A stretch of 64,000 nt of DNA, from positions 3,658,001-3,722,000 of the forward strand of contig NZ_CP154796.1 of assembly GCF_039566955.1 (NCBI RefSeq), read 5' to 3'. The DNA comes from Micromonospora sp. DSM 45708 (GTDB lineage: Bacteria > Actinomycetota > Actinomycetes > Mycobacteriales > Micromonosporaceae). The position numbers and the translations under genes were made by a program. The notes under the pieces are model-generated. The model ran no database searches. It was not told the origin of the DNA and was given only the letters and a program-made list of their open reading frames with translations. Below, piece by piece: positions 1 to 64,000 of this stretch. The stretch's first letter is position 1, and every line of letters starts with the position of its first letter.

Positions 1-78
1 CTGCCGGCTCGTGCCGAACAGCGCGATGTAGCGGTCCACGACGGACGCGTACGCCCGGCGGACCTGTTCCGTCGTCAT
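1..78 (-). CDS. Partial N-terminus, possible SAM-dependent methyltransferase
   Basis: Only the first 26 codons are in the window; the rest lies to the left. Translation from the ATG at 78 reads MTTEQVRRAYASVVDRYIAL and continues to the edge. The pattern of a short N-terminus followed by an A-V-x-D-R-Y-I helix resembles the start of small class I SAM methyltransferases, but no SAM motif is visible, so the function is a guess. On the minus strand a TAGGGT hexamer ends 6 nt before the ATG, which fits a leaderless actinobacterial promoter and supports this start. Confidence 0.5.
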   Translation of the reverse strand, partial: MTTEQVRRAYASVVDRYIALFGTSRQ

Positions 79-280
79 GCGCCGACCCTACGGCCGGCCA
101 CGTCGGGACGGCTCCCGGCCCGGCGTGGCCCGGTCGACGCCAGGAGGAGATGGTGCGGGTCACCCGGGTGCGGCACCCGCCGGACCGGCCGGTCGGCGGG
201 ACCGGGATGCCGGCGCGGGCCCGGACCGGGCCGGTTCCGCGGTGGCCTCGCGTGTCGTACCGACCGGTTAGCCTGCCGTC

Positions 281-886
281 ATGGCGAGCCCGGAGCTGGA
301 TGAGTTGATCGTCGCGGACGCCGACGCGCTGCGCGCGTGGTTGTCGGCCCACCACGCCACCTCACCGGGCGTCTGGCTCGCGCTGGCCCGCAAGGGCGGC
401 ACGGTCACCACGCTTACCTGGCAGCAGGCGGTCGACGAGGCGCTGTGCTTCGGCTGGATCGACGGGCAGGCCCGCAAGCGCGACCAGGAGTCGTCCTGGA
501 TCCGGTTCACCCCGCGCCGGCCCCGCAGCGCCTGGTCCCGGCGCAACGTCGCCCATGTGGCCCGGTTGGAGGCGGCGGGGCGGATGCAGCCCGCCGGCCG
601 GGCCGCGGTGGAGGCCGCGAAGGCGGACGGGCGCTGGTCGGCCGCATACGCCCCGCCCTCGGAGGCCGAGGTGCCGGCCGACCTGCTCGCCGCCATCGAC
701 GCCGACCCCGCCGCCCGGGCCATGTTCGACGTCCTCACCAGCACCAACCGGTTCGCGCTCATCCACCGCCTCAACGCCGTCAAACGGGCGGAGACCCGGG
801 AGCGGAAGATCGGCGAGTTCGTCGCCATGCTGGCCCGCCACGAGACGCCCCACCCGCAGAAGGCCAAGCCCCCGGCCACCGGGTGA
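281..886 (+). CDS. YdeI/OmpD-associated family protein
   Basis: The 201-residue product matches the YdeI family throughout: an N-terminal acidic helix, then the conserved core with ALCFGWIDGQ (about residues 55-64), a basic FTPRRPRSAWSRRN stretch (about 76-89) and a C-terminal part ending in a Lys/Pro-rich tail. Members are small cytosolic proteins associated with peptide or stress resistance in a few bacteria; no enzymatic role is established. A TAGCCT hexamer at 269-274 lies 6 nt before the ATG with no Shine-Dalgarno, so a leaderless transcript is likely. It stands alone, with no clear operon partner. Confidence 0.85.
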   Translation: MASPELDELIVADADALRAWLSAHHATSPGVWLALARKGGTVTTLTWQQAVDEALCFGWIDGQARKRDQESSWIRFTPRRPRSAWSRRNVAHVARLEAAGRMQPAGRAAVEAAKADGRWSAAYAPPSEAEVPADLLAAIDADPAARAMFDVLTSTNRFALIHRLNAVKRAETRERKIGEFVAMLARHETPHPQKAKPPATG

Positions 887-1012
887 CGAACGGTCAGCAC
901 GCTTCGAGGGCGAAGAAGACGAAGCAGAGGAAGGACGTCCGGCACTGACCCCCCGATCGCGACGAGCCCGATCGGCCGGGACGGGCCGCCGCCCGTGACG
1001 CGGCGTGACCTG

Positions 1013-1963
<951 letters not shown>

Positions 1964-1971
1964 AGCAGCGA

Positions 1972-2002
1972 CGGTAAACCTTCACGTTGACGTGAAGGTC
2001 AA
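1972..2002 (-). promoter_or_regulatory. MerR-type promoter/operator
   Basis: A perfect 10-bp inverted repeat with 2-nt spacer (accttcacgt-tg-acgtgaaggt, 1978-1999) sits between a TTGACC -35 (2002-1997, minus strand) and a TTACCG -10 (1977-1972). The spacer is 19 bp. The over-long spacer filled by a palindrome is the hallmark of MerR-activated promoters. The predicted transcript would start close to the GTG at 1963. Confidence 0.75.
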
Positions 2003-2021
2003 GTCCTGTTTGACTCCGGAC

Positions 2022-2381
2022 ATGCGGATCAGCGAACTGGCCCGGCAGACCGGCACCACCCCCCGCGCCCTGCGCTACTACGAGGAACAGGGACTGTTGC
2101 GGCCCGCCCGGCGCGCAAGCGGTTACCGGGACTACGACGGGCAGGCCGTACGCGTCGTGCGGCACATCCAACTGCTGCTCTCCGCCGGCCTGGGCACCAC
2201 CGCGATCGCCGAGATCCTGCCCTGCATCCCCGACGACCGGACCGTGCTGGCGCCCACCTGCCCGGAACTCCTCGACGCCCTGGCCGAGGAACGCACCCGG
2301 ATCACCGGGTCCATCGAGAGGCTCACGGCGGCGCGCACCATCCTGGACCGCCTCATCCAGGGCACGCCCGACCCTCACTGA
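2022..2381 (+). CDS. MerR family transcriptional regulator
   Basis: The 119-residue protein starts with the MerR winged helix (MRISELARQTGTTPRALRYY, residues 1-20) and a second wing (RRASGYRDYD). It ends in a coiled dimerisation helix (about 80-112). No Cys-rich metal site is present, so it belongs with the small-molecule or oxidant-responsive members. The ATG at 2022 is chosen because the upstream open frame has no family similarity. It is divergent from the reductase at 1963; the shared 58-bp gap contains a 22-bp inverted repeat that is its likely operator, and the regulator probably controls both genes. Confidence 0.9.
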   Translation: MRISELARQTGTTPRALRYYEEQGLLRPARRASGYRDYDGQAVRVVRHIQLLLSAGLGTTAIAEILPCIPDDRTVLAPTCPELLDALAEERTRITGSIERLTAARTILDRLIQGTPDPH

Positions 2382-2513
2382 CCACGCCGCCGGTCACGTC
2401 GTTCCGGGTACGCGACGGGTCACCCCCGTTCCGTCGGCCGCTCGGCGGACGGCGGGGCGCCACCCGGTCACGGATGACGCCCCGGGGAACGGACGGGGGC
2501 AGGAACAGCCGGC

Positions 2514-2714
2514 TCAGGCGTCGGCGGCGACCGCCAGGTTGAACCGGTCGAGTGCTTCCTTCTTTTCCGGCGAGAGGTCGTCGATGTTGATCGGCTCGTC
2601 AGCGTTCGTGTCGCCATGCAGGTTGTCGCCCGCCACCAGGGCACGGACGATGGCGTCCGCCTGGTCGGTCGTGAAACCCGCGGCGGTCAGGATGTGCATC
2701 GGAAGCTCAGACAT
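2514..2714 (-). CDS. Small conserved hypothetical protein (66 aa)
   Basis: The reading frame from ATG at 2714 gives an acidic 66-residue protein. MSELPMHILTAAGFTTDQAD suggests a helical N-terminus, followed by a loop with Asn/Asp residues and a final charged helix (SPEKKEALDRF). No domain is recognised. A purine-rich CCGGAAGC lies just upstream of the ATG. The open frame extends further upstream, but that part is Arg/Gly/Pro-rich and looks like non-coding read-through. Function unknown. Confidence 0.55.
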   Translation of the reverse strand: MSELPMHILTAAGFTTDQADAIVRALVAGDNLHGDTNADEPINIDDLSPEKKEALDRFNLAVAADA

Positions 2715-2829
2715 GCTTCCGGGGATACCCCGCGCTCCGCATCTTCTATCCGCACCGGCGGCGTTTCCGGCGCCATCGCCCCGGGGTGGGTCTGCGCGCA
2801 GCGTTGAAGGCTCGTCTGGAACAGGCTGG

Positions 2830-3264
2830 TCACTCGAACAACCGACCGACGAGCGCACCCTGGCCGGATTGCAGGACGTGCGCCGCCCGTAACGGGATCC
2901 AGAAGCACTCGAACCGGGTGGGCTCCCGCTCGCCGTCGTGCTCCTCCCGGCTCGCCCAGCGCTCGGGCGTCGCCTCGTGCAGCGTCAGCTCGAAGACGTG
3001 CCGACGCTGGATCTCGAAGCGAAGCGGGCTGATGTCGTACTCGATCACCCCCAGCTCGCGCACGACGGTGAAGTCCCTCAGCCCGGTCTCCTCCCGGGCC
3101 TCCCGTAGCGCGGCGTCCGCCGGGTCCTCGCCCGGGCGGACGCTGCCGCCCGGCACCTGGATGCCCACCTCCTCGTCGCTGAAATCGGTGTGCCGGAAGA
3201 CGAGCAACCGCCCCTCCCGCACCACGTAGCAGAGAACCTTGGTGGCCATCACCTTCTCGGACAC
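2830..3264 (-). CDS. Nudix hydrolase
   Basis: The 144-residue protein contains a full Nudix box: G-x5-E-x7-R-E-A-R-E-E-T-G-L, within about residues 39-61, preceded by the VPGGSVRPGED strand-loop. These residues bind the divalent metals that hydrolyse nucleoside diphosphates linked to another moiety; the substrate cannot be told from sequence. The GTG at 3264 is preceded by AGGAGG at good spacing; an internal ATG at 3249 is the alternative. It stands alone on this strand, about 60 nt downstream of a three-gene operon. Confidence 0.9.
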   Translation of the reverse strand: MSEKVMATKVLCYVVREGRLLVFRHTDFSDEEVGIQVPGGSVRPGEDPADAALREAREETGLRDFTVVRELGVIEYDISPLRFEIQRRHVFELTLHEATPERWASREEHDGEREPTRFECFWIPLRAAHVLQSGQGALVGRLFE

Positions 3265-3325
3265 GATGCCGACCTCCTCTCGTTCCCGATGCGCCCGCCG
3301 CGGGACGCGGCGCCGGCCAAGGCGA

Positions 3326-3508
3326 TCACACCACTCGCCAGATGCGTACCCTCGGCCGTTCGTGACGCAGGTGCCCCAGCTTGTGTTGGCGCACCTGCTC
3401 GTCCCACACCGCCTGGTCGTAGTCCGGGTCCGGCGGGATCCACCGGTGCGACCCGTCGCTGTAGTGGAACTTCTCGTCCCCGGCCCGCAACACGCTCACC
3501 GCAGCCAT
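3326..3508 (-). CDS. Small conserved hypothetical protein (60 aa), third gene of GntR-divergent operon
   Basis: The 60-residue product is rich in aromatic and charged residues (DEKFHYSDGSHRWIPPDPDY, residues 12-31) and ends in RVRIWRVV. I do not recognise a family. Its ATG (3508) lies inside the 3' end of the upstream gene (stop at 3496), a 13-nt overlap that implies translational coupling. It is the last gene of a three-gene operon (4034 to 3326) that faces the GntR regulator at 4259. Confidence 0.6.
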   Translation of the reverse strand: MAAVSVLRAGDEKFHYSDGSHRWIPPDPDYDQAVWDEQVRQHKLGHLRHERPRVRIWRVV

Positions 3509-3840
3509 CCCAGGAACCGCCGGTGCAACGCCCCCGCCGGCGCCCAGCCCAGATCCGCCGTCGCGCGCACCAACTGCGCCCCCAGGTACAACGCCAACGA
3601 GATTGACGCGCCCTCGTACTCGGCCCGCAGCTCTCGCCGCCGCGCCGCGCACGGCCACGGCGCGTCGCACCCACCGCACGTCCAGACCGGCAGCACCGGC
3701 CCGTGCGCGCTCACGCCCGCGCCGGCGACCGCCGGCCAATCCCCCACGCCGCCTTCCCCCCGGGGTACGGAGTCAGCCGCGCGCAATGCGCCGCCGACAT
3801 CGCGTCGATGGGCCATCCCAGTCGGTCGCCCTCCGGTCAC
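3496..3840 (-). CDS. Conserved hypothetical protein with CxxC-x4-C motif, second gene of GntR-divergent operon
   Basis: The 114-residue protein has a variable N-terminus and a conserved-looking C-terminal half: WTCGGCDAPWPC (about residues 53-64), then an Arg-rich turn, SLALYLGAQLV and HRRFLGWLR at the end. The closely spaced cysteines could bind zinc or an iron-sulfur cluster; this is inference. The GTG start at 3840 overlaps the previous stop by 4 nt (GTGA), so it is co-translated with the upstream 65-residue gene. It is probably controlled by the adjacent GntR protein. Confidence 0.65.
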   Translation of the reverse strand: MTGGRPTGMAHRRDVGGALRAADSVPRGEGGVGDWPAVAGAGVSAHGPVLPVWTCGGCDAPWPCAARRRELRAEYEGASISLALYLGAQLVRATADLGWAPAGALHRRFLGWLR

Positions 3841-4034
3841 GACCGTTCCCCCGGCAGCTCGACCGGGTTCGACTTCGCCGGGAACGGTCCTCTCGACAGT
3901 CGCCCGGCCTGATCCAGCAGGCGGCGGCGCGCCGCCGCCTGCTCGCGTTCCTGGATGGTCGTGCCGATACCGCGTATCTCAGGCCCCTCTCGACGTAGCA
4001 GTCTGCGAAGCAGATCGAAGATGTTCGTCTCCAC
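3837..4034 (-). CDS. Small hypothetical protein (65 aa), first gene of GntR-divergent operon
   Basis: A charged, mostly helical 65-residue protein (about 10-48 is Arg/Glu/Gln rich: IQEREQAAARRRLLDQAGRL). Start is GTG at 4034 with a GGAGA element about 9 nt upstream. No recognised domain. Its stop overlaps the next gene by 4 nt. The 224-nt gap to the divergent GntR gene contains a perfect 28-bp palindrome, the likely control site. Confidence 0.55.
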   Translation of the reverse strand: METNIFDLLRRLLRREGPEIRGIGTTIQEREQAAARRRLLDQAGRLSRGPFPAKSNPVELPGERS

Positions 4035-4153
4035 CGCGTCTCCATGGCGTTCGGGCAGGCGGATTCCGGGCAGGTGCCGCCACTGGGTGAGGAAGACGTC
4101 CCGCTACCGTCCGCATGGTTGCTGACCGGAGCCGAACGGTAACGGGCCGCCAA

Positions 4154-4181
4154 CCGCAAAGCTAGTGCACTAGCTTTGCGG
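4154..4181. promoter_or_regulatory. Perfect 28-bp palindrome, GntR operator candidate
   Basis: Half-site CCGCAAAGCTAGTG followed directly by its exact reverse complement, centred at 4167/4168. The CTAGTGCACTAG core resembles operators of HutC/KorSA-type GntR proteins. It lies between the operon starting at 4034 (minus) and the GntR gene at 4259 (plus), so it can control both. Confidence 0.8.
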
Positions 4182-4258
4182 CGACAAGTGCGCCACGCAA
4201 CTTGGCACACCAGGTTCTCTGTGATCGACTGGGCGGGCTGACCGGAGGTACCACCGAC

Positions 4259-5005
4259 ATGCCGACGTCGCCCGCCTATCTGACGATCGCCGCCGACCTA
4301 CGCGCCGCCATCGTGTCCGGAGAGCTTCCCGCCGGAGCCAAGCTGCCGTCGGAGTCCGGGCTCATGCGCCAGTACGACGTGAGCCGCACCGTCGCCAAAT
4401 GGGCCATCGCCGTCCTCAAAGGCGAGGGCATCGTGGAGGGTCGCGCCGGGTCCGGCGTGTACGTCAGGGACACCACACGGTTGGTCCGCCACGCCCAGGC
4501 ACGCGACCTCCGCACCGGCGACGGCCCTACCTCACCGTTCGCCCGCGACAGTGCCCGCGCCGGTCAGCAGGGCACCTGGGAGCACGAGAGCCACCACGAC
4601 CGGGCCGACGAGCGGATCGCCGCGCGGCTCGGCATCGAACCGGGGACGCCGGTGATGCGAACGGCATACCGCTTCCTCGCCGACGGCGAACCGATACAGC
4701 TCTCCACGTCGTACGAGCCGCTTGCTCTCACCGGAGGCACGCCGGTGGAGTGGCCGGAGGGCGGCAGTGCGCTGGGCGTGGTCGCTCGCATGGATGCCAT
4801 CGGCGTCCGGGTGGACGAGGTGGTGGAACGGGTGAGCCTGCGGGCCGCGTCGGCCGAGGAGGTCGACTCGCTCAACCTGCCGGCCCGCACCTTCGTGCAC
4901 ACCATCGAACGGACCTACACGGCGGGCGGCAGACCGGTGGAGACGGCTGACATCGTGTTGCCGGGCGGTCGTTACGACCTCGTCTACCGAATGCCCATCG
5001 ACTGA
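4259..5005 (+). CDS. GntR family regulator, HutC/UTRA type
   Basis: The 248-residue protein has an N-terminal GntR winged helix (about residues 5-70; AKLPSESGLMRQYDVSRTV is the recognition region). A linker leads to a UTRA effector domain (about 95-245) with HHDRADERIAARLGIEPG and a C-terminal beta-rich part ending VETADIVLPGGRYDL. The ATG at 4259 has a GGAGG about 10 nt upstream; the longer frame from 4202 lacks family similarity. UTRA domains bind small metabolites such as sugars, histidine derivatives or acyl compounds. The palindrome at 4154-4181 is its likely operator, regulating itself and the divergent trio. Confidence 0.92.
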   Translation: MPTSPAYLTIAADLRAAIVSGELPAGAKLPSESGLMRQYDVSRTVAKWAIAVLKGEGIVEGRAGSGVYVRDTTRLVRHAQARDLRTGDGPTSPFARDSARAGQQGTWEHESHHDRADERIAARLGIEPGTPVMRTAYRFLADGEPIQLSTSYEPLALTGGTPVEWPEGGSALGVVARMDAIGVRVDEVVERVSLRAASAEEVDSLNLPARTFVHTIERTYTAGGRPVETADIVLPGGRYDLVYRMPID

Positions 5006-5084
5006 CGCCCGGCAGCTCTCCCCGATCTGACTCGCGCAGTCCGACAACGGAGGTTTCTCGGACGGCCCTGCTGACATCACCCGC

Positions 5085-6896
5085 TCAGAACCAGCTCTCC
5101 CGCATGTCCAGTGTGGTGCGGTCCAGGCTCTCCAGCAGGTCGAACTGGGCCGCCACCTTCGGCAGCTCCCACCGGTAGAAATACCGCGCCGCCGCCCGCT
5201 TCCCGGCGAAGAACTCCCCCTCCGGCGAACCCAGCGCCTCCACCGCCAGCACCTGCTCCAGCCACATCCAGGCGATCACCACGTGCCCCACCGCCTCCAG
5301 ATAGACCGAGGCGTTCGCCAGCGCCAGCTCCGGGTCACCTGTCGCCCACAACCGTCGCGTCACCACCGCGATCCGGTCCACCGCCGTCTGGAGCCGACCG
5401 GCCAGGTCGGCGGTGGGTCCGTCCGCCTTCCAGGCCCGGGTCACCGTGGCGCGCATGGTCTCCAGCAGCAGTTCCAGCGCCGCGCCGTCGCGCATGGTGA
5501 CCTTGCGGCCGAGCAGGTCGAGCGCCTGGATGCCGTGCGTGCCCTCGTGGATGGCGTTGAGCCGGTTGTCCCGCCAGTGCTGCTCGACGTCGTAGTCGCG
5601 GGTGTAGCCGTACCCGCCGTGCACCTGGATGGCCAGGTCGTTGGCGGCCAGGCACCACTGGGCCGGCCAGCTCTTGGCGATCGGGGTGAGCAGTTCCAGC
5701 AGCAGGTGCGCCCGCTCGCGGTCGGCCCCGTCGGGCGCGGTCTTCTCCTCGTCGAGCAGCCGTCCGCAGTAGAGGACCAGCGCGAGCGCGCCCTCCACGT
5801 AGCTCTTCTGGGCCAGCAGCATCCGGCGTACGTCCGGATGGGCGACGATCGGCACCTGCGGCGCGGTGGGGTCCTTGTCGGCGACCGGCCGGCCCTGCGG
5901 CCGTTGCCGGGCGTACGCGACGGACTTCAGGTAGCCGGTGTAGCCGAGCGCGGTGGCGCCGGCCCCGATGCCGATGCGCGCCTCGTTCATCATGTGGAAC
6001 ATCAGCGCCAGCCCTCGGTGCGGCTGCCCGACCAGGTAGCCGACCGCTCCGGCCCGCCCGTACGGGCGGTGCACCCCTTCGCCGAAGTTGAGCAGCGTGT
6101 TGGTGGTGCCCCGGTAGCCGAGCTTGTGGTTGAGCCCGACCAGCACCACGTCGTTGCGCGGGCCGGGCGTGCCGTCGTCGGCGAGCAGCACCTTCGGCAC
6201 GATGAACAGCGACAGGCCCTTCACGCCGGGCGGCCCGCCGGGAATGCGGGCGAGCACCAGGTGGACGATGTTCTCGGCCAGTTCGTGGTCCCCGGCGGAG
6301 ATCCACATCTTGGTGCCGGTCAGCCGGTAGGTGCCGTCGTCCTGCGGCTCGGCCCGGGTGGTCAGGTCGGCCAGCGAGCTGCCGGCCTGCGGCTCGGACA
6401 GGCACATGGTGCCGAAGAACCGACCGGCGACCATCGGGCGGACCCAGGTGTCGACCTGTTCGGCGCTGCCGTGGGCGAGCAGCAGGTTGGCGTTGCCGAG
6501 CGTGAGGAACGGGTACGCCGAGGTGCCCACGTTGGCGGCCTGGAACCAGGCGAACGCGGCGGCGGCCACCGCGTGCGGGAGCTGCATGCCGCCGACCGAC
6601 TCGTCCAGCGTGGCGGCGAACAGCCCGGTGTCGGCGAACGCGTCCAGCGCGGCCCTGACCTGCGGAATGGTGCGTACGCGTCCGCCGTCGACGGTGGGTT
6701 CGGCGGTGTCGGCGGCGCGGTTGTGCGGGGCGAACCGTTCGGCGGCGACCCGCGCGGCGAGGTCGAGCACCGCGTCGAACGTCTCGCGGGAGTGCTCGGC
6801 GTAGCGGGGCCGCTCGGTCAGCCGGGTCACGTCCAGCCAGTCGTGCAGCAGGAACGCCAGGTCACGGCGGGACAGCAGCAGGTCGGACGACGACAA
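5085..6896 (-). CDS. Acyl-CoA dehydrogenase, long form
   Basis: The 603-residue FAD enzyme is the long acyl-CoA dehydrogenase type. It has an N-terminal helical domain, a middle beta domain with MCLSEPQAGSSLADL (about 165-179), and a catalytic C-terminal domain with QVHGGYGYTRDYDVEQHWRD followed by the HEGTHGIQ segment carrying the candidate base Glu. The last 130 residues form the extra C-terminal domain of this subgroup. It oxidises acyl-CoA to enoyl-CoA and passes electrons to ETF. Start is TTG at 6896 with a GGGAGGAG ribosome site 7 nt upstream. No beta-oxidation partner genes flank it. Upstream lies an 81-bp duplicate of the end of the AAA ATPase gene. Confidence 0.95.
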   Translation of the reverse strand: MSSSDLLLSRRDLAFLLHDWLDVTRLTERPRYAEHSRETFDAVLDLAARVAAERFAPHNRAADTAEPTVDGGRVRTIPQVRAALDAFADTGLFAATLDESVGGMQLPHAVAAAAFAWFQAANVGTSAYPFLTLGNANLLLAHGSAEQVDTWVRPMVAGRFFGTMCLSEPQAGSSLADLTTRAEPQDDGTYRLTGTKMWISAGDHELAENIVHLVLARIPGGPPGVKGLSLFIVPKVLLADDGTPGPRNDVVLVGLNHKLGYRGTTNTLLNFGEGVHRPYGRAGAVGYLVGQPHRGLALMFHMMNEARIGIGAGATALGYTGYLKSVAYARQRPQGRPVADKDPTAPQVPIVAHPDVRRMLLAQKSYVEGALALVLYCGRLLDEEKTAPDGADRERAHLLLELLTPIAKSWPAQWCLAANDLAIQVHGGYGYTRDYDVEQHWRDNRLNAIHEGTHGIQALDLLGRKVTMRDGAALELLLETMRATVTRAWKADGPTADLAGRLQTAVDRIAVVTRRLWATGDPELALANASVYLEAVGHVVIAWMWLEQVLAVEALGSPEGEFFAGKRAAARYFYRWELPKVAAQFDLLESLDRTTLDMRESWF

Positions 6897-6914
6897 CGCG
6901 GACTCCTCCCGGTC

Positions 6915-6995
6915 GGCCGGCCTCAGCCGCGGCGCAGCCCGGCGACGGCCTCCCGCAGGTCATCCTGGCCGATCGGGGCCGGCGGCGCACCCTCC
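6915..6995. repeat. 81-bp direct repeat, left copy (duplicate of AAA ATPase 3' end)
   Basis: This stretch is identical base for base to 13748-13828, which is the 3' end and stop codon of the AAA ATPase gene. Beyond 6995 the match breaks off into weak similarity. The two copies bracket 6.8 kb of DNA and look like the edges of an insertion. Confidence 0.95.
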
Positions 6996-7087
6996 ACCGC
7001 CTCGCGTCGCGGTGCCCGCCGAGTACGGGATGGGTCCTGGAAGCGTCGCGTCAGCCTGTCGTCAGCAGGCTGCGCGAGTCTTCTGGG

Positions 7088-7118
7088 CACCGGCCCGGTC
7101 GAAGGAACCGGGCCGGTG
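7088..7118. terminator. Hairpin upstream of the first peptidoglycan hydrolase gene
   Basis: Twelve-bp perfect stem (caccggcccggt at 7088-7099, reverse complement at 7107-7118) with a 7-nt loop. It could terminate minus-strand transcription toward the acyl-CoA dehydrogenase or attenuate the gene at 7149. Confidence 0.45.
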
Positions 7119-7148
7119 CTCGGACCCTCGGCGATTGGATCATCACTG

Positions 7149-8528
7149 GTGAAAAAGCCTCCCTCCATGGCGGCGGCCCTCTGCGTCACGGCCACCCTGA
7201 CCACATGCGCACTGCTGGGCGCCTCCCCCGCCCTGGGCGCGGAGTCGGGATCGGACCTGCCGCCGGCCCTCGCCCCGCTGACCGCCCAGTACCAGACGGT
7301 CGCGTGCGATCCCGCAGGTCCCACCACGGGCGACGGGACGCTCGCCACCCAACTGAACTCGCGGCTGAACTCGGACATGCGGGGCTACCTGACGGCGTAC
7401 CGCGTGTCCTGCGCGCGGGAGGTGGTCGAGGCGGTGCGGGCGCGAGGGCTGGCTTCGCGCGCGGCGGTCATCGCGATCACCACCGTGATCGTCGAGACCC
7501 ACCTGCAGAACATCAGTGAGGAGGTGGACCACACCAGCCTCGGCCTGTTCCAGCAGCAGGAGTGGTGGGGCACCCGGGCCGAGCGGCTCAACCCGGCCTC
7601 GGCCACGAACGCCTTCCTCGACGCGATGGTGCGGAAGTATCCCAACGGCAGTTGGGCCAGCGCTCCGATCGGCGAGGTCTGCCAAGCGGTGCAGGTGTCG
7701 GCCTACCCCGACCGCTACCAGGTCCAGGCGCCGGACGCGCAGATCATCGTCGATGCGCTCTGGGATGCCGCCGGTCCCCGTACCGAGGACGTGCCGATCT
7801 CGGGTGACTGGAACGGCGACGGCATCGACACCGTCGGCGTCTTCCGACCCAGCAACTCCACCTTCTACCTCCGCGACACCAACAGCGGCGACGCCACCCG
7901 CATCTTCAAATTCGGCCACGGCCCCTCCGGCGACATCCCCGTCGCCGGCGACTGGAACAACGACGGCAAAGACTCCGTCGGCGTCTTCCGCCCCACCAAC
8001 TCCACCTGGTACCTCACCAACGGCACCACCACCAACACCAACACCACCGACCACGAATTCATCTTCGGACACGGCCCCTCCGGCGACCAACCCATCGCCG
8101 GCGACTGGAACAACAACGGCTACGACTCCGTCGGCGTCTTCCGCCCCACCAACTCCACCTGGTACCTCACCAACGGCACCACCACCAACACCAACGACAC
8201 CAACTACGAATTCAAATTCGGACACGGCCCCTCCGGCGACCAACCCATCGCCGGCGACTGGAACAACAACGGCTACGACTCCGTCGGCGTCTTCCGCCCC
8301 ACCAACTCCACCTGGTACCTCACCAACGGCACCACCACCGCCACCAACACCACCGACCACGAATTCATCTTCGGACACGGCCCCTCCGGCGACATCGCCG
8401 TACCCGGCCAATGGAACACCAACGCCAACACCACCCCCGGAGTCCGCCGCCCCAGCAACAACACCGTCTACCTCCGCAACACCAACAGCGGCGGCCCCGT
8501 CGACACCCAATTCATCTACGGCATCTGA
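7149..8528 (+). CDS. Secreted lytic-transglycosylase-like protein with five FG-GAP/VCBS-like repeats
   Basis: The 459-residue protein starts at GTG 7149 with a lysine-bearing signal peptide (about residues 1-34, ending SPALGA). Residues about 60-205 resemble the actinobacterial lysozyme-like fold: AVIAITTVIVETHLQNIS followed by TSLGLFQQQEWWG and an A-V-Q-V-S-A-Y-P-D-R-Y segment. Residues about 213-459 are five repeats of 45-51 residues with the pattern GDWNxDGxDSVGVFRP and GHGPSGD, probably a beta-propeller or wall-binding module. A nearly identical module is found in the gene at 12219. The two enzyme domains differ, so only the repeat cassette was shared. A hairpin terminator follows at once. 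Confidence 0.8.
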   Translation: MKKPPSMAAALCVTATLTTCALLGASPALGAESGSDLPPALAPLTAQYQTVACDPAGPTTGDGTLATQLNSRLNSDMRGYLTAYRVSCAREVVEAVRARGLASRAAVIAITTVIVETHLQNISEEVDHTSLGLFQQQEWWGTRAERLNPASATNAFLDAMVRKYPNGSWASAPIGEVCQAVQVSAYPDRYQVQAPDAQIIVDALWDAAGPRTEDVPISGDWNGDGIDTVGVFRPSNSTFYLRDTNSGDATRIFKFGHGPSGDIPVAGDWNNDGKDSVGVFRPTNSTWYLTNGTTTNTNTTDHEFIFGHGPSGDQPIAGDWNNNGYDSVGVFRPTNSTWYLTNGTTTNTNDTNYEFKFGHGPSGDQPIAGDWNNNGYDSVGVFRPTNSTWYLTNGTTTATNTTDHEFIFGHGPSGDIAVPGQWNTNANTTPGVRRPSNNTVYLRNTNSGGPVDTQFIYGI

Positions 8529-8579
8529 CCACCACCACCACGGCGGGACCCGGACACCACCGGGTCCCGCCGCGGTGGC
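7785..8579. repeat. 795-bp cassette repeat, copy 1
   Basis: Identical to 12912-13706 except one base (G at 8424, A at 13551; Ala versus Thr). It covers the five-repeat domain, the stop codon and the following terminator. It also contains internal repeats of 153 bp (repeats 2-4 of the protein domain). Confidence 0.97.
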
Positions 8580-11500
8580 AGTGGGGTCAACCGGGCCTCG
8601 ATCGCCTCGCACTCGCGCTCCCGGTCGGGAAGGAACGTCGTCCCGAGCAGGTCCCGGAGAGCCGCACAGTGCTGCCGGGCCGCCTCCGGCTCACCCCGGC
8701 GGATCGCCACCTTCGCCCGCACGATGAGGGCATCGCTGTGCAGTGCCCGGTAGGCGTTGCGGGAAGCGATGAGGACGGCGTCCTCCGCAGTCCGGCCGGC
8801 CTCCTCGGCGGCGCCTTCGAGCAGGGCGGCCTCGGCGAGACCGATGGCCGCCTGGCATTCGAAGTACTGGAAGCCCCGGTTCCGGCTGATCGCCAGGCTC
8901 TCGGTGAACCGGGCACGGGCGTCATCGACAGCGCGGCTTCCCAGCAGCGCGAAGCCCAGGGTGTTGAGGGTGGCCGCCTCGGCCCGCAGGTTGCGCAGTT
9001 TCCGGGCCAGCCGCACCGCCTCGGCGGCGTTGTGCACGGCCGACACCCACTCGTGCAACTGCCGGTCGAGCTGGCTCAGCTCATCGAGCACCGACAGCTC
9101 ACGCAGCGTCGCCCCGCTACGACGGTAGTAGTCGAGTGCGGTCTCGAAGTGGGCGCGCGCGGGCTCGAAGTCTTCCATCTGTCGCAGGACCATCGCCAGG
9201 TTGTGCCGGTTGGCCATCGCCGACGGATTGCGCGCCGACCTCTCGTTCAACTGCTGAGCCGCCGTCAGGTACCCGGCCGCCTCGGCGAGCTGCCCCCGTT
9301 CGTGGCACAGCGTGCCCAGGTCGTTCAATGTCACCGCCCGAACGTGGTGGAACTCGGGGCCGTCCCCCAGTGTCAGGGCCCGCTGGTATAGCTCCTGCGC
9401 CTCGTCCGGGTGGCCCAGCTCGGCCTGCACGAGCCCGAGGTTGTGCGACAGGTACGCCTCGCCGACGAGCCAGCCGCTGCCGCGGGCGGCCTCGATGCCC
9501 CGTCGGTAGGCGTCGGCGGCCAGGTGATGCTTACCCGCCGCCCAGTGCGCCTGCCCGATGGTCTGATGCATGGCGGCCTGGGCCAGCACGTTGCCCGCAG
9601 CCTCCGCGGCGGCGAGCCCGGCCGACCCGGTCGCGAGCCAGGCGAGCACGTCTCCCGAGACGAAGAAGTAGCCACGGAGCTGGTCGGCCAGTTGCCAGGA
9701 CCGTGCGCCGTGTCCGTCCGCCGCGGCGACCTCGACCGCGGCGAAGAGGTTCGACGCCTCCCGGCTGAGCCATCCCGTCGCGGCGTCGAGGTCGGGAAAC
9801 GGGTTCTCGGCCGGGTCGACGTCGATCGGCAGCCGCACCATGTCGGCGTAGACCAGGTCCATCGCCGAGGCGGTGCGCGTCAGGTACCAGGTGTAGAGCC
9901 GGCCCAGGGCCGCGGCGCGGTCGACGGGCGTCTCGCGGGTCTCGCCGGCCCGCAGCGCGTAGAGGCGCAGCAGGTCGTGGTACCGGTAGCGGCCCGCACC
10001 GCCGGGCTGGAGCAGGTTCTCCGCGACAAGGCGCTCCAGCGCCGTCCGGACACCGCGCTGCTCCGTGCCGAGCAGCGCGGCGACCGCGGCGGCCGAGAAG
10101 TCCTCCCCGGGGATGAGCGCGGCGGTGTGGAAGACCTCGGCCGCCGCCGACGGCAGGGCGCGGCAGCTGATGGCGAAACTGCTCGTCACGGTACGGTCGC
10201 CGAGGCTGAATTGGGCGAGCCGCAGCCGCTCGTCGGTCAGGCCCTGGAGGACCTCGGCGACCGTACTCCCCGGTCGGCCCGCCAACCGGCCCGCCATCAG
10301 CCGCACCGCGATCGGCAACCGGCCGCACGCGTCGACCAGGGCCTCGGCCTCCCCGCGTTCGGTCTGGACCCGGGCCGCACCGAGCTTGATCCGCAGCAGG
10401 TCCAGCGCCTCGTCCGACGTGAACACCGGCAGGAGCGTCGTGGCGGCGCCGTCCAACTCCTCACACTGGTTACGGCTGGTGACCAGGACCGCGCTTCCGC
10501 CCGGACCGGGCAGCAGCAGGCGGATCTGGGCGGCGTTGTGCGCGTTGTCGAGCACGATCAGCACCCGTCGGTCGGCGAGCACGCTGCGGTAGAGCGCGGC
10601 GGCCTCGTCCTCGTCACCGGGGACGGCACGAGCCTCGACCCCGAGGGCCTTCAACAGTCGGGCGAGCCCGTACGCGACCGCTACCGGCCGGTCGTCGCCA
10701 CCGCGGAGGTCGATGTAGAGCTGCCCGTCCGGGAAGTCCCGCCGGAGCCCCCAGGCCGCCTTCAGGGCGAGGCTGGTCTTGCCGACGCCGGCCATGCCGG
10801 AAATGACGCGGACGACAGGTGATCCGCGCTCCGGGTAGCGGAATGCGCGTTCGATCTCACGCAGCTCACCGGCACGTCCGCAGAAGTCCACCGGTGGCGC
10901 CGGCACCTGCTGCGGCGTGACGGCGCCACGGAGGTCCACCGGCGTACCCGCGCCTCGATCCCCCGGCCCACCGATCACGGCCTGCCGCGCCTCGATCAAC
11001 TCGCGGCCGGGGTCGACGCCCAGTTCCTCGGCGAGCCGCTGGCGGACACTCTCGAAGGCTTCGATCGCGGCGGCCTGCTGCCCGGAGGCGGCGAGCGCGA
11101 CGACCAGCCGCGCGTGCAACGACTCGTGCCACGGGAACCGCCCCGCCAGCCGGCGCAGAAGCGGAAGGACCTGCCGCTGCTGGTGCACCACCTCCCCGAG
11201 AGCCGCCAGGCGCACGGCCGCCTCCACGCGTTCCTCGGCCAGCGCGGTGATCAACGGATCACCGGCGAGTTCCGGCACGTCCTGGGCGGCGTCGTCGCCA
11301 CGCCACATGTCCAACGCGTCGAGGAGCAGTTCGAAGGCGCGCCCGGGGGGCAGGGCCGGCGCGCCGGCGTCGAGAAGACGGGACCGGTAGGCCACCAGAT
11401 CGAGTCGCTCGGGATCGGCCCGCAGTTGGTACCCGCCCGATCCGAGGATCACCGACGGCGCCCGGTCCGGGTGCGGTGTCGGCTCCAGCAGGCGACGGAT

Positions 11501-11965
11501 CCGACTGATGTGGGTCTGCACCACGTTGGTCGCCGACGTCGGCGGCGTGTCTCCCCACAGAAGATGGATGAGCTCCGCGCGGCTCACGGGGCGACCGGGA
11601 GTCAGCGCGAGGCGTGCCAACACGACACGGTGCCGTCCGGCCCGGAGATCGGTGGGCTGACCGTCCCGGGTGACCAGCAGCGGTCCCAGCACCGAGATCC
11701 GGGCCGGGCCGGTCGCCTCGAGTCGTTCCCACTGCGGCGGCCGGACGAGCTGCTTCATCCGCGCGCGGTCCTCGTGGGGAAGCCCCAGAGCGTCCGCGAG
11801 CGCCTGGAGGGAACGTCCTCGCGGCCTCCCGCTACGACCCTGTTCGAGGTCACGAACCACACCGACGCTGACCCCGGCCCGATCTGCGAGATCGGCCTGG
11901 GTCAGGCCGCGGCCGACCCGGGCGCGCCGGAGTAGCTCGCTGAGGCCACCATGCCCGTCATCCAT
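8516..11965 (-). CDS. AfsR/SARP-type regulator with XRE helix-turn-helix, NB-ARC and TPR domains
   Basis: This 1149-residue regulator has an N-terminal XRE helix-turn-helix (about 8-70). A SARP OmpR-like winged helix (about 90-185, with RAELIHLLWGDTPP) and the BTAD helical domain (about 190-340) follow. The NB-ARC ATPase (about 355-640) has Walker A GMAGVGKTSLAL and a VLIVLDNA Walker B. TPR-like repeats fill about 740-1120. SARPs activate secondary-metabolism or developmental genes; the ATPase and TPR parts gate this. The ATG at 11965 has GGGGGA nearby; a GTG at 11974 is the alternative. The final 20 or so residues are encoded across the duplicated terminator of the opposing gene, and its stop lies inside that gene's coding end. 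Confidence 0.93.
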   Translation of the reverse strand: MDDGHGGLSELLRRARVGRGLTQADLADRAGVSVGVVRDLEQGRSGRPRGRSLQALADALGLPHEDRARMKQLVRPPQWERLEATGPARISVLGPLLVTRDGQPTDLRAGRHRVVLARLALTPGRPVSRAELIHLLWGDTPPTSATNVVQTHISRIRRLLEPTPHPDRAPSVILGSGGYQLRADPERLDLVAYRSRLLDAGAPALPPGRAFELLLDALDMWRGDDAAQDVPELAGDPLITALAEERVEAAVRLAALGEVVHQQRQVLPLLRRLAGRFPWHESLHARLVVALAASGQQAAAIEAFESVRQRLAEELGVDPGRELIEARQAVIGGPGDRGAGTPVDLRGAVTPQQVPAPPVDFCGRAGELREIERAFRYPERGSPVVRVISGMAGVGKTSLALKAAWGLRRDFPDGQLYIDLRGGDDRPVAVAYGLARLLKALGVEARAVPGDEDEAAALYRSVLADRRVLIVLDNAHNAAQIRLLLPGPGGSAVLVTSRNQCEELDGAATTLLPVFTSDEALDLLRIKLGAARVQTERGEAEALVDACGRLPIAVRLMAGRLAGRPGSTVAEVLQGLTDERLRLAQFSLGDRTVTSSFAISCRALPSAAAEVFHTAALIPGEDFSAAAVAALLGTEQRGVRTALERLVAENLLQPGGAGRYRYHDLLRLYALRAGETRETPVDRAAALGRLYTWYLTRTASAMDLVYADMVRLPIDVDPAENPFPDLDAATGWLSREASNLFAAVEVAAADGHGARSWQLADQLRGYFFVSGDVLAWLATGSAGLAAAEAAGNVLAQAAMHQTIGQAHWAAGKHHLAADAYRRGIEAARGSGWLVGEAYLSHNLGLVQAELGHPDEAQELYQRALTLGDGPEFHHVRAVTLNDLGTLCHERGQLAEAAGYLTAAQQLNERSARNPSAMANRHNLAMVLRQMEDFEPARAHFETALDYYRRSGATLRELSVLDELSQLDRQLHEWVSAVHNAAEAVRLARKLRNLRAEAATLNTLGFALLGSRAVDDARARFTESLAISRNRGFQYFECQAAIGLAEAALLEGAAEEAGRTAEDAVLIASRNAYRALHSDALIVRAKVAIRRGEPEAARQHCAALRDLLGTTFLPDRERECEAIEARLTPLPPRRDPVVSGSRRGGGGQMP
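8541..8572. terminator. Perfect 13-bp stem terminator, copy 1
   Basis: Stem cggcgggacccgg (8541-8553), six-nt loop, exact complement at 8560-8572. It follows the stop of the gene ending at 8528 but lies inside the coding end of the opposing AfsR-type gene. Confidence 0.75.
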
Positions 11966-12218
11966 CGTCGACACTCCCCCGTACGCATGATCGTCGACCC
12001 GAGGGGCCGCCCCGCGGCACCCCCGGCGGCTGGCTCATCGACGGGTAGCCGGCGATCGATGCGCCGACGGCGTGACGACCTGACTCCTACCTCTGTGCGG
12101 AGAGATCGTAGTACGAGTTTCACTACAGGATCTGTCCCTCCAGTCGGGCGTCAGGAGCACTCCTCACACTCTGGGCAAGGCGAGCGGCAAGCACGCCAGA
12201 ACAGACGAGGAGAACACA

Positions 12219-13655
12219 TTGCAGTCATACGCTCGACGAAGCGGCTGGTGGGCCCGCCGGTCGCTGGTGCCGGTGGCGGTGCTGGCCGCGGCCCTGGCCT
12301 CGACGCCGACTGTGGCGTCCGCGACGCCCGACAACTCCGCGGTGGACGCGGCCGGGCTGGCGGTCACCGCCGTCCCGGGCGACCCGGCGCTGCCCGAATA
12401 CCCGGGCCTGGCGCCACGGGCGGGAGCGTTCGCCGCGGTGAGCACCACGCCGATACCCTGCGGTGACAACGGTTCCGACAAGGGCATGCAGCGATCGGAT
12501 GCGGTCAACCGGGCACGTAGCTGGCTGAGCGTGGGTGGTGTCCCCTACAGCCAGAACCGCTGCTACGAGAACCAGTACGGCGACTACCGCACCGACTGCT
12601 CGGGGTTCGTGGCGATGGCATGGGGGCTCGGCGGCTCGGGGAGCTCGTTCTGGACCGGGAACCTGGACAGCCGGTCGCACCCGATCGCACGCGGTGATCT
12701 CGCCCCGGGCGATGCGCTGCTCCGGCACACCGGGGATCCCAGCGAGAACCACGTCGCCCTGTTCGTGAAGTGGAGCGACTCCGCGCACACCGCTCCGGTG
12801 GTGATCGAGCAGACGGGCAGCTCGGGCACGATCGAACGGACCTGGACCTCCGGCTACGCCGGCCTGTACACCCCGGTCCGCTACGACAACATCCTTGAGG
12901 ACGTGTCCCCGGAGGACGTGCCGATCTCGGGTGACTGGAACGGCGACGGCATCGACACCGTCGGCGTCTTCCGACCCAGCAACTCCACCTTCTACCTCCG
13001 CGACACCAACAGCGGCGACGCCACCCGCATCTTCAAATTCGGCCACGGCCCCTCCGGCGACATCCCCGTCGCCGGCGACTGGAACAACGACGGCAAAGAC
13101 TCCGTCGGCGTCTTCCGCCCCACCAACTCCACCTGGTACCTCACCAACGGCACCACCACCAACACCAACACCACCGACCACGAATTCATCTTCGGACACG
13201 GCCCCTCCGGCGACCAACCCATCGCCGGCGACTGGAACAACAACGGCTACGACTCCGTCGGCGTCTTCCGCCCCACCAACTCCACCTGGTACCTCACCAA
13301 CGGCACCACCACCAACACCAACGACACCAACTACGAATTCAAATTCGGACACGGCCCCTCCGGCGACCAACCCATCGCCGGCGACTGGAACAACAACGGC
13401 TACGACTCCGTCGGCGTCTTCCGCCCCACCAACTCCACCTGGTACCTCACCAACGGCACCACCACCGCCACCAACACCACCGACCACGAATTCATCTTCG
13501 GACACGGCCCCTCCGGCGACATCGCCGTACCCGGCCAATGGAACACCAACACCAACACCACCCCCGGAGTCCGCCGCCCCAGCAACAACACCGTCTACCT
13601 CCGCAACACCAACAGCGGCGGCCCCGTCGACACCCAATTCATCTACGGCATCTGA
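12219..13655 (+). CDS. Secreted NlpC/P60-like peptidoglycan hydrolase with five FG-GAP/VCBS-like repeats
   Basis: The 478-residue protein starts at TTG 12219, 6-7 nt after a GAGGAGAA ribosome site. A signal peptide covers about residues 1-37. The catalytic part (about 85-225) has the NlpC/P60 signature: YRTDCSGFVAMAW with the nucleophile Cys, then GDALLRHTG and ENHVALFVKW with the catalytic His. Members cut peptide crosslinks in peptidoglycan. Residues about 232-478 are the same five-repeat module as in the gene at 7149. It is divergent from the AfsR-type regulator, which may control it across the 250-nt gap. It ends with the second copy of the hairpin terminator. Confidence 0.85.
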   Translation: MQSYARRSGWWARRSLVPVAVLAAALASTPTVASATPDNSAVDAAGLAVTAVPGDPALPEYPGLAPRAGAFAAVSTTPIPCGDNGSDKGMQRSDAVNRARSWLSVGGVPYSQNRCYENQYGDYRTDCSGFVAMAWGLGGSGSSFWTGNLDSRSHPIARGDLAPGDALLRHTGDPSENHVALFVKWSDSAHTAPVVIEQTGSSGTIERTWTSGYAGLYTPVRYDNILEDVSPEDVPISGDWNGDGIDTVGVFRPSNSTFYLRDTNSGDATRIFKFGHGPSGDIPVAGDWNNDGKDSVGVFRPTNSTWYLTNGTTTNTNTTDHEFIFGHGPSGDQPIAGDWNNNGYDSVGVFRPTNSTWYLTNGTTTNTNDTNYEFKFGHGPSGDQPIAGDWNNNGYDSVGVFRPTNSTWYLTNGTTTATNTTDHEFIFGHGPSGDIAVPGQWNTNTNTTPGVRRPSNNTVYLRNTNSGGPVDTQFIYGI

Positions 13656-13706
13656 CCACCACCACCACGGCGGGACCCGGACACCACCGGGTCCCGCCGC
13701 GGTGGC
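12912..13706. repeat. 795-bp cassette repeat, copy 2
   Basis: Partner of 7785-8579 at a constant offset of 5127 bp in the same orientation, one mismatch in 795 positions. Confidence 0.97.
13668..13699. terminator. Perfect 13-bp stem terminator, copy 2
   Basis: Same hairpin as at 8541-8572. Here it lies between the convergent ends of the NlpC/P60 gene (13655) and the AAA ATPase gene (13756), the usual place for a bidirectional terminator. Confidence 0.8.
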
Positions 13707-13747
13707 GCGCCCGGTCGCAGTCGCGGCGGGCCGGTCGGAAGCGGCAG

Positions 13748-13828
13748 GGCCGGCCTCAGCCGCGGCGCAGCCCGGCGACGGCCTCCCGCAGGTCATCCTG
13801 GCCGATCGGGGCCGGCGGCGCACCCTCC
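13748..13828. repeat. 81-bp direct repeat, right copy (native AAA ATPase 3' end)
   Basis: Exact partner of 6915-6995. It encodes the last residues of the AAA ATPase and its stop codon, so this is the original copy. Confidence 0.95.
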
Positions 13829-15249
13829 GCGGCCTCCCGTAGCGCCTTGGCGAGTTGCACCCGACGCAGTGCCTCGCGCAGGTCCGCGCCGGTGAGCCCG
13901 GCCGTGTCGGCGGCCAGCGCGGCCGGGTCGAGGTCGTCGGCGAACATCCGGAAGCCGGGCTGCTCGTGCCGGTCGATCAGCTCGCGGATCATCTTGGTGA
14001 GGATCTCCGCGCGACCGGTGTCGTCCGGCGCCGGGATGGCGATCTTCAGGTCGAAGCGGCCGGAGCGGATCAGTGAGGCGTCGACGCGCTGCGGGAAGTT
14101 GGTGGTGGCCACCACGATGACGTCCGGGTTCTCCTCGAACAGCGTGTTCATCTCCTGCTTGAAGATGCCGGCGACGGCGTTGACCGCCTGGCTGGCCGCG
14201 TCGCCGCCGGCGCCCGCGTAGCTGATGATCGAGTCGAACTCGTCGAAGAGCATCACGGTGGGCCGGCGGTAGCGGCGGGCGTCGCGGAAGATGCGCTTGA
14301 TGTTGCGCTCGGAGCCGCCGAGGTACTTGTCCAGGATCTCCGGCGTGCGGATCTCCACGAAGTCCGCGCCGACCTCGTTGGCCAGCGCCCGGGCCAGCAT
14401 GGTCTTGCCGGTGCCCGGCGGGCCGTACATCAGGATGCCCTGCGGCCGGCGCGCGCCCCAGCGGGCCATCGCCGCCGGGTGCCGGAACGACACCGCCACC
14501 TCGCGGAACCGGGCGACCACGTCGGTCAGGCCGCCGACCTGGTCGAGCGTCACCGTCGTGCTGCGCGGCGCGGCCACCGTGGCGCTGCGGGGCGCGGCCA
14601 CCGTGACCGGCCGCCGCCCCACCCGGTACGTCCGTCCGCGCAGCACCGTCGGCTCCAGGCTGTCGCCGGTCAGTTCGCGGACGGCCTGGAGCAGCAGGCC
14701 GAGCACCACGCGCAGGTGCTCCGGTCCCACCTCGGCGCTGGGCACGTCGACGCGGATGCGTACCGTGCCGTTGTCCTGCTCGACGCGCGGGCGCACGCCG
14801 GCGGACTCGGCGGCGCGCAGCACGGCCCGGCCGGCCGGGTCGCGCGGCGGCGTGGCCAGCGCGGTGCCGGCCGGTCGCAGCCCGAGCCGGCGGGTCGCCT
14901 CGGCGGCCACCCGACCCACCGCGGCGGCCGGGCCGTCGCCGCCGCGCGCGGCGAGCCGCTCGGCCAGCAGCAGGCCGACCGGGCCGGCCAGCCCGAGGGC
15001 GAGCAGGCCGGCCGGCGCGGCCTCCACCCGCAGGTACGCCTCGAAACGGTGCACCGGCCGCTCGTCGACGGCGTCGACGCGCAGGGTGCAGCGGACCTCC
15101 CGCACCGGGGCGGGGAAGTCGGCGCCGGCCAGCAGCTCCACCGGCCCGTCCTGGGCGGCGGCGAGCAGCCCGGCCGGGTCGACGATGCGCACCTCGGCGC
15201 CGAGCAGCGGCACCGTCTCCTCGTCCGGCCGCACGTCGTACCCGGTCAT
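13756..15249 (-). CDS. AAA+ ATPase, FtsH/Cdc48-like ATPase domain
   Basis: The 497-residue protein has a poorly conserved N-terminal half (about 1-225, probably a substrate or partner domain) and a linker with a small repeat (AAPRSATV/AAPRSTTV). One AAA module follows: Walker A YGPPGTGKTMLARAL, Walker B VMLFDEFDSI, sensor-1 ATTNFPQ, arginine-finger RSGRFD, and a C-terminal lid (about 430-497). There is no protease or membrane segment, so it may unfold or remodel a partner. Start ATG 15249 has an AGAGGA site. It lies 67 nt downstream of a truncated alanyl-tRNA synthetase paralogue on the same strand and probably shares its transcript. Its last codons are duplicated at 6915-6995. Confidence 0.9.
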   Translation of the reverse strand: MTGYDVRPDEETVPLLGAEVRIVDPAGLLAAAQDGPVELLAGADFPAPVREVRCTLRVDAVDERPVHRFEAYLRVEAAPAGLLALGLAGPVGLLLAERLAARGGDGPAAAVGRVAAEATRRLGLRPAGTALATPPRDPAGRAVLRAAESAGVRPRVEQDNGTVRIRVDVPSAEVGPEHLRVVLGLLLQAVRELTGDSLEPTVLRGRTYRVGRRPVTVAAPRSATVAAPRSTTVTLDQVGGLTDVVARFREVAVSFRHPAAMARWGARRPQGILMYGPPGTGKTMLARALANEVGADFVEIRTPEILDKYLGGSERNIKRIFRDARRYRRPTVMLFDEFDSIISYAGAGGDAASQAVNAVAGIFKQEMNTLFEENPDVIVVATTNFPQRVDASLIRSGRFDLKIAIPAPDDTGRAEILTKMIRELIDRHEQPGFRMFADDLDPAALAADTAGLTGADLREALRRVQLAKALREAAEGAPPAPIGQDDLREAVAGLRRG

Positions 15250-15316
15250 GGGTCCTCTTCCCTCGCGGCGATGTCTGCCACGAGTCTGGCACCGGCCGGG
15301 CCGGGCGGCCAACCGC

Positions 15317-16492
15317 TCAGCCGGCGTCGGCGAGCAGCGCGTCGACCAGGTCGCGGGGCAGCCCGTGGGTGTCGTGCAGCCAGTGGTAGTCGGGTTCGGT
15401 CAGCGGGCCCCGCGCCCGGACCCGCTCGACCAGCGGCCGACCGCGCCGCAGCAGCCCCCGGAACCGGCGCTCCTCGTCGCGCAGCGCCGCCCGCAGCGGG
15501 CCGGGCTCGCCCGGCTGGCGGAACCGGCGCAGCGTGTCGTCGTATCCGGTCAGCGGCAGCTCGTCCAGGCTCCGCGCCGGGTCGTCGCGCCACAGCACGG
15601 TCAACGCGCGGCGCAGCAGCCGGCGCAGCACGTAGCCGCGGCCGGTGTTGCCCGGGCGTACCCCGTCGCCCAGCACGACCACCGCGGACCGCAAATGGTC
15701 GGCGACCACGCGCAGGTCCGCGCCGCGCAGGCCCCACCGGTCGCGGACCGCGCCCACCCACGGGCTCAACCCGGCGCCGGTGAACACGGACCGGTCGCCG
15801 CGCAGCACCATCTCCAGCCGCTCCAGGCCCATGCCGGTGTCGATGCTGGACACCGGCAGCGGCGTGAGCCGGCCGTCGGAATGCCGGTGGTGTCGCATCT
15901 GCACGTGGTTCCACACCTCCACCCAGCGTCCGTCGCCGCTCGGGGTGCCGGTCGGCGGGCCGTCACCGGTCCACACGAAGATCTCCGAGTCCGGTCCGCA
16001 CGGGCCGGTCGGGCCGTTGGACCACCAGTTGTCCGCGCCGAGCGCCTCCACCGGCACGCCGAGCGCGGCCCAGGTGTCCCGCGCCGTCTCGTCCGGCCCG
16101 AGCCCGTGGCCGTCCCCGCCGAAGATCGTCGCGTGCAGCTTCCCCGGCGGGATGCCGTAGCCGTCGGTGAGCAGGTCGAAGCCCCAGCGCAGGCTGGTCG
16201 CGATGTCGTAGTCACCGAGCGACCAGGAACCGAGCATCTGGAACACGGTCAGGTGGGTCCGGTCGCCCACCTCGTCCAGGTCGGTGGTGCGCAGGCACCG
16301 CTGCACGTTGACCAGGCGGCGTCCGCCCGGGTGCGGGCGCCCCAGCAGGTACGGCGTGAGCGGGTGCATGCCGGACGTGGTGAACAGCACCGGGTCGCCG
16401 GGCGGCGGCACCAGGGAACTCTCCGGCGCGTCGGAGTGCCCGAGACGGTGGTAGTGCTCTCCGAAGATGCGGATGATCTCGTCGGGTGTCAT
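15317..16492 (-). CDS. Alanyl-tRNA synthetase paralogue lacking editing and C-Ala domains
   Basis: The 391-residue product keeps the AlaRS class II catalytic core and the start of the tRNA-recognition domain: LFTTSGMHPLTPYLLG (motif 2 region), FQMLGSWSLGDY, NGPTGPCGPDSEIF, SSIDTGMGLERLEMV (motif 3) and GRGYVLRRLLRRAL. Full bacterial AlaRS is about 880 residues; the editing domain and oligomerising C-Ala domain are absent, and the frame ends cleanly, so this is a short paralogue rather than a broken gene. It could charge a tRNA or tRNA-like acceptor without proofreading, or supply alanyl-adenylate to another pathway. ATG 16492 has GGAAGG upstream. An AAA ATPase gene follows. Confidence 0.9.
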   Translation of the reverse strand: MTPDEIIRIFGEHYHRLGHSDAPESSLVPPPGDPVLFTTSGMHPLTPYLLGRPHPGGRRLVNVQRCLRTTDLDEVGDRTHLTVFQMLGSWSLGDYDIATSLRWGFDLLTDGYGIPPGKLHATIFGGDGHGLGPDETARDTWAALGVPVEALGADNWWSNGPTGPCGPDSEIFVWTGDGPPTGTPSGDGRWVEVWNHVQMRHHRHSDGRLTPLPVSSIDTGMGLERLEMVLRGDRSVFTGAGLSPWVGAVRDRWGLRGADLRVVADHLRSAVVVLGDGVRPGNTGRGYVLRRLLRRALTVLWRDDPARSLDELPLTGYDDTLRRFRQPGEPGPLRAALRDEERRFRGLLRRGRPLVERVRARGPLTEPDYHWLHDTHGLPRDLVDALLADAG

Positions 16493-16875
16493 GGCGGGTG
16501 CCTTCCGGGTACGGGCGACCGGACGGCCCGCGCGACGGCGGTCATGACACACGACGACGCCGGCGGACCGTCTCCGGTCGCCGGCGTGAAAGTGGGGCAG
16601 GTCAGGCGGCGGCAACCGGCGAGCGGGAAGCTCGCGCGGCTGCGGCGGTGATCGATCGCCAGCTCTGCATACCGCCAACGCTATCCCACTTCCCTCCCCC
16701 TGCCCACCGCTTTCCCCTCCCACCCGCTCGCTCCGCGCCCCACGCCACTCCGCCCTTCACCCCGCTCCGCGCCCCACGCCACTCCACGCCGCACTCGCGC
16801 CGCGCCCCACGCTGCTCCGCGCTGATTCACGGAAAGCGTGGCTAACAACGCCTGGATAGCCACGCTTTCCGTGAA
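16493..16875. other. Intergenic region with pyrimidine-rich repeats
   Basis: No credible gene. From about 16683 to 16790 the plus strand is almost all C and T, and the unit gctccgcgccccacgccact is repeated at 16730 and 16764 with a degenerate third copy near 16800. A long hairpin (16819-16882) forms its right edge. The promoter of the AlaRS-like gene should lie to the left of the pyrimidine tract. Confidence 0.8.
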
Positions 16876-16882
16876 TCAGCGC
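16819..16882. terminator. 26-bp perfect inverted repeat, strong terminator
   Basis: Arms 16819-16844 and 16857-16882 are perfect complements around a 12-nt loop; core GGAAAGCGTGGCTA. The right arm includes the stop codon of the glycosyltransferase gene, so it is well placed to terminate that transcript. It shares its GGAAAGnGTGGC core with the hairpin at 31832-31883. Confidence 0.85.
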
Positions 16883-18540
16883 GCTCTGGGAGTGGGGGCG
16901 GAGGTGAGCAGGTGGTGGTAGAGGGCGGTCAGGCGTTCGGCCTGGGCCTCCCAGGTCCAGGTGGGCAGCGGCGAGTCCGGGCCGTCGTAGGCGGCGCGGT
17001 AGCGGGCCGGGTCGGCGAGCACCGCCCGCACGGCTCGGGCCAGGTCGGCGGCGTCCCGGGCGCGGAACACCTCACCCTGGCCGGTGGCCCGGACCGTGTC
17101 GGCCATGGTGCGGACGTCGCTCACCACGATCGGCAGCCGCGCGTGCGCGTACTCGAAGAACTTGGTGATCAACGCGATCTCGTGGTTGGGCCAGTGGTGC
17201 AGCGGAATGAGCCCGACGTCGGCGGTGGCGAGGAACGCGACGAGCTGCCGGTGCGGCACGTACGGCAGCACGTGCACCCGGTCGGCGACACCGTGCCGGG
17301 CGGCACGCGCCACGACCTGCCGGACGTAGGTGGCGGCCGGGTCGGCGACGACCAGGGCCAGGTGTACGCCGGGCAGCCGGGGCAGCGCCTCGACCACGGT
17401 GTCCACGCCGCGCTGGACGGCCATCGCACCGCTGTAGACCAGCAACGGGGTGCCGGCGGCCACGCCGCAGCGGGCCCGGAGGTCGGGTGCACCCCGTTCG
17501 TCCGCCTCGCCCGGCTCGGATGCGGCCCCGGCGACCGACGCGCGCTCGACCACCGGCACGAACTCGGCGGCAGCCACCGGCGCGGCGACAACGACCGGTT
17601 CGACGGCAGAGGCCGACCCGACGGCGGTGACCGGTCCGACGGCAGAGGCCGACCCGACAGCAGCGACCGGCGCGGCGACAACGACCGGTTCGGCGACGGT
17701 GACCGGGGCGTTGAGCACGACGGTCGGGCGCTCGGGCAGGGCGTGGTCGCGGACCAGCAGGTCGGCGAGCGTGTCGGAGACGGTGACGACCGCGTCGGCG
17801 TGGCCGACGTACTCGCGGACGTAGCCGAGGTGGGCGGGCAGCCAGCGGGCGTTGTCGCGGCGGGGCCGGGCGCCCGGCAGCCATTCGTGGGCGTCCCAGA
17901 CCAGCTTCACGGCGCGGCCCTGGTCACGGGCGCGGTCGACCGCGCGGGCAGCCACACCGAGCATCCGGAAGTCGTGCGCGTGGATCAGGTCCGGGCGTAG
18001 CGCGTCGATGACCGGACCGGCGACCCGCTCGTAGTCCCAGAGGCCCGGCTCCAGCCGACGCCAGGCCCGGTCACCGAGCCGGGCCCGCCAGTAGCGGACC
18101 TGGGCGTGCTCCACGGGCCGGCGGGCCAGCCGGGCGGCGCGCAGCGGCAGACCGCCGCGGGCCACCAGCCGCCGCCGCAGACCGGACACGCCGCCCACCA
18201 GCCGGGGCACACCCCCACGCGGGCTGGACCCGTCGTGCCGTGCGTCGGGTGCGCCGTCGCGCCCAGCGAGCACGCCGTCGCGCGGACCAGGGGCGGCGGG
18301 TGGGGTGACGCGGGGTGCGTCGAGCGGCAGCACGCGTACCTCGGCGTCGCCGAGTCGCCAGTGCCGCTCGGCGTCGACGCGGGCGCAGCCGAGCAGCGTG
18401 ACGTCCCAGCCGGCGTCGGCGGCGGACCGGGCGGCCTTCTGCACCCGCGAGTCACCCTCGACCGCGTTGTCGACAAGCATCACCACCCGCCGGCCGGCGC
18501 CCGGCGGCGTCGCGGTGTCGCACGGCATCAACGACCACAC
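16876..18540 (-). CDS. Glycosyltransferase, GT4-like (GT-B fold)
   Basis: The 554-residue protein begins with RRVVMLVDNAVEGDSRVQKA (about 17-36), a typical GT4 N-terminal domain opening. It continues with LIHAHDFRM and VWDAHEW, and in the C-terminal domain has LLVYSGAMAVQRGVDTVVEA and KFFEYAHARLPIVVSD, the nucleotide-sugar binding region. It probably transfers a sugar to a cell-surface or secondary acceptor in the cytosol. A Val/Ala/Pro-rich insertion (about residues 278-330) is encoded by tandem DNA repeats (17566-17700) and interrupts the usual domain linker. The start is uncertain; ATGs near 18540 and a few codons later are possible. No other polysaccharide genes adjoin it. Confidence 0.85.
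   Translation of the reverse strand: MWSLMPCDTATPPGAGRRVVMLVDNAVEGDSRVQKAARSAADAGWDVTLLGCARVDAERHWRLGDAEVRVLPLDAPRVTPPAAPGPRDGVLAGRDGAPDARHDGSSPRGGVPRLVGGVSGLRRRLVARGGLPLRAARLARRPVEHAQVRYWRARLGDRAWRRLEPGLWDYERVAGPVIDALRPDLIHAHDFRMLGVAARAVDRARDQGRAVKLVWDAHEWLPGARPRRDNARWLPAHLGYVREYVGHADAVVTVSDTLADLLVRDHALPERPTVVLNAPVTVAEPVVVAAPVAAVGSASAVGPVTAVGSASAVEPVVVAAPVAAAEFVPVVERASVAGAASEPGEADERGAPDLRARCGVAAGTPLLVYSGAMAVQRGVDTVVEALPRLPGVHLALVVADPAATYVRQVVARAARHGVADRVHVLPYVPHRQLVAFLATADVGLIPLHHWPNHEIALITKFFEYAHARLPIVVSDVRTMADTVRATGQGEVFRARDAADLARAVRAVLADPARYRAAYDGPDSPLPTWTWEAQAERLTALYHHLLTSAPTPRAR
17576..17692. repeat. Nested direct repeats inside the glycosyltransferase gene
   Basis: A 27-nt unit at 17576-17602 recurs exactly at 17666-17692 (offset 90). 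A 21-nt unit at 17602-17622 recurs at 17638-17658 (offset 36). Both offsets are multiples of 3, so the frame is kept and a Val/Ala-rich linker is expanded. Confidence 0.9.
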
Positions 18541-18673
18541 CCCCTCAGCTCGACGGCGCGAGTGTACGGGGGCAGCCGACCGTCACGAAGACCACGGAAA
18601 GCGCGCTGAGCTGGGCGGACACCGGCTGTGCAGGTGACGGCGGGCGGGAATTCACCCGCCGTGCACCGGTCGG

Positions 18674-19813
18674 TCAGGCGGCGCCGGAGGGGACCAGCGG
18701 GGCCGGGGCGATCGGCTGCCGGCGGTCGCGCCGGTTGGGCAGCGACAGGCGGATCACCTTCCACCAGGCGGAGGCGACCTGCTTGGGCAGCGGGCCGGTG
18801 GTGTACCGCAGCCCGTACCTGTCGAACAGCGCCCGCACCTGCGGGGCGATCTCCTGGTAGCGGTTGCTCGGCAGGTCCGGGAAGAGGTGGTGCTCGATCT
18901 GGAACGACAGGTTGCCGGTCATGATGTGCAGCAGGCGGGGGCCGCTGATGTTGGCCGAGCCGAGCATCTGCCGCAGGTACCACTCGCCGCGCGTCTCGCC
19001 CTCGATGGAGGTCTTCTCGAACGTCTCCACGCCGCTCGGGAAGTGCCCGCACATGATCACCGAGTGGCTCCACACGTTGCGGATCAGGTTCGCGGTGAAC
19101 GTGGCGGCGAGCGTGGACAGGAACGACGGGCCGGAGAGCAGCGGGTGCACCACGTAGTCCTTGAGGACCTGCTTGCGGATCTTGCGGCCGACCGCCTTGG
19201 CCTTGGCCCGGAACGCCGGCTCCTTGAGCCGCTTCTGCTTGAGGTGGTCGCCCAGTTCCATGTCGTACGCGGCGATGCCGTACTCGAAGAAGGCGGCGTT
19301 GAGCAGGTTCCACACCGGCTGGCCCAGGTGCATCGGGTGCCACGGCTGGTCCTCGTCGACGCGCATGATGCCGTACCCGAGGTCGTTGTCCTTGCCGACC
19401 ACGTTGGTGTAGCGGTGGTGCAGCTCGTTGTGCGACTGCTTCCACTGGTCGGCCGGGGAGACGTGGTCCCAGTCCCAGGTGGTGGAGTGGATCTTCGGGT
19501 CGCGCATCCAGTCCCACTGGCCGTGCAGGACGTTGTGCCCGATCTCCATGTTGTCGAGGATCTTGGCGATCGTGAGGCCGGCCGTGCCGACGATCCAGGC
19601 CGGCGGGAACAGCGAGAACAGCAGCACCGCGCGACTGCTGATCTCCAGCGTCCGCTGGGTCTTGATCACCTTGCGGATGTAGCGGGCGTCCCGCTCCCCC
19701 CGGTCGGCGATGACCCGGTCCCGGATCGCGTCCAGCTCCTTGCCGATGATCTCGATGTCCTCGGCGCTCAGGTGGGCGATCGGGTTGTCGGCCTTCTTCT
19801 GGATCACGGTCAC
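18674..19813 (-). CDS. Membrane fatty-acid desaturase (DesA3-like)
   Basis: The 379-residue protein carries the three histidine boxes of membrane di-iron desaturases: GHNVLHGQWDWM (about 93-104), HNELHHRYTN (about 128-137) and FQIEHHLFPDLPSNRY (about 310-325). Hydrophobic segments around 60-90 and 215-245 anchor it. It should insert a double bond, probably delta-9, into acyl chains. GTG 19813 has a GAGGAG site 8 nt upstream. It follows a ferredoxin-type reductase by 12 nt; the same pairing is known from mycobacterial DesA3 with Rv3230c, where the reductase feeds electrons to the desaturase. Confidence 0.93.
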   Translation of the reverse strand: MTVIQKKADNPIAHLSAEDIEIIGKELDAIRDRVIADRGERDARYIRKVIKTQRTLEISSRAVLLFSLFPPAWIVGTAGLTIAKILDNMEIGHNVLHGQWDWMRDPKIHSTTWDWDHVSPADQWKQSHNELHHRYTNVVGKDNDLGYGIMRVDEDQPWHPMHLGQPVWNLLNAAFFEYGIAAYDMELGDHLKQKRLKEPAFRAKAKAVGRKIRKQVLKDYVVHPLLSGPSFLSTLAATFTANLIRNVWSHSVIMCGHFPSGVETFEKTSIEGETRGEWYLRQMLGSANISGPRLLHIMTGNLSFQIEHHLFPDLPSNRYQEIAPQVRALFDRYGLRYTTGPLPKQVASAWWKVIRLSLPNRRDRRQPIAPAPLVPSGAA

Positions 19814-19825
19814 GTCGGTGGCTCC

Positions 19826-20917
19826 TCAGAGTTCGATGTCGCAGGTACCGGCTGCCGCCGACACACAGGTCTGGATCCGTACGCCGTCGCCCGGCACGGC
19901 GGTGGTGACGTCGCCGTTGCGCAGGTCACGCACCGCGCCCTGGCGCAGCGGCACGACACAGCCGTAACAGATCCCCATCCGGCAGCCCGAGGGCATGAGC
20001 ACCCCCGCGTTCTCCCCCGCGTCGAGCAGGGTGGTGGCGCCGTCGGCCTCGACGGTCACCCCCGCCCCGGTGAAGGTCACCGTGCCGCCGTCACCCGGCG
20101 TAATCACCGTAGGACGGAACCGCTCGGTGTGCAGACGTTCGATGACGCCGTTCGACGTCCAGTACCCCTCGACGGCGTCGAGCATGCCGATCGGGCCGCA
20201 CGCCCAGGTGTGCCGCTGGGCGTGGTCGGGTACGAGGTCGTCCAGCTCGGCCACGTCGAGCAGGCCGGAGGTGGCGGTGTGTCGCTCGACCAGCCGCATC
20301 GCGCCCCGGTCGGCCAGCGCGCGCAGCTCCGCGCCGAAGATGACGTCGTCGCGGGTGGGCGCGGAGTGCACCAGCACCACGTCGGCCCGTTCGGCGAGCC
20401 CGGCCCGCAGCATCCCCATGACCGGGGTGATGCCGCTGCCGGCGGTGAGGAACAGGACCCGCTCGGGCGTCGCGGTGGGCAGCACGAAGTCGCCCTGCGC
20501 CTGGTCGAGCTGGACGATCGTGCCGGGCCGGACCCGGCGGACCAGGTGGTTGCTGACCTTGCCGTCCGGGATCGCCTTGACCGTCACGCTGATCCGGCCG
20601 TCCGCCGCACCCGGCGCGGAGGTGACCGAGTACGCGCGCCACTGCCGTACGCCGTCGACGTCCACGCCGAGTCGCACGTACTGCCCCGGCAGGTGACCCC
20701 GCCAGCCGCGACCCGGCTGGATCACCAGCGTCGCCGCGTCGCGGGTCTCCGGGCGGACCGCGACGATCCGGCCGCGCAGCGGGGCGCCGGCGCGCAGCGG
20801 CGCGATCATGTCGAGGTAGTCGCCCGGCACCAGCGGGGTGGTGACCGTGCCGGCCAGCCGCAGCAGCCTGTCCCGGAAGGAGACCTTCTGGGAGCGGCGG
20901 GGCGCAGTTGTGGTCAT
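19826..20917 (-). CDS. NAD(P)H ferredoxin reductase with C-terminal 2Fe-2S domain (desaturase electron donor)
   Basis: The 363-residue flavoprotein has an FAD-binding barrel (WRAYSVTSAP, about 105-114), an NAD(P)-binding domain (LFLTAGSGITPVMGML and HTWACGPIGML), and a plant-type ferredoxin domain at the C-terminus with C-x4-C-x2-C (CRMGICYGC) plus a fourth Cys in IQTCVS. It transfers electrons from NAD(P)H through FAD and the cluster to the desaturase encoded 12 nt downstream. ATG 20917 is chosen as the family-like start (MTTTAPRR); an in-frame ATG at 20944 is possible. The divergent PucR gene at 21001 probably regulates this pair. Confidence 0.93.
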   Translation of the reverse strand: MTTTAPRRSQKVSFRDRLLRLAGTVTTPLVPGDYLDMIAPLRAGAPLRGRIVAVRPETRDAATLVIQPGRGWRGHLPGQYVRLGVDVDGVRQWRAYSVTSAPGAADGRISVTVKAIPDGKVSNHLVRRVRPGTIVQLDQAQGDFVLPTATPERVLFLTAGSGITPVMGMLRAGLAERADVVLVHSAPTRDDVIFGAELRALADRGAMRLVERHTATSGLLDVAELDDLVPDHAQRHTWACGPIGMLDAVEGYWTSNGVIERLHTERFRPTVITPGDGGTVTFTGAGVTVEADGATTLLDAGENAGVLMPSGCRMGICYGCVVPLRQGAVRDLRNGDVTTAVPGDGVRIQTCVSAAAGTCDIEL

Positions 20918-20982
20918 ATGACCAGCGTGACTGCGGGATCGCATAACATCTTGACCAGCAAAGGTGAAACGGTCACAGGTTT

Positions 20983-20999
20983 TTGTTCGAAGGGAACAA
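20983..20999. promoter_or_regulatory. Small inverted repeat before the PucR gene
   Basis: TTGTTC and GAACAA separated by 5 nt, ending 1 nt before the ATG at 21001 and inside the divergent gap to the desaturase operon. A regulator site is possible but unproven. Confidence 0.35.
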
Positions 21000-21000
21000 C

Positions 21001-22230
21001 ATGACGCAGGAGGCCGGGACCGGGCCGCGTGCCGCCCATCTCGATCTCGACGCCGGCGTCGCGGCGTTGCTGCGCGAACGGCTGCCGATGGTCGCCGAGC
21101 GGACGGTCAGCGCGATCACCGCCGAGGTGACGGACTACTCCGGCGCGCTCACCGGCACCATGCGCGAGAAGATCGAGAACGCGGTACGCATCGCGCTCGG
21201 CACGTTCCTCCAGCTCATCGAGGGTACCCAGGCGTTCGACCCGAGCACTCCCCTGGCCCCCGCGCTGGAGGCCGCGTACGCGTTGGGCAGCGGCGAGGCC
21301 CGCGCCGGGCGGAGCATGGACGCGCTGCTGGCCGCGTACCGGGTGGGTGCCCGGGTGGCCTGGCGGGAGGTCTCCACCACCACGGTCCGTAGCGGGTTGG
21401 CCGCCGAGACGGTGGCCGAGTTCGCCGAGCTGATGTTCGCGTACATCGACGAGCTGTCCGCGGCCAGCGTGGCCGGGCACGCCGACGAGTTGGCCAGCGC
21501 CGGCCGGGTACGCCGCCGCGACCTGGAACGGCTGACCCAGCAGTTGCTCGCCGGTGAGCCGGAGGAGTCGCTGCGGCGCAGCGCGGAACGGGCCGACTGG
21601 CCGCCGCCGCAGACGCTGACCGTGGTGCTGCTGCCCCGCCGGCACCTGCGCGCGGTGCTCGCCCTGCTCGGCCCGCAGACGTTGGAGAGCGGCGAGGACC
21701 TGCCCGGCATGAACCCGGCCGAGGAACTGGCGGTGCTGCTCGTGCCGGACGCGCACGGCGGGCGGCGCCGCCAACTCGTCCGGCTGCTGCACGGGCACCG
21801 GGCGGTGCTCGGCCCGGCCCGGCCCTGGCACCGGGTCGCCGCCTCCTACCAGCGGGCCACCCGCGCCCTCGCGCTCGGCCTCGGCGAACCGGACGCCGGG
21901 CCGGTCGACACCGAACGTCACCTCTCCTCGTTGCTGCTCAGCATGGACCCGGAGGCCCTGGCCGACCTGCGCACCCAGACCCTCGCGCCGCTCGCCGCGC
22001 TGCCGCCTGCCACCGCGCACCGGCTCGCCGAGACGCTGCGGTCCTGGCTGCTGCACCAGGGGCGGCGCGACGACGTGGCGGCGGACCTGTTCGTGCACCC
22101 GCAGACCGTCCGTTACCGGATGGGCAAGCTCCGCGAGCTGTTCGGCGACCGCCTGCACGACCCCGCCACCATCCTCGACCTGACCATCGCCCTCGCCGTC
22201 CCACCCCGGCCGGACGACACCCCGGCGTGA
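21001..22230 (+). CDS. PucR family transcriptional regulator
   Basis: The 409-residue protein has a helical N-terminal domain with the RsbRD/PucR-like pattern (LPMVAERTVSAITAEV, and ALGSGEARAGRSMDALLAAY) and a middle GGDEF-like region. The C-terminal PucR helix-turn-helix is at about 350-400 (DVAADLFVHPQTVRYRMGKL). Such regulators sit beside desaturase and reductase genes in several actinomycetes. It is divergent from the reductase/desaturase operon with 83 nt between them, so it likely controls membrane lipid unsaturation. ATG 21001 follows an AGGGAA element. Confidence 0.9.
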   Translation: MTQEAGTGPRAAHLDLDAGVAALLRERLPMVAERTVSAITAEVTDYSGALTGTMREKIENAVRIALGTFLQLIEGTQAFDPSTPLAPALEAAYALGSGEARAGRSMDALLAAYRVGARVAWREVSTTTVRSGLAAETVAEFAELMFAYIDELSAASVAGHADELASAGRVRRRDLERLTQQLLAGEPEESLRRSAERADWPPPQTLTVVLLPRRHLRAVLALLGPQTLESGEDLPGMNPAEELAVLLVPDAHGGRRRQLVRLLHGHRAVLGPARPWHRVAASYQRATRALALGLGEPDAGPVDTERHLSSLLLSMDPEALADLRTQTLAPLAALPPATAHRLAETLRSWLLHQGRRDDVAADLFVHPQTVRYRMGKLRELFGDRLHDPATILDLTIALAVPPRPDDTPA

Positions 22231-22261
22231 CGGCCGGGCCGGAGGACCCGCACGGGTGCTG

Positions 22262-22846
22262 TAGGCCGCGGCCCGGCAGTCCCTGCACGCCCCCTCGGTG
22301 TTCAACACCCGGCCCTGGCATTGGCGGGTCACCGCGGAGGCGCTGGAGCTACGCACGGACCCGGACCGGCAGCTCGCGCACACCGACCCGGACGGCCGGC
22401 TGCTGATCCTGAGCTGCGGCGCGGCGCTGCACCACGCCCGCGTCTCGCTCGCCGCGGCCGGCTGGGGAGTCGGCGTCGAGCGGCTGCCGGAGCCGGGCTG
22501 ACCGCCGGCGCGGACTTCGACCGTGGCGCGGCGCACCTGATCCTGTTCGGTGAGCGCGACGAGCCGACGGCCTGGCTGCGCGGCGGTGAGGCGCGGTCGG
22601 CGCTGCTGCTCACCGCGACGGCCGAGGGGTTGGCCGGCGCGACGCTCAGCGACGCGATCGAGTTGGCCTGGCCGCGCCGGATGATGCGTGACCTGCTCGG
22701 CGGCATCGGCGAGCCCTACCTGGTGGTACGCGTCGGGTGGGGGCCGGACGCCGACCTGCCGCCGGCCCCGCGCCGCGCGCCGCGCGCCGGCCGACGTCAT
22801 CGAGGTGGTGGTGCCGCCGGAGCTTCGGACGGCGGCGCGGGGCTGA
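22262..22846 (+). pseudogene. Acg-type nitroreductase remnant
   Basis: Two pieces of one family are visible. In frame from just after a TAG at 22262 the translation has SLHAPSVFNTRPWHWRV, the N-terminus of Acg/Rv2032-like FMN proteins, and stops at 22501. The next piece, in another frame from about 22500, reads LILFGERDEPTAWLRGGEA and ALLLTATAEGLAGATLSD, the C-terminal part, and decays near 22846. The central part of the roughly 330-residue family is missing, the frames do not match and there is no proper start. I read this as a deleted, frameshifted pseudogene. An intact relative lies at 41411. Confidence 0.8.
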
Positions 22847-23053
22847 CGGCGCGGGGCCGCCGCGCGGGCGGGCACCCGCTAACGGGGGCCGCGACGACCA
22901 GTCGTCACGCTCGGTGAATGATGCGCACCCGCACACGAAAATCACTGAGCGTAGCCGGGGATCGGGTACATGCTGGGCGTCGTCTCGCCGCACATCGCGC
23001 TGACCAGCGAGTGTGTCCGAGAGCGTCCGGCCGCCGACCCCTGCCCATCGCCG

Positions 23054-23124
23054 CCTTTGCTCTGCACCCACGGAGGCAGCGGTGACGCTCGGTCAGCGAT
23101 GCGTCGGTGGCGGCAGAGCAAAGG
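23054..23124. repeat. Long intergenic inverted repeat
   Basis: Perfect 12-bp arms CCTTTGCTCTGC/GCAGAGCAAAGG around a 47-nt loop whose ends (cacccac/gtcggtgg) can extend the pairing imperfectly. It could be a structured RNA element or a transcription barrier left of the biosynthetic operon. Confidence 0.55.
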
Positions 23125-23358
23125 GGCACCGCGGTGGCAGACCGCCCCGCCGCCACCATCACCCTCAGTGACACGGAGAACCGCGCCGGGGCCACACCGG
23201 ACGCGATCGCCACCCCCGGGCCGGGCGGAGCGGGCCGACCGCCACGGGCGGTTCACCTCGCGAGCAGCGCCCGGCACCGGCGAACGCCGCCACAAGGAAC
23301 GATTCCTTATTGTCCACTGTCACTGTCAGCAACCCTTGTGCACATTCCCAATCGCATG

Positions 23359-23387
23359 TTGACGGCTGCCAGTCGGAGGGCAATCAT
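23359..23387 (+). promoter_or_regulatory. Possible sigma-70-type promoter of the encapsulin operon
   Basis: TTGACG (23359-23364), 17-nt spacer, AATCAT (23382-23387). It points to the operon that starts about 170 nt downstream and is the best candidate in that gap. Confidence 0.35.
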
Positions 23388-23559
23388 GATGGTCACTGGA
23401 TCCACCTAACGCCAATGTCGGATCTGGTGGCTTTTCCCACCCCTCGACGGGATCGCGCCGGGACCGCGAGATTCCGCCGGGCGAACACGCCCGGCGCGCG
23501 CTCGGTAAATCCTATCGACGAAATAGGAAATGCCACCGCTCGCCTCGAGGAGTCCGCCG

Positions 23560-24873
23560 GTGAACGGGAACAACGACGCTCCCGCGGCGAGCCGGCCCCG
23601 GCCGGCTTCGCGCGGCGCTGAGCTGGAAGAACCGCTCGCACTGCACGGCGGTCGGCCGGTACGGGACACACCGTGGCCCACCTACGACAAGGGCGCGGTA
23701 TTCGTGCACCCCGACGACGAGGACGCCGCAATTCGGGCCATTCGCAGCCATCTCTACTTCCGATACGACCATCGCGCGCAGAAAGAAACCGAATGCGGGC
23801 GGTTCGAGGACGAACTGTGCCGTTATTTCGGCACCCGACACGCCCTCGCGGTTTCCAGCGGCACTGCCGCACTGGCCCTCGCCCTGATGGGCGCCGGAGT
23901 GCCGGCGGGGTCATTGGTCGCCTGTCCCGGATTCACTTTCGTCGCCACTCCGAGCGCCATTGTGCTGGCCGGGTGCCGGCCATTCCTGGTGGAGGTCGAC
24001 GACGACCTGCGGATGGACCTCGACGACCTGCGCCGCCGCTGGCGGCCGGACATCCGTGCCGTCATGGTCGTCCACATGCGCGGCTTCGCCGCCGACGTCG
24101 AGGCACTCGCCGCCTTCGCCGCCGAGATGGGCGTGCCGCTCATCGAGGACGCCGTACCGGCGCTCGGCGCCGAACTCAACGGCCGCAAGCTCGGCACGTT
24201 CGGCGCCGCCGGAGCGTTCAGCACCCAGTCCGACAAGGCCCTCAACTGCGGCGAGGGCGGCTTCCTGGTCACCGACGACAGCACGCTGTTCGCCCGGGCG
24301 GTCGCGCTGTCCGGGGCGTACGAGGGACGGCTGCGCCGGCACTTCCCGCACGGCGAGCCGCCGCTCACCGGCCTGGACCTGCCGCTGCTCAGCCTCCGGA
24401 TGGACGAGATCCGGGCGGCCCTGCTGCGCGCCGAGCTGACCCGGCTGCCGCAGCGGCTGACGCTGTTCCACCGCAACTACGCGCACGTCTCGCAGGCCCT
24501 GGCCGGCCTGCCCGGCATCGCGGTACGGCGGCCGGTCGCGCCCGGGGCGTACCTCGGGGAGGCGTTCGTGTTCCGCGTACCCGGCGGCGACGCCGGCTGG
24601 TTCGCCCGGGCGCTGCGGGCCGAGGGGATCGACGCGCGGAACATCGGTGCGGACGACGACCTGAACGTGCGGGCGTTCTGGAACTGGCGTTTCCTCTACG
24701 ACACCGCGGACCCGGGACAGATCCGCGCGACGCTGCCGCGCACCGCGCGGCTGCTCACCGAGACCGTCGACGTGCCGCTGTCGTCCAACCTCACTCCGGA
24801 CGACTGCGACGACCTGATCCACGCGGTCCGCAAGGTGGCCACCGCCCGCGAGAGCGCGTTGGCCCGCCCGTGA
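23560..24873 (+). CDS. DegT/DnrJ/EryC1/StrS-type PLP aminotransferase
   Basis: The 437-residue protein has the DegT fold: HALAVSSGTAALALALMGAG (PLP phosphate region), VACPGFTFVATPSAIVLAG, VVHMRGFAADVEAL, IEDAVPALGAELNGRK, and FSTQSDKALNCGEGGFLVT with the PLP-binding Lys. These enzymes transaminate keto-sugars or cyclic ketones, often in antibiotic pathways. GTG 23560 has GAGGAG about 9 nt upstream; an in-frame ATG at 23530 is the alternative start. It is the first gene of an eight-gene operon with a capsid-like shell gene, and its stop overlaps the MFS gene by 4 nt. The first 450 nt have more A/T-ending codons than the rest of the operon. Confidence 0.93.
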   Translation: MNGNNDAPAASRPRPASRGAELEEPLALHGGRPVRDTPWPTYDKGAVFVHPDDEDAAIRAIRSHLYFRYDHRAQKETECGRFEDELCRYFGTRHALAVSSGTAALALALMGAGVPAGSLVACPGFTFVATPSAIVLAGCRPFLVEVDDDLRMDLDDLRRRWRPDIRAVMVVHMRGFAADVEALAAFAAEMGVPLIEDAVPALGAELNGRKLGTFGAAGAFSTQSDKALNCGEGGFLVTDDSTLFARAVALSGAYEGRLRRHFPHGEPPLTGLDLPLLSLRMDEIRAALLRAELTRLPQRLTLFHRNYAHVSQALAGLPGIAVRRPVAPGAYLGEAFVFRVPGGDAGWFARALRAEGIDARNIGADDDLNVRAFWNWRFLYDTADPGQIRATLPRTARLLTETVDVPLSSNLTPDDCDDLIHAVRKVATARESALARP

Positions 24874-26063
24874 CCGGCACGCACCTGACCGACGCCGGCA
24901 CCGCGGAGCGGCGCCTGCCCCGGCTCGCGCTGGTCGGGCTGCTCGGCGGGCTCTTCGCCGGCTACCTCGGACTGACCGCTGTCATCCCGGTGCTGCCCGG
25001 CTTCCTGCGCGAGCGGCACGACGCCGGTGACCTCACCGTCGGTGTGGTGGTCACGGTGACCGCGGTGACCGCGCTGCTGGTCCGGCCGGTCGCCGGCGCG
25101 CTCGCCGACCGGTACGGCCACCGCACGGTGATGCTGACCGGCGCGCTCGTGGTGGCCGCCGGTGGCCTGCTCTACCTGGCGCCGCTGGGCGTGCCGGCGC
25201 TGGTGGCGGTCCGGCTGCTGCTCGGCGCCGGCGAGGCGGCGCTGTTCACCGCCGGGGCGGTGTGGATCGTCCAGCTCGCCCCGCACCACCGGCGCGGTCA
25301 GCTCATCGGCCTGTACGGGGTGAGCATGTGGGGCGGCATCTCCGCCGGCACGTTCCTCGGCGCGACCGTGCAGCAGGCCGGCTATCCGGCGGTGTGGGTG
25401 CTCAGCGCCGCCGCGCCGGCGGTCGGCGCCGCGCTGGTCGCGCTGGCGCCGGCGCCGCCGCGTACCGCGCCGGCGGCCAGGGGCGGCGGCCTGCTGCTGC
25501 GCCCCGCGCTGCTGCCCGGCGTGGCGCTGACGTTCGGCGCCGCCGGGTACGCCGGCCTGGCCGCGTTCGTGGTGCTGCACCTGGACGCCCGCGGCATCGG
25601 GCACGGCGTGGTGGTGCTGAGCTGCTTCAGCGCCGTCTACGCCGGCACCCGCCTGGTCATCGGTCACCTGCCGGACCGGCTCGGCCCCCGGCGGGTGGCC
25701 GCCTGGTGCGGGGTCGGCGAGGCGGTCGGCCTGCTGGTCATCGCGGTCGCCCCGAACCTGCCGGTCGCGGTGGCCGGCAGCGTGGTGATGGGCGTCGGGT
25801 TCTCGCTGCTGCACCCGTCGCTGGCGCTGATGGTGATGAACCGCACCGACCCGGCGCGGCAGGGCGCGGCGATCGGGGCGTACACCTCGTTCTGGGATCT
25901 CGGCCTGGCGGTGTGGGGGCCGGCGACCGGGCTGGTCGCCGCCGGCTTCGGCTACCCGGCGGTGTTCGTCGCCGGCGCGGCCGGCGCGGCGGTCGCCGCC
26001 GCGATGGCCCTGCGCATCGGCCGGCCCGCCGCCACGGACACCCCGAGGGAGGTACCGGCATGA
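24870..26063 (+). CDS. MFS transporter, probable product exporter
   Basis: The 397-residue protein has about twelve hydrophobic segments and the MFS motif-A-like loop LADRYGHRTVMLTG (about 70-83), repeated weakly in the second half (HLPDRLGPRRVAAW). It resembles drug/H+ antiporters with 12 helices. GTG 24870 overlaps the aminotransferase stop (GTGA), and the stop overlaps the next ATG (ATGA), so it is translationally coupled on both sides. Within this operon it probably exports the pathway product; import of a precursor is the alternative. Confidence 0.9.
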   Translation: MTGTHLTDAGTAERRLPRLALVGLLGGLFAGYLGLTAVIPVLPGFLRERHDAGDLTVGVVVTVTAVTALLVRPVAGALADRYGHRTVMLTGALVVAAGGLLYLAPLGVPALVAVRLLLGAGEAALFTAGAVWIVQLAPHHRRGQLIGLYGVSMWGGISAGTFLGATVQQAGYPAVWVLSAAAPAVGAALVALAPAPPRTAPAARGGGLLLRPALLPGVALTFGAAGYAGLAAFVVLHLDARGIGHGVVVLSCFSAVYAGTRLVIGHLPDRLGPRRVAAWCGVGEAVGLLVIAVAPNLPVAVAGSVVMGVGFSLLHPSLALMVMNRTDPARQGAAIGAYTSFWDLGLAVWGPATGLVAAGFGYPAVFVAGAAGAAVAAAMALRIGRPAATDTPREVPA

Positions 26064-26230
26064 GCGAACGCACCGAGCGCAGCGAGGGCCGTGAGCACAT
26101 GCCCGGCCAGCCCGGCATGAGCGAACGCACCGAGCGCAGCGAGGGCCGTGAGCACATGCCCGGCCAGCCCGGCATGAGCGAACGCACCGAGCGCAGCGAG
26201 GGCCGTGAGCACATGCCCGGCCGGCACCGC
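26060..26230. repeat. Three 57-bp tandem repeats
   Basis: Units at 26060, 26117 and 26174, each beginning atgagcgaacgcaccgagcg. The first two are identical; the third differs only in its last bases (cggcaccgc for cagcccggc). All are in frame with the sulfotransferase. Confidence 0.97.
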
Positions 26231-27196
26231 ATGAGCGGACCCGTGACCGTGCTCAGCGTCACCGGCTGGTGCCGCAACGGCAGCACCATCATCGGCAACG
26301 TCCTCGGCGAGGTGCCCGGCGTGGCGCACGTCGGCGAGCTGCACTTCCTGTGGAAGAACTCGACCGGGCGCGGCGTCAACGACCGCTGCGGCTGCGGGCT
26401 GCCGCTCACCGCCTGCCCGCTGTGGTCGGCGGTGCTGCCGGTCGGCCGTCCGGCCGGCGTGTCCGCCGAGGCGCACGCCGCCGAGGTGATCCGGCGGCAA
26501 CGCGCCCGGCTGCGGACCCGGCACACCTGGCGGGTGCTGCGCCGGGGCGCCGCCGACGCGGACACCCGTGCGCACGCCGACCTGCTCGGCGCGGTCTACC
26601 GGGAGGTGGCCGCGCGCACCGGCGCCCGCGTGATCGTGGACAGCACCAAGATCCCGGGCGAGTCGGCCCTGCTGCCGCACGTGCCCGGCGTCGAGCCGTA
26701 CTGGCTGCACCTGGTCCGGGACCCGCGCGCGGTGGCGCACTCGTGGCGGGAGCCGAAGGAGTACGTCTACGCCATGTCGGCGGCGCGCAGCACCGCGTAC
26801 TGGCACGGGTTCAACCTGGCCTCGGCGGCGATCAACCGCCGGCACCCCGGCCGGTCGACGTTCCTGCGCTACGAGGACTTCGCCGCCGACCCGGCCGGCA
26901 CTGTCGACGCGCTGCTGCGGCTTATCGGCGCCGACCCGGCCGACAACCCGGTCCACGACCGGACCGTCGAGCTGCGCGGCAACCACACCGTCACCGGCAA
27001 CCCGGACCGGTTCCGGACCGGCCCGACGGTCATCCGGGACACCGACGACGGGTGGCGGCGGACGCTGACCGGCCGGCAACGGGTGGCCGTGGCGGCGCTG
27101 GCCTGGCCGCTGTCCACCCGCTACGGCTACCGGCCCGGCGGAACGGCCCGGACGCATCCCGGCGCGGCGGCCCGCGTCGGCGAGAGGGAGAGGTGA
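26060..27196 (+). CDS. Sulfotransferase with triplicated N-terminal extension
   Basis: The 378-residue protein contains the PAPS-dependent sulfotransferase fold: GWCRNGSTIIGNVL (5'-phosphosulfate loop, about 68-81), a Cys-rich NDRCGCGLPLTACPLW turn, VIVDSTKIP, and LHLVRDPRAVAHSW (3'-phosphate site). It should move a sulfuryl group from PAPS to a hydroxyl or amine. Residues 1-57 are three near-identical 19-residue units beginning MSERTERSEGREH, each with its own ATG (26060, 26117, 26174); the core starts at a fourth ATG (26231). Only the first ATG has a good ribosome site (GGGAGG) and the coupling overlap, so the extension is probably translated. It might be a shell-targeting tail or a hitch-hiking repeat. 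Confidence 0.88.
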   Translation: MSERTERSEGREHMPGQPGMSERTERSEGREHMPGQPGMSERTERSEGREHMPGRHRMSGPVTVLSVTGWCRNGSTIIGNVLGEVPGVAHVGELHFLWKNSTGRGVNDRCGCGLPLTACPLWSAVLPVGRPAGVSAEAHAAEVIRRQRARLRTRHTWRVLRRGAADADTRAHADLLGAVYREVAARTGARVIVDSTKIPGESALLPHVPGVEPYWLHLVRDPRAVAHSWREPKEYVYAMSAARSTAYWHGFNLASAAINRRHPGRSTFLRYEDFAADPAGTVDALLRLIGADPADNPVHDRTVELRGNHTVTGNPDRFRTGPTVIRDTDDGWRRTLTGRQRVAVAALAWPLSTRYGYRPGGTARTHPGAAARVGERER

Positions 27197-28032
27197 CGGA
27201 CGTGGATCTGGGGCTCACGGGGCGGGTGGCGCTGGTCGCCGGCGGCACCAGCGGCATCGGGCTGGCCTGCGCGAAGGAGTTCGCCGCCGAGGGGGCGCAC
27301 GTCGCGGTCTGCGGTCGCGACCCGGCGCGCCTGGCCGCGGCCGAACGGGAGCTGACGTCGGTGGCCACCGGACGGGTCAGCGCGACCGGCGTGGACCTCA
27401 CCGACACCCACGCCGCCGCCCGCTGGGTCGACGACGTCGCCGCCGAGCTCGGCGGGGCGCACGTGCTGCTGGTCAGCGGCGGCAGCCCGCCGGTCGGCAC
27501 CGCCGCCGGGTTCGGCGTCGACGACTACCGGGCCGCCGTCGAGCGGGTGCTGCTGCCCGCGGTCGCGGTGTCGACGGCCGCGCTGCCGCACATGCGCGCC
27601 GCCGGCTGGGGCCGGCTGCTGCTGGTCGCCTCCGAGACCGCCTGCGTGCCGATCGGCCCGCTGGTGCTGTCCGGGGTGACCCGGGCCGCGCTGGTCCGCT
27701 TCGCCCAGGGGCTCGCCGTCGACGTGGGACGGGACGGCGTCACCGTGAACGTGCTCGCGCCCGGCAGCGTGCGTACCCCGCCGATGGAACGCGCGGCGGC
27801 GCGGCTGGCCGGCGCGGACGGCGACGTGGAGGCGCGGCTGGCCGCGATGGGCCACCACAGCGCGCTCGGCCGGCTGGCCCGCCCCGAGGAGGTGGCCGCG
27901 ATGGCCGCGTTCCTGGCGAGCGAGCGGGCGTCGTACGTGACCGCCGGCGTGCACCTGATCGACGGCGGGGCCGCCGCCACCGGACCCGACCTGCCCCACC
28001 TGACGGGCGTCCGCAAGGACACCTACGCCTGA
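27193..28032 (+). CDS. Short-chain dehydrogenase/reductase family protein with atypical active site
   Basis: The 279-residue Rossmann protein has the cofactor motif AGGTSGIGLACAKEFA (about 17-32) and the C-terminal PGSVRTPPMERA region and LIDGG end of classical SDRs. At the catalytic position it reads VASETACVPIGPLVLSGVTR, where classical members have Tyr-x3-Lys, so the proton-relay Tyr and Lys appear absent. A related SDR subgroup with LSNxLRA at this place also lacks them. It may bind NAD(P) and act by another mechanism, or serve as a cyclase, dehydratase or scaffold. GTG 27193 overlaps the sulfotransferase stop (GTGA). Confidence 0.9.
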   Translation: MTDVDLGLTGRVALVAGGTSGIGLACAKEFAAEGAHVAVCGRDPARLAAAERELTSVATGRVSATGVDLTDTHAAARWVDDVAAELGGAHVLLVSGGSPPVGTAAGFGVDDYRAAVERVLLPAVAVSTAALPHMRAAGWGRLLLVASETACVPIGPLVLSGVTRAALVRFAQGLAVDVGRDGVTVNVLAPGSVRTPPMERAAARLAGADGDVEARLAAMGHHSALGRLARPEEVAAMAAFLASERASYVTAGVHLIDGGAAATGPDLPHLTGVRKDTYA

Positions 28033-28062
28033 TCCGCCCGACCGCCGCACGAGGGAGTGCCC

Positions 28063-28902
28063 ATGCCGACGACCAGCCAGTTCACCGAGCGGGACGTCTC
28101 CGAGTTCTTCGACGAGACCACGCAGACGTACCTCAGTTTCTGGGACAGCGAGGGCGTGCTGCACACCGGCTACTTCGCCGGTGACGACGACACCGACTAC
28201 CACGCGGCGGCGGACCGGACCTCGGACATCCTCGCCGAGGACGCCGGCATCGACGCGTCCTCGAACGTGCTCGACGTCGGTTGCGGCTGCGGCAACTTCC
28301 TGCTGCGGCTGGCCGGGCGCACCGGGTGCCAGGGCGAGGGGCTGGACCTGAGCATCGAGCGGGTGCGCTTCGCCGAGCAGCGCCGCGCCGAGCGGGGCGC
28401 CGGGCTGGACGTGTCGTTCCGGCACGGCTCGGCCACCGCCCTGCCGTACGCCGACGGCACGTTCACGCACGTGGTCAGCCAGGACGCGTTGTTCCTGGTG
28501 CCGGAGAAGCCACGCAGCCACGCCGAGATGTTCCGGGTGCTCGCGCCGGGCGGGGTGCTGGCCGTCTCCGACTTCCTCCAGCCGACCGAGCGGATCGGCG
28601 AGGCGGCCCGCCGGCACGTCTACGACCGGGTGCGCTGGAACGGCGGCTACTCGCTGGACGGCTACCGCGAGGCGCTGACCGAGGCCGGGTTCGTGGACGT
28701 GGTGGCCCGCAGCCTGGACACGCACATCCGGCAGACGTACCGGGTGCTGGGCCGCACCGCCCGGGAACGGGCGGAAGGCACGGCGGACGAGGCGGCGCGG
28801 ACCTGGATCCTCGGCTTCGCCGAGTCGTGCGACGAGATCCAGGCGGCGATCGACCGGGGCGAGTTCGGCTGGGGCATGTTCATCGCCCGCAAGCCGGCCT
28901 GA
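28063..28902 (+). CDS. SAM-dependent methyltransferase, class I
   Basis: The 279-residue enzyme has motif I NVLDVGCGCGNFLLRLAGRT (about 70-89), motif II around GSATALPYADGTFTHVVSQD and motif III FRVLAPGGVLAVSDF. This is the pattern of small-molecule methyltransferases related to tocopherol or sarcosine/dimethylglycine types. The ATG at 28063 has GAGGGA 6 nt upstream; a GTG two codons earlier is less likely. It follows the SDR by 30 nt and precedes the capsid-like gene by 14 nt. It may N-, O- or C-methylate an intermediate of the operon pathway. Confidence 0.92.
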   Translation: MPTTSQFTERDVSEFFDETTQTYLSFWDSEGVLHTGYFAGDDDTDYHAAADRTSDILAEDAGIDASSNVLDVGCGCGNFLLRLAGRTGCQGEGLDLSIERVRFAEQRRAERGAGLDVSFRHGSATALPYADGTFTHVVSQDALFLVPEKPRSHAEMFRVLAPGGVLAVSDFLQPTERIGEAARRHVYDRVRWNGGYSLDGYREALTEAGFVDVVARSLDTHIRQTYRVLGRTARERAEGTADEAARTWILGFAESCDEIQAAIDRGEFGWGMFIARKPA

Positions 28903-28916
28903 GGAAGGGGCGAGAC

Positions 28917-29795
28917 ATGCAGCACCGCACGGACACCGTGAAGCGGACCATCGCCGAGGTCGTCGCCGAGCGGAAGACCCAGATGTCGCCCGGCGCGATG
29001 TTCGTCGAGGCGTTCGCCAAGGACGGCTTCGACACCAGCGTCGACTACGACGTCACGGTCACCGACTCGCTGACCAGTTCCCGGCGCAAGCCCCGGTACC
29101 CGTCCCGGAACATGCTGAAGGTGGTGGACCTGTCCCGGGACCCGCAGGACTTCTACTGGCACGAGAGCCCGCCCCGGCCGGGTGATCCGGCGGTGGACGG
29201 CGCGGACCTGCGCCGGGAGGCGGCCAACCACTTCCACCGCTCCCCCATCCCGCCGCTGCTCACCACCACCGCGTGGGTGCAGGTGCCGGACACGCTGTGG
29301 GAGGACCCGGTCAGCTTCGCCCAGTTCATCGACTACCGGCTGGTGGTGCGGCTGGCCACCGCCGAGAACCACACCATCCTGCGCGGCGAAGGTGGGCTGC
29401 TGGCCATGCCGGACCTGGGTCGGCTCACCGACCCGGGGCCGTTCGCCTCGACGATCCTGTCGGCGTGCAACGAGGTCGAGCAGATGGGCAGCACCGCCGA
29501 CGGGTTGATCATCAACCCGGCCGACTACTACCGGCTGCTCGGCAGCGGCTCGCTGATGCGGGACGTGGAGGAGAACGGCGTCTTCATCGTGCGTACCCGG
29601 CTGGTCGACCCGGGCACCGCGATCGTCGGCGACTTCGGCCACGGCGCGTTGCTGTTCGACGCCGGCCGGTCCACGATCGGGTTCGCCGAGCCGCCGCCGG
29701 GCACGTTCGCCGAACCGGGGGTGGCGCTGCGCGCCGAGATCTGGGAACGGGTCGTGGTCAACCTGCCCACCTGCTTCTTCGTCGTCACGCTCTGA
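28917..29795 (+). CDS. HK97-fold capsid-like shell protein, probable natural-product (Family 3) encapsulin
   Basis: The 292-residue protein follows the HK97 major-capsid order. It has a charged N-terminal arm (1-45) and an extended E-loop-like segment (about 45-95). A P-domain helix follows: WEDPVSFAQFIDYRLVVRLA (128-147) then ENHTILRGEGG. The A-domain start is STILSACNEVEQMGS with GLIINPADYYRLL (196-208), then IVRTRLVDPGTAIVGDF, LLFDAGRSTIGFAE, and the final VALRAEIWERVVVN strand-helix. No terminase, portal, protease or tail gene is near, and the gene sits inside a biosynthetic operon with 12-14-nt gaps, the setting of Family 3 encapsulins. It should self-assemble around one or more pathway enzymes. 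A degenerate prophage gene is the less likely alternative. GAGGAAGGGG precedes the ATG. Confidence 0.87.
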   Translation: MQHRTDTVKRTIAEVVAERKTQMSPGAMFVEAFAKDGFDTSVDYDVTVTDSLTSSRRKPRYPSRNMLKVVDLSRDPQDFYWHESPPRPGDPAVDGADLRREAANHFHRSPIPPLLTTTAWVQVPDTLWEDPVSFAQFIDYRLVVRLATAENHTILRGEGGLLAMPDLGRLTDPGPFASTILSACNEVEQMGSTADGLIINPADYYRLLGSGSLMRDVEENGVFIVRTRLVDPGTAIVGDFGHGALLFDAGRSTIGFAEPPPGTFAEPGVALRAEIWERVVVNLPTCFFVVTL

Positions 29796-29807
29796 CCGGC
29801 GGCGACG

Positions 29808-31085
29808 ATGACGACGCCCGCCCGCGCCGACCCCGACGTCCTGGTCATCGGCGCGGGCATGGTCGGGTTGTGCTGTGCCTGGTTCCTGCGCCGCGCCGGC
29901 CACACCGTGACGGTTGTCGACCGGGGCGAGGTCGGTGACCCGGCGGCCTGTTCGGCGGGGAACACCGGCTTCGTCGGCACCCAGGGCTCGGCGCCGCTGG
30001 CCGAGCCCGGGGTGCCGGCCAAGGGCATCCGCTGGCTGTTCAGCCCGGAGAGCCCGTTCTCGGTCCGGCCCCGGCTGGACGGCGCGCTGCTGGCCTGGCT
30101 GTGGCACTTCCGCCGGCACTGCACCGACCGGCACGCCCGCGCCGGCTTCGAGACGCTACTCGCGCTCAAGCAGCGCAGCCTGGCGCTGCTGCGCGAGATG
30201 TGCGCCGAGGACGAGCTGGCCGGCACGCTCACCGAACGCGGCATGATCCTGGCCTGCCACACCGAGCAGGGGTACGCGCAGGCGCGCCGCACGATCCGCG
30301 CGGCGACCGCCCGCGGGGTGCCGCTGCGTGACCTGGGCCGGGCGGAGCTGGCCCGGCTGGAGCCGGGGGTCGACTTCGCGGTGGCCGGTGCGCTGCTCAA
30401 CGAGGAGGGCGCCGCGCTGCGCATCCCGGCGTTCCTGGTCGGCCTCGCCGAGGCGCTGCGGGCGCGCGGCGTGGAGATCGTCACCGGCGCCGAGGTGCGC
30501 GGCTTCGAGGCGACCGGCCGGCGCGTGCGGGCGGTGCGGACCGCCCGGGGCGACCTGCGTCCGGCCGAGGTGGTGGTGGCCGCCGGGGTGTGGTCGGCGG
30601 CGTGCGCCCGGATGCTCGGCGTCGGGCTGACGCTGCAACCGGCCAAGGGCTACACCGTCACGCTCCCGGCCGGGCCGGGCACGCCCACCCGGCCGGTGCT
30701 GCTCAGTGAGGGCAAGGTCGCGGTGATGCCGCTGGGTGACCGGGTACGCGTCGGCGGCACGCTGGAGCTGTCCGGGCTGGACCCCTCGATCTCGCCGCGC
30801 CGGGTGGACGGCATCCTGCGTACCGCCCGGCGTTACCTGCCGGCGCTGGACACCGGCCGGCGGCTGGACGTGTGGAGCGGGTTGCGCCCGTGCACCCCGG
30901 ACAGCCTGCCGTTGATCGGCCGGGCCGGCGGGTACGACAACGTCAGCGTGGCCACCGGCCACGGACACATCGGGATGGGGCTGGCCCCGGCCGGCGGTGA
31001 GCTGCTCGCCCAGCTCGTCACCGGCGCCGAGCCGGCGCTGCCGGCGCGGACGTTCGCGCTGGACCGCTTCCGGAGGGGGAGCTGA
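29808..31085 (+). CDS. FAD-dependent amino-acid oxidoreductase (DAO/DadA-like)
   Basis: The 425-residue protein opens with the FAD dinucleotide fold VLVIGAGMVGLCCAWFLRRA (about 10-29) and an acidic residue at the end of strand 2 (VVDRGE). The C-terminal part has WSGLRPCTPDSLPLIGR and ATGHGHIGMGLAPAGGELLA, the second FAD contact of DadA-type D-amino-acid dehydrogenases. The likely reaction is oxidation of a D- or imino-acid. Its stop overlaps the next start by one base (TGATG). The neighbouring racemase-like gene and the aminotransferase suggest amino-acid chemistry in this operon. Confidence 0.9.
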   Translation: MTTPARADPDVLVIGAGMVGLCCAWFLRRAGHTVTVVDRGEVGDPAACSAGNTGFVGTQGSAPLAEPGVPAKGIRWLFSPESPFSVRPRLDGALLAWLWHFRRHCTDRHARAGFETLLALKQRSLALLREMCAEDELAGTLTERGMILACHTEQGYAQARRTIRAATARGVPLRDLGRAELARLEPGVDFAVAGALLNEEGAALRIPAFLVGLAEALRARGVEIVTGAEVRGFEATGRRVRAVRTARGDLRPAEVVVAAGVWSAACARMLGVGLTLQPAKGYTVTLPAGPGTPTRPVLLSEGKVAVMPLGDRVRVGGTLELSGLDPSISPRRVDGILRTARRYLPALDTGRRLDVWSGLRPCTPDSLPLIGRAGGYDNVSVATGHGHIGMGLAPAGGELLAQLVTGAEPALPARTFALDRFRRGS

Positions 31086-31783
31086 TGGGCGACCGACCGG
31101 AGATCGGGGTGCTCTGCCTCGACACCAGCTTCGACAAGATTCCCGGGCACATCCGCAACCCGGCCACGTTCGACTTCCCGGTGCGCTACCGGGTGGTCGA
31201 GGGCGCCACGCCGCAGCGGCTGGTCCGCGAGGCCGACCCGACGCTGCTGGAACCGTTCGTCGACGCGGCCCGGGACCTCCAGGCCGCCGGCGTCGCCGGC
31301 ATCACCGGGGCGTGCGGGTTCCTGGTGCTGTTCCAGGCCGAGCTGGCCGCCGCGGTGGACGTGCCGCTGTGGTCGTCGAGCCTGGTGCAGCTGCCGATGG
31401 TGCACCGGATGGTCGGGCGTACCGTCGGGCTGCTGGTCGCCGACGAGGCGGCGCTGACGCCACGGCACCTGGCGGCGGTCGACGCGGCGGACGTGCCGGT
31501 CGCGGTCACCGGCATGGCCGGGCAGCCGGAGTTCCGCGAGGTGATGCTCCAGGGGCGGCGGGACGCGCTCGACGTGGACCGGCTGGCCGCCGAGGTGGAC
31601 GACCGGATCGACGCGCTGGCCCGTGCCCACCCCGACCTGGGCGCGCTGGTGATCGAGTGCACCGACCTGGTGCCGTTCGCCCACCGGATCCAGGCGCGGC
31701 TCGGCGTGCCGGTGTTCGACATCGTCACGCTCACCGAGATGGCTCACGCCACCCTCACCCGCCGCCCCTACCCACGCTCCTAG
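31085..31783 (+). CDS. Aspartate/glutamate/hydantoin racemase superfamily protein
   Basis: The 232-residue protein has the two-cysteine active site of this superfamily: GITGACGFLVLF (Cys about 79) and LVIECTDLVPF (Cys about 194), one in each pseudo-symmetric half. Two cysteines allow two-base racemisation; related maleate isomerases and decarboxylases use one or both. With the DadA-like gene before it, it may set or invert an amino-acid stereocentre. It is the last gene of the operon; a perfect-stem hairpin begins about 50 nt after the stop. Confidence 0.88.
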   Translation: MGDRPEIGVLCLDTSFDKIPGHIRNPATFDFPVRYRVVEGATPQRLVREADPTLLEPFVDAARDLQAAGVAGITGACGFLVLFQAELAAAVDVPLWSSSLVQLPMVHRMVGRTVGLLVADEAALTPRHLAAVDAADVPVAVTGMAGQPEFREVMLQGRRDALDVDRLAAEVDDRIDALARAHPDLGALVIECTDLVPFAHRIQARLGVPVFDIVTLTEMAHATLTRRPYPRS

Positions 31784-31831
31784 CCCGCCGCCCTGCTGTC
31801 TCACCCGCCGCCGTGTCCTCCCGCCGCCCTG

Positions 31832-31883
31832 TTTCCCGGAAAGAGTGGCTGTCCGGGCCCGGATGGCCACTCTTTCCGGGAAA
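31832..31883. terminator. Hairpin terminator at the end of the encapsulin operon
   Basis: Arms 31832-31849 (tttcccggaaagagtggc) and 31866-31883 are perfect complements. The 16-nt loop itself holds the palindrome tccgggcccgga. It lies between the convergent ends at 31783 and 31903, so it can stop both transcripts, and resembles the hairpin at 16819-16882. Confidence 0.85.
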
Positions 31884-31902
31884 GCGCGCGGGAGGTGGGC
31901 GC

Positions 31903-32166
31903 TCAGACCGGGGGGATGCCGGAGCGGCCGATGGCCGACATGTCGCCGCCGCCGATCTCGCCGGTGTCGGTGGACGGTGGCGGGGCGATGGCCTCGGTCC
32001 GGTCCTCGATGCAGGCGTCGCCCAGCCCGTGCATCAGCTCCCCGATGGCGGCCAGCGCCGAGCCCTTGTCCGGGCAGGGCCGGCCGGTCGCGAGCACCTG
32101 CCCGTCGCCGCCCAGCACCGTGAACCCGACCCGGCCGTCGGTCTCGCTCTCGATGACGAACTTCAC
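31903..32166 (-). CDS. Small DUF1508/YegP-like protein
   Basis: The 87-residue product starts VKFVIESETDGRVGFTVLGG, continues VLATGRPCPDKGSALAAIGE and ends in a Gly/Pro-rich tail. The KF-x-I-E/G-F-x-L/T-G-x-x-Y/P-x-K-G-S-A pattern is like the DUF1508 (YegP) fold, whose function is unknown. GTG 32166 has GGGAGGAG upstream. It lies 17 nt after the amidotransferase gene on the same strand and is probably co-transcribed. I looked for amino-group-carrier features (LysW-type C-terminal EDWGE) and found none. Confidence 0.7.
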   Translation of the reverse strand: MKFVIESETDGRVGFTVLGGDGQVLATGRPCPDKGSALAAIGELMHGLGDACIEDRTEAIAPPPSTDTGEIGGGDMSAIGRSGIPPV

Positions 32167-32183
32167 CGCGCTCCTCCCGCCGC

Positions 32184-33965
32184 TCAGACCCCGTGGGCCT
32201 GCAACCACAGCTCCAGCAGGCCCAGTTGCCACAGCTTGTTGCTGCCGGCGGTGGCCTGCGCCCGGTCCGGCTCGGCGAGCAGCTCGTCGACGTAGGCCCG
32301 CCGGAACAGGCCGCGCCGGCGTGCCTCGGGCGCGTCGAGCGCCTCGACCACCAACTCCCGCACGGGGCCGTCGACGTTGCGCAGCGCCGGTACCGGGAAG
32401 TAGCCCTTGGGCCGGTCGATGACCTCGGCCGGCAGCACCTCCCGGGCCACGTCCTTGAGCACGCCCTTGCCGCCCTGGGCCAGCTTGTGCTCGGGTGGGC
32501 AGGCGGCGGCGAGCGTCACCAGGTCCTGGTCGAGGAACGGCGTCCGTACCTCCAGCCCCCAGGCCATGCTCATGCTGTCGACCCGTTTGACCGGATCGTC
32601 GGGGAGCATCAGGTGGGTGTCCAGGCGCAGCACCGCGTCCACCGCGGTCCGCGCGCCCGGCGCGGCCAGCTCCGCGGCGACCAGCTCGCCGCTGACGTCC
32701 CGGTCGCAGGCGTACGCCGGGTCGACCATCCGGTTCAGCTCGGCGTGGTCCCGGTCGAAGAACGCGGCGGTGAACTCTGCGGCGGCGTCGGCGCGGGTCG
32801 CCCGCGCGAGCCGGTGGTGGTAGCCGTAGCCGGCGAACACCTCGTCGGCGCCCTGCCCGGACTGCGCCACCTTCACGTGTCGGGCCACCTGCTCGGCGAG
32901 CAGGTGGAACGCCACCACGTCGTGACTGCCCATCGGTTCGGTCATGGCCGCCACGGTGGCGCGGACGGCCGGGCCGAGGTCGCGGTCGGCGAGGCGGATG
33001 CGGTGGTGGTCGGTGCCGAACGCGCGGGCGACCAGGTCGGAGTAGTGGAACTCGTCGCCGGCCTCGTCGCCCCGGCTGTCGAAGCCGATGCTGAACGTCT
33101 GGAGGTGGTGCTGTCCGGCCCGGTCGAGTAGCGCCACGATCATGCTGGAGTCGAGGCCGCCGGAGAGCAGCACGCCGACCGGCACGTCGGCGACCAGTCG
33201 ACGGCGTACCGCGGTGCGCAGCGCGTCCCCGATCGCGTCCCGCCAGTCGCCGGCGTCCATGCCGTCGTGGGCCGGGTCGCGCCGGTAGTCGGGCCGCCAG
33301 TAGACGTGCTCGCGGGTGCTGCCGTCGGCCTCCACCACCCGGACGGTGGCCGGCGGAAGCTTCCGCACGCCGCGCAGGATGGTGCGTGGGGCCGGCACGA
33401 TCGAGTGCCAGGACAGGTAGTGGTGCAGCGCGACCGGGTCGATGCCGGTGTCCATGTCGCCGGCGGCCAGCAGCGCCGGAAGGGTGGAGGCGAACCGCAG
33501 CCGGCCGGGTGATTCGGCGAGGTAGAGCGGCTTGATGCCCAGGCGGTCCCGGGCCAGCACGAGCCGGCGCCGCCGCTGGTCGACCAGCGCGACGGCGAAC
33601 ATGCCGACCAGGTGGTCGACGAACCGTTCACCCCACTGGGCGTACGCGACCAGGATCACCTCGGTGTCACTCGTCGAGCCGAACGTGTGCCCGGCCGCCC
33701 GCAGCTCGTCGCGCAGCTCGGGGTAGTTGTAGACGCAACCGTTGAAGATCAGGGCGAGACCGAGGTCGTCCCGGACCATCGGCTGGTCGCCCGCCTCGGT
33801 CAGGTCGATCACGGTCAACCGGCGGTGCCCCAGGGTGACCCAGCCGTCGCTCCACCACCCTTGGCCGTCCGGGCCGCGCGAGCGCATGGTCTCGGTCATC
33901 CGGGTCACCGCGCCCGCGTCGGGGGTGGCCCCGTCGAACCGGGCCTCACCGCTGATCCCGCACAT
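32184..33965 (-). CDS. asnO: Asparagine-synthetase family amidotransferase, N-acetylglutaminylglutamine amide type
   Basis: The 593-residue protein is a class II glutamine amidotransferase plus AsnB synthetase. Cys2 of [12 protein letters not shown] is the nucleophile, with [10 protein letters not shown] and [16 protein letters not shown] positions (here [10 protein letters not shown]), and the synthetase domain has [12 protein letters not shown] (PP-loop, about 270-281). [20 protein letters not shown] and [10 protein letters not shown] resemble the amidotransferase that makes the osmolyte N-acetylglutaminylglutamine amide. Its usual ATP-grasp synthetase partner is not in this window. A DUF1508-like gene follows; type I glutamine synthetase is divergent on the right. 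General asparagine synthesis is the alternative role. Confidence 0.82.
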
Positions 33966-34122
33966 GTCGGCGACTACCCGGCGTGTGACCAAGGAAACCC
34001 GGGATGGGCGGTTGCCGAGCCGGGACCGGCGGGCCGTCGTACGGTGGCGGTACGGGCCATGTCCCCGGGCGGTCCGGCCACGGGAACGTGGCCATGATCG
34101 ACAACGCCTGCCAGGAGGACGT

Positions 34123-35547
<1,425 letters not shown>

Positions 35548-35564
35548 CGCGTCACCCGGTTCGT

Positions 35565-35596
35565 CACCGGCCCCGCGTAGGGGCGCGGGGCCGGTG
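35565..35596. terminator. Terminator after glnA
   Basis: Perfect 13-bp stem caccggccccgcg (35565-35577) with complement at 35584-35596 and a 6-nt loop, 17 nt after the glnA stop. Confidence 0.85.
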
Positions 35597-35638
35597 GAAA
35601 CGGCATCCGGAAGGCCGCCGGCCTCGTACCGTCGAGAC

Positions 35639-36805
35639 ATGGCGCAGCCCCGCGACGACCGGCCCGGAACGTCGGTGCGGCCACGACCGGCCGATGCCCC
35701 GGCGACCGCCGACCCGCTCACGCTCGGGGTGGAGGAGGAGTTCCTGCTGCTGGACTCCGCGACCGGGGAGAGCATGCCGGTCGCCGACCGGGTCCGCGAC
35801 GCGCTCTCCGGGCTCGCCCGCGAGCAGAGCCGGCAGGAGTTCCGGCACAGCATGGTGGAGATGGTGACCCCGGTCAGCCCGGACCTCACGTCGCTGCGGG
35901 AGCACCTCGTCGCACTGCGCCGGGCCGCCGCCCGGGCCGCCGACGCCGTCGGGGCACGGCTGGTGGCGGTCGGGGCCACCCCGGTCTGCGAGGCCCACCG
36001 GACCGTGCCCGACGAACCGCGCTACCACGACATGTCCCGGCGGTTCGGGCCGGTGGCCCACGACCCGGCGGTCTGCGGCTGTCACGTCCACGTCGGGGTG
36101 CCCGACCGGGAACTCGCCGTGCGGGTCTGCAACCACCTGCGCCCGTGGCTGCCGGTGGTGCAGGCGCTCACCACGAACTCGCCACTGCACGACGGGCGGG
36201 ACACCGGACACGCGAGCTGGCGCTCGATGCAACTGCAACGGTGGCCGAGTATCGGGCCCACACCGCACTTCGACTCCGCCGCCGACTACGACGCCACCGT
36301 GCAGGAGCTGATCACCGCCGGCATCATGCTCGACGCCGCGATGGTCTACTGGTACGCCCGGCCGTCCGCGTCCTACCCGACCGTGGAGATCCGGGTCGGC
36401 GACGTCTGCCCCACCGTCGACGACACCGTGCTCGTCGCCGGGCTGGTCCGGGCCCTGGTCGCCACCATGATCGACGAGATCCGCGCGGGCGTCCCCGCCC
36501 CGCGCATCCGTGACTGCCTGGTCGCCGCCGCGCACTGGCGGGCCGCCCACGACGGCCTCGACGGTGAGCTGGTGGACCTGCGCACCGGCCGGCCCCGGCC
36601 GGCCTGGGACCTGGTCGACGAGCTGCTCGCCACCGTCGCGCCCGCGTTGACCCGGCACGGCGACCGGGAGCTGGTCCTGCGGGAGGCGGAGCGGCTGCGC
36701 CGGGACGGCACCGGAGCCACCCGGCAACGGCGGATCATGGCCGACACCGGCGGCGACGTCCGCGCCGTGCTGGAGCATCTGGCCGCGCAGACCACCGCGG
36801 CCTGA
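35639..36805 (+). CDS. YbdK/GCS2-type carboxylate-amine ligase
   Basis: The 388-residue protein has the glutamate-cysteine ligase 2 fold: LTLGVEEEFLLLD (about 28-40), HSMVEMVTPVSPDL, CGCHVHVGVPDREL (His/Cys motif) and TVEIRVGDVCPTVDDTVLVA. Such enzymes make gamma-glutamyl or related amide bonds, and in actinomycetes often carry the YbdK label without proven substrate. A TACCGT hexamer (35627-35632) lies 6 nt before the ATG and no ribosome site is seen, so translation is probably leaderless. It follows glnA but beyond a terminator, and is convergent with the PIG-L gene. Confidence 0.9.
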   Translation: MAQPRDDRPGTSVRPRPADAPATADPLTLGVEEEFLLLDSATGESMPVADRVRDALSGLAREQSRQEFRHSMVEMVTPVSPDLTSLREHLVALRRAAARAADAVGARLVAVGATPVCEAHRTVPDEPRYHDMSRRFGPVAHDPAVCGCHVHVGVPDRELAVRVCNHLRPWLPVVQALTTNSPLHDGRDTGHASWRSMQLQRWPSIGPTPHFDSAADYDATVQELITAGIMLDAAMVYWYARPSASYPTVEIRVGDVCPTVDDTVLVAGLVRALVATMIDEIRAGVPAPRIRDCLVAAAHWRAAHDGLDGELVDLRTGRPRPAWDLVDELLATVAPALTRHGDRELVLREAERLRRDGTGATRQRRIMADTGGDVRAVLEHLAAQTTAA

Positions 36806-36823
36806 CCGGCGCCGGCCGTGACC

Positions 36824-37651
36824 TCAGCGCAGCCCGGCGAACAGGTCGTCCTCCGGCGTCGGCGCGCCGGTGGTGTCGCGGACCCGGACGAACGTCTCGA
36901 TCCCCATCAGCTCGGTGAACCGCTGCTGCCCCAGCCGCAGGAAGAAGATGTTCTCCGCCTGGCTGGCGTGCGCGGCCAGCGAGGCGAACTTCTGCCCGCC
37001 GTGGGCACGCGTGTCCACCCAGGTGGTGATCTCGTCGTCGGGCAGGCCCAGCGGCGCCGTCCCGTCGGCCGCCTCCGGATCCGGGAACTCCACCCCGATC
37101 TCCTGCATGACCTTGCCGAACTCCCGGAACGCGCTGCGCGGCACCGTGGTCCAGTAGACCTTGGCCGGAATGCCGGTGCGCTCCACCGCGGCCATCGTGA
37201 CGCGATGCGCCTGGATGTGGTCGGGGTGGCCGTAGAAGCCGTTCTCGTCGTAGGTGACCACCACGTCGGGGCGGTGACGCCGGATCAGCTCGGCCAGCCG
37301 GTCGGCCGCCTCGGCCACCGGCGTCTTCCAGAACGCGCCGGGCGCGTCGTTGGTGGCCCAGCCCATCATCCCGGAGTCGGCGTAGTCGAGCGTCTCCAGG
37401 TGGGTGACCTTCAGCGCCTCGCAACTGGCCACCAGCTCCGCCCGGCGCATCGCCACCACGGCCTGCGGGTCGTGCCCGTCATCGCCCGGCTTGACACCGT
37501 CGGGACCGTCGCCGCACCGGCCGTCCGTGCAGGTCACGAGCACCGTCGTGACGCCTTCGGCCGCATAGCGGGCGAGGACGCCACCGGTGCTGGTCGCTTC
37601 GTCGTCGGGGTGCGCGTGCACCGCCATCAGGGTCAGGGATCGCTCAGCCAC
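36824..37651 (-). CDS. PIG-L/LmbE family N-acyl-sugar deacetylase
   Basis: The 275-residue zinc enzyme has VHAHPDDEATSTGGVLARYA (about 11-30) and the second metal motif YGHPDHIQAH (about 137-146). The family removes acetyl or other acyl groups from glucosamine-type or mycothiol-type substrates. It resembles MshB and Mca, but the residues after HPDDE differ from both, so a precise substrate is not assigned. GTG 37651 has TATGGT six nt upstream, a leaderless pattern. It is divergent from the gene at 37725. Confidence 0.85.
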   Translation of the reverse strand: MAERSLTLMAVHAHPDDEATSTGGVLARYAAEGVTTVLVTCTDGRCGDGPDGVKPGDDGHDPQAVVAMRRAELVASCEALKVTHLETLDYADSGMMGWATNDAPGAFWKTPVAEAADRLAELIRRHRPDVVVTYDENGFYGHPDHIQAHRVTMAAVERTGIPAKVYWTTVPRSAFREFGKVMQEIGVEFPDPEAADGTAPLGLPDDEITTWVDTRAHGGQKFASLAAHASQAENIFFLRLGQQRFTELMGIETFVRVRDTTGAPTPEDDLFAGLR

Positions 37652-37724
37652 CCCGTCACCATACGAGCATCCACCGACGCACTAGCATTGCCCGGTCCGC
37701 AGACGGCGACGGAAGCGAGGCACG

Positions 37725-38441
37725 ATGGGTTGGCTCCGGCGGTTGCTGGGTGGCGGCGGTGGGGTCGAACTGGACCCCGAACGCCAGCAGGCGCTGCTGC
37801 GGGACGTCCGGCACTCCTACGGCGCGCACGCCCGGGTCCGGTTCCCCGACCAGGTCGACGCGATCGGTCGGCTGCTCGCCGACGACGACGGCCTGGTGGT
37901 GGCCGCCGGGATCGTCTGCGCGGCCGCCGAGGAGGCCCACGCCGACCTGCAGTTGCAGGCCCAGGAGGTGTTCCGGCGCACCGGCCGGCGGCTGCTGGTG
38001 CACCGCCGCAACTACCGGCCCCTGTGGAAGGAGGCCGGGCAGTGGCTGCGCTGGCCGCTCGGCGCGCTGCCCAGCGGGCTGCACCCGTACGCGCAGGTGG
38101 CCGCCGCCGTCACGGTGGTCGGCGGCCGGGCGAAGCGCCTCGACCGGGTGACCGACCCGCAGCCGTTCGTGACGCGTCTGTTCGAGGTGCTCGACCTCAC
38201 CACCGCCGGCTGGGAGTTCGGCCGGGTGCGGGTGGACACCGACAGCGCCACGCTGGTCGAGCGGCTCACCGGCACCGCCGCGCAGGTTCTCGCCACGATG
38301 GACGACCCGCCCCGGCTGCCGCCGCCGGTGCGCGAGATGATGCGCCGCAACCACAGCATCGACGTGTACGACCCGGCCGGCCCCCGGGTGGTCGGCCGGA
38401 TCAACCTCGGCGCGCGGCTGCGCGAGACGCTGCTGGCCTGA
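37725..38441 (+). CDS. Conserved hypothetical protein (238 aa)
   Basis: A soluble protein beginning MGWLRRLLGGGG and rich in helices: QAQEVFRRTGRRLLVHRRNY (about 85-104) and LATMDDPPRLPPPVREMMRR near the end. No signal peptide, membrane helix or catalytic motif is recognised. The ATG follows GGAAGCGAGG. A TAGCAT at 37684-37689 may be its -10. It is divergent from the PIG-L gene and convergent with the GH95 gene. Function unknown. Confidence 0.75.
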   Translation: MGWLRRLLGGGGGVELDPERQQALLRDVRHSYGAHARVRFPDQVDAIGRLLADDDGLVVAAGIVCAAAEEAHADLQLQAQEVFRRTGRRLLVHRRNYRPLWKEAGQWLRWPLGALPSGLHPYAQVAAAVTVVGGRAKRLDRVTDPQPFVTRLFEVLDLTTAGWEFGRVRVDTDSATLVERLTGTAAQVLATMDDPPRLPPPVREMMRRNHSIDVYDPAGPRVVGRINLGARLRETLLA

Positions 38442-38470
38442 CCGCCCACCCGGGGCGTGTTCCTGGTCGG

Positions 38471-41287
38471 TCAGGTCGTGGTGCAGGTGAGGTTCGTCGG
38501 TGCGTTGTTGGCGCCGTTGACCGTGCCGATGAAGCCGAACGTGGTGGACGCGCCGGCCGCCAGCGCGCCGTTGTAGTCGACGTTGCGCACCGCCACGTTC
38601 GCGCCGCTCTGGGTGTGCGAACCGCCCCAGATCTGGGTGATGACCTGCCCGTCGGGGAACGTCCAGGACACCGTCCAACCGCGGATCGCGGTCGCGCCGG
38701 CGGTCACCGTGACCTCGCCCTGGAAGCCACCCGACCACGAGCCCGTCACCGCGTACGTCGCCCGGGCGCCGGACGGTGCGGGCGAGCTGGTGGTCGGCGT
38801 GGGCGTCGGCGTCGGGCTCACCGTGGGGGTGGGGGTGGCGGTCGACGTCGGTGTCGGCGTCACGCCCGGCCGCGCCGCCCGGTAGGTGCGGCCGGCCCGG
38901 ACGGCGAACTGGACGACGTCCGTCTCCGGTCGGATGGTGGCCGGCGTGCTGCCGTCGTCGGCGTCGACGAGCGTGAAGCCGCCGGTGAACAGCCGGGACC
39001 GCAGCCGCAGCGTGCCGTCGCGGTCGGCACGGACGCCGATCTCGTCGACCTGGCCGTTGCTCCACGCCAGGGCGACGGTGTACCCGCCGCGACCGCGCAG
39101 GCCCGCGACCCGCCCGGTGGGCCAGGCGCTGGGCAGCGCGGGCAGCACGTTCAGCTCCCCGGTGTGGCTGTGCAGCAGCATCTCGGCGATGCCGGAGGTG
39201 GCGCCGAAGTTGCCGTCGATCTGGAACGGCGGGTGGAGGTCGAACATGTTCGGCGCGAGCCGGTCGGTGCGCACCAGGTCACGCAGGAGCTTGTGGGCGC
39301 GGGCGCCGTCCTCCAGCCGGGCCCAGAAGTTGATTTTCCAGGCGAGCGACCAGCCGGTCCCGTCGTCGCCCCGCAGCTCCAGCGTCCTGCGGGCGGCCTC
39401 GTACAGCGTCGGGGTGCCCCGCCTGGTGATCTGGTTGCTGGGATGCAGGCCGTACAGGTGGGAGACGTGCCGATGGGTCCGCTCGGTCTCGATCCAGTCG
39501 GCGAGCCACTCCTGGACGTTGCCGCGGGAGCCGACCCGGCTCGGGGGCAGCCGGTCCCTGGCGGTCCGCACCTGGGACCGGAAGGTGGTGTCGACGCCGA
39601 GGACCTCGCTGGCCCGGGCCGCGGCGTCGAACAGATCGCGCAGGATCTGGTTGTCCATCGTGGGGCCGGCGCAGACGCTCGCGTTCGCGTGGTGCGGCAG
39701 TTCCGGGGAGTTCGACGGGTTCGTCACCAGGTAACCGAGCGTCGGGTGGGCGACCAGGGTGTCCAGGAAGAACTGGGCGGCGCCCTTCAACGCCGGGTAG
39801 TTGGCCTGGAGGAACCCGAGGTCGCCGGTGAACAGGTAGTGGTCCCAGATGAGCGTGCTCAGCCAGGCGCCGCCGGTCTGCCACATGCCCCACAGCGCCC
39901 CGTCGACGACCGAGGCGCCCCGCCACGCGTCCGTGTTGTGGTGGGCGACCCAGCCACCGGCGCCGTACTGCGCCTGCGCGACCCGAGCGCCGGTCACGGT
40001 CAGGTCCTTGATCATGTCGAAGACCGGCAGGAAGCACTCGGACAGGTTGGTGGTGTCGGCTGGCCAGTAGTTCATCGGCAGGTTGGCGTTGATCGTGTAC
40101 TTCGAGTCCCAGGACGGCGCCAGCGAGTCGTTCCAGATGCCCTGGAGGTTCGCCGGCTGGGTGCCCGGACGCGAGGAGGAGATCAGCAGGTACCGCCCGA
40201 ACTGGAACAGCAGCGCGGAGAACTGCGGATCGTTCGTGGTCGCGTGTTGCGCGATCCGGACGTCGGTCGGCTGGTCGGCCGCGGCCGTCCGGCCCAGGTC
40301 GATCGTGACCCGGTCGAACAGCGCCTGGTAGTCGGCGAGATGGCGGCTGCGCAACTGGTCGACCGCCACGCTCCTGGCGGCGTTGAGCCGGTTACGCGCG
40401 ATGCCCTGGTAGTCGCCGTTGACGGTGCGGTAGTTGACGTAACTGGATCCGATCGAGATCAGCACCGTCACGCTCGTCGCGCCGGAGACCCGCAGCGTGC
40501 CGCCGGAACTGCTGACCGTGCCACCGGTCACGGCGGCGTTGGCCAGGGCGAGGAACCGCACCGAGCCGTTGACGCCCTCCATGGCGCCGGAGATGCCGTC
40601 GAGCCCGATGGTGGCGGTGTCCGGGCTCGACCCGGTGGTCCGCTGCGGACTGTCGAACGTGGCGGAGAACGTGATCGAGTTGGCCCGGTCGGCGGTCAGC
40701 CGGAGCACGATCACCTGGTCGGCCGCGCTGGCGAACACCTCCCGCTGGTGCCGTACGCCGCCCAGCACGTAGGTCGTGGTGACCGTGGCGGTGGTGAGGT
40801 CGAGCGTCCGGCGGTACTGCGTCGCCCCGCCGGACGTGCCGAAGGCGAGCCGGAGGTTGCCCACGATCTGGTAGGCGAGCTGTCCGCCCGGCGTGCCCAT
40901 CATGGTCTGGTTGATCAGGTCCTGCGCCGACGTCCACTGGTCGGCGAAGACCCGCCGCCGGATCTCGGCCAGGTTCGCCGCGCCCCGGGTGTTGGCGGAG
41001 TCGTACGGGCCGCCGGCCCAGACGGTGTCCTCGTTGAGCTGGAGCCGTTCGGTGTCGACGTTGCCGAACACCATCGCGCCGAGGCGCCCGTTGCCGATGG
41101 GCAGGGCCCGCAGCCAGTCGGTGCCGGCCTCCTCGTCGTACCACAGTGCCAGGTCGTTCGCGGCGAGCACCTCGGGTGGCGCCACCGAGTCGGCGCGGGC
41201 GGTGGCGGTCCAGGCGGCCGGCGCCAGCGCCGCGCCGGCGCCCGCCGCCGAAGCCTTGAGGACGTTTCTTCGGGTCACTTCGGACAT
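38471..41287 (-). CDS. Tat-exported GH95 glycoside hydrolase with C-terminal CBM2
   Basis: The 938-residue enzyme begins with a twin-arginine signal (VTRRNVLKASAAGAG, about 4-18). The GH95 N-terminal beta domain follows, with LPIGNGRLGAMVFGN (about 62-76). The catalytic alpha-barrel has NLQGIWNDSLAPSW, INANLPMNYWPADT (conserved Asn pair), NPSNSPELPH and PFQIDGNFGATSGIAEML (general base Asp). GH95 enzymes are alpha-L-fucosidases or alpha-galactosidases. A Thr/Pro linker (about 802-832) leads to a family 2 cellulose-binding module. A 16-bp LacI-type palindrome lies 39 nt upstream of the ATG. ATG 41287 has GGGAGAGA upstream. Confidence 0.93.
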   Translation of the reverse strand: MSEVTRRNVLKASAAGAGAALAPAAWTATARADSVAPPEVLAANDLALWYDEEAGTDWLRALPIGNGRLGAMVFGNVDTERLQLNEDTVWAGGPYDSANTRGAANLAEIRRRVFADQWTSAQDLINQTMMGTPGGQLAYQIVGNLRLAFGTSGGATQYRRTLDLTTATVTTTYVLGGVRHQREVFASAADQVIVLRLTADRANSITFSATFDSPQRTTGSSPDTATIGLDGISGAMEGVNGSVRFLALANAAVTGGTVSSSGGTLRVSGATSVTVLISIGSSYVNYRTVNGDYQGIARNRLNAARSVAVDQLRSRHLADYQALFDRVTIDLGRTAAADQPTDVRIAQHATTNDPQFSALLFQFGRYLLISSSRPGTQPANLQGIWNDSLAPSWDSKYTINANLPMNYWPADTTNLSECFLPVFDMIKDLTVTGARVAQAQYGAGGWVAHHNTDAWRGASVVDGALWGMWQTGGAWLSTLIWDHYLFTGDLGFLQANYPALKGAAQFFLDTLVAHPTLGYLVTNPSNSPELPHHANASVCAGPTMDNQILRDLFDAAARASEVLGVDTTFRSQVRTARDRLPPSRVGSRGNVQEWLADWIETERTHRHVSHLYGLHPSNQITRRGTPTLYEAARRTLELRGDDGTGWSLAWKINFWARLEDGARAHKLLRDLVRTDRLAPNMFDLHPPFQIDGNFGATSGIAEMLLHSHTGELNVLPALPSAWPTGRVAGLRGRGGYTVALAWSNGQVDEIGVRADRDGTLRLRSRLFTGGFTLVDADDGSTPATIRPETDVVQFAVRAGRTYRAARPGVTPTPTSTATPTPTVSPTPTPTPTTSSPAPSGARATYAVTGSWSGGFQGEVTVTAGATAIRGWTVSWTFPDGQVITQIWGGSHTQSGANVAVRNVDYNGALAAGASTTFGFIGTVNGANNAPTNLTCTTT

Positions 41288-41325
41288 GATCTCTCCCAGT
41301 CACGCGGATCAGCGGTGGCGAGCGA

Positions 41326-41341
41326 GTGTTAGCGCTAACAC
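41326..41341. promoter_or_regulatory. LacI-type operator for the GH95 gene
   Basis: Perfect palindrome gtgttagcgctaacac upstream of the GH95 start. The central CG and TTAGCGCTAA core fit LacI-family sugar repressors. The local repressor gene at 60655 has a different palindrome, so another repressor probably acts here. Confidence 0.7.
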
Positions 41342-41410
41342 GAATCGCTCGCGCCCCATGACGCCTCCTGTCACGATGCGCGCGCCGGAGCTCCCTTACC
41401 GCGCACCACA

Positions 41411-42442
41411 TCAGCCCATATGGACTTTCATGGATGAGGCGTCGGTCGTCAAGAAGTGACGAGCAGGTTTGGCGAACGTTGCCATCTCGGTCCGGCGGGC
41501 CGAGCGGGGCGCCGGCGCGACCGGCCGCCCCACCCGGGTCACGTGCACGACCCGCCGCGGGGCCACGTCCAGCAGCGCGCCGAGCGTGTCGCGGGTGGCG
41601 GCGACGTCGACGAGCTGGCTCAACGGGTGCGCCGCCAGGCCGGCGGCGTGCAGCGTCAACCACACCCGCATCAGCACCCGGCCGAACTCGACCTGCCCGG
41701 GCGCGTCCAGCTCGGGCGGGGCCACCAGCGCCAGGACCGCGCCGCCGCGCGCGAGCGGATCGTCGCCGGCGGCGAGCAGCCGGGCCAGCCCCAGCGGGCG
41801 CAGCACCGGGTACGCGGCCAGCGCCGCGCGCAGCCCGGCGGCGGCCGGCCGGGACAACCCGAGGCAGCGGTCGCTGAGCCCGTCGACCCGGTAGTCCGGC
41901 CGCGTCGGGTCCAGCCGCAGCCACCGGCGCAACTCGGCCACCACCGCCGGGTCCGCGTACACCTGCCGGTCGGCGGCACGCAGCAGCGCGCCGAGACGCC
42001 CGGCCGCCGGCACGAGCCGGACCGCGCCGCCGGCCCGGCGGGCGACGTCGTCGACGGCGGCGAGCACGTCGGCGTCCGGGCCGCCGGTGAACCGGCCCCG
42101 GTCGGTACGCCGGTCCCACACCTCCGAGGTACGGAACGGCGTGCGGTACGGCTGCCGTGCCGGACGCAGCCGACCCACCCGGTGGTCCGACGCGTCATGG
42201 TCGGCGACCCAGTCCAGTCGCAGTCCCGCGTCGGCGGCGACGATCAGGCAGGTTTCCACGAACGCGCCGAGCGACAGCCGCAGGTCCCGCCCGCTCGGGT
42301 CACCGGCCGGCAGCGCGTCGGCCGGGTCCCAGCCGACCGTGATCGCCCAGCGCTCGTAGCGCAGCCGCCACGGCTGGGTGTTGTGCGCGCTCGGCGCGCG
42401 CCAGCACAGCGGCTCCAACGCACGGAACGCGGCGAGGTCCAT
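41411..42442 (-). CDS. Acg-family nitroreductase-like FMN protein
   Basis: The 343-residue protein has the duplicated nitroreductase-type layout of Acg/Rv2032 relatives. APSAHNTQPWRLRYE (about 16-30) is the N-terminal flavin-lid motif, and LTLHAAGLAAHPLSQ and a GALLDVAPRRVVHVTRVGRP segment belong to the second half. Acg proteins bind FMN weakly or sequester it and are stress-linked in mycobacteria. ATG 42442 lies 1 nt after the stop of the upstream GNAT-like gene, as the fourth gene of an operon (45519 to 41411). A decayed relative lies at 22262. Confidence 0.85.
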   Translation of the reverse strand: MDLAAFRALEPLCWRAPSAHNTQPWRLRYERWAITVGWDPADALPAGDPSGRDLRLSLGAFVETCLIVAADAGLRLDWVADHDASDHRVGRLRPARQPYRTPFRTSEVWDRRTDRGRFTGGPDADVLAAVDDVARRAGGAVRLVPAAGRLGALLRAADRQVYADPAVVAELRRWLRLDPTRPDYRVDGLSDRCLGLSRPAAAGLRAALAAYPVLRPLGLARLLAAGDDPLARGGAVLALVAPPELDAPGQVEFGRVLMRVWLTLHAAGLAAHPLSQLVDVAATRDTLGALLDVAPRRVVHVTRVGRPVAPAPRSARRTEMATFAKPARHFLTTDASSMKVHMG

Positions 42443-42443
42443 G

Positions 42444-43526
42444 TCAACGCTCCTTCGCGTAGAACGTGTAGCCGTGCAGCGGACGGCCGCCGAGCCGGCG
42501 GTACTGCGCCGCCGATGCCGGGTTGTCCCGCCCGACATAGGTGCTGCGCAGCGTCGTGTAGCCGCGGGCGTGCAGGTTGTGGTGCAGGTGCGCGGAGAGC
42601 AGCCGCTGGTAGCCACGCCCCTGGAACTCCGGCAGCACGCCCTTGACGATCAGCACCGCCTCGCGGCGGTACCGGCGGCGGGTGGCCAGCAGCCGGAGCT
42701 GGTTGACCGGGCCCAGGTCGCCACGCGCCGCGACCAGGAACGCGCTGATGTCCGGTACGCAGAGCACGAACGCCACCGGCTGCCCGTCCCGGGTCAGGTA
42801 CAGCAGCAGCGCGGAGTCCAGCAGGTACGCCAGCCCGTCGGTCTGCCGGCGCAACTGCGCCGCCGAGATCGGGGTGTAGTAGCCGAGCTGGGCGAACGAG
42901 GCGTTCAGCATGCCGCGCAGCAGGTCGAGCTGCTCGTCGAGGCGCCGCGCGTTCCCCCGGTGCAGCTCCAGCCGCGCGCCGTCCGGCTGGCCACCCAACC
43001 CCGGCGGCGGCTCGACCGGGGCCGGCACCGGGCAGATCCAGGTGTCGGAGACGAACCGGCGGACGAACCCGTACGCCTCGTAGGCGGCCGGGTAGCGCGG
43101 CGGGTTCCAGGCGCTGTCCACGAAGCCCCGGTCGTCGAACCCGGACGTGATCACGCCGCCGGCCTGGTTGGGCAGCAGCGCCACCGGGCCGAACAGCAGG
43201 TCCCGGTCGGCGCCGGTGTGCGCGGTGACCGCGTCGAACAGCGGCCCGGCGGCCGGCGCGGTGAACTCGGTGAGCCCGAACAACTGGCACCGGCGGCCCA
43301 GCTTCGCGTCGAGGTCCGCGTCGGTGTGCAGCGTGGTCCGCCCGACCACCGCCCCGTCGGCGTCGCGCAGCACGTACAGCGGCACGCCGTCGGCCCACCA
43401 GCGGCGAATCTGCTGCCGGGGCGTCGGCACGTACCGTGGCTGGTCCGCGTACAGCCGGTCGGTGAGCGCGACGAACTCGGCCAGGCCGCGCCGGCCGGTG
43501 ACCCGCTCGAACCGGTGGCCGCTCAC
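42444..43526 (-). CDS. GNAT-like acetyltransferase, large form
   Basis: The 360-residue protein carries at its C-terminal part the acetyl-CoA site GVLPEFQGRGYQRLLSAHL (about 298-316), the R/Q-x-x-G-x-G/A pattern of GNAT enzymes. The N-terminal half (about 1-200) has an extra fold with RLYADQPRYVPTP and an F-x-D-x-R-G-F-V turn, seen in actinobacterial GNAT relatives of unknown substrate. GTG 43526 overlaps the previous stop by 4 nt (GTGA). It belongs to the orphan operon with a PaaK-like ligase, so an acylated product is possible. Confidence 0.8.
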   Translation of the reverse strand: MSGHRFERVTGRRGLAEFVALTDRLYADQPRYVPTPRQQIRRWWADGVPLYVLRDADGAVVGRTTLHTDADLDAKLGRRCQLFGLTEFTAPAAGPLFDAVTAHTGADRDLLFGPVALLPNQAGGVITSGFDDRGFVDSAWNPPRYPAAYEAYGFVRRFVSDTWICPVPAPVEPPPGLGGQPDGARLELHRGNARRLDEQLDLLRGMLNASFAQLGYYTPISAAQLRRQTDGLAYLLDSALLLYLTRDGQPVAFVLCVPDISAFLVAARGDLGPVNQLRLLATRRRYRREAVLIVKGVLPEFQGRGYQRLLSAHLHHNLHARGYTTLRSTYVGRDNPASAAQYRRLGGRPLHGYTFYAKER

Positions 43527-43963
43527 CGGCGTACCGCCGGCCCGGTGGTCTCCGCGCCCAGCGGGGTGAACGTGTCGATGTGGCCCATCGCGCCGTCCTC
43601 GGCCCGCCACGCGCCGTTGGAGTAGCCGTCCGGCGAAGCCGTGTAGAGCCGGATGAACCCGGCGGTCGCGTTGCGCCCGCCGTCGGTCAGCCAGGCCATC
43701 AGTTTGCGGTGGTGCCGGGTACGCGCGAAGCGCAGCATCGCGTCCCGGTCGGTGAAGAACGCGATCGTGCCGAGCGTCAGCGGGAACTGCCAGTAGACGG
43801 TGTGCCAGCAGTAGCCGGACATCCGGCGCATGTCGCGAACCATCCGGAACCAGTCGGGGGCCAGCCGCAGCAGCACCAGCGGGCTCGCGTAGCGGGTGCC
43901 GCCGATGAACATCGCGCCGGCGCGGGCCTGCGCCGGGGCGCGGGAGAAGTCTCGGGTACGCAT
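43523..43963 (-). CDS. DUF4188/spheroidene-monooxygenase-like protein
   Basis: The 146-residue protein has GAMFIGGTRYASPLVLLRLA, WHTVYWQFPLTLGTIAFFTD and AWLTDGGRNATAGFIRLYTA, resembling the small ABM-like or DUF4188 domain related to CrtA monooxygenases. Haem or cofactor use cannot be shown from sequence. The ATG at 43963 has GAGG upstream; a GTG at 43969 that overlaps the previous stop is the alternative. It is the second gene of the orphan operon. Confidence 0.65.
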   Translation of the reverse strand: MRTRDFSRAPAQARAGAMFIGGTRYASPLVLLRLAPDWFRMVRDMRRMSGYCWHTVYWQFPLTLGTIAFFTDRDAMLRFARTRHHRKLMAWLTDGGRNATAGFIRLYTASPDGYSNGAWRAEDGAMGHIDTFTPLGAETTGPAVRR

Positions 43964-43965
43964 GG

Positions 43966-45519
43966 TCACCTCACCACCAGGTAGGCGTTCTTGATCTTCT
44001 GCGGGCCGGCGAACGGGCCGGTTCCCGGTTCGTGCAGCTCCACCCGCAGGTCACCGGCGGACGGGTCCTCCAACAGGGACTGCGCGAAATCGCGCGACAC
44101 CGAGCCGAGGTGCCGGCGTACCCCGTCGCGGCAGGCGGTGGCGAGCGCCGCGCGGTCGGCGGCGGCCAGCGGGCCGCGCAGCTCGACGTGGATCACCGGC
44201 CGGGTCTCCAGCGTCGCGTCCTCGACCAGCGCCAGGCAGAACCGGCTGATCGCGGCGGCGTGCGGGTTGCCGGTGTAGAGGCCGTACTCGACGTCCTGCG
44301 GGTAGAGGTTCGCGCCCAGGTAGGAGATCGTGGAGTCGCGCCGGCCGAACAGCAGCAGCACCGGCAGCGTCATCCGCTCCTCGGCCGTCGCGGCGCGGAA
44401 CTCGGCCGCGCGCACCGGGTCGGCCGCGGCCAGTTCGGCGATCCGCCGGTACGGCACCAGCAGCGCCTCGTCGCCGACGTTGTAGCGCAGCCGGGGCTGG
44501 AGCACGTCCGGCCCGGCCACCGTGCAGACCAGCTCCCGCCGCTCGTTGGTCTCCAGGTAGGTCGCGAACGGGTTGTACTGGAACACCATCGGCAGCCGCT
44601 GCTCGCCGTCGCCGAGCAGCTCCGCGCGCAGCCCCGGGTCGGTCCGCAGCCGCCGCCGCAGCCACACCGTGAACCGGGTCTCCGCGCCGATGCCGATGGT
44701 CAGGTCCGACGCCCCGTACGCCGAACGCACCCGCACGAACCGCTGCTCCAGGTAGTCCCGCAGCGCCTCCGTCATCCCCTCCCCGCCGCAGCTACCGAAG
44801 ATCCGGTACCGCGACCAGGGGAAGTCCTCGGCGTCCAGCCGGTCCCGCAGGTGCTTGAGGAACGGCGGGTACGCGGTGACCAGGTAGTCGTGCTCCGGGC
44901 CGAACTCGCGCAAGGTGTCGACGATCTTGCCGAGGTCCGGTCCGGTGTTCTTCACCACCGCGATCCGGGCCATCGCCGCGCCGGTCGTGGTCCCGGTCGC
45001 CCAGGCGCCCATCGAGTACGCGTTGATCACGAACGGCCGGCGCATCGGGAACACCAGCCCGGTGTAGCCGGCGATGTCCCGGTGCACCGCCCGCAGCTCC
45101 CGCTCGCCGCGCGGCCAGTTGAACGGCCGCCCCGACGACCCGGCCGACTCGTCGACCACCACGCCCCGCTCCGGCAGCCGCCCCCGCCGGCACCGGGCGG
45201 CGGCGTCGTGGCCCACCACGTACCCGAGCTTGTCGGTCTCCGGGAAGTCCCGCAGCCGCCGACGGGCGCCCGCCGGACGGGCCCGCAGGAACTCGCGGTA
45301 GGCCGGCACCCGGCGGGAGGCCCGCACGCAGGCCGCCCGCGCGTTCGCCTCGGCCAGCCGGTCGAGCGCCGGGTGGTGCCGCCGGGCCAGCCACCGCCAC
45401 CCGGCCGGGTGCCGGCCGACCAGCCGGACCATCGCGGCCACCGCCCGGCCGGCGGCCTCCCCCAGCAAGGGCGTCCCGACGGTACGCAGGGCGACGGGTC
45501 GGTGCAGTGTCTCGGCCAT
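43966..45519 (-). CDS. PaaK-like adenylate-forming enzyme
   Basis: The 517-residue protein resembles the phenylacetate-CoA ligase / coenzyme F390 synthetase branch of ANL enzymes. VDESAGSSGRPFNWPRGERE (about 122-141) is the phosphate-binding loop, FGSCGGEGMTEALRDYL and YGASDLTIGIGAETRF hold the adenine region, and the C-terminal domain is shortened. It should activate a carboxylic acid as an acyl-adenylate. ATG 45519 has GGCAGGAT upstream. It heads an operon with DUF4188-like, GNAT-like and Acg-type genes; no carrier protein or condensing enzyme is present. Confidence 0.85.
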   Translation of the reverse strand: MAETLHRPVALRTVGTPLLGEAAGRAVAAMVRLVGRHPAGWRWLARRHHPALDRLAEANARAACVRASRRVPAYREFLRARPAGARRRLRDFPETDKLGYVVGHDAAARCRRGRLPERGVVVDESAGSSGRPFNWPRGERELRAVHRDIAGYTGLVFPMRRPFVINAYSMGAWATGTTTGAAMARIAVVKNTGPDLGKIVDTLREFGPEHDYLVTAYPPFLKHLRDRLDAEDFPWSRYRIFGSCGGEGMTEALRDYLEQRFVRVRSAYGASDLTIGIGAETRFTVWLRRRLRTDPGLRAELLGDGEQRLPMVFQYNPFATYLETNERRELVCTVAGPDVLQPRLRYNVGDEALLVPYRRIAELAAADPVRAAEFRAATAEERMTLPVLLLFGRRDSTISYLGANLYPQDVEYGLYTGNPHAAAISRFCLALVEDATLETRPVIHVELRGPLAAADRAALATACRDGVRRHLGSVSRDFAQSLLEDPSAGDLRVELHEPGTGPFAGPQKIKNAYLVVR

Positions 45520-45601
45520 GACAAGGATCCTGCCGACGCCGACGCGCCGACACCTGAGCCACCGAACGGGATTCGTGCTGAGTACGCGTACCCAGCGGCC
45601 C

Positions 45602-46552
45602 CTACGGCGTCCGCAGCGCGCCGTCGTCGACCGCGCCCGGCATCCGCCGCGCCACGCCGGCGAGCAGGTCCGCGACCTGCACGCGCGGATCGTCCCGGGA
45701 GTCGGTCATCACCAGACCGGCCAGCGGCGACTCCCCCGCCGGCAGTCCGGCGCGCTCGGCCAGCGCCCGCTGGAGGCGGCGAAGCCGGTCGGCGGTGAGC
45801 GCGCTCTGCTCGTCGTGGGTCACCAGCACCCGCCGCTGCCCCGCGCTCCAGAACAGCACGGTCTCGGCCAACGCCGGCAGCAGCGGCTCCAACGGCGGCG
45901 GGATCGACCGGTCCTCGGCGTAAAGGCGGGCCTGGACGGCAGCCACCCGGCTCCGGTCCAGCGCGGTGAGTACGGCGTCGGTCGGCGCGTGCCGCAGCAG
46001 CGCGTCCCGGGCCGCGAAGAAGCGGTCCACGCTGCCGTCGCCCGCCCGGTCCCGCCGCTTGGTCCGCAACATGTCGACGAACGCCGCCAGGAAGGCGTCC
46101 CCGTCGGGGCCGGTGGTCCGTACGGCCCGGTGCAGCACGTGGGCATCGGTCCGGCGCTGCCCGGCCAGGCGGGTGCCGGCCAGATAGGACGGCTGGCCCA
46201 GCAGCAGGTCGACGATGCGGGTGACCAGGAAGAGTTGCTTGTCGACCAGGTGGACGCGCGCCCGCCCGCGCAGTGCTGCCAGGAACCACGCCAACGCCTC
46301 GGCCGCCTCGGGTCGGCGCAGGAACTGCCGGGACTTGAACTCGTGCGGTGCGAACCGGAAGCCGGAGCGCAGTGTCGCGAGCAGCTCGGCCGCCTCCGCC
46401 ACGGTGACGTCGACGCTCGCGTGCGCGATCACCGGCGTGGCGGGATCGAGCAGGTTGGTGCCGGAGAACCCCGACTCGTCGCAGGCGATCTCCACGACCG
46501 CGCCGGACGGTGCCGCCACCGGCGGCAGTCCGCCCTGGAGCGGCAGCCTCAT
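45602..46552 (-). CDS. DUF3800-like protein
   Basis: The 316-residue protein has an acidic N-terminal strand IACDESGFSGTNLL (about 22-35) and a late DSRDDPRVQVADLLAGVARR (about 286-305). These D-E-S and D-S-x4-Q-x-A-D-L motifs match DUF3800, an RNase-H-like fold found near mobile or defence genes in some genomes. No such partner is visible here. ATG 46552 lacks a clear ribosome site. It lies about 80 nt upstream of the PaaK-like operon on the same strand but is probably a separate unit. Confidence 0.7.
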   Translation of the reverse strand: MRLPLQGGLPPVAAPSGAVVEIACDESGFSGTNLLDPATPVIAHASVDVTVAEAAELLATLRSGFRFAPHEFKSRQFLRRPEAAEALAWFLAALRGRARVHLVDKQLFLVTRIVDLLLGQPSYLAGTRLAGQRRTDAHVLHRAVRTTGPDGDAFLAAFVDMLRTKRRDRAGDGSVDRFFAARDALLRHAPTDAVLTALDRSRVAAVQARLYAEDRSIPPPLEPLLPALAETVLFWSAGQRRVLVTHDEQSALTADRLRRLQRALAERAGLPAGESPLAGLVMTDSRDDPRVQVADLLAGVARRMPGAVDDGALRTP

Positions 46553-46808
46553 GCCCGATCCCCCACCATGCCGACCATGGTCGCCGACCCGGCTCGATCC
46601 GACCACCGGTTTGGCAGACGGACGCGACGAGCACTTCCCTGCTGCGCGGCGTCGCGGTGGAGAGTCGTATCTCGTCCGGATTGCGTCCGCCGGAGTCAGC
46701 CCGCCATACCGTCGAGCCGGACCGGCCGGACCTGGTCCGACGCGGGGCAGGTCCGGGCCTAACCTTGGGGGAACCGGGCCGACGGCCGGCCCGCACGGGG
46801 AGATCACG

Positions 46809-48035
46809 ATGACCGAGGGTGGCCGCCGGCCGGGACCGGCCGGGACCGGCGACGACAGGTGGCTGACGAGCGTGGCCCGCGAGGCGAGCGCCGACGCCGC
46901 CGGCGTACCGGTGGAGCTGCTCGGCGACTATCTGCCGCTCCTGCGGGACGCGGCGGTCACCGGCCGCCGGCCGCGCCGCGGCGAACTCGACGCGGTGGGC
47001 GCCCTCGGCCGGCGCGCCGCCGAGCAGGGCGTGTCGGCCGGCCGGGTGGTGCAGCTCTACCTGTCCGCGGCGCGCCGGCTCTGGCAGCAGCTTCCGCACC
47101 TGGACCGGTCCACCGACAGCGAGACGGTGCGCGCCACCGCGGAGGCGGTCCTGCACGTGGTGGACGCCGCCGTCGCCACCCTGGCCGAGGGCTACGCGGC
47201 GGCCCGCCGGGACCTGGTCCGCCGGGAGGAGTCGCTGCGCCGGGAACTCGTCGACGACCTGCTGCGGGGCGACTCCGACCTCGGCGGCCTGGTGGAGCGG
47301 GCCGAGCCGTTCGGGCTGGACCTCGCCCGGGTGCACCAGGTCGCGCTCGCCGCGCCGGGCCGGCGGCTGCCGGACACCGGGGCGGCGATCAGCACGCTCG
47401 AACGTGTCATCTTCGACCGGCTGGGCGATCGGGACGTGCTGGTGGCCACGAAGGAGGGCCTGCTGGTCGTGATCGCGCCGGCCGACGCGGTGTCGCCCGG
47501 CCGGGGGCCCGTCGGCGGCGAGCCGGCCGGGGAGCTGGGCCGGCTGATGCACGGCGAGCTGGACCGGCTGGTGCGGGGCCGTCCGTGGCAGGTGGCCGTG
47601 GGCCGGCCGCATCCGGGGCTCTACGGCATCGCCCGCTCCTACGAGGAGGCTCGGGAGGCGTTGACCACGGCCCGGCGGCTACGCGCCGAGACACCGGTGA
47701 TCGACGCCCACGACCTGCTCATCTACCGCGTCCTGCTGCGGGACCAGCCGGCGATGGTGGACCTCGTGCGGGCCGTGCTCACCCCGCTCGGCCAGGCCCG
47801 GGGCGGCGCCGGTCCGCTGCTGGACACGCTGACCGAATACTTCGCCTGCGGTGAGGTCGCCACCGAGGCGGCCGGCCGCCTGCACGTCTCCGTGCGCACC
47901 GTGACCTACCGGCTGGGCCGGGTACGCGCGTTGAGCGGCTACGACCCCGCCGACCCCCGGGACCGGTTCACCCTGCACGCCGCCGTGCTCGGGGCGCGGG
48001 CACTGGACTGGCCGCGCCGGCCGCTGCCCGCGTAG
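46809..48035 (+). CDS. PucR family regulator
   Basis: The 408-residue protein has a helical N-terminal sensor (about 20-140) with RVVQLYLSAARRLWQQL, a central region including DVLVATKEGLLVVIAP, and a PucR C-terminal helix-turn-helix (about 355-405; EAAGRLHVSVRTVTYRLGRV). It shares its architecture with the regulator at 21001 but is not a close copy. ATG 46809 has GGGGAGA upstream. Its target is unclear; the divergent DUF3800-like gene is one candidate. It is convergent with the gene ending at 48039, three nt away. Confidence 0.88.
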   Translation: MTEGGRRPGPAGTGDDRWLTSVAREASADAAGVPVELLGDYLPLLRDAAVTGRRPRRGELDAVGALGRRAAEQGVSAGRVVQLYLSAARRLWQQLPHLDRSTDSETVRATAEAVLHVVDAAVATLAEGYAAARRDLVRREESLRRELVDDLLRGDSDLGGLVERAEPFGLDLARVHQVALAAPGRRLPDTGAAISTLERVIFDRLGDRDVLVATKEGLLVVIAPADAVSPGRGPVGGEPAGELGRLMHGELDRLVRGRPWQVAVGRPHPGLYGIARSYEEAREALTTARRLRAETPVIDAHDLLIYRVLLRDQPAMVDLVRAVLTPLGQARGGAGPLLDTLTEYFACGEVATEAAGRLHVSVRTVTYRLGRVRALSGYDPADPRDRFTLHAAVLGARALDWPRRPLPA

Positions 48036-48038
48036 CCG

Positions 48039-48269
48039 TCAGGCCGGGACGAGCGCCAGCTCCGGGAACCCGAGCAGGTTCGCCAGGGCCGACGCCTCCT
48101 CCCGGGTGAGGGTCAGGTTGACAGTGCCGTCGGGATCGGTCGGGTCGTCGTGCACCACGTCCCGCCGACCACCGCGCCGATGCACGACGACGCCGATCCG
48201 ACGGCCCTGTTCGGTGGTGATGACGTGTCGTACCCCGATGCCGGGCAGGACGGTGCGTTCGATGATCAC
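48039..48269 (-). CDS. Short cation:proton antiporter regulatory-subunit-like protein
   Basis: The 76-residue product (MIIERTVLPGIGVRHVITTE, then VVVHRRGGRRDVVHDDPTDP and LTREEASALANLLG) matches the N-terminal domain of KefB/CPA2-type antiporter regulatory subunits, which normally continue into a TrkA-C domain of about 80 residues. That second domain is absent and no antiporter gene adjoins. GTG 48269 has a GGAGAG upstream. It may be a free-standing domain or a truncated gene. Confidence 0.7.
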   Translation of the reverse strand: MIIERTVLPGIGVRHVITTEQGRRIGVVVHRRGGRRDVVHDDPTDPDGTVNLTLTREEASALANLLGFPELALVPA

Positions 48270-48919
48270 GAGGACTCTCCAGGGACGGCGGCCGGGCCGC
48301 CCGGGAGCGGGCGGACGCTACGGCGACGCGGTGAACGGGCGGACGTGGACCGTGGTGGCGGGCGGCGCCCGGTCGGCCGACCAGGCGGGAACACAGTTGC
48401 CGTGGCGGCGCTGGTCGATGCCCATGCGTCAACCGTAGCGTCCGCCGGTCGCCGCCCCGGGCGCCGCTCCGATCGCCACCCCGGGCCGGGGAAAGCGGTG
48501 TGGAGCAGCGCGATCGGCGCCGGACGCGGCGGCCCGGAACACCCGCTCCTCTCCGGCCACCGGCAATCAGGCACCCACTTGTTGGCCGGCCGCTGGCAGT
48601 GCCGTCCCCCGCCGCGCCGACGACGATGGAGGTCCGACCCGGTGGCCGAGCAGCGAGGAGGCGTGATCATGAGCGGCACGTCGACGGCTCCGCCGCCAGT
48701 GGTCGCCGGTGTCGCGCCGCCGCGCCGGCCCGCCCCGGCCGGGATCACCGGTCCGGCCGGCGACGGTCGCGTCCGGCCCGCCCCGGGCGGGCCCCGCCGC
48801 CGCTGAGGCGACGCCGCCCGACGTCGCCGAGCGCGACCCCCCGACCCCCGGCCCGCCGCACCCGCTCCGACGCGTGGGCGGCCAGGCAGTCATCTCTTCG
48901 GCGAAAGGACCATCCGGCC
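48270..48919. other. Intergenic region with one small ORF
   Basis: Apart from a possible 45-residue ORF at 48669-48806, I see no gene, terminator or operator that I can defend. Base composition is as the rest of the chromosome. Confidence 0.6.
48669..48806 (+). CDS. Possible small Pro-rich peptide (45 aa)
   Basis: An ATG with a strong GAGGAGGC ribosome site opens a 45-codon frame with a Pro/Ala/Arg-rich product (MSGTSTAPPPVVAGVAPPRR start). No family is recognised. It lies about 110 nt upstream of the DksA/TraR-type gene, so it could be a leader or a chance frame. Confidence 0.35.
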   Translation: MSGTSTAPPPVVAGVAPPRRPAPAGITGPAGDGRVRPAPGGPRRR

Positions 48920-49234
48920 ATGACGCACACCCTCGACGACCGCACCCGGACGCTGCGCGAACTACTGGAACGGCAGTCCGCGGAGTACACCGCCCAGCTC
49001 GGGGAGCTGACCGGGCAGCACCGCCAGCCCGAGCACGGCGGCCACGACCCGGACACCCTGCACCGGCTCATCGAGGCCGCCGAGCAGGGCGCCGCGGACA
49101 CCGCCCGGGCGCTGACGCGGATGGCCGAGGGCAGGTACGGCGTCTGTGAGCGCTGCGGTCAGGACATCCCGACGGCCCGCCTGGAGATCCGGCCCGCGGC
49201 CCGCTTCTGCGTACCGTGTCAGCGGCCCCGCTGA
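48920..49234 (+). CDS. DksA/TraR-type zinc finger protein
   Basis: The 104-residue protein has an N-terminal coiled-coil (about 1-70; RTLRELLERQSAEYTAQLGE) and a C-terminal C4 zinc finger CERCGQDIP...FCVPCQ (about 80-102), the DksA/TraR arrangement. Such proteins bind the RNA polymerase secondary channel and modulate initiation. It is shorter than E. coli DksA and lacks a visible acidic DxxDxA tip. ATG 48920 follows a GAAAGGA site. Confidence 0.88.
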   Translation: MTHTLDDRTRTLRELLERQSAEYTAQLGELTGQHRQPEHGGHDPDTLHRLIEAAEQGAADTARALTRMAEGRYGVCERCGQDIPTARLEIRPAARFCVPCQRPR

Positions 49235-49333
49235 CCCGACTCACCGCACGAACGGCACGCCCGGCCGACCACGCTGAGTCACCATGGCGACAGTCCCCTG
49301 GCGTGTCATCAGTGGTCCGGTGACACTTCGGCC

Positions 49334-49750
49334 ATGACGGACAGCGAGCGTGAGCGCCCGAACGAGCGCTTCGAGAAGGTGGCCGAGGAGACCTCGGAGA
49401 CCGTGACCCACGCGGCCACGGTGCTGGAGGAGGAACTCGCGGCGGGACTGGCCGGCGCCCGGCGGCTCGAGGAGAAGTTGAGCGAGAGCCGCCGGGTGGA
49501 CCCGGAGGCGTTCGACGAACTGGTGGCGCGCGTCCGCACCGACGGCCACGCGCTGATCGACACCGTGGTCGGGCAACTGAAGATGGCCGACGACCAGCGC
49601 GGCGAGGTGATCCGCCGCTACACCTCGGACGCGCACGACGCGCTGGACACCGTACTCAATCTCGCCCGGCTGGCGCCCGACGTGGCCAACGGGCTCGCGG
49701 ACCGGCTGTCGTCGCCGGGCCCGACCGGCCCGACCCGGACGAACCGGTAG
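49334..49750 (+). CDS. Hypothetical helical protein (138 aa)
   Basis: A strongly acidic, helix-rich protein (MTDSERERPNERFEKVAEET start; ARRLEEKLSESRRVDPEAFD; LIDTVVGQLKMADDQRGE). It has no signal peptide, cysteine or known domain and could be a coiled-coil or bundle. It is followed at 7 nt by the polyprenyl synthetase gene, so the two may be co-transcribed. Confidence 0.65.
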   Translation: MTDSERERPNERFEKVAEETSETVTHAATVLEEELAAGLAGARRLEEKLSESRRVDPEAFDELVARVRTDGHALIDTVVGQLKMADDQRGEVIRRYTSDAHDALDTVLNLARLAPDVANGLADRLSSPGPTGPTRTNR

Positions 49751-49757
49751 CGGCGCG

Positions 49758-50801
49758 GTGACGCCGACCACCGGGGTGGCCGGCGGGCACGTGGACCGCA
49801 TGCTGGCGCGCTACCGCGGGCTCGCCCTCGACGCGCTGCTCGACGACCTGCCCGCGGGTGGGCCGCGATACCTCTACGACCTGGTCGCGGAGTACCCCCG
49901 GCGGTGGGGCAAGGGGCTGCGCGCGGCGCTGTGCCTCGCGACGTGCCGGGCGTTCGGCGGCGCCGAGCCGGTGGGGCTCAACGCCGCGGTGACCGTGGAG
50001 CTGTTCCACAACGCGTTCCTCATCCACGACGACATCCAGGACGCCAGCGAGCAGCGACGCGGCGGGCAGACCCTGCACGCCGAGTACGGGGTCGGCGTGG
50101 CGCTCAACGTCGGCAACATGACGAACCTGTTGGCGTTGCGGCGGCTCGCCGCGAACCGGGCGGCGCTCGGCTCGGGGATCGCCTGGCGGCTGTTCACCGA
50201 GACCGAGCTCATGCTGCGCCACTCGCTGGAGGGGCAGGCGATCGAGGTCGGCTGGATCCGCGACAACGTGTGCGACCTGGACGCCGACGACTACTACCGG
50301 ATGTGCCTGAAGAAGACGTCCTGGTACACCTGCATCTACCCGTGCCGCACCGGCATCCTGGTCGCCACCGGCCGGGAGAACGCCGTCGACGTGCTGGACC
50401 GCTACGGCTGGTATCTGGGGGCCGCGTTCCAGATCCAGGACGACGCGCTCAACCTCACCGGCGACTACGCCCGGTACGGCAAGGAGATCGCCGGCGACCT
50501 GTGGGAGGGCAAGCGGACGCTCATCCTCATCGACTTCCTGCGACGGTGCACGCCGGACGAACGCGAACGGGCGCTCCGCTTCCTGAGCCGGACCCGGGCC
50601 GGACGCACCGCGTCGGAGGTGCGCTGGCTGCACGGGCGGCTGCTCGCGTACGACTGCGTGGAGTCCGCGCGGCGCAGCGCCCGGGAGCTGGCCGCGGCGG
50701 CCCGGCGCGAAGGAGAACGGGCGCTGGGCGCCGCGGCCGACACCGAGGACGGTCGTTTCCTGCTCGACCTGACCGCGTACGTCGTGGAGCGCAACCGCTA
50801 G
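49758..50801 (+). CDS. Polyprenyl diphosphate synthase
   Basis: The 347-residue trans-prenyltransferase has the first Asp-rich motif NAFLIHDDIQDASEQRRG (DDxxD, about 92-96) and a second one QIQDDALNLTGDYARYGKEI in which the fifth position is Asn. This variant is also usual in geranylgeranyl-type enzymes. It condenses isopentenyl diphosphate with allylic diphosphates; product length is not clear. GTG 49758 lies 7 nt after the preceding hypothetical gene. No terpene cyclase, prenyltransferase or carotenoid gene is nearby. Confidence 0.88.
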   Translation: MTPTTGVAGGHVDRMLARYRGLALDALLDDLPAGGPRYLYDLVAEYPRRWGKGLRAALCLATCRAFGGAEPVGLNAAVTVELFHNAFLIHDDIQDASEQRRGGQTLHAEYGVGVALNVGNMTNLLALRRLAANRAALGSGIAWRLFTETELMLRHSLEGQAIEVGWIRDNVCDLDADDYYRMCLKKTSWYTCIYPCRTGILVATGRENAVDVLDRYGWYLGAAFQIQDDALNLTGDYARYGKEIAGDLWEGKRTLILIDFLRRCTPDERERALRFLSRTRAGRTASEVRWLHGRLLAYDCVESARRSARELAAAARREGERALGAAADTEDGRFLLDLTAYVVERNR

Positions 50802-50816
50802 CGGGGCGCCCGGTCG

Positions 50817-51239
50817 TCAGTCCTCGACCCAGCCGTGCTGACGCGCCATCGCGACCAGCGCCCGCCGGGCCTGGACGATCTGCGCACCGGTCATGGTGGG
50901 CACGTTCGCCAGCAGCAGCTCGGTGAGCGAGGCGTCGAACTGGCCGACCGTCAGGACGTCGAACTCGTCGTCCTCCACCGGCGCCGAACCGGCGCCGGCC
51001 GGCACGGCGGAACTCGCCTCCTGCAGCGACACCGGCGGCGGGTCCAGGGTCACGCGCGCGACCTTGAGGCCCCGCTCGGACTGCACGACCTCATAGCTCA
51101 CCTTCATGCCGACCGCCACGGAATGCCGCTGGTCGCCGAAGTCGTTCGCGTGCACGAAGACGTCGTCGCCGCCACGCACCGGCGCGATGAACCCGTAACC
51201 CCGAACGTCGTCGAACCGGACGATTGTGCCCTTTTCCAT
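50817..51239 (-). CDS. Cold-shock domain protein with C-terminal extension
   Basis: The 140-residue protein has an N-terminal cold-shock OB fold (about 1-65): GTIVRFDDVRGYGFIAPVRG with RNP-1, and DVFVHAND with RNP-2. The remaining 75 residues form an acidic linker and a helical C-terminal domain (about 95-140; MTGAQIVQARRALVAMARQH), an extension of the actinobacterial CspA-type proteins. It binds single-stranded nucleic acid. ATG 51239 has a GGTGG upstream. It is convergent with the polyprenyl synthetase. Confidence 0.9.
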   Translation of the reverse strand: MEKGTIVRFDDVRGYGFIAPVRGGDDVFVHANDFGDQRHSVAVGMKVSYEVVQSERGLKVARVTLDPPPVSLQEASSAVPAGAGSAPVEDDEFDVLTVGQFDASLTELLLANVPTMTGAQIVQARRALVAMARQHGWVED

Positions 51240-51732
51240 GCCCACCAACCCCCACCGACTGAACCAACCAACCCGGGTCAGGATAGCGAAGCGACGATCA
51301 GGCCGATGGCCCGTGTCGCGTCCACGCCACGCACCACGCCGGGCGCCGCTCCCGGCCGACCCGGTCCGTCGTCGCCGGCCGGCGGTGTTCCGCGCCGCGA
51401 CAGGCCATCCGACGGGACGGCCCCCGGACGGGCGCGGCGGCCCATGGCTCGGGCGGTCGGAACGGGACGTCCACGGCCGCCTCCTCGGGGTCGGGTTGCC
51501 CGCCTGTTCACGGTGGCGCAGGGCGTCCAGCGCGCCCGGCATCCGGCTGCCGCGCCCGGCCGACGGATTCGGACATCCGTTACGCTCGCCGGCATGATCG
51601 GCGTCTCGACCGGTCCGCTCGCCACGTCACCGACGACCCGGAAACGGGGCGCCGCGACATCGGCGAGGGCCACGAGGCGGAACTCCGGATTCCCGGACCG
51701 GTGACCACGACTCGGCAGAGAGGCAGACCACC
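51240..51732. other. Intergenic region between cold-shock and sensor genes
   Basis: About 490 nt without a strong gene. A TACGCT at 51581-51586 lies 7 nt before an ATG at 51594 that opens a 36-codon frame ending at 51704, a possible leaderless mini-ORF upstream of the sensor. Nothing else is supported. Confidence 0.5.
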
Positions 51733-53025
51733 ATGACGGCGGTGGAGGGCCAACAGCCCGGTGCTGCGGACGCCGCGGTCGTCGGGCCGGGCGGGGAGGA
51801 GGACATGCGGTCGCTGTTCGGACAGTCCACCGCGGTCTTCGCGTCGCTCGCCGGGCCGACCCACGTGGTGAAGAGCGCGAACCAGGCATTCTTCACCGCC
51901 ATCGGCGAGGAACGGGCGAGCACCGGGGTGGCGATCGGGGAGCTGATGCCCGAGTTGGCCGGCCAGGGCTTCATCACGCTGCTGGACCAGGTCTACCGCA
52001 CGGGCGAGCCCTACACCGGTCGCGACGTCCGGGTCGTGCTGGGCACCGGACCGCAGGCGCGGGAGGCGTTCTTCGACTTCACCTACGAGCCGCGGCGGGA
52101 CGCCGGCGGTGCGGTGGTCGGCATCCGGGTGATCGGCCTGGAGACCACCCAGGTGAAGCACGCGCAACGGCTGATGGCCGAGCACCGGGCCCTGGTCGAG
52201 CAGATCGCGCGCCAGGCACCGCTGACCGAGGTCCTCGACGGGATGGCCCGCTGCATCGAGCAGCTCGCACCGGAGGAGCTGCTGGTCTCCGTCCTGCTCG
52301 CCGATCCCGACGGCCGGCACCTGCGCCACGGCGCGGCACCGAGCCTGCCCGACTTCTACAACCAGGCCATCGACGGCATCGCCACCGGTGAAGGAGTCGG
52401 CTCCTGCGGCACCGCCGCGCACCGGCGGCAGCCGGTCGTCGTCGCCGACATCGCCACCGACCCGTTCTGGACCGACTTCCGCCCCCTGGCGGAGCGGGCC
52501 GGGCTGGGGGCGTGCTGGTCGACGCCGATCCTCGGTCGCGACGGCAGCCTGCTGGGCACCTTCGCCGTCTACCACCGCACCCCGCGCGTCCCCCAGGACG
52601 CCGACCTCGCGCTGGCCCGGGTCTTCACCGGCACCGCGGCGCTGGCCATCGAACGACACCACATCGAGCAGGCCAAGGCCGCCGCCGACGCACGCGCCAG
52701 AGCCGCCCACGACGAGCTGGCCCGGGTGGTGCGGGCGGAGCGGGAGCTGCGCGCCGAGGCCGAGCAGCGCGCCGCCGCCGCGGCGGAACTCACCGCCCGG
52801 GTGCGTGCCGCAGCCGCCACGCTGGCCGCCACGCCGCACCCCGAGCAGTGTCAGCTCGGCGGCACCGGCGGGTGCACGGCGGCGGCCGAGATCAAGCTCG
52901 CCGACTCGTGGGGCGACTCCGCGTGGGGCTGCCCCCGCCACGTGGAGGAGGCCATCCTGAACGTGCGCTCGGTCTTCATCGCCAGTGAGGAACTCGGCGG
53001 CCTGGCCGCCTACCTCAACCGGTGA
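51733..53025 (+). CDS. PAS-GAF sensor protein with Cys-containing C-terminal domain
   Basis: The 430-residue protein has a PAS-like fold (about 30-140; GPTHVVKSANQAFFTAIGEE) and a GAF domain (about 160-315; GEGVGSCGTAAHRRQPVVVA and TPILGRDGSLLGTFAVYH). An Ala-rich coiled coil (about 318-365) leads to a compact C-terminal domain with CQLGGTGGC and DSWGDSAWGCPRH (about 372-412), then VRSVFIASEELGGLAAYL. No histidine kinase, GGDEF or DNA-binding domain is seen, so it must act through a partner. The four Cys/His positions may bind metal. ATG 51733 follows GAGAGGCAG. Confidence 0.85.
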   Translation: MTAVEGQQPGAADAAVVGPGGEEDMRSLFGQSTAVFASLAGPTHVVKSANQAFFTAIGEERASTGVAIGELMPELAGQGFITLLDQVYRTGEPYTGRDVRVVLGTGPQAREAFFDFTYEPRRDAGGAVVGIRVIGLETTQVKHAQRLMAEHRALVEQIARQAPLTEVLDGMARCIEQLAPEELLVSVLLADPDGRHLRHGAAPSLPDFYNQAIDGIATGEGVGSCGTAAHRRQPVVVADIATDPFWTDFRPLAERAGLGACWSTPILGRDGSLLGTFAVYHRTPRVPQDADLALARVFTGTAALAIERHHIEQAKAAADARARAAHDELARVVRAERELRAEAEQRAAAAAELTARVRAAAATLAATPHPEQCQLGGTGGCTAAAEIKLADSWGDSAWGCPRHVEEAILNVRSVFIASEELGGLAAYLNR

Positions 53026-53213
53026 CCCGCGGTCCCACCTACCGGCCCGTCGCGAGCTGATGACCCGGACGACCACAAGGGAGCAGCCCATCCCGTACGC
53101 GCGGTCGGCGGAGCACTCCCGCTGGGCCGGGGCGGCCCCGGACGGAGGGCAGGCCGCTGCCGGCGGGCGAGGTTCGTCCGCTGACCGCATCGCCGCCGGG
53201 TAGGTTCGCTGGC

Positions 53214-53657
53214 ATGAGTGAGGACACCTTCCGCTCGGTGGAGATCGAGCGCACCACCCTGGGCGAGTACACCGTGCGGAACGCCCGCGGCGGGTCGATC
53301 TCGATGGGCATGGGCCAGGACGACACGTTCACGCCGGTGGAACTGCTGCTGGCCGCCATCGGCGGGTGCACCGCCGCCGACGTCGACCACATCACCAGCC
53401 GCCGCGCCGAGCCGGAGCACTTCACCGTGCGGGTCACCGGCGACAAGATCCGCGACGAGGCCGGCGGCAACCGGATGCGCAACCTCCGGGTGGAGTTCAC
53501 CGTGGCCTTCCCGGAGGGACCGGACGGCGACCGGGCGCGGGAGGCGCTCCCCCGGTCGCTGCGTCAGTCGCACGACCGGCTCTGCACCGTCTCCCGCACC
53601 GTCCAGCTCGGCACTCCCGTCACGATCGTCGACGTCGCCGGCACCGGCGAGGACTGA
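53214..53657 (+). CDS. OsmC-like thiol peroxidase/redox protein
   Basis: The 147-residue protein matches OsmC/Ohr-like folds: FTPVELLLAAIGGCTAADVD (first Cys, about 53) and SLRQSHDRLCTVSRTV (second Cys, about 123). The pair can reduce organic hydroperoxides or thiol adducts. A TAGGTT at 53201-53206 lies 7 nt before the ATG and no ribosome site is visible, so translation is probably leaderless. Confidence 0.9.
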   Translation: MSEDTFRSVEIERTTLGEYTVRNARGGSISMGMGQDDTFTPVELLLAAIGGCTAADVDHITSRRAEPEHFTVRVTGDKIRDEAGGNRMRNLRVEFTVAFPEGPDGDRAREALPRSLRQSHDRLCTVSRTVQLGTPVTIVDVAGTGED

Positions 53658-53844
53658 CGAGCCGACCACCGGTCCCGGTCGTCATCGCGTTCCGCCGCCC
53701 GCCCCGCCCGCCGCGTTGATCATCGGGTCGCGGCGCCGCTGTCCGGGATGCCGGCGACGGCCCCGCCGCTGGCGACCCCGGTACGCGACGCGAACCCGCC
53801 GGCCGAGGCCGTCGGCCGCCGTGGATGACGTACCGGTCCGGTCG

Positions 53845-54732
53845 TCAGCGCCGGGCGCCGCCCGGTCGACCCGGGCCGGCTGCGGAGGCACGCCGACCGG
53901 TGGCCCGTACCACCGGTGCGGTGCTCGACCCGGGGCGGAAGTCCCGCGCGACGCCGGCCACCATCTCGTCGGGATCGCGGCCGAGCGCCCGACGGATGTC
54001 CGCCGGGACCATCTCCGACCTCGCCATCGCCATCCGGACCTGCACCGAGCGGTCGCCGAGCAGGCGGCGCAGATCCGTCTCGTCCAGCTCGACCGCGAGC
54101 ACCAGCGCGGCGCGGACGTCCGCCACCGGGTCCTGGGCGAGCGCGCTGCGCTGGGCGGCGGTGGTCCGCGGGTTACGGGCGAGCCCCTTGCGGACGCGTG
54201 CGGTGCGGTCGGCCATCAGGGCCGTGATCGTGTCCGGGTCGTGGGCGTGGGTGGCGAGTCGTTCCCGTACCTCCGGGGAGGCGTCGTCGACCAGCCGCGC
54301 GGCCAGCTCGGGTTCCAGGTCGGGGCGCTCCGCGAGGAGGCCGCGCAGCTCCTTGTCGGCGGCCTCCGCCATCGCCCGGCGGACCGACCCGTCGCAGGCC
54401 GGGTTGCCGGCGACCGCCCAGCGGACCCAGCGGTCGGCGTCCTTCACCAGTCGCAGGAGGTTGCCCACCGAGGTCGAACGGTTCCGCGCCACGGCCTCCC
54501 GGACCTGCCGGTCGTGGTCCCGGGTCAGCGGTCGCAGCGCCTGCGCCGGCGCGTCGGTGCGGGTCGCGACCGCCTTCCGGACCATCGGCGACGGGTCGGA
54601 CGCCAGGTCGATCAGCGTCAGGTGTGACGTCGAGGGGTCCTGGGCGAGGGCGAGTCGCGCATCGACACCCGCCCCGGTGGTGTCGCCGTGGTGTCCGCCC
54701 GTGTCCCGCTGCTCGCCCATGCGCGCCATCAT
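53845..54732 (-). CDS. HEAT/LRV-like repeat protein
   Basis: The 295-residue protein is made of about eight helical repeats with the pattern D-x2-x-V-R-x-A-V/L-A-x-N/R (for example DPSPMVRKAVATRTDAPAQA and DHDRQVREAVARNRSTSVGN), like HEAT or leucine-rich variant repeats. These usually bind proteins or metal-cluster partners. No catalytic residues are seen. Possible starts are ATG 54732, 54729 and 54720. It is followed by the SulP gene upstream on the same strand, with about 60 nt between. Confidence 0.8.
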   Translation of the reverse strand: MMARMGEQRDTGGHHGDTTGAGVDARLALAQDPSTSHLTLIDLASDPSPMVRKAVATRTDAPAQALRPLTRDHDRQVREAVARNRSTSVGNLLRLVKDADRWVRWAVAGNPACDGSVRRAMAEAADKELRGLLAERPDLEPELAARLVDDASPEVRERLATHAHDPDTITALMADRTARVRKGLARNPRTTAAQRSALAQDPVADVRAALVLAVELDETDLRRLLGDRSVQVRMAMARSEMVPADIRRALGRDPDEMVAGVARDFRPGSSTAPVVRATGRRASAAGPGRPGGARR

Positions 54733-54792
54733 GTCACGGCCCGGTTTCCGCTCCGCGAGCCCTGACCAGCGCTTCGGCGATGCCGCTACCGG

Positions 54793-56292
54793 TCAGTCGC
54801 GGCCGTCGGGCGGGCCGTCCGGCGTCCCGTCCGCGCCGGCGACCCGCACCAGGACGCCCGCGCCGCGGTTGTGCGTCTCGATCCAGGTGTTCAACGCCGT
54901 CCGGCAGGCGAGGTCCACGTGCCGCAGACCGCCCAGGTCCAGGTGTACGGGCCGGCTGGTCGGCAGGGCGTTGAGCGCGGTGAGGAGCGTGGGCAGTCGC
55001 AGGAAGGTGGCGTTGCCGGTGATCGTGACGTCGATCGGGCCGGTGCCCCCGTCGTCCACGCCGACACGTACGTGGGAGGTCTCCCAGGCGGTCTTGACGA
55101 TGGCCAGGCCGAGGCCGACGAGCACGCCGACGAACAGGTCGGTCAGGAGGATGGTCAGGGCGGTCACCACCAGCACCAGCACCTCCCCCCGGTGCCCCCG
55201 CCACAGCTCCGGCATCGACCGCAGCGGCAGCAGCTTCGTCCCGGCGTGGATGAGCACGGCGGCCAGGGCGGGCAGCGGGATGAGCTCGATCAGGCCGGGC
55301 GCCGCGGCGGCGAACAGGAGCAGCCACACCCCGTGCAGGACGCGGGAGGCTTTGGTTCGCGCGCCGGCCCGGACATTGGCGGAGCTGCGCACGATGACCG
55401 CCGTCATCGGCAGCGCGCCGAGCATCCCGCAGATCGCGTTGCCGGTGCCCTGTGCCACCAGTTCCTTGTCGAAGTCGGTACGCGGCCCGTCGTGCAGCCG
55501 GTCCACCGCCGCCGCGCTGAACAGGCTCTCCGCCGACGCGATCATGGTGAACGTGGCGACGCTGGCCAGCACGCTCAGCTCCGTCAGCATGGTCCAGTGT
55601 CCGATCGAGGGCTGCACGACCGAGAGCAGGCCCTCCACCCTGATCGTCGCCACCGGCAGGTGGAGGCCGCCGGCCGTCGCGGCGGCGGCGATGACCGCGA
55701 CCAGCGCCGCGGGCACCTTTCTCAGCCGGTCCGGCAGCCGGTCCCACGAGAGCATGACCAGGAGGGTGACCACGCCGACGGCGAGTGACGTCCGCACCGT
55801 GCTGGAGCCGAGAATGTCGCCCCCCAGCCCGGGCAGGCCGGCGAACTTCCCGAGCCCGGAGCGTGGCGCCTCGCGGCCGGACAGGACGTAGAGCTGGCCG
55901 ACGATGAGCAGCAGGCCGATGCCGGCGAGCATGCCGTGCACCACGGCCACGGAGATGGCCCGGAACCAGCGGCCGAGTCGGAGGAACCCCAGGACGACCT
56001 GGATCAGGCCGGCGACCAGGACGACCGTGCCGAGGCCACCGAGGCCGTGCCGGCTCACGGCGTCGGCGACCAGCACGGTGAGGCCGGCGGCGGGGCCGCT
56101 GACCTGCATGGTGCTGCCGGGCATGCATCCGACGACGAGACCGCCGACGATGCCGGTGACCAGGCCCAGTTCGGCCGGTACGCCGGAGGCGACGGCGATG
56201 CCCACGCAGAGCGGGAGCGCGACGAGGAAGACGACGACGGAGGCGGACAGGTCGGCGCCCACGGCGCGCCAAGGCAGGGTCGGAGACGACAT
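54793..56292 (-). CDS. SulP family anion transporter with STAS domain
   Basis: The 499-residue protein has about ten to twelve membrane segments with the SulP signature PLCVGIAVASGVPAELGLVT (about 27-46) and STMQVSGPAAGLTVLVAD. A C-terminal STAS domain follows (about 400-490; DLGGLRHVDLACRTALNTWI). SulP proteins move sulfate, bicarbonate or other anions. No carbonic anhydrase or sulfate-assimilation gene is beside it, so the substrate is open. ATG 56292 lacks a good ribosome site. Confidence 0.92.
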   Translation of the reverse strand: MSSPTLPWRAVGADLSASVVVFLVALPLCVGIAVASGVPAELGLVTGIVGGLVVGCMPGSTMQVSGPAAGLTVLVADAVSRHGLGGLGTVVLVAGLIQVVLGFLRLGRWFRAISVAVVHGMLAGIGLLLIVGQLYVLSGREAPRSGLGKFAGLPGLGGDILGSSTVRTSLAVGVVTLLVMLSWDRLPDRLRKVPAALVAVIAAAATAGGLHLPVATIRVEGLLSVVQPSIGHWTMLTELSVLASVATFTMIASAESLFSAAAVDRLHDGPRTDFDKELVAQGTGNAICGMLGALPMTAVIVRSSANVRAGARTKASRVLHGVWLLLFAAAAPGLIELIPLPALAAVLIHAGTKLLPLRSMPELWRGHRGEVLVLVVTALTILLTDLFVGVLVGLGLAIVKTAWETSHVRVGVDDGGTGPIDVTITGNATFLRLPTLLTALNALPTSRPVHLDLGGLRHVDLACRTALNTWIETHNRGAGVLVRVAGADGTPDGPPDGRD

Positions 56293-57080
56293 CGTTCACA
56301 TCCGGAAAGAGTGGACGGGCAACTGGTTGTCCCCGGGAAGCAGGACGGCTGAATCGGCGTGACCGGCGGGTGGGGAGCGCCATTCGACCGGTCCGGGGGA
56401 CAGCATTCCGCCAATGGCGAATACGCCTCGGGGCGGCGTGACCGGCGCCGGAAAAAGAGCGGGCCTCGTTTCCGCCGCGGCGGGGCACGCGACACACCGG
56501 CCCGGGTCGGCGAACCTTTTCCCATGCGGCTCGCTCTCCTCCCGTCGTCGCGTCAGCGCTGGTGGGGCGGGTGCTGCCGACGTGACCGCGACCGCGTCGA
56601 CCCACGGCGACCGGGGCGGTCGACCGGGCGACGCCTTATCGGCGCCGGCCACGAACGGGCACGCCAGGAATCCGATTCCGGTCTTTTGGCGACGGCCCGC
56701 CGACAGCTCTCGCCAATATATCGAGATAAATATTATTCGCACAGGGCGCAGACGCTCGGATCACCATTGGGACTCGGTCGAATGACGCGACCGGACACGA
56801 CGGGAACGCGCGGTTCGCGCTGGTCCGTCGGCCCCGTGTGCGCGCGGTCGTCGCCGGGCGATGCCCGCCGGGCTTCCCCCGGTCACCGGTCCGACCGGTT
56901 CGCGCTCGCGAACCCCGGTCGGCGAAGAAGCCCCGGTCCTGCCGTCCACGACGATCGACACGCGCCGTCCGGCCCGGCAGTCGGCGGTCGGCGACCCGTC
57001 GGGATCGTCACCGACGAATAGGATGCTGCGGGAGGTGCCCCGGTGGCACATTCACTTTCGACGATCGAGTGGAGGACGTG
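56293..57080. other. 788-bp intergenic region with an AT-rich patch
   Basis: No convincing gene. At 56715-56737 the sequence is nearly all A/T (aatatatcgagataaatatt and following), a sharp composition dip in this very GC-rich DNA. It may be a promoter, a DNA-bending site or a remnant. The small secreted protein gene at 57081 follows. Confidence 0.6.
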
Positions 57081-57395
57081 ATGACCGTTCGACGACTGCT
57101 GCTGCGCACGATGGCAGCCTGCCTCGCGGCGACCACGCTGACGGCCCTGGCGCCGGCCGGGACGGCACAGGCGGCGTGCACGACGAGCAGCTTCACCGTC
57201 GTCTGGGACTACGCGGGCATGTACACCGCGCCGGACGAGTCCACGTTGTACGGCACCCGCCGGTACGGACAGGTCGTGACCGGACCGACCGGCAACACCG
57301 CCAACGGCTGGACGCTCACCTACGACTACTGGAACGGCCTGGCGCTGTGGGCGTACATGAAGGACTCCGCGTTGCAGTACCGCGGCTGCGCCTGA
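57081..57395 (+). CDS. Small secreted protein (104 aa)
   Basis: A signal peptide (MTVRRLLLRTMAACLAATTL to about residue 32, ending TAQA) is followed by a 72-residue mature protein with two Cys (ACTTSS near the start, RGCA at the end) that may form a disulfide. The repeated Tyr/Trp/Gly pattern (WDYAGMYTAPDE, YDYWNGLALWAYM) suggests an SH3-like or small beta fold. Function unknown. ATG 57081 has a GGAGG 6 nt upstream. A bidirectional terminator follows. Confidence 0.75.
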   Translation: MTVRRLLLRTMAACLAATTLTALAPAGTAQAACTTSSFTVVWDYAGMYTAPDESTLYGTRRYGQVVTGPTGNTANGWTLTYDYWNGLALWAYMKDSALQYRGCA

Positions 57396-57426
57396 GGCCG
57401 GACCACTTCCGGCGTCCTCGAGGACG

Positions 57427-57457
57427 GGGGGCGGGCGCGGCCACTCGGCCCGCCCCC
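57427..57457. terminator. Bidirectional terminator
   Basis: Perfect 10-bp stem gggggcgggc (57427-57436) with complement 57448-57457 and an 11-nt loop, between convergent genes ending at 57395 and 57481. Confidence 0.75.
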
Positions 57458-57480
57458 ACCCGCCCCCGACCCGTCGGCGT

Positions 57481-57627
57481 CTAACCGGTGATCACCGGCC
57501 AGGCGTAGGCCAGCAGAGCGCACGCCGCGCCGAGCAGGGCGAGCGAGAAACCGCGGGTGGGGATGGGCAGCGCGGCGAGCACGAGCAGGATGACCGCGAC
57601 GAGATAGAGAAACGCCTGCACCGACAT
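57481..57627 (-). CDS. Small membrane protein (48 aa)
   Basis: A two-helix hydrophobic protein (FLYLVAVILLVLAALPIP and GFSLALLGAACALLAYAWPV) with a GAGGAGA ribosome site before the ATG at 57627. Similar tiny two-span proteins are common in Micromonosporaceae. Function unknown. Confidence 0.7.
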   Translation of the reverse strand: MSVQAFLYLVAVILLVLAALPIPTRGFSLALLGAACALLAYAWPVITG

Positions 57628-57744
57628 GGCAGTCTCCTCGGGAGGTTGGGCTGATGGCGGTGCGATGTCTACCCCGGCCGGCCCGGTCGGGAAACCCGGG
57701 CCGCCAGGCACCGGCTCTCCGGGCGCGCCCGGCCGGGCGTCGGG

Positions 57745-58518
57745 TCAGCAGCCGAGCCGTCTACCGGAGAGGGCGATGTCGTCGATCCAGAGGTCGAACT
57801 CGCCCGGCGTCGTGCCGCCCTGGTAGAGCTGCCAGCCGATCTTCACGGTGTCGACCGCCGGCAGGACGAAGGGCACGTCGTTGCCGCCGTGCTCGGTCGT
57901 GGAGGCGGTCAGCTCCGGGTTCGCCACGCCGTCGATCCACACCGCGACCCGGTTGTCCGTCGGGTCGATCTTCCACTCGACGCACTGCCAGGTGTCCTCG
58001 GTGACCGGGGCGGACTCCCGCCAGTTGGTCCAGTCGCCGGTCGGGCCGCCGTCGGCGCCGATCCCCCAGAAGGTTCCGGGGACCGTGGGCGCGTACTGGC
58101 CGCCGACCGGACGGACGACCTCCGCGCTGCCGGCGCCGGTCGCCTCCACCAGCGTGAAGTGCGCCCAGTCCGGGGCGGTGGGGAAGGCGTCGACGCGCAG
58201 GCGCATCCGGCCGTAGAAGCGGTTGCCCGGCGCGGCGAGGTCGTCGACGCGCAGGAAGGCGCGCCCGTTGTCGACCGTGTGGACGTGCAGCACCTGGTTG
58301 CCACGGCGACCACGCTCGACGGTGAGCGTGCCGTGGCGGGTGTCGACGCCCCACTTCAGCGTGCTGGGCCCCCCGGGGGGCAGTCGCTCGAAGTCCTCGC
58401 AGAAGAGCAGGCCACGGGGGCACGTGCGCGGGGCGGCGGGCGACGCGCCGGCCGGAACGCTGCCGGCGACCGTGCCGAGCGTCAGTGCGGCGGCGAACAC
58501 CGCGAGGAAACTACGCAT
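57745..58518 (-). CDS. Secreted Cip1/lyase-like beta-sandwich protein
   Basis: The 257-residue protein has a signal peptide (about 1-26) followed by CPRGLLFCEDFERLPPGGPS, a beta-rich body with YGRMRLRVDAFPTAPDWAHF, DTWQCVEWKIDPTDNRVAVW and a final DLWIDDIALSGRRLGC. The pattern resembles Cip1-like and related concanavalin-type polysaccharide-active proteins; catalysis is not proven. The ATG at 58518 is 7 nt after GGAGG; the in-frame ATG two codons upstream is too close to it. Confidence 0.75.
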   Translation of the reverse strand: MRSFLAVFAAALTLGTVAGSVPAGASPAAPRTCPRGLLFCEDFERLPPGGPSTLKWGVDTRHGTLTVERGRRGNQVLHVHTVDNGRAFLRVDDLAAPGNRFYGRMRLRVDAFPTAPDWAHFTLVEATGAGSAEVVRPVGGQYAPTVPGTFWGIGADGGPTGDWTNWRESAPVTEDTWQCVEWKIDPTDNRVAVWIDGVANPELTASTTEHGGNDVPFVLPAVDTVKIGWQLYQGGTTPGEFDLWIDDIALSGRRLGC

Positions 58519-58747
58519 GGTCATCCTCCAGGACGGCTGGTCCTCCGCCACCCGGGACGGGCCAGCAGGAACTCTTCGGCCGGCCGGCGCTGCGCTGCTT
58601 CCGGTCGCACCGTGCCGGCGCGCGATGGCGCCATACCGCGGTGGTCCGAGCCATTCCAGCACGCCCGCAACCGATCCGGCAATATCGACGGACATCAGTT
58701 CGTGCGGGCCGGCCGGAGGTGCCGGCGGCCGGACCGGGCCGAAGCGG

Positions 58748-59698
58748 TCAGCTCTGCTGGTAGGTCACCGCGGCGAACCCGCAGGGCCGGTGCAGGTGCA
58801 GGTAGTACGCGCCCTCCCCGTACTCGTCGAGGTCCGCGCCGCCGACCAGCCCCAGGTAGTCCATCGGCTCGCCGCAGCCGGGACAGTCGGGGTGCTCGGC
58901 GTCCTGAATCCAGTCGGGCCGGCCGCCGAGCGTCGAACCGCCCCGCTCCCAGGCGCTGGCCTGATAGGGGCTCCGCCGGGCCGCGCCGGGGACCGGCACG
59001 AGCGCCGGCGGATCCTCGGCCTCGACGGATCCGAGGTGCACCGGGCGGGCGTTGCCGGTCCACCAGGCGGTGTCGCCGGCCGGCGTGACCCGGCTGTACA
59101 GCGTCGTGTAGCAGGCGCAGAAGTGGCACGTCTCGATCACCAACCGGCCGGACCAGCCGGTGTGCGCCAGCGCCGCGCCGACGGCCGGGTCCGCGGTGTG
59201 CAGGTCGGCGGCGGTCCACCGGGGCGACGCGCACCACGGGCAGGTGGCGACGTCGGCGCGGCGCGGCCCGGCGCGCATGACCCATTCGTACGCGACGTCG
59301 CCGCACAGGTCCCGCCGGCGCCCGTCCGGCCCGACCGTCCAGCCGCCCACCCGCGCGTAGCTCAACGCGTCGACGTGCAGCCGGTCCGCGCCGGCCGGCG
59401 GCTGCGTCGACCAGCGGCGCAGGGCGCTCTCCGCGAGGGGGTGACCGGAGTGCGCCAGGATGACCAGCAGTTGGTCGAGCCGGTCCGGCGTCCGGCCGCC
59501 GTCGACGCGCTCGACGACCCGGCGGACCACCTCGGCGTCCGCCGCCCGGTACAACGTCCCCGGCCACAGGACGTCCCGGTCGAGCAGGGTGCCCAGGTAC
59601 GGCGTCAGCCTCTCCGGCTCGGCGTCGGCGATGGCGCGCAGCCCCTCGATCGCGTCGTCGTCGGTGGCGGACACCGTCCGGATCAGCTCCTCGATCAC
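58748..59698 (-). CDS. Conserved hypothetical protein with zinc-ribbon-like cysteines
   Basis: The 316-residue protein has an N-terminal helical, HEAT-like half (about 1-100) and a C-terminal half with cysteine pairs: TCPWCASPRW (about 153-162), CHFCACYTTLY (about 193-203), DCPGCGEPMDYLG (about 270-282). These can bind zinc. Function unknown. GTG 59698 is 6 nt after TAGCAT on the minus strand, a leaderless pattern. Confidence 0.75.
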   Translation of the reverse strand: MIEELIRTVSATDDDAIEGLRAIADAEPERLTPYLGTLLDRDVLWPGTLYRAADAEVVRRVVERVDGGRTPDRLDQLLVILAHSGHPLAESALRRWSTQPPAGADRLHVDALSYARVGGWTVGPDGRRRDLCGDVAYEWVMRAGPRRADVATCPWCASPRWTAADLHTADPAVGAALAHTGWSGRLVIETCHFCACYTTLYSRVTPAGDTAWWTGNARPVHLGSVEAEDPPALVPVPGAARRSPYQASAWERGGSTLGGRPDWIQDAEHPDCPGCGEPMDYLGLVGGADLDEYGEGAYYLHLHRPCGFAAVTYQQS

Positions 59699-59843
59699 GA
59701 GCGGATGCTAGTCAGGGCGCGGCACGCGCGTACGCGCCGGGCCTGCTCGCGGCGGTCCCGCCGCCCCGCGCGCCTTGCCCCGACGGGGTGTGCCGGCGAC
59801 CGGGACGACCCGCCGACGCCCTGCTCCGGCTAGGCTCGTCGAC

Positions 59844-59876
59844 GTGGTGGGCCGCCTTCCCGGGACCGGCCGGTGA
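59844..59876 (+). CDS. Possible 10-codon leader coupled to dedA
   Basis: GTG at 59844 lies 7 nt after TAGGCT (59831-59836) and opens a 10-codon frame whose TGA overlaps the DedA GTG (GTGA). The frame may be a translated leader that couples to DedA, or DedA's start may be further upstream in evolution. Short and unproven. Confidence 0.3.
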   Translation: MVGRLPGTGR

Positions 59877-60484
59877 GCCCGTTCCGCGTGCTCACCGACC
59901 TGGTGAGCCACTACGGTTACCCGGGGCTCGCCCTGCTCGTCGGCGTGGAGGGCTTCGGTGTTCCCGCGCCCGGCCAGAGCGCGATCGTCCTCGCCGCCGG
60001 ATACGCGTCGCACGGCCGGCTGAGCGTCGTCGGCGTGGCGGCCACCGCGTTCCTGGCCGCGGTGATCGGGGACAGCGTGGGCTACCTGATCGGCCGCCTC
60101 GGAGGCCGCCGGCTCGTCCTGCGGCACGGCCGCCGCCTGCGTCTCGGCCCGGACCGGTTCGCCCGCCTGGAGGCGGTGATGAGCCGCCACGGCCCGAAGC
60201 TCGTCGCCGCCGCCCGCTTCGTCGACGGTCTGCGGCAGTTCAACGGGGTCGTCGCCGGCACCACCGGCATGCCGTGGCGGCGCTTCGTGGCCTACAACGC
60301 GCTCGGCGCCGCCGCCTGGGTCGGGCTGTGGACCACAGCCGGCTACCTGACCGGCGACCACCTGCGTGCCGTCCTCGTGGACCTGCACCGGTTCGCCTGG
60401 TACCTGATCGCCGGCGCGGTCGTCCTCACGCTCGCCTCCGTCGGATGGCGACTGGCTCGCCGCCGGGCCGGCGGCGCGCCGTAG
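59873..60484 (+). CDS. DedA family membrane protein
   Basis: The 203-residue protein has the DedA pattern: GVEGFGVPAPGQSAIVLAAG (about 24-43), a charged re-entrant loop with GDSVGYLIGRLGGRR, and the RFVDGLRQFNGVVAGTTGMP motif (about 117-136) with conserved Arg. DedA proteins are integral membrane proteins linked to undecaprenyl phosphate or lipid flipping and resistance to envelope stress. GTG 59873 overlaps a possible leader (GTGA). Confidence 0.9.
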   Translation: MSPFRVLTDLVSHYGYPGLALLVGVEGFGVPAPGQSAIVLAAGYASHGRLSVVGVAATAFLAAVIGDSVGYLIGRLGGRRLVLRHGRRLRLGPDRFARLEAVMSRHGPKLVAAARFVDGLRQFNGVVAGTTGMPWRRFVAYNALGAAAWVGLWTTAGYLTGDHLRAVLVDLHRFAWYLIAGAVVLTLASVGWRLARRRAGGAP

Positions 60485-60550
60485 GTCGTGGCGGAGGGCC
60501 GCTGATCCACGTCGGCGGCGCGCCGTTCCGACTTCTTTCGACATCGGCTA

Positions 60551-60613
60551 TTGACGTCGCCGTAACAGGAAGCCTAGCGTCTGTCGAACCGCTTCGTCGA
60601 AGCGCTTCGACGA
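60551..60613 (+). promoter_or_regulatory. Promoter and LacI-type operator of the repressor gene
   Basis: TTGACG (60551-60556), 18-nt spacer, TAGCGT (60575-60580), followed by the perfect 20-bp palindrome tcgtcgaagcgcttcgacga (60594-60613) just after the expected transcription start. The CGCTTCG half also occurs at 60590-60596. Position and core fit an autorepressing LacI operator. Confidence 0.75.
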
Positions 60614-60654
60614 TCATTCGAATGGGTTCCACGCCTGGCCGGAGGAGGTGCGCG

Positions 60655-61701
60655 ATGGCCACCATGCACGATGTCGCCCGCCTGGCCCAGGTCTCGGTCA
60701 GCACCGTCTCCTACGTGCTCACCGGCACCCGGCCGATCTCCCAGGCCACCCGGGCCAAGGTGCTCGCCGCCATGACCGAGCTGGACTACCAGCCCAACGC
60801 CATGGCCCGTGGCCTGGCCAGCCGGCGCAGCCGGATCCTGGGCCTGCTGCTGCCGATGGACGAGCGTGGCCTCGGCGCGACCGAGACGGCGTTCGTCACC
60901 GGGGCCGCCGCGGCGGCCAGTGCCGTCGGCTACCACCTGGTGCTGTCGCCCGTCGGCGGTGGCGGCGACCTCGACGACCTGCGCCGGCTGGCCAGCCAGC
61001 GGATGTTCGACGGCGTCGTGCTGATGGAGGTGCAGCTCACCGACGAGCGGGTCACCGCGCTCCAGCAGGTCGGTGTGCCGCTGGTGCTGATCGGGCGCAC
61101 CGGGGACATCGGCGGGCTCTCCTACGTCGACATCGACTTCGAGCAGACCGTGCGGGAGGCGGTGGCGCACCTGGTCGGTCTGGGGCACCGGCAGATCGTC
61201 TACGTCAACCACTCGGCCGAAACCCTGACCCGCGGTTACGGGCCGGCTCTGCGTACCCGGGACGCCTTTGTCACGGCCATGACCGGCCACGGCCTGGAAC
61301 CGGTCATGATCCCGGCCGAGGACAGCGCCGCCGGCGGTCGGGCGGCGCTGGCCGCCGCTCTCGCGCGGGCGCCGGGCCTGACGGCCGTGCTGGCCATGAA
61401 CGAGACGGCGATCTTCGGCATCCTCGGCGAGCTGACCGGGCGCGGGCTGTGCGTGCCCGACGACGTCTCGGTCGTCTCGATGGTCACCTCGCCGCAGGTC
61501 GCCGAGCTGGCCACCCCGGCGCTGACCGCGATGACGTCGCCCGGGTCGGCGATGGGCCGGATCGCGGTCGAGGCGCTGGTGCGCCACCTGGACGGGGCCG
61601 GTGACGAGTGCCACCAGCAACTGCTGCCGACCGCGCTGGAGATCCGGGGATCGACCGCGGCACCACGCAGCCGCCCACCGATGGGGGCTGACCTGTCATG
61701 A
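60655..61701 (+). CDS. LacI family repressor
   Basis: The 348-residue protein starts with the LacI helix-turn-helix TMHDVARLAQVSVSTVSYVL (about 3-22) and hinge. A periplasmic-binding-protein-like effector domain follows (about 60-335; ILGLLLPMDERGLGATETAF, LVGLGHRQIVYVN and AMNETAIFGILGELTGRGL). It probably senses the sugar imported by the ABC transporter downstream. ATG 60655 has GGAGGAGG. A palindromic operator lies in its promoter. The binding-protein gene follows after 75 nt. Confidence 0.95.
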   Translation: MATMHDVARLAQVSVSTVSYVLTGTRPISQATRAKVLAAMTELDYQPNAMARGLASRRSRILGLLLPMDERGLGATETAFVTGAAAAASAVGYHLVLSPVGGGGDLDDLRRLASQRMFDGVVLMEVQLTDERVTALQQVGVPLVLIGRTGDIGGLSYVDIDFEQTVREAVAHLVGLGHRQIVYVNHSAETLTRGYGPALRTRDAFVTAMTGHGLEPVMIPAEDSAAGGRAALAAALARAPGLTAVLAMNETAIFGILGELTGRGLCVPDDVSVVSMVTSPQVAELATPALTAMTSPGSAMGRIAVEALVRHLDGAGDECHQQLLPTALEIRGSTAAPRSRPPMGADLS

Positions 61702-61776
61702 CGGCCCGCCGCCGCGCGGCAACGCGACGACGGACCCAGTGAAGTACCGGCTCGATACTCAACGAGGAGGATAGCA

Positions 61777-63081
61777 ATGCAGCGATTCCGCCGGATCGTC
61801 GCGGCGCTCGCCCTGGCGGCGACCGCGACGACCACCGTGGCCGCGTGCGGCGGCGACGACAGCGGTGACGACAGCGGGGCCAAGACCCTCAAGCTCTGGC
61901 ACTACGAGGGCGAGAACAGCGCGATGGGGGTCGGCTGGAACCGGGCCATCGAGATCTTCAAGGCCGAGCACCCGGGCGTCGAGGTGCGCTTCGAGCGCAA
62001 GGCGTTCGAGCAGATCCAGCAGAACGCCGGCATGATCATCAACTCGTCCGAGGGCCCGGACATCATGGAGTACAACAAGGGCAACGCCACGGCCGGCCTG
62101 CTGTCCTCCCAGGGCCTGCTGACCGACCTCAGCGGCGAGGCGGAGAAGCGCGGCTGGGCCGACAAGCTCAGCCCCAGCCTCCAGACCACCGCCCGCTACA
62201 CCGACAAGGGCGTGATGGGGTCGGGCAACTGGTTCGGCGTGCCGAACTACGGCGAGTACGTCACGGTCTACTACAACAAGGACCTGTTCGACCGCAACGG
62301 CGTCACGGTGCCCACCACCATGGCCGAGATGACCGCCGCGATGGACACCTTCGTCAGCAAGAAGATCACCCCGCTGGGCATGGCCGGCGCCGAGTACCCG
62401 GCCGGGCAGCTCTTCTACCAGCTGGCCCTGTCGAAGGCCGACCGGACGTTCGTCGACAACTACCAGCTCTACAAGAACCCCGTCGACTTCACGGCCGGCC
62501 CGCTGAGGTACGGCGCGGACACGTTCGCCGACTGGGTGCGGAAGGGCTACGTGGCCAAGGACTCGGCCAGCCTCAAGGCCGAGGACATGGGCACCGCGTT
62601 CATCGCGGGCAAGACGCCGATGATCGTCTCGGGGAGCTGGTGGTACGGCCGCTTCAAGGCCGAGATGAAGGCCAACTGGGACACCTTCCTGTTCCCGGGC
62701 AACAGCCTGAACGCCGGCTCGTCCGGCAACCTCTGGGTCGTCCCGACGAACAGCAAGGCCAAGAGCCTGGCGTACGACTTCATCGACATCACCCTGCGTC
62801 CGGAGATCCAGGACCTGATCGGCAACAACGGTGGCGTCCCGGTGGCCGGCGACCCGGCCAGGATCAGCGACCCCAAGGACCGCAAGCTGATCGAGGACTT
62901 CAACACGGTCAGCAAGCAGGACGGCCTGGCCTTCTACCCGGACTGGCCGGTGCCCGGCTACTACGACGTGCTGGTCGGCGGGTTCCAGGGCCTGATCAAC
63001 GGGTCCAAGTCCCCCGACCAGGTGCTCGACACGATCGCCAAGCCGTACGCCGACGGCGTCAAGGAGATCACCGGCAAGTGA
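61777..63081 (+). CDS. Carbohydrate ABC transporter substrate-binding lipoprotein
   Basis: The 434-residue protein has a lipoprotein signal with lipobox VAAC (Cys about 24) and a family 1 solute-binding fold: KTLKLWHYEGENSAMGVGWN (about 36-55), GPDIMEYNKGNATAGLLSSQ, YNKDLFDRNGVTVPTTMAEM and IVSGSWWYGRFKAEM. It delivers a sugar or oligosaccharide to the permease encoded next. ATG 61777 follows GAGGAGG. It is repressed in all likelihood by the LacI protein encoded upstream. Confidence 0.95.
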   Translation: MQRFRRIVAALALAATATTTVAACGGDDSGDDSGAKTLKLWHYEGENSAMGVGWNRAIEIFKAEHPGVEVRFERKAFEQIQQNAGMIINSSEGPDIMEYNKGNATAGLLSSQGLLTDLSGEAEKRGWADKLSPSLQTTARYTDKGVMGSGNWFGVPNYGEYVTVYYNKDLFDRNGVTVPTTMAEMTAAMDTFVSKKITPLGMAGAEYPAGQLFYQLALSKADRTFVDNYQLYKNPVDFTAGPLRYGADTFADWVRKGYVAKDSASLKAEDMGTAFIAGKTPMIVSGSWWYGRFKAEMKANWDTFLFPGNSLNAGSSGNLWVVPTNSKAKSLAYDFIDITLRPEIQDLIGNNGGVPVAGDPARISDPKDRKLIEDFNTVSKQDGLAFYPDWPVPGYYDVLVGGFQGLINGSKSPDQVLDTIAKPYADGVKEITGK

Positions 63082-63148
63082 CACGGCGAGCGGCGGGCGC
63101 GACCGGCTCGACCGGCGTGCCCGCCCGCCCCGCCGGGAAGGATCTTCC

Positions 63149-64000
63149 ATGGCAGTCCCCGACACCGTCGCCGCCGCGCCGTCCGCGGCGACCCCCGCCC
63201 CCGCTCCCCCGTCCCGGCGCCGACCGCGTGGCCGCGACGCGGCGTACTGGCTCTACCTGCTCCCCGGAGCGGCGCTGTTCCTCCTGGTCATCGGCGCGCC
63301 ACTGGTCGGCACCGGTTACCTGTCGCTGACCCGGTGGTCAGGTGTCGGCGACCCCACCTTCGTGGGGTTCGACAACTACCAGCGGTTGCTGCACGACGAG
63401 GTGTTCTGGGCGTCGTTCCGCAACACCGTGGCGATGATCGTCGCGATGGTGGTGGCGCCCACCCTGCTCGGGCTGCTGCTCGCCTCGGTGCTCTTCGACG
63501 TCATCGGGCGTCGGTTCAAGCCGCGTACGGCGGCGGCGTTGCGGGCCGCGTTCTACCTGCCGCAGGTGCTGCCCGTGGTGGTCGCCGGCATCGTCTGGGG
63601 CTGGATCCTGCGCCCCGACGGCGCGTTCAACAGCCTGCTCGACGCGGTCGGTCTCGGGGCGTTGCGCCACGACTGGCTGGGTGACCCGGACACCGCGCTG
63701 CCGGCGGTGATGGCGGTGATGATCTGGGTGCAGATCGGCTACCCGGTGGTCGTGTTCATGGCGGCGTTGCAGCGGGTCGACCCGGAGCTGTACGAGGCGG
63801 CCGAGGTCGACGGGGCGAACTGGCTGCACCGGTTCCGGGCGATCACGCTTCCGCAGATCCGGCCGGAGACCTTCGTGGTGGCGCTGACCTGCACCATCGC
63901 CGCGTTGAAGGTGTTCGGGCCGATCTTCGCGCTGACCCGGGGTGGCCCGGAGAACGCCACCAACGTGCCGTCCTACTTCGCGTACTACACGTTCTTCAAG
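63149..64000 (+). CDS. Carbohydrate ABC transporter permease (partial)
   Basis: The first 284 codons are in the window; the gene runs off the right edge. The N-terminus is cytosolic and Pro/Ala/Arg-rich, followed by a helix AYWLYLLPGAALFLLVIGAP and several more. The EAA motif region EAAEVDGANWLHRFRAITLP (about 213-232) contacts the ATPase. It is a MalF/UgpA-type permease. ATG 63149 lies 67 nt after the binding-protein gene with a GGAAGGA ribosome site. A second permease is expected to follow. Confidence 0.93.
   Translation, partial: MAVPDTVAAAPSAATPAPAPPSRRRPRGRDAAYWLYLLPGAALFLLVIGAPLVGTGYLSLTRWSGVGDPTFVGFDNYQRLLHDEVFWASFRNTVAMIVAMVVAPTLLGLLLASVLFDVIGRRFKPRTAAALRAAFYLPQVLPVVVAGIVWGWILRPDGAFNSLLDAVGLGALRHDWLGDPDTALPAVMAVMIWVQIGYPVVVFMAALQRVDPELYEAAEVDGANWLHRFRAITLPQIRPETFVVALTCTIAALKVFGPIFALTRGGPENATNVPSYFAYYTFFK

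Follow-up and report, generated by a model that had tools for sequence, protein, structure and literature searches.

A Family 3 encapsulin shell gene within a conserved eight-gene biosynthetic operon of Micromonospora, and a candidate cargo signal on its SDR-fold protein

Introduction

The gene at positions 28917-29795 of a 64,000-nucleotide stretch of the genome of the soil bacterium Micromonospora sp. DSM 45708 (the window, whose numbering is used throughout) probably encodes a Family 3 encapsulin, the shell of a self-contained module in which eight genes direct the synthesis and export of a small modified metabolite. In the mechanism that we propose, the shell protein would self-assemble into a cage that separates the cytoplasm from a reactive intermediate, either carbonyl or amino in nature; one or more of the operon enzymes, most probably a divergent SDR-fold protein, would reside inside, with the SDR held there by a conserved C-terminal peptide, and an MFS protein would export the finished molecule.

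Family 3 was proposed from sequence in 2021 (PMC8346489). The excerpts of that survey by Andreas and Giessen used here place Family 3 shells near sulfotransferase and SDR genes, typically in clusters for a peptide-based product, describe the family in six classes with one Chloroflexi member counted, and name the chloromyxamide cluster as the sole Family 3 cluster studied by then, the role of its shell being unknown (PMC8346489). Excerpts of two further sources state that Families 3 and 4 'remain to be characterized' (PMC8229669) and that experimental validation of Family 3 was lacking as of 2024 (PMC10960027); the geosmin and linocin M18 encapsulins figure in excerpts of PMC12766979 and PMC8776678, and the available sections of PMC12407261 make no mention of Family 3. 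Searches of the open-licence literature brought up no study in which a Family 3 shell had been examined experimentally, nothing that joins encapsulins with Micromonospora, and only the 2021 survey for encapsulins together with short-chain dehydrogenases.

Results

The product of 28917-29795 is assigned to the Family 3 encapsulins

The shell gene lies within a run of forward-strand genes, the features of which are as follows.

23560-24873, forward strand: DegT/DnrJ/EryC1/StrS aminotransferase (Pfam PF01041), with a GTG start after GAGGAG
24870-26063, forward strand: MFS transporter, probable exporter (Pfam PF07690), in a 4-nt overlap with the aminotransferase stop
26060-27196, forward strand: sulfotransferase (Pfam Sulfotransfer_3, 34.8 bits against a cut-off of 27)
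27193-28032, forward strand: SDR-fold protein (Pfam PF13561/PF00106), start more likely at 27202
27982-28029, forward strand: extra C-terminal peptide of the SDR, GPDLPHLTGVRKDTYA, a candidate cargo signal by its conservation and its absence from other-class SDRs
28063-28902, forward strand: SAM methyltransferase (Pfam Methyltransf_31/25/11)
28903-28910, forward strand: Shine-Dalgarno-like GGAAGGGG before the shell gene, read from the sequence
28917-29795, forward strand: Family 3 encapsulin shell protein with a predicted HK97 fold, 292 aa (NCBIfam NF041188, profile match and model)
29808-31085, forward strand: FAD oxidase of the DAO family, glycine/sarcosine oxidase-like (Pfam PF01266)
31085-31783, forward strand: Asp/Glu racemase superfamily protein with both cysteine motifs (NCBIfam NF005679, 267.4 bits against a cut-off of 231)

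The reading frame of the shell gene is intact and opens with ATG; its length, its limits and the gaps on either side (14 nt after the methyltransferase stop, 12 nt before the oxidase start) are those that the initial annotation had given. That annotation had also placed the product in Family 3, and the assignment is supported by the curated equivalog model for the family 3 encapsulin, NF041188, which the protein matches at an E value of 2.5e-95 and 318.6 bits, against a cut-off of 180. On this match we count the product among the shell proteins of the Family 3, or "natural product", encapsulins. The Family 1 model PF04454 (Linocin_M18) gives no match to it at E 1, and the gene is the sole match of its kind in the one-contig genome of 7,016,307 bases. 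Its nearest relative among the matches listed is a protein of Micromonospora tulbaghiae (96% identity) that NCBI names 'family 3 encapsulin nanocompartment shell protein'. Because close relatives bear this name, the shell is a member of an already known kind; the family is recognised and annotated by NCBI, and what is new here is the definition of the eight-gene unit.

Matches to NF041188 above its cut-off occur in 40 of 160 Micromonospora genomes and fall into several classes. An even draw of 396 genomes from the phylum gave two, both from Micromonospora and one of them the source genome, along with 10 further weak matches. Three weak Micromonospora matches below the cut-off (27-35 bits; G054:C4:46004-46690, G135:C2:4388227-4388691 and G100:C116:118472-118897) are possibly phage capsids or remote shells; the first two loci (L102 and L101, respectively) hold no match of at least 45 bits to the operon genes.

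The shell protein is predicted to adopt the HK97 fold

A profile built from 39 shell relatives was compared with the sequences of solved structures. It matched 2gp1 (major capsid protein) at 3.2e-11 over profile positions 59-261, and 1if0, whose chain is named gp5, at 9.6e-11, with alignments that display the same protein; we take both entries to be phage HK97. No chain named as an encapsulin stood among the nine solved sequences that this profile matched at E values up to 10, and the shell as a single sequence reached phage capsids at just 0.008. An AlphaFold2 model of the shell (mean pLDDT 87.3, pTM 0.83) contains a 25-residue helix (131-155), A-domain-like helices, long C-terminal strands and two N-terminal helices, these domain names being our reading of the secondary structure; the first N-terminal helix is of low confidence (block means of 40 and 58 over residues 1-20). 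Profile and model together argue for an HK97 fold in the shell protein.

The initial annotation had recognised this fold from the order of its sequence elements, a likeness that the profile match to a solved capsid places beyond chance. Two of the elements it named are borne out by the model, FAQFIDYRLVVRLA sitting in the long helix and INPADYYRLL lying mostly within helix 201-210. The third, VALRAEIWERVV, had been described as a strand-helix and falls instead within a strand (270-281).

Homology to phage capsids is real, and it is the basis for the alternative that the gene encodes a prophage major capsid protein, remnant or working. The shell is matched by 134 of 50,697 phage records, the best listed being 28-30% identical to major capsid proteins, actinophage capsids among them, across residues 80-292; identity thus peaks at about 30%, across 73% of the protein. 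Pfam Phage_capsid adds a weak score of 20.4 bits, under its cut-off of 24.2. Against a capsid gene, none of the 134 records covers 80% of the shell query, PHROGs yields no family at E 0.01, and the portal (PF04860), terminase (PF03354) and S78 protease (PF04586) families have no match in the whole 7.0 Mb genome, in searches that were positive in 4, 3 and 4 of 14 control genomes, respectively. The lack of such genes, remarked on at first for the window, thus holds genome-wide for these three families. On the phage-record, PHROGs and portal/terminase/protease searches we rejected a phage origin, which the match to an equivalog model and the recurrence of the same enzyme neighbours in several genera also make extremely improbable.

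The shell gene belongs to a closed, conserved eight-gene module

The genes of the window were compared by tblastn with forty loci fetched from GTDB genomes, of which two (L040 and L041) were set aside as another class. The remaining 38 share the order DegT-MFS-sulfotransferase-SDR-methyltransferase-shell-FAD oxidase-racemase-like, with some copies incomplete, and come from Micromonospora, Streptosporangium, Planomonospora, Nonomuraea, Nocardia, actinobacterial MAGs and a Chloroflexi MAG. The racemase-like gene is present in all 38, the FAD oxidase, sulfotransferase and SDR genes in 37 each, the DegT and MFS genes in 35 each and the methyltransferase gene in 26, some of the misses being contig ends. 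The methyltransferase is missing from all 11 Nocardia loci and from L034, no MFS gene was found in L021 or L035, L038 lacks the oxidase between its shell and racemase-like genes, and the DegT match of L036 lies downstream on the opposite strand. Seven more Micromonospora loci in the same score range (L094-L100) carry all eight genes. The sulfotransferase and SDR genes that the initial annotation had named as neighbours of Family 3 shells are therefore present here and conserved across loci. In the locus from Nocardia crassostreae (L031), the shell frame, from about position 10001 of that locus onward, stops after some 123 residues and the sulfotransferase frame continues into the SDR, by sequencing error or decay.

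When called genes within about 10 kb were clustered for 30 of 47 loci, a single family besides the eight, a response regulator (4 loci), occurred in at least four of them. Scarcely any other family is thus common to the surroundings, and the unit is therefore placed at 23560-31783. Asparagine synthase, glutamine synthetase, GCS2, PIG-L and PucR-type regulator genes were rejected as parts, since they matched only in close Micromonospora loci (among L002-L007), with the exceptions of the amidotransferase, found also in L094, L099 and L100, and of a weak, 45% GCS2 match in three Nocardia loci; the amidotransferase and glutamine synthetase that flank the operon do not belong to it. Together the eight genes make up a closed, self-contained and conserved module, in which NRPS and PKS genes, carrier proteins and peptide-bond formers are all lacking. 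The window as a whole gave no hit to Rfam at its gathering threshold and none in a scan for tRNAs.

Of the eight proteins, the shell has changed most slowly (mean identity 0.770 versus 0.619-0.744), and its distances track those of its neighbours (r 0.67-0.87), as compared over 31 of 46 rows after near-identical rows were dropped. The family alignments hold 34-46 rows each, genes that were absent, uncalled or below 48% identity being left out. Motifs that are presumably catalytic are well kept: the DegT lysine (PLP-lysine) motif in 43 of 43 aligned rows, the C[GA]F and CT[DE]L cysteine motifs of the racemase-like protein in 46 and 45 of 46, and the TGWCRNGST loop of the sulfotransferase in 40 of 44. 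The nearest solved relatives of the DegT protein are sugar or cyclitol aminotransferases, 8-amino-3,8-dideoxy-octulosonate transaminase being the closest; those of the FAD oxidase are glycine and sarcosine oxidases, and that of the methyltransferase is a glucose O-methyltransferase. The sulfotransferase and racemase-like protein have no solved relative by sequence at E 0.01. The MFS transporter is probably an exporter, a direction that we infer.

A 57-bp tandem repeat of 3.2 copies, each with its own ATG, occupies 26055-26237 in frame with the sulfotransferase start; the conserved part of that enzyme begins at 26231, and the 57 codons ahead of it are local repeat. A 30-base core of the repeat (3 mismatches allowed) matches the genome at 32 places, of which 28 belong to arrays of 2 to 9 copies at a 57-bp spacing, against none for a reversed control. 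In its exact form, a 28-base core occurs in none of the 13 related loci checked. The element is a dispersed, start-codon-bearing repeat, and because of this dispersal and its absence from related loci we rejected it as a cargo tag.

The operon SDR carries a divergent active site

The canonical catalytic pair of SDR enzymes is YxxxK. The operon SDR (27202-28029) has SxxxR in its place, as do all 165 rows inspected (45 operon rows and 120 homologs, in overlapping sets) and six of six SDRs from other Family 3 classes; SxxxR is thus common to all the Family 3-linked SDRs looked at. Among 15 of 18 SDR paralogs examined in the same genome, one was unreadable, 13 of the 14 others have YxxxK and one has SxxxR. 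The solved relative 2z1n likewise has S and R at these positions, and 3ai3 does not.

This replacement bears on the chemistry proposed in the excerpts of the 2021 survey, where an SDR and a sulfotransferase act in succession to give sulfated hydroxyls (PMC8346489): since SxxxR stands in for YxxxK, that step may use other chemistry here. From the enzyme set of the operon, a small sugar-, cyclitol- or amino-acid-like molecule with added amino, methyl and sulfate groups is a more likely product than a peptide.

The leading candidate for a cargo signal lies at the C-terminus of the SDR

Among the operon termini inspected, from which 11 near-duplicate loci were left out, the SDR alone has a conserved addition past its fold. 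Its tail comprises 16 residues, begins at residue 261 of 276 and has the consensus GPxLPHLTxxRKDTYx; the 25 NCBIfam SDR models listed, out of 163, reach only to residues 257-263, and matches to the three best solved relatives break off at 257-258. A set of 120 SDR homologs includes one with a different ending and no DGG anchor. Of the 119 anchored sequences, 116 end 23 residues after DGG, all of these with the invariant H, and 109 of the 119 close with [DN]T[YF] and at most one further residue. Across the operon rows, an [DN][TV][YF] ending is kept in 32 of 34 from outside Nocardia (exceptions, L020 and L035) and in 0 of 11 from Nocardia, whose loci keep both the shell and its N-terminal stretch. 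The tail is absent from all six other-class Family 3 SDRs (L089-L093 and L041, which include two near-duplicate pairs). The shells of the class share a conserved stretch of about 24 residues ahead of an SPG motif, to which 10 of 12 other-class shells have nothing similar and two (L089 and L090) show a faint likeness.

Other termini were considered as signals and rejected: the AGR/AGQ C-terminal endings of DegT, which vary and which we read as the overlapping MFS ribosome-binding site; the DegT N-terminal tails, which differ between genera; and the C-termini of the sulfotransferase and MFS proteins, with conservation of 0.17 and 0.33 over their last 16 residues. The SDR tail accordingly remains the best candidate for a cargo signal. 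No named Family 3 targeting peptide was found in the open-licence literature, as far as its accessible text extends.

A fuller proposal is that the divergent SDR is dedicated cargo, that GPxLPHLTxxRKDTY is a Family 3 targeting peptide, perhaps docking on the shell N-terminal stretch, and that the pathway is a compartmentalised, non-peptide one; we put it forward tentatively, as more doubtful than probable. It is weakened by the constant length of the tail, its loss in Nocardia, the tail-less SDRs of other shell-bearing classes and the shared ancestry behind every correlation. Because the length is constant, with no linker of varying length, the tail may belong to the enzyme rather than being a signal. 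This would fit an alternative that stands, in our view, about an even chance, namely that the shell is made and needed for another enzyme or for a metabolite as cargo, and that the SDR tail serves the oligomer, the active site or docking of the methyltransferase. The Nocardia loci that have lost the ending also lack the methyltransferase, in keeping with such a role; L034, however, is without the methyltransferase and yet retains DTYT, SDR families extend no further than the start of the tail, and the tail has low confidence in the monomer model of the SDR (mean pLDDT 59-61).

A cage or scaffold without dedicated enzyme cargo, used for storage of substrate, cofactor or product or built as an open lattice, would agree with our finding that, apart from the SDR, no operon protein carries a conserved terminal extension. 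We consider it unlikely, as the shell is under strong sequence constraint and constantly linked to the same enzymes, and as encapsulins in general have native cargo according to the excerpts of PMC10960027.

Discussion

Our preferred reading, that of an encapsulin shell serving a small-molecule module, can be set beside four known systems. With HK97 gp5 and the actinophage major capsid proteins, the shell appears by sequence to have the HK97 fold in common; it differs from them in that phage likeness begins only at about residue 59-80 and in that the host genome has no protease or packaging family matches.

The C-terminal targeting peptides by which Family 1 encapsulins load their cargo, in the excerpts of PMC10960027, are likewise short conserved peptides at the C-terminus of a neighbouring enzyme. 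The candidate tail of the SDR differs in having no variable linker, and is compared without any claim of sequence likeness. Should its reading as a cargo signal be true, it would be the targeting peptide of a Family 3 encapsulin, in a non-peptide compartmentalised pathway.

Other Family 3 classes of the same genus resemble the window in part. In L089-L093 the shell, 26-33% identical to that of the window, also stands beside a sulfotransferase and an SDR, but unlike the operon SDR theirs end without the tail; L089, L091 and L093 further hold genes that we read by sequence as ArgC-, transketolase- and ligase-like. In L083-L088 the shell, about 45% identical, stands beside an MFS gene as it does here. 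L083 and L085 add to shell and MFS a large NRPS-like gene as well as aldo-keto reductase-like and sulfotransferase-like genes (again labels of our own reading), and L084 and L086-L088 have the shell plus MFS, in a Family 3 cluster that differs from that of the window.

With Family 3 as the excerpts of the 2021 survey present it (PMC8346489), the window shares the shell sequence family, the sulfotransferase and SDR neighbours and the biosynthetic setting; compared with that text, it differs in being a closed eight-gene module without an NRPS, PKS, carrier protein or peptide-bond former. The window thus gives Family 3 a compact, conserved representative from a genus that can be cultured; its gene limits are defined, its origin from a phage is very unlikely, and it offers one named cargo candidate. 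Because the operon has these properties, the question of whether Family 3 shells enclose biosynthetic enzymes is now directly testable.
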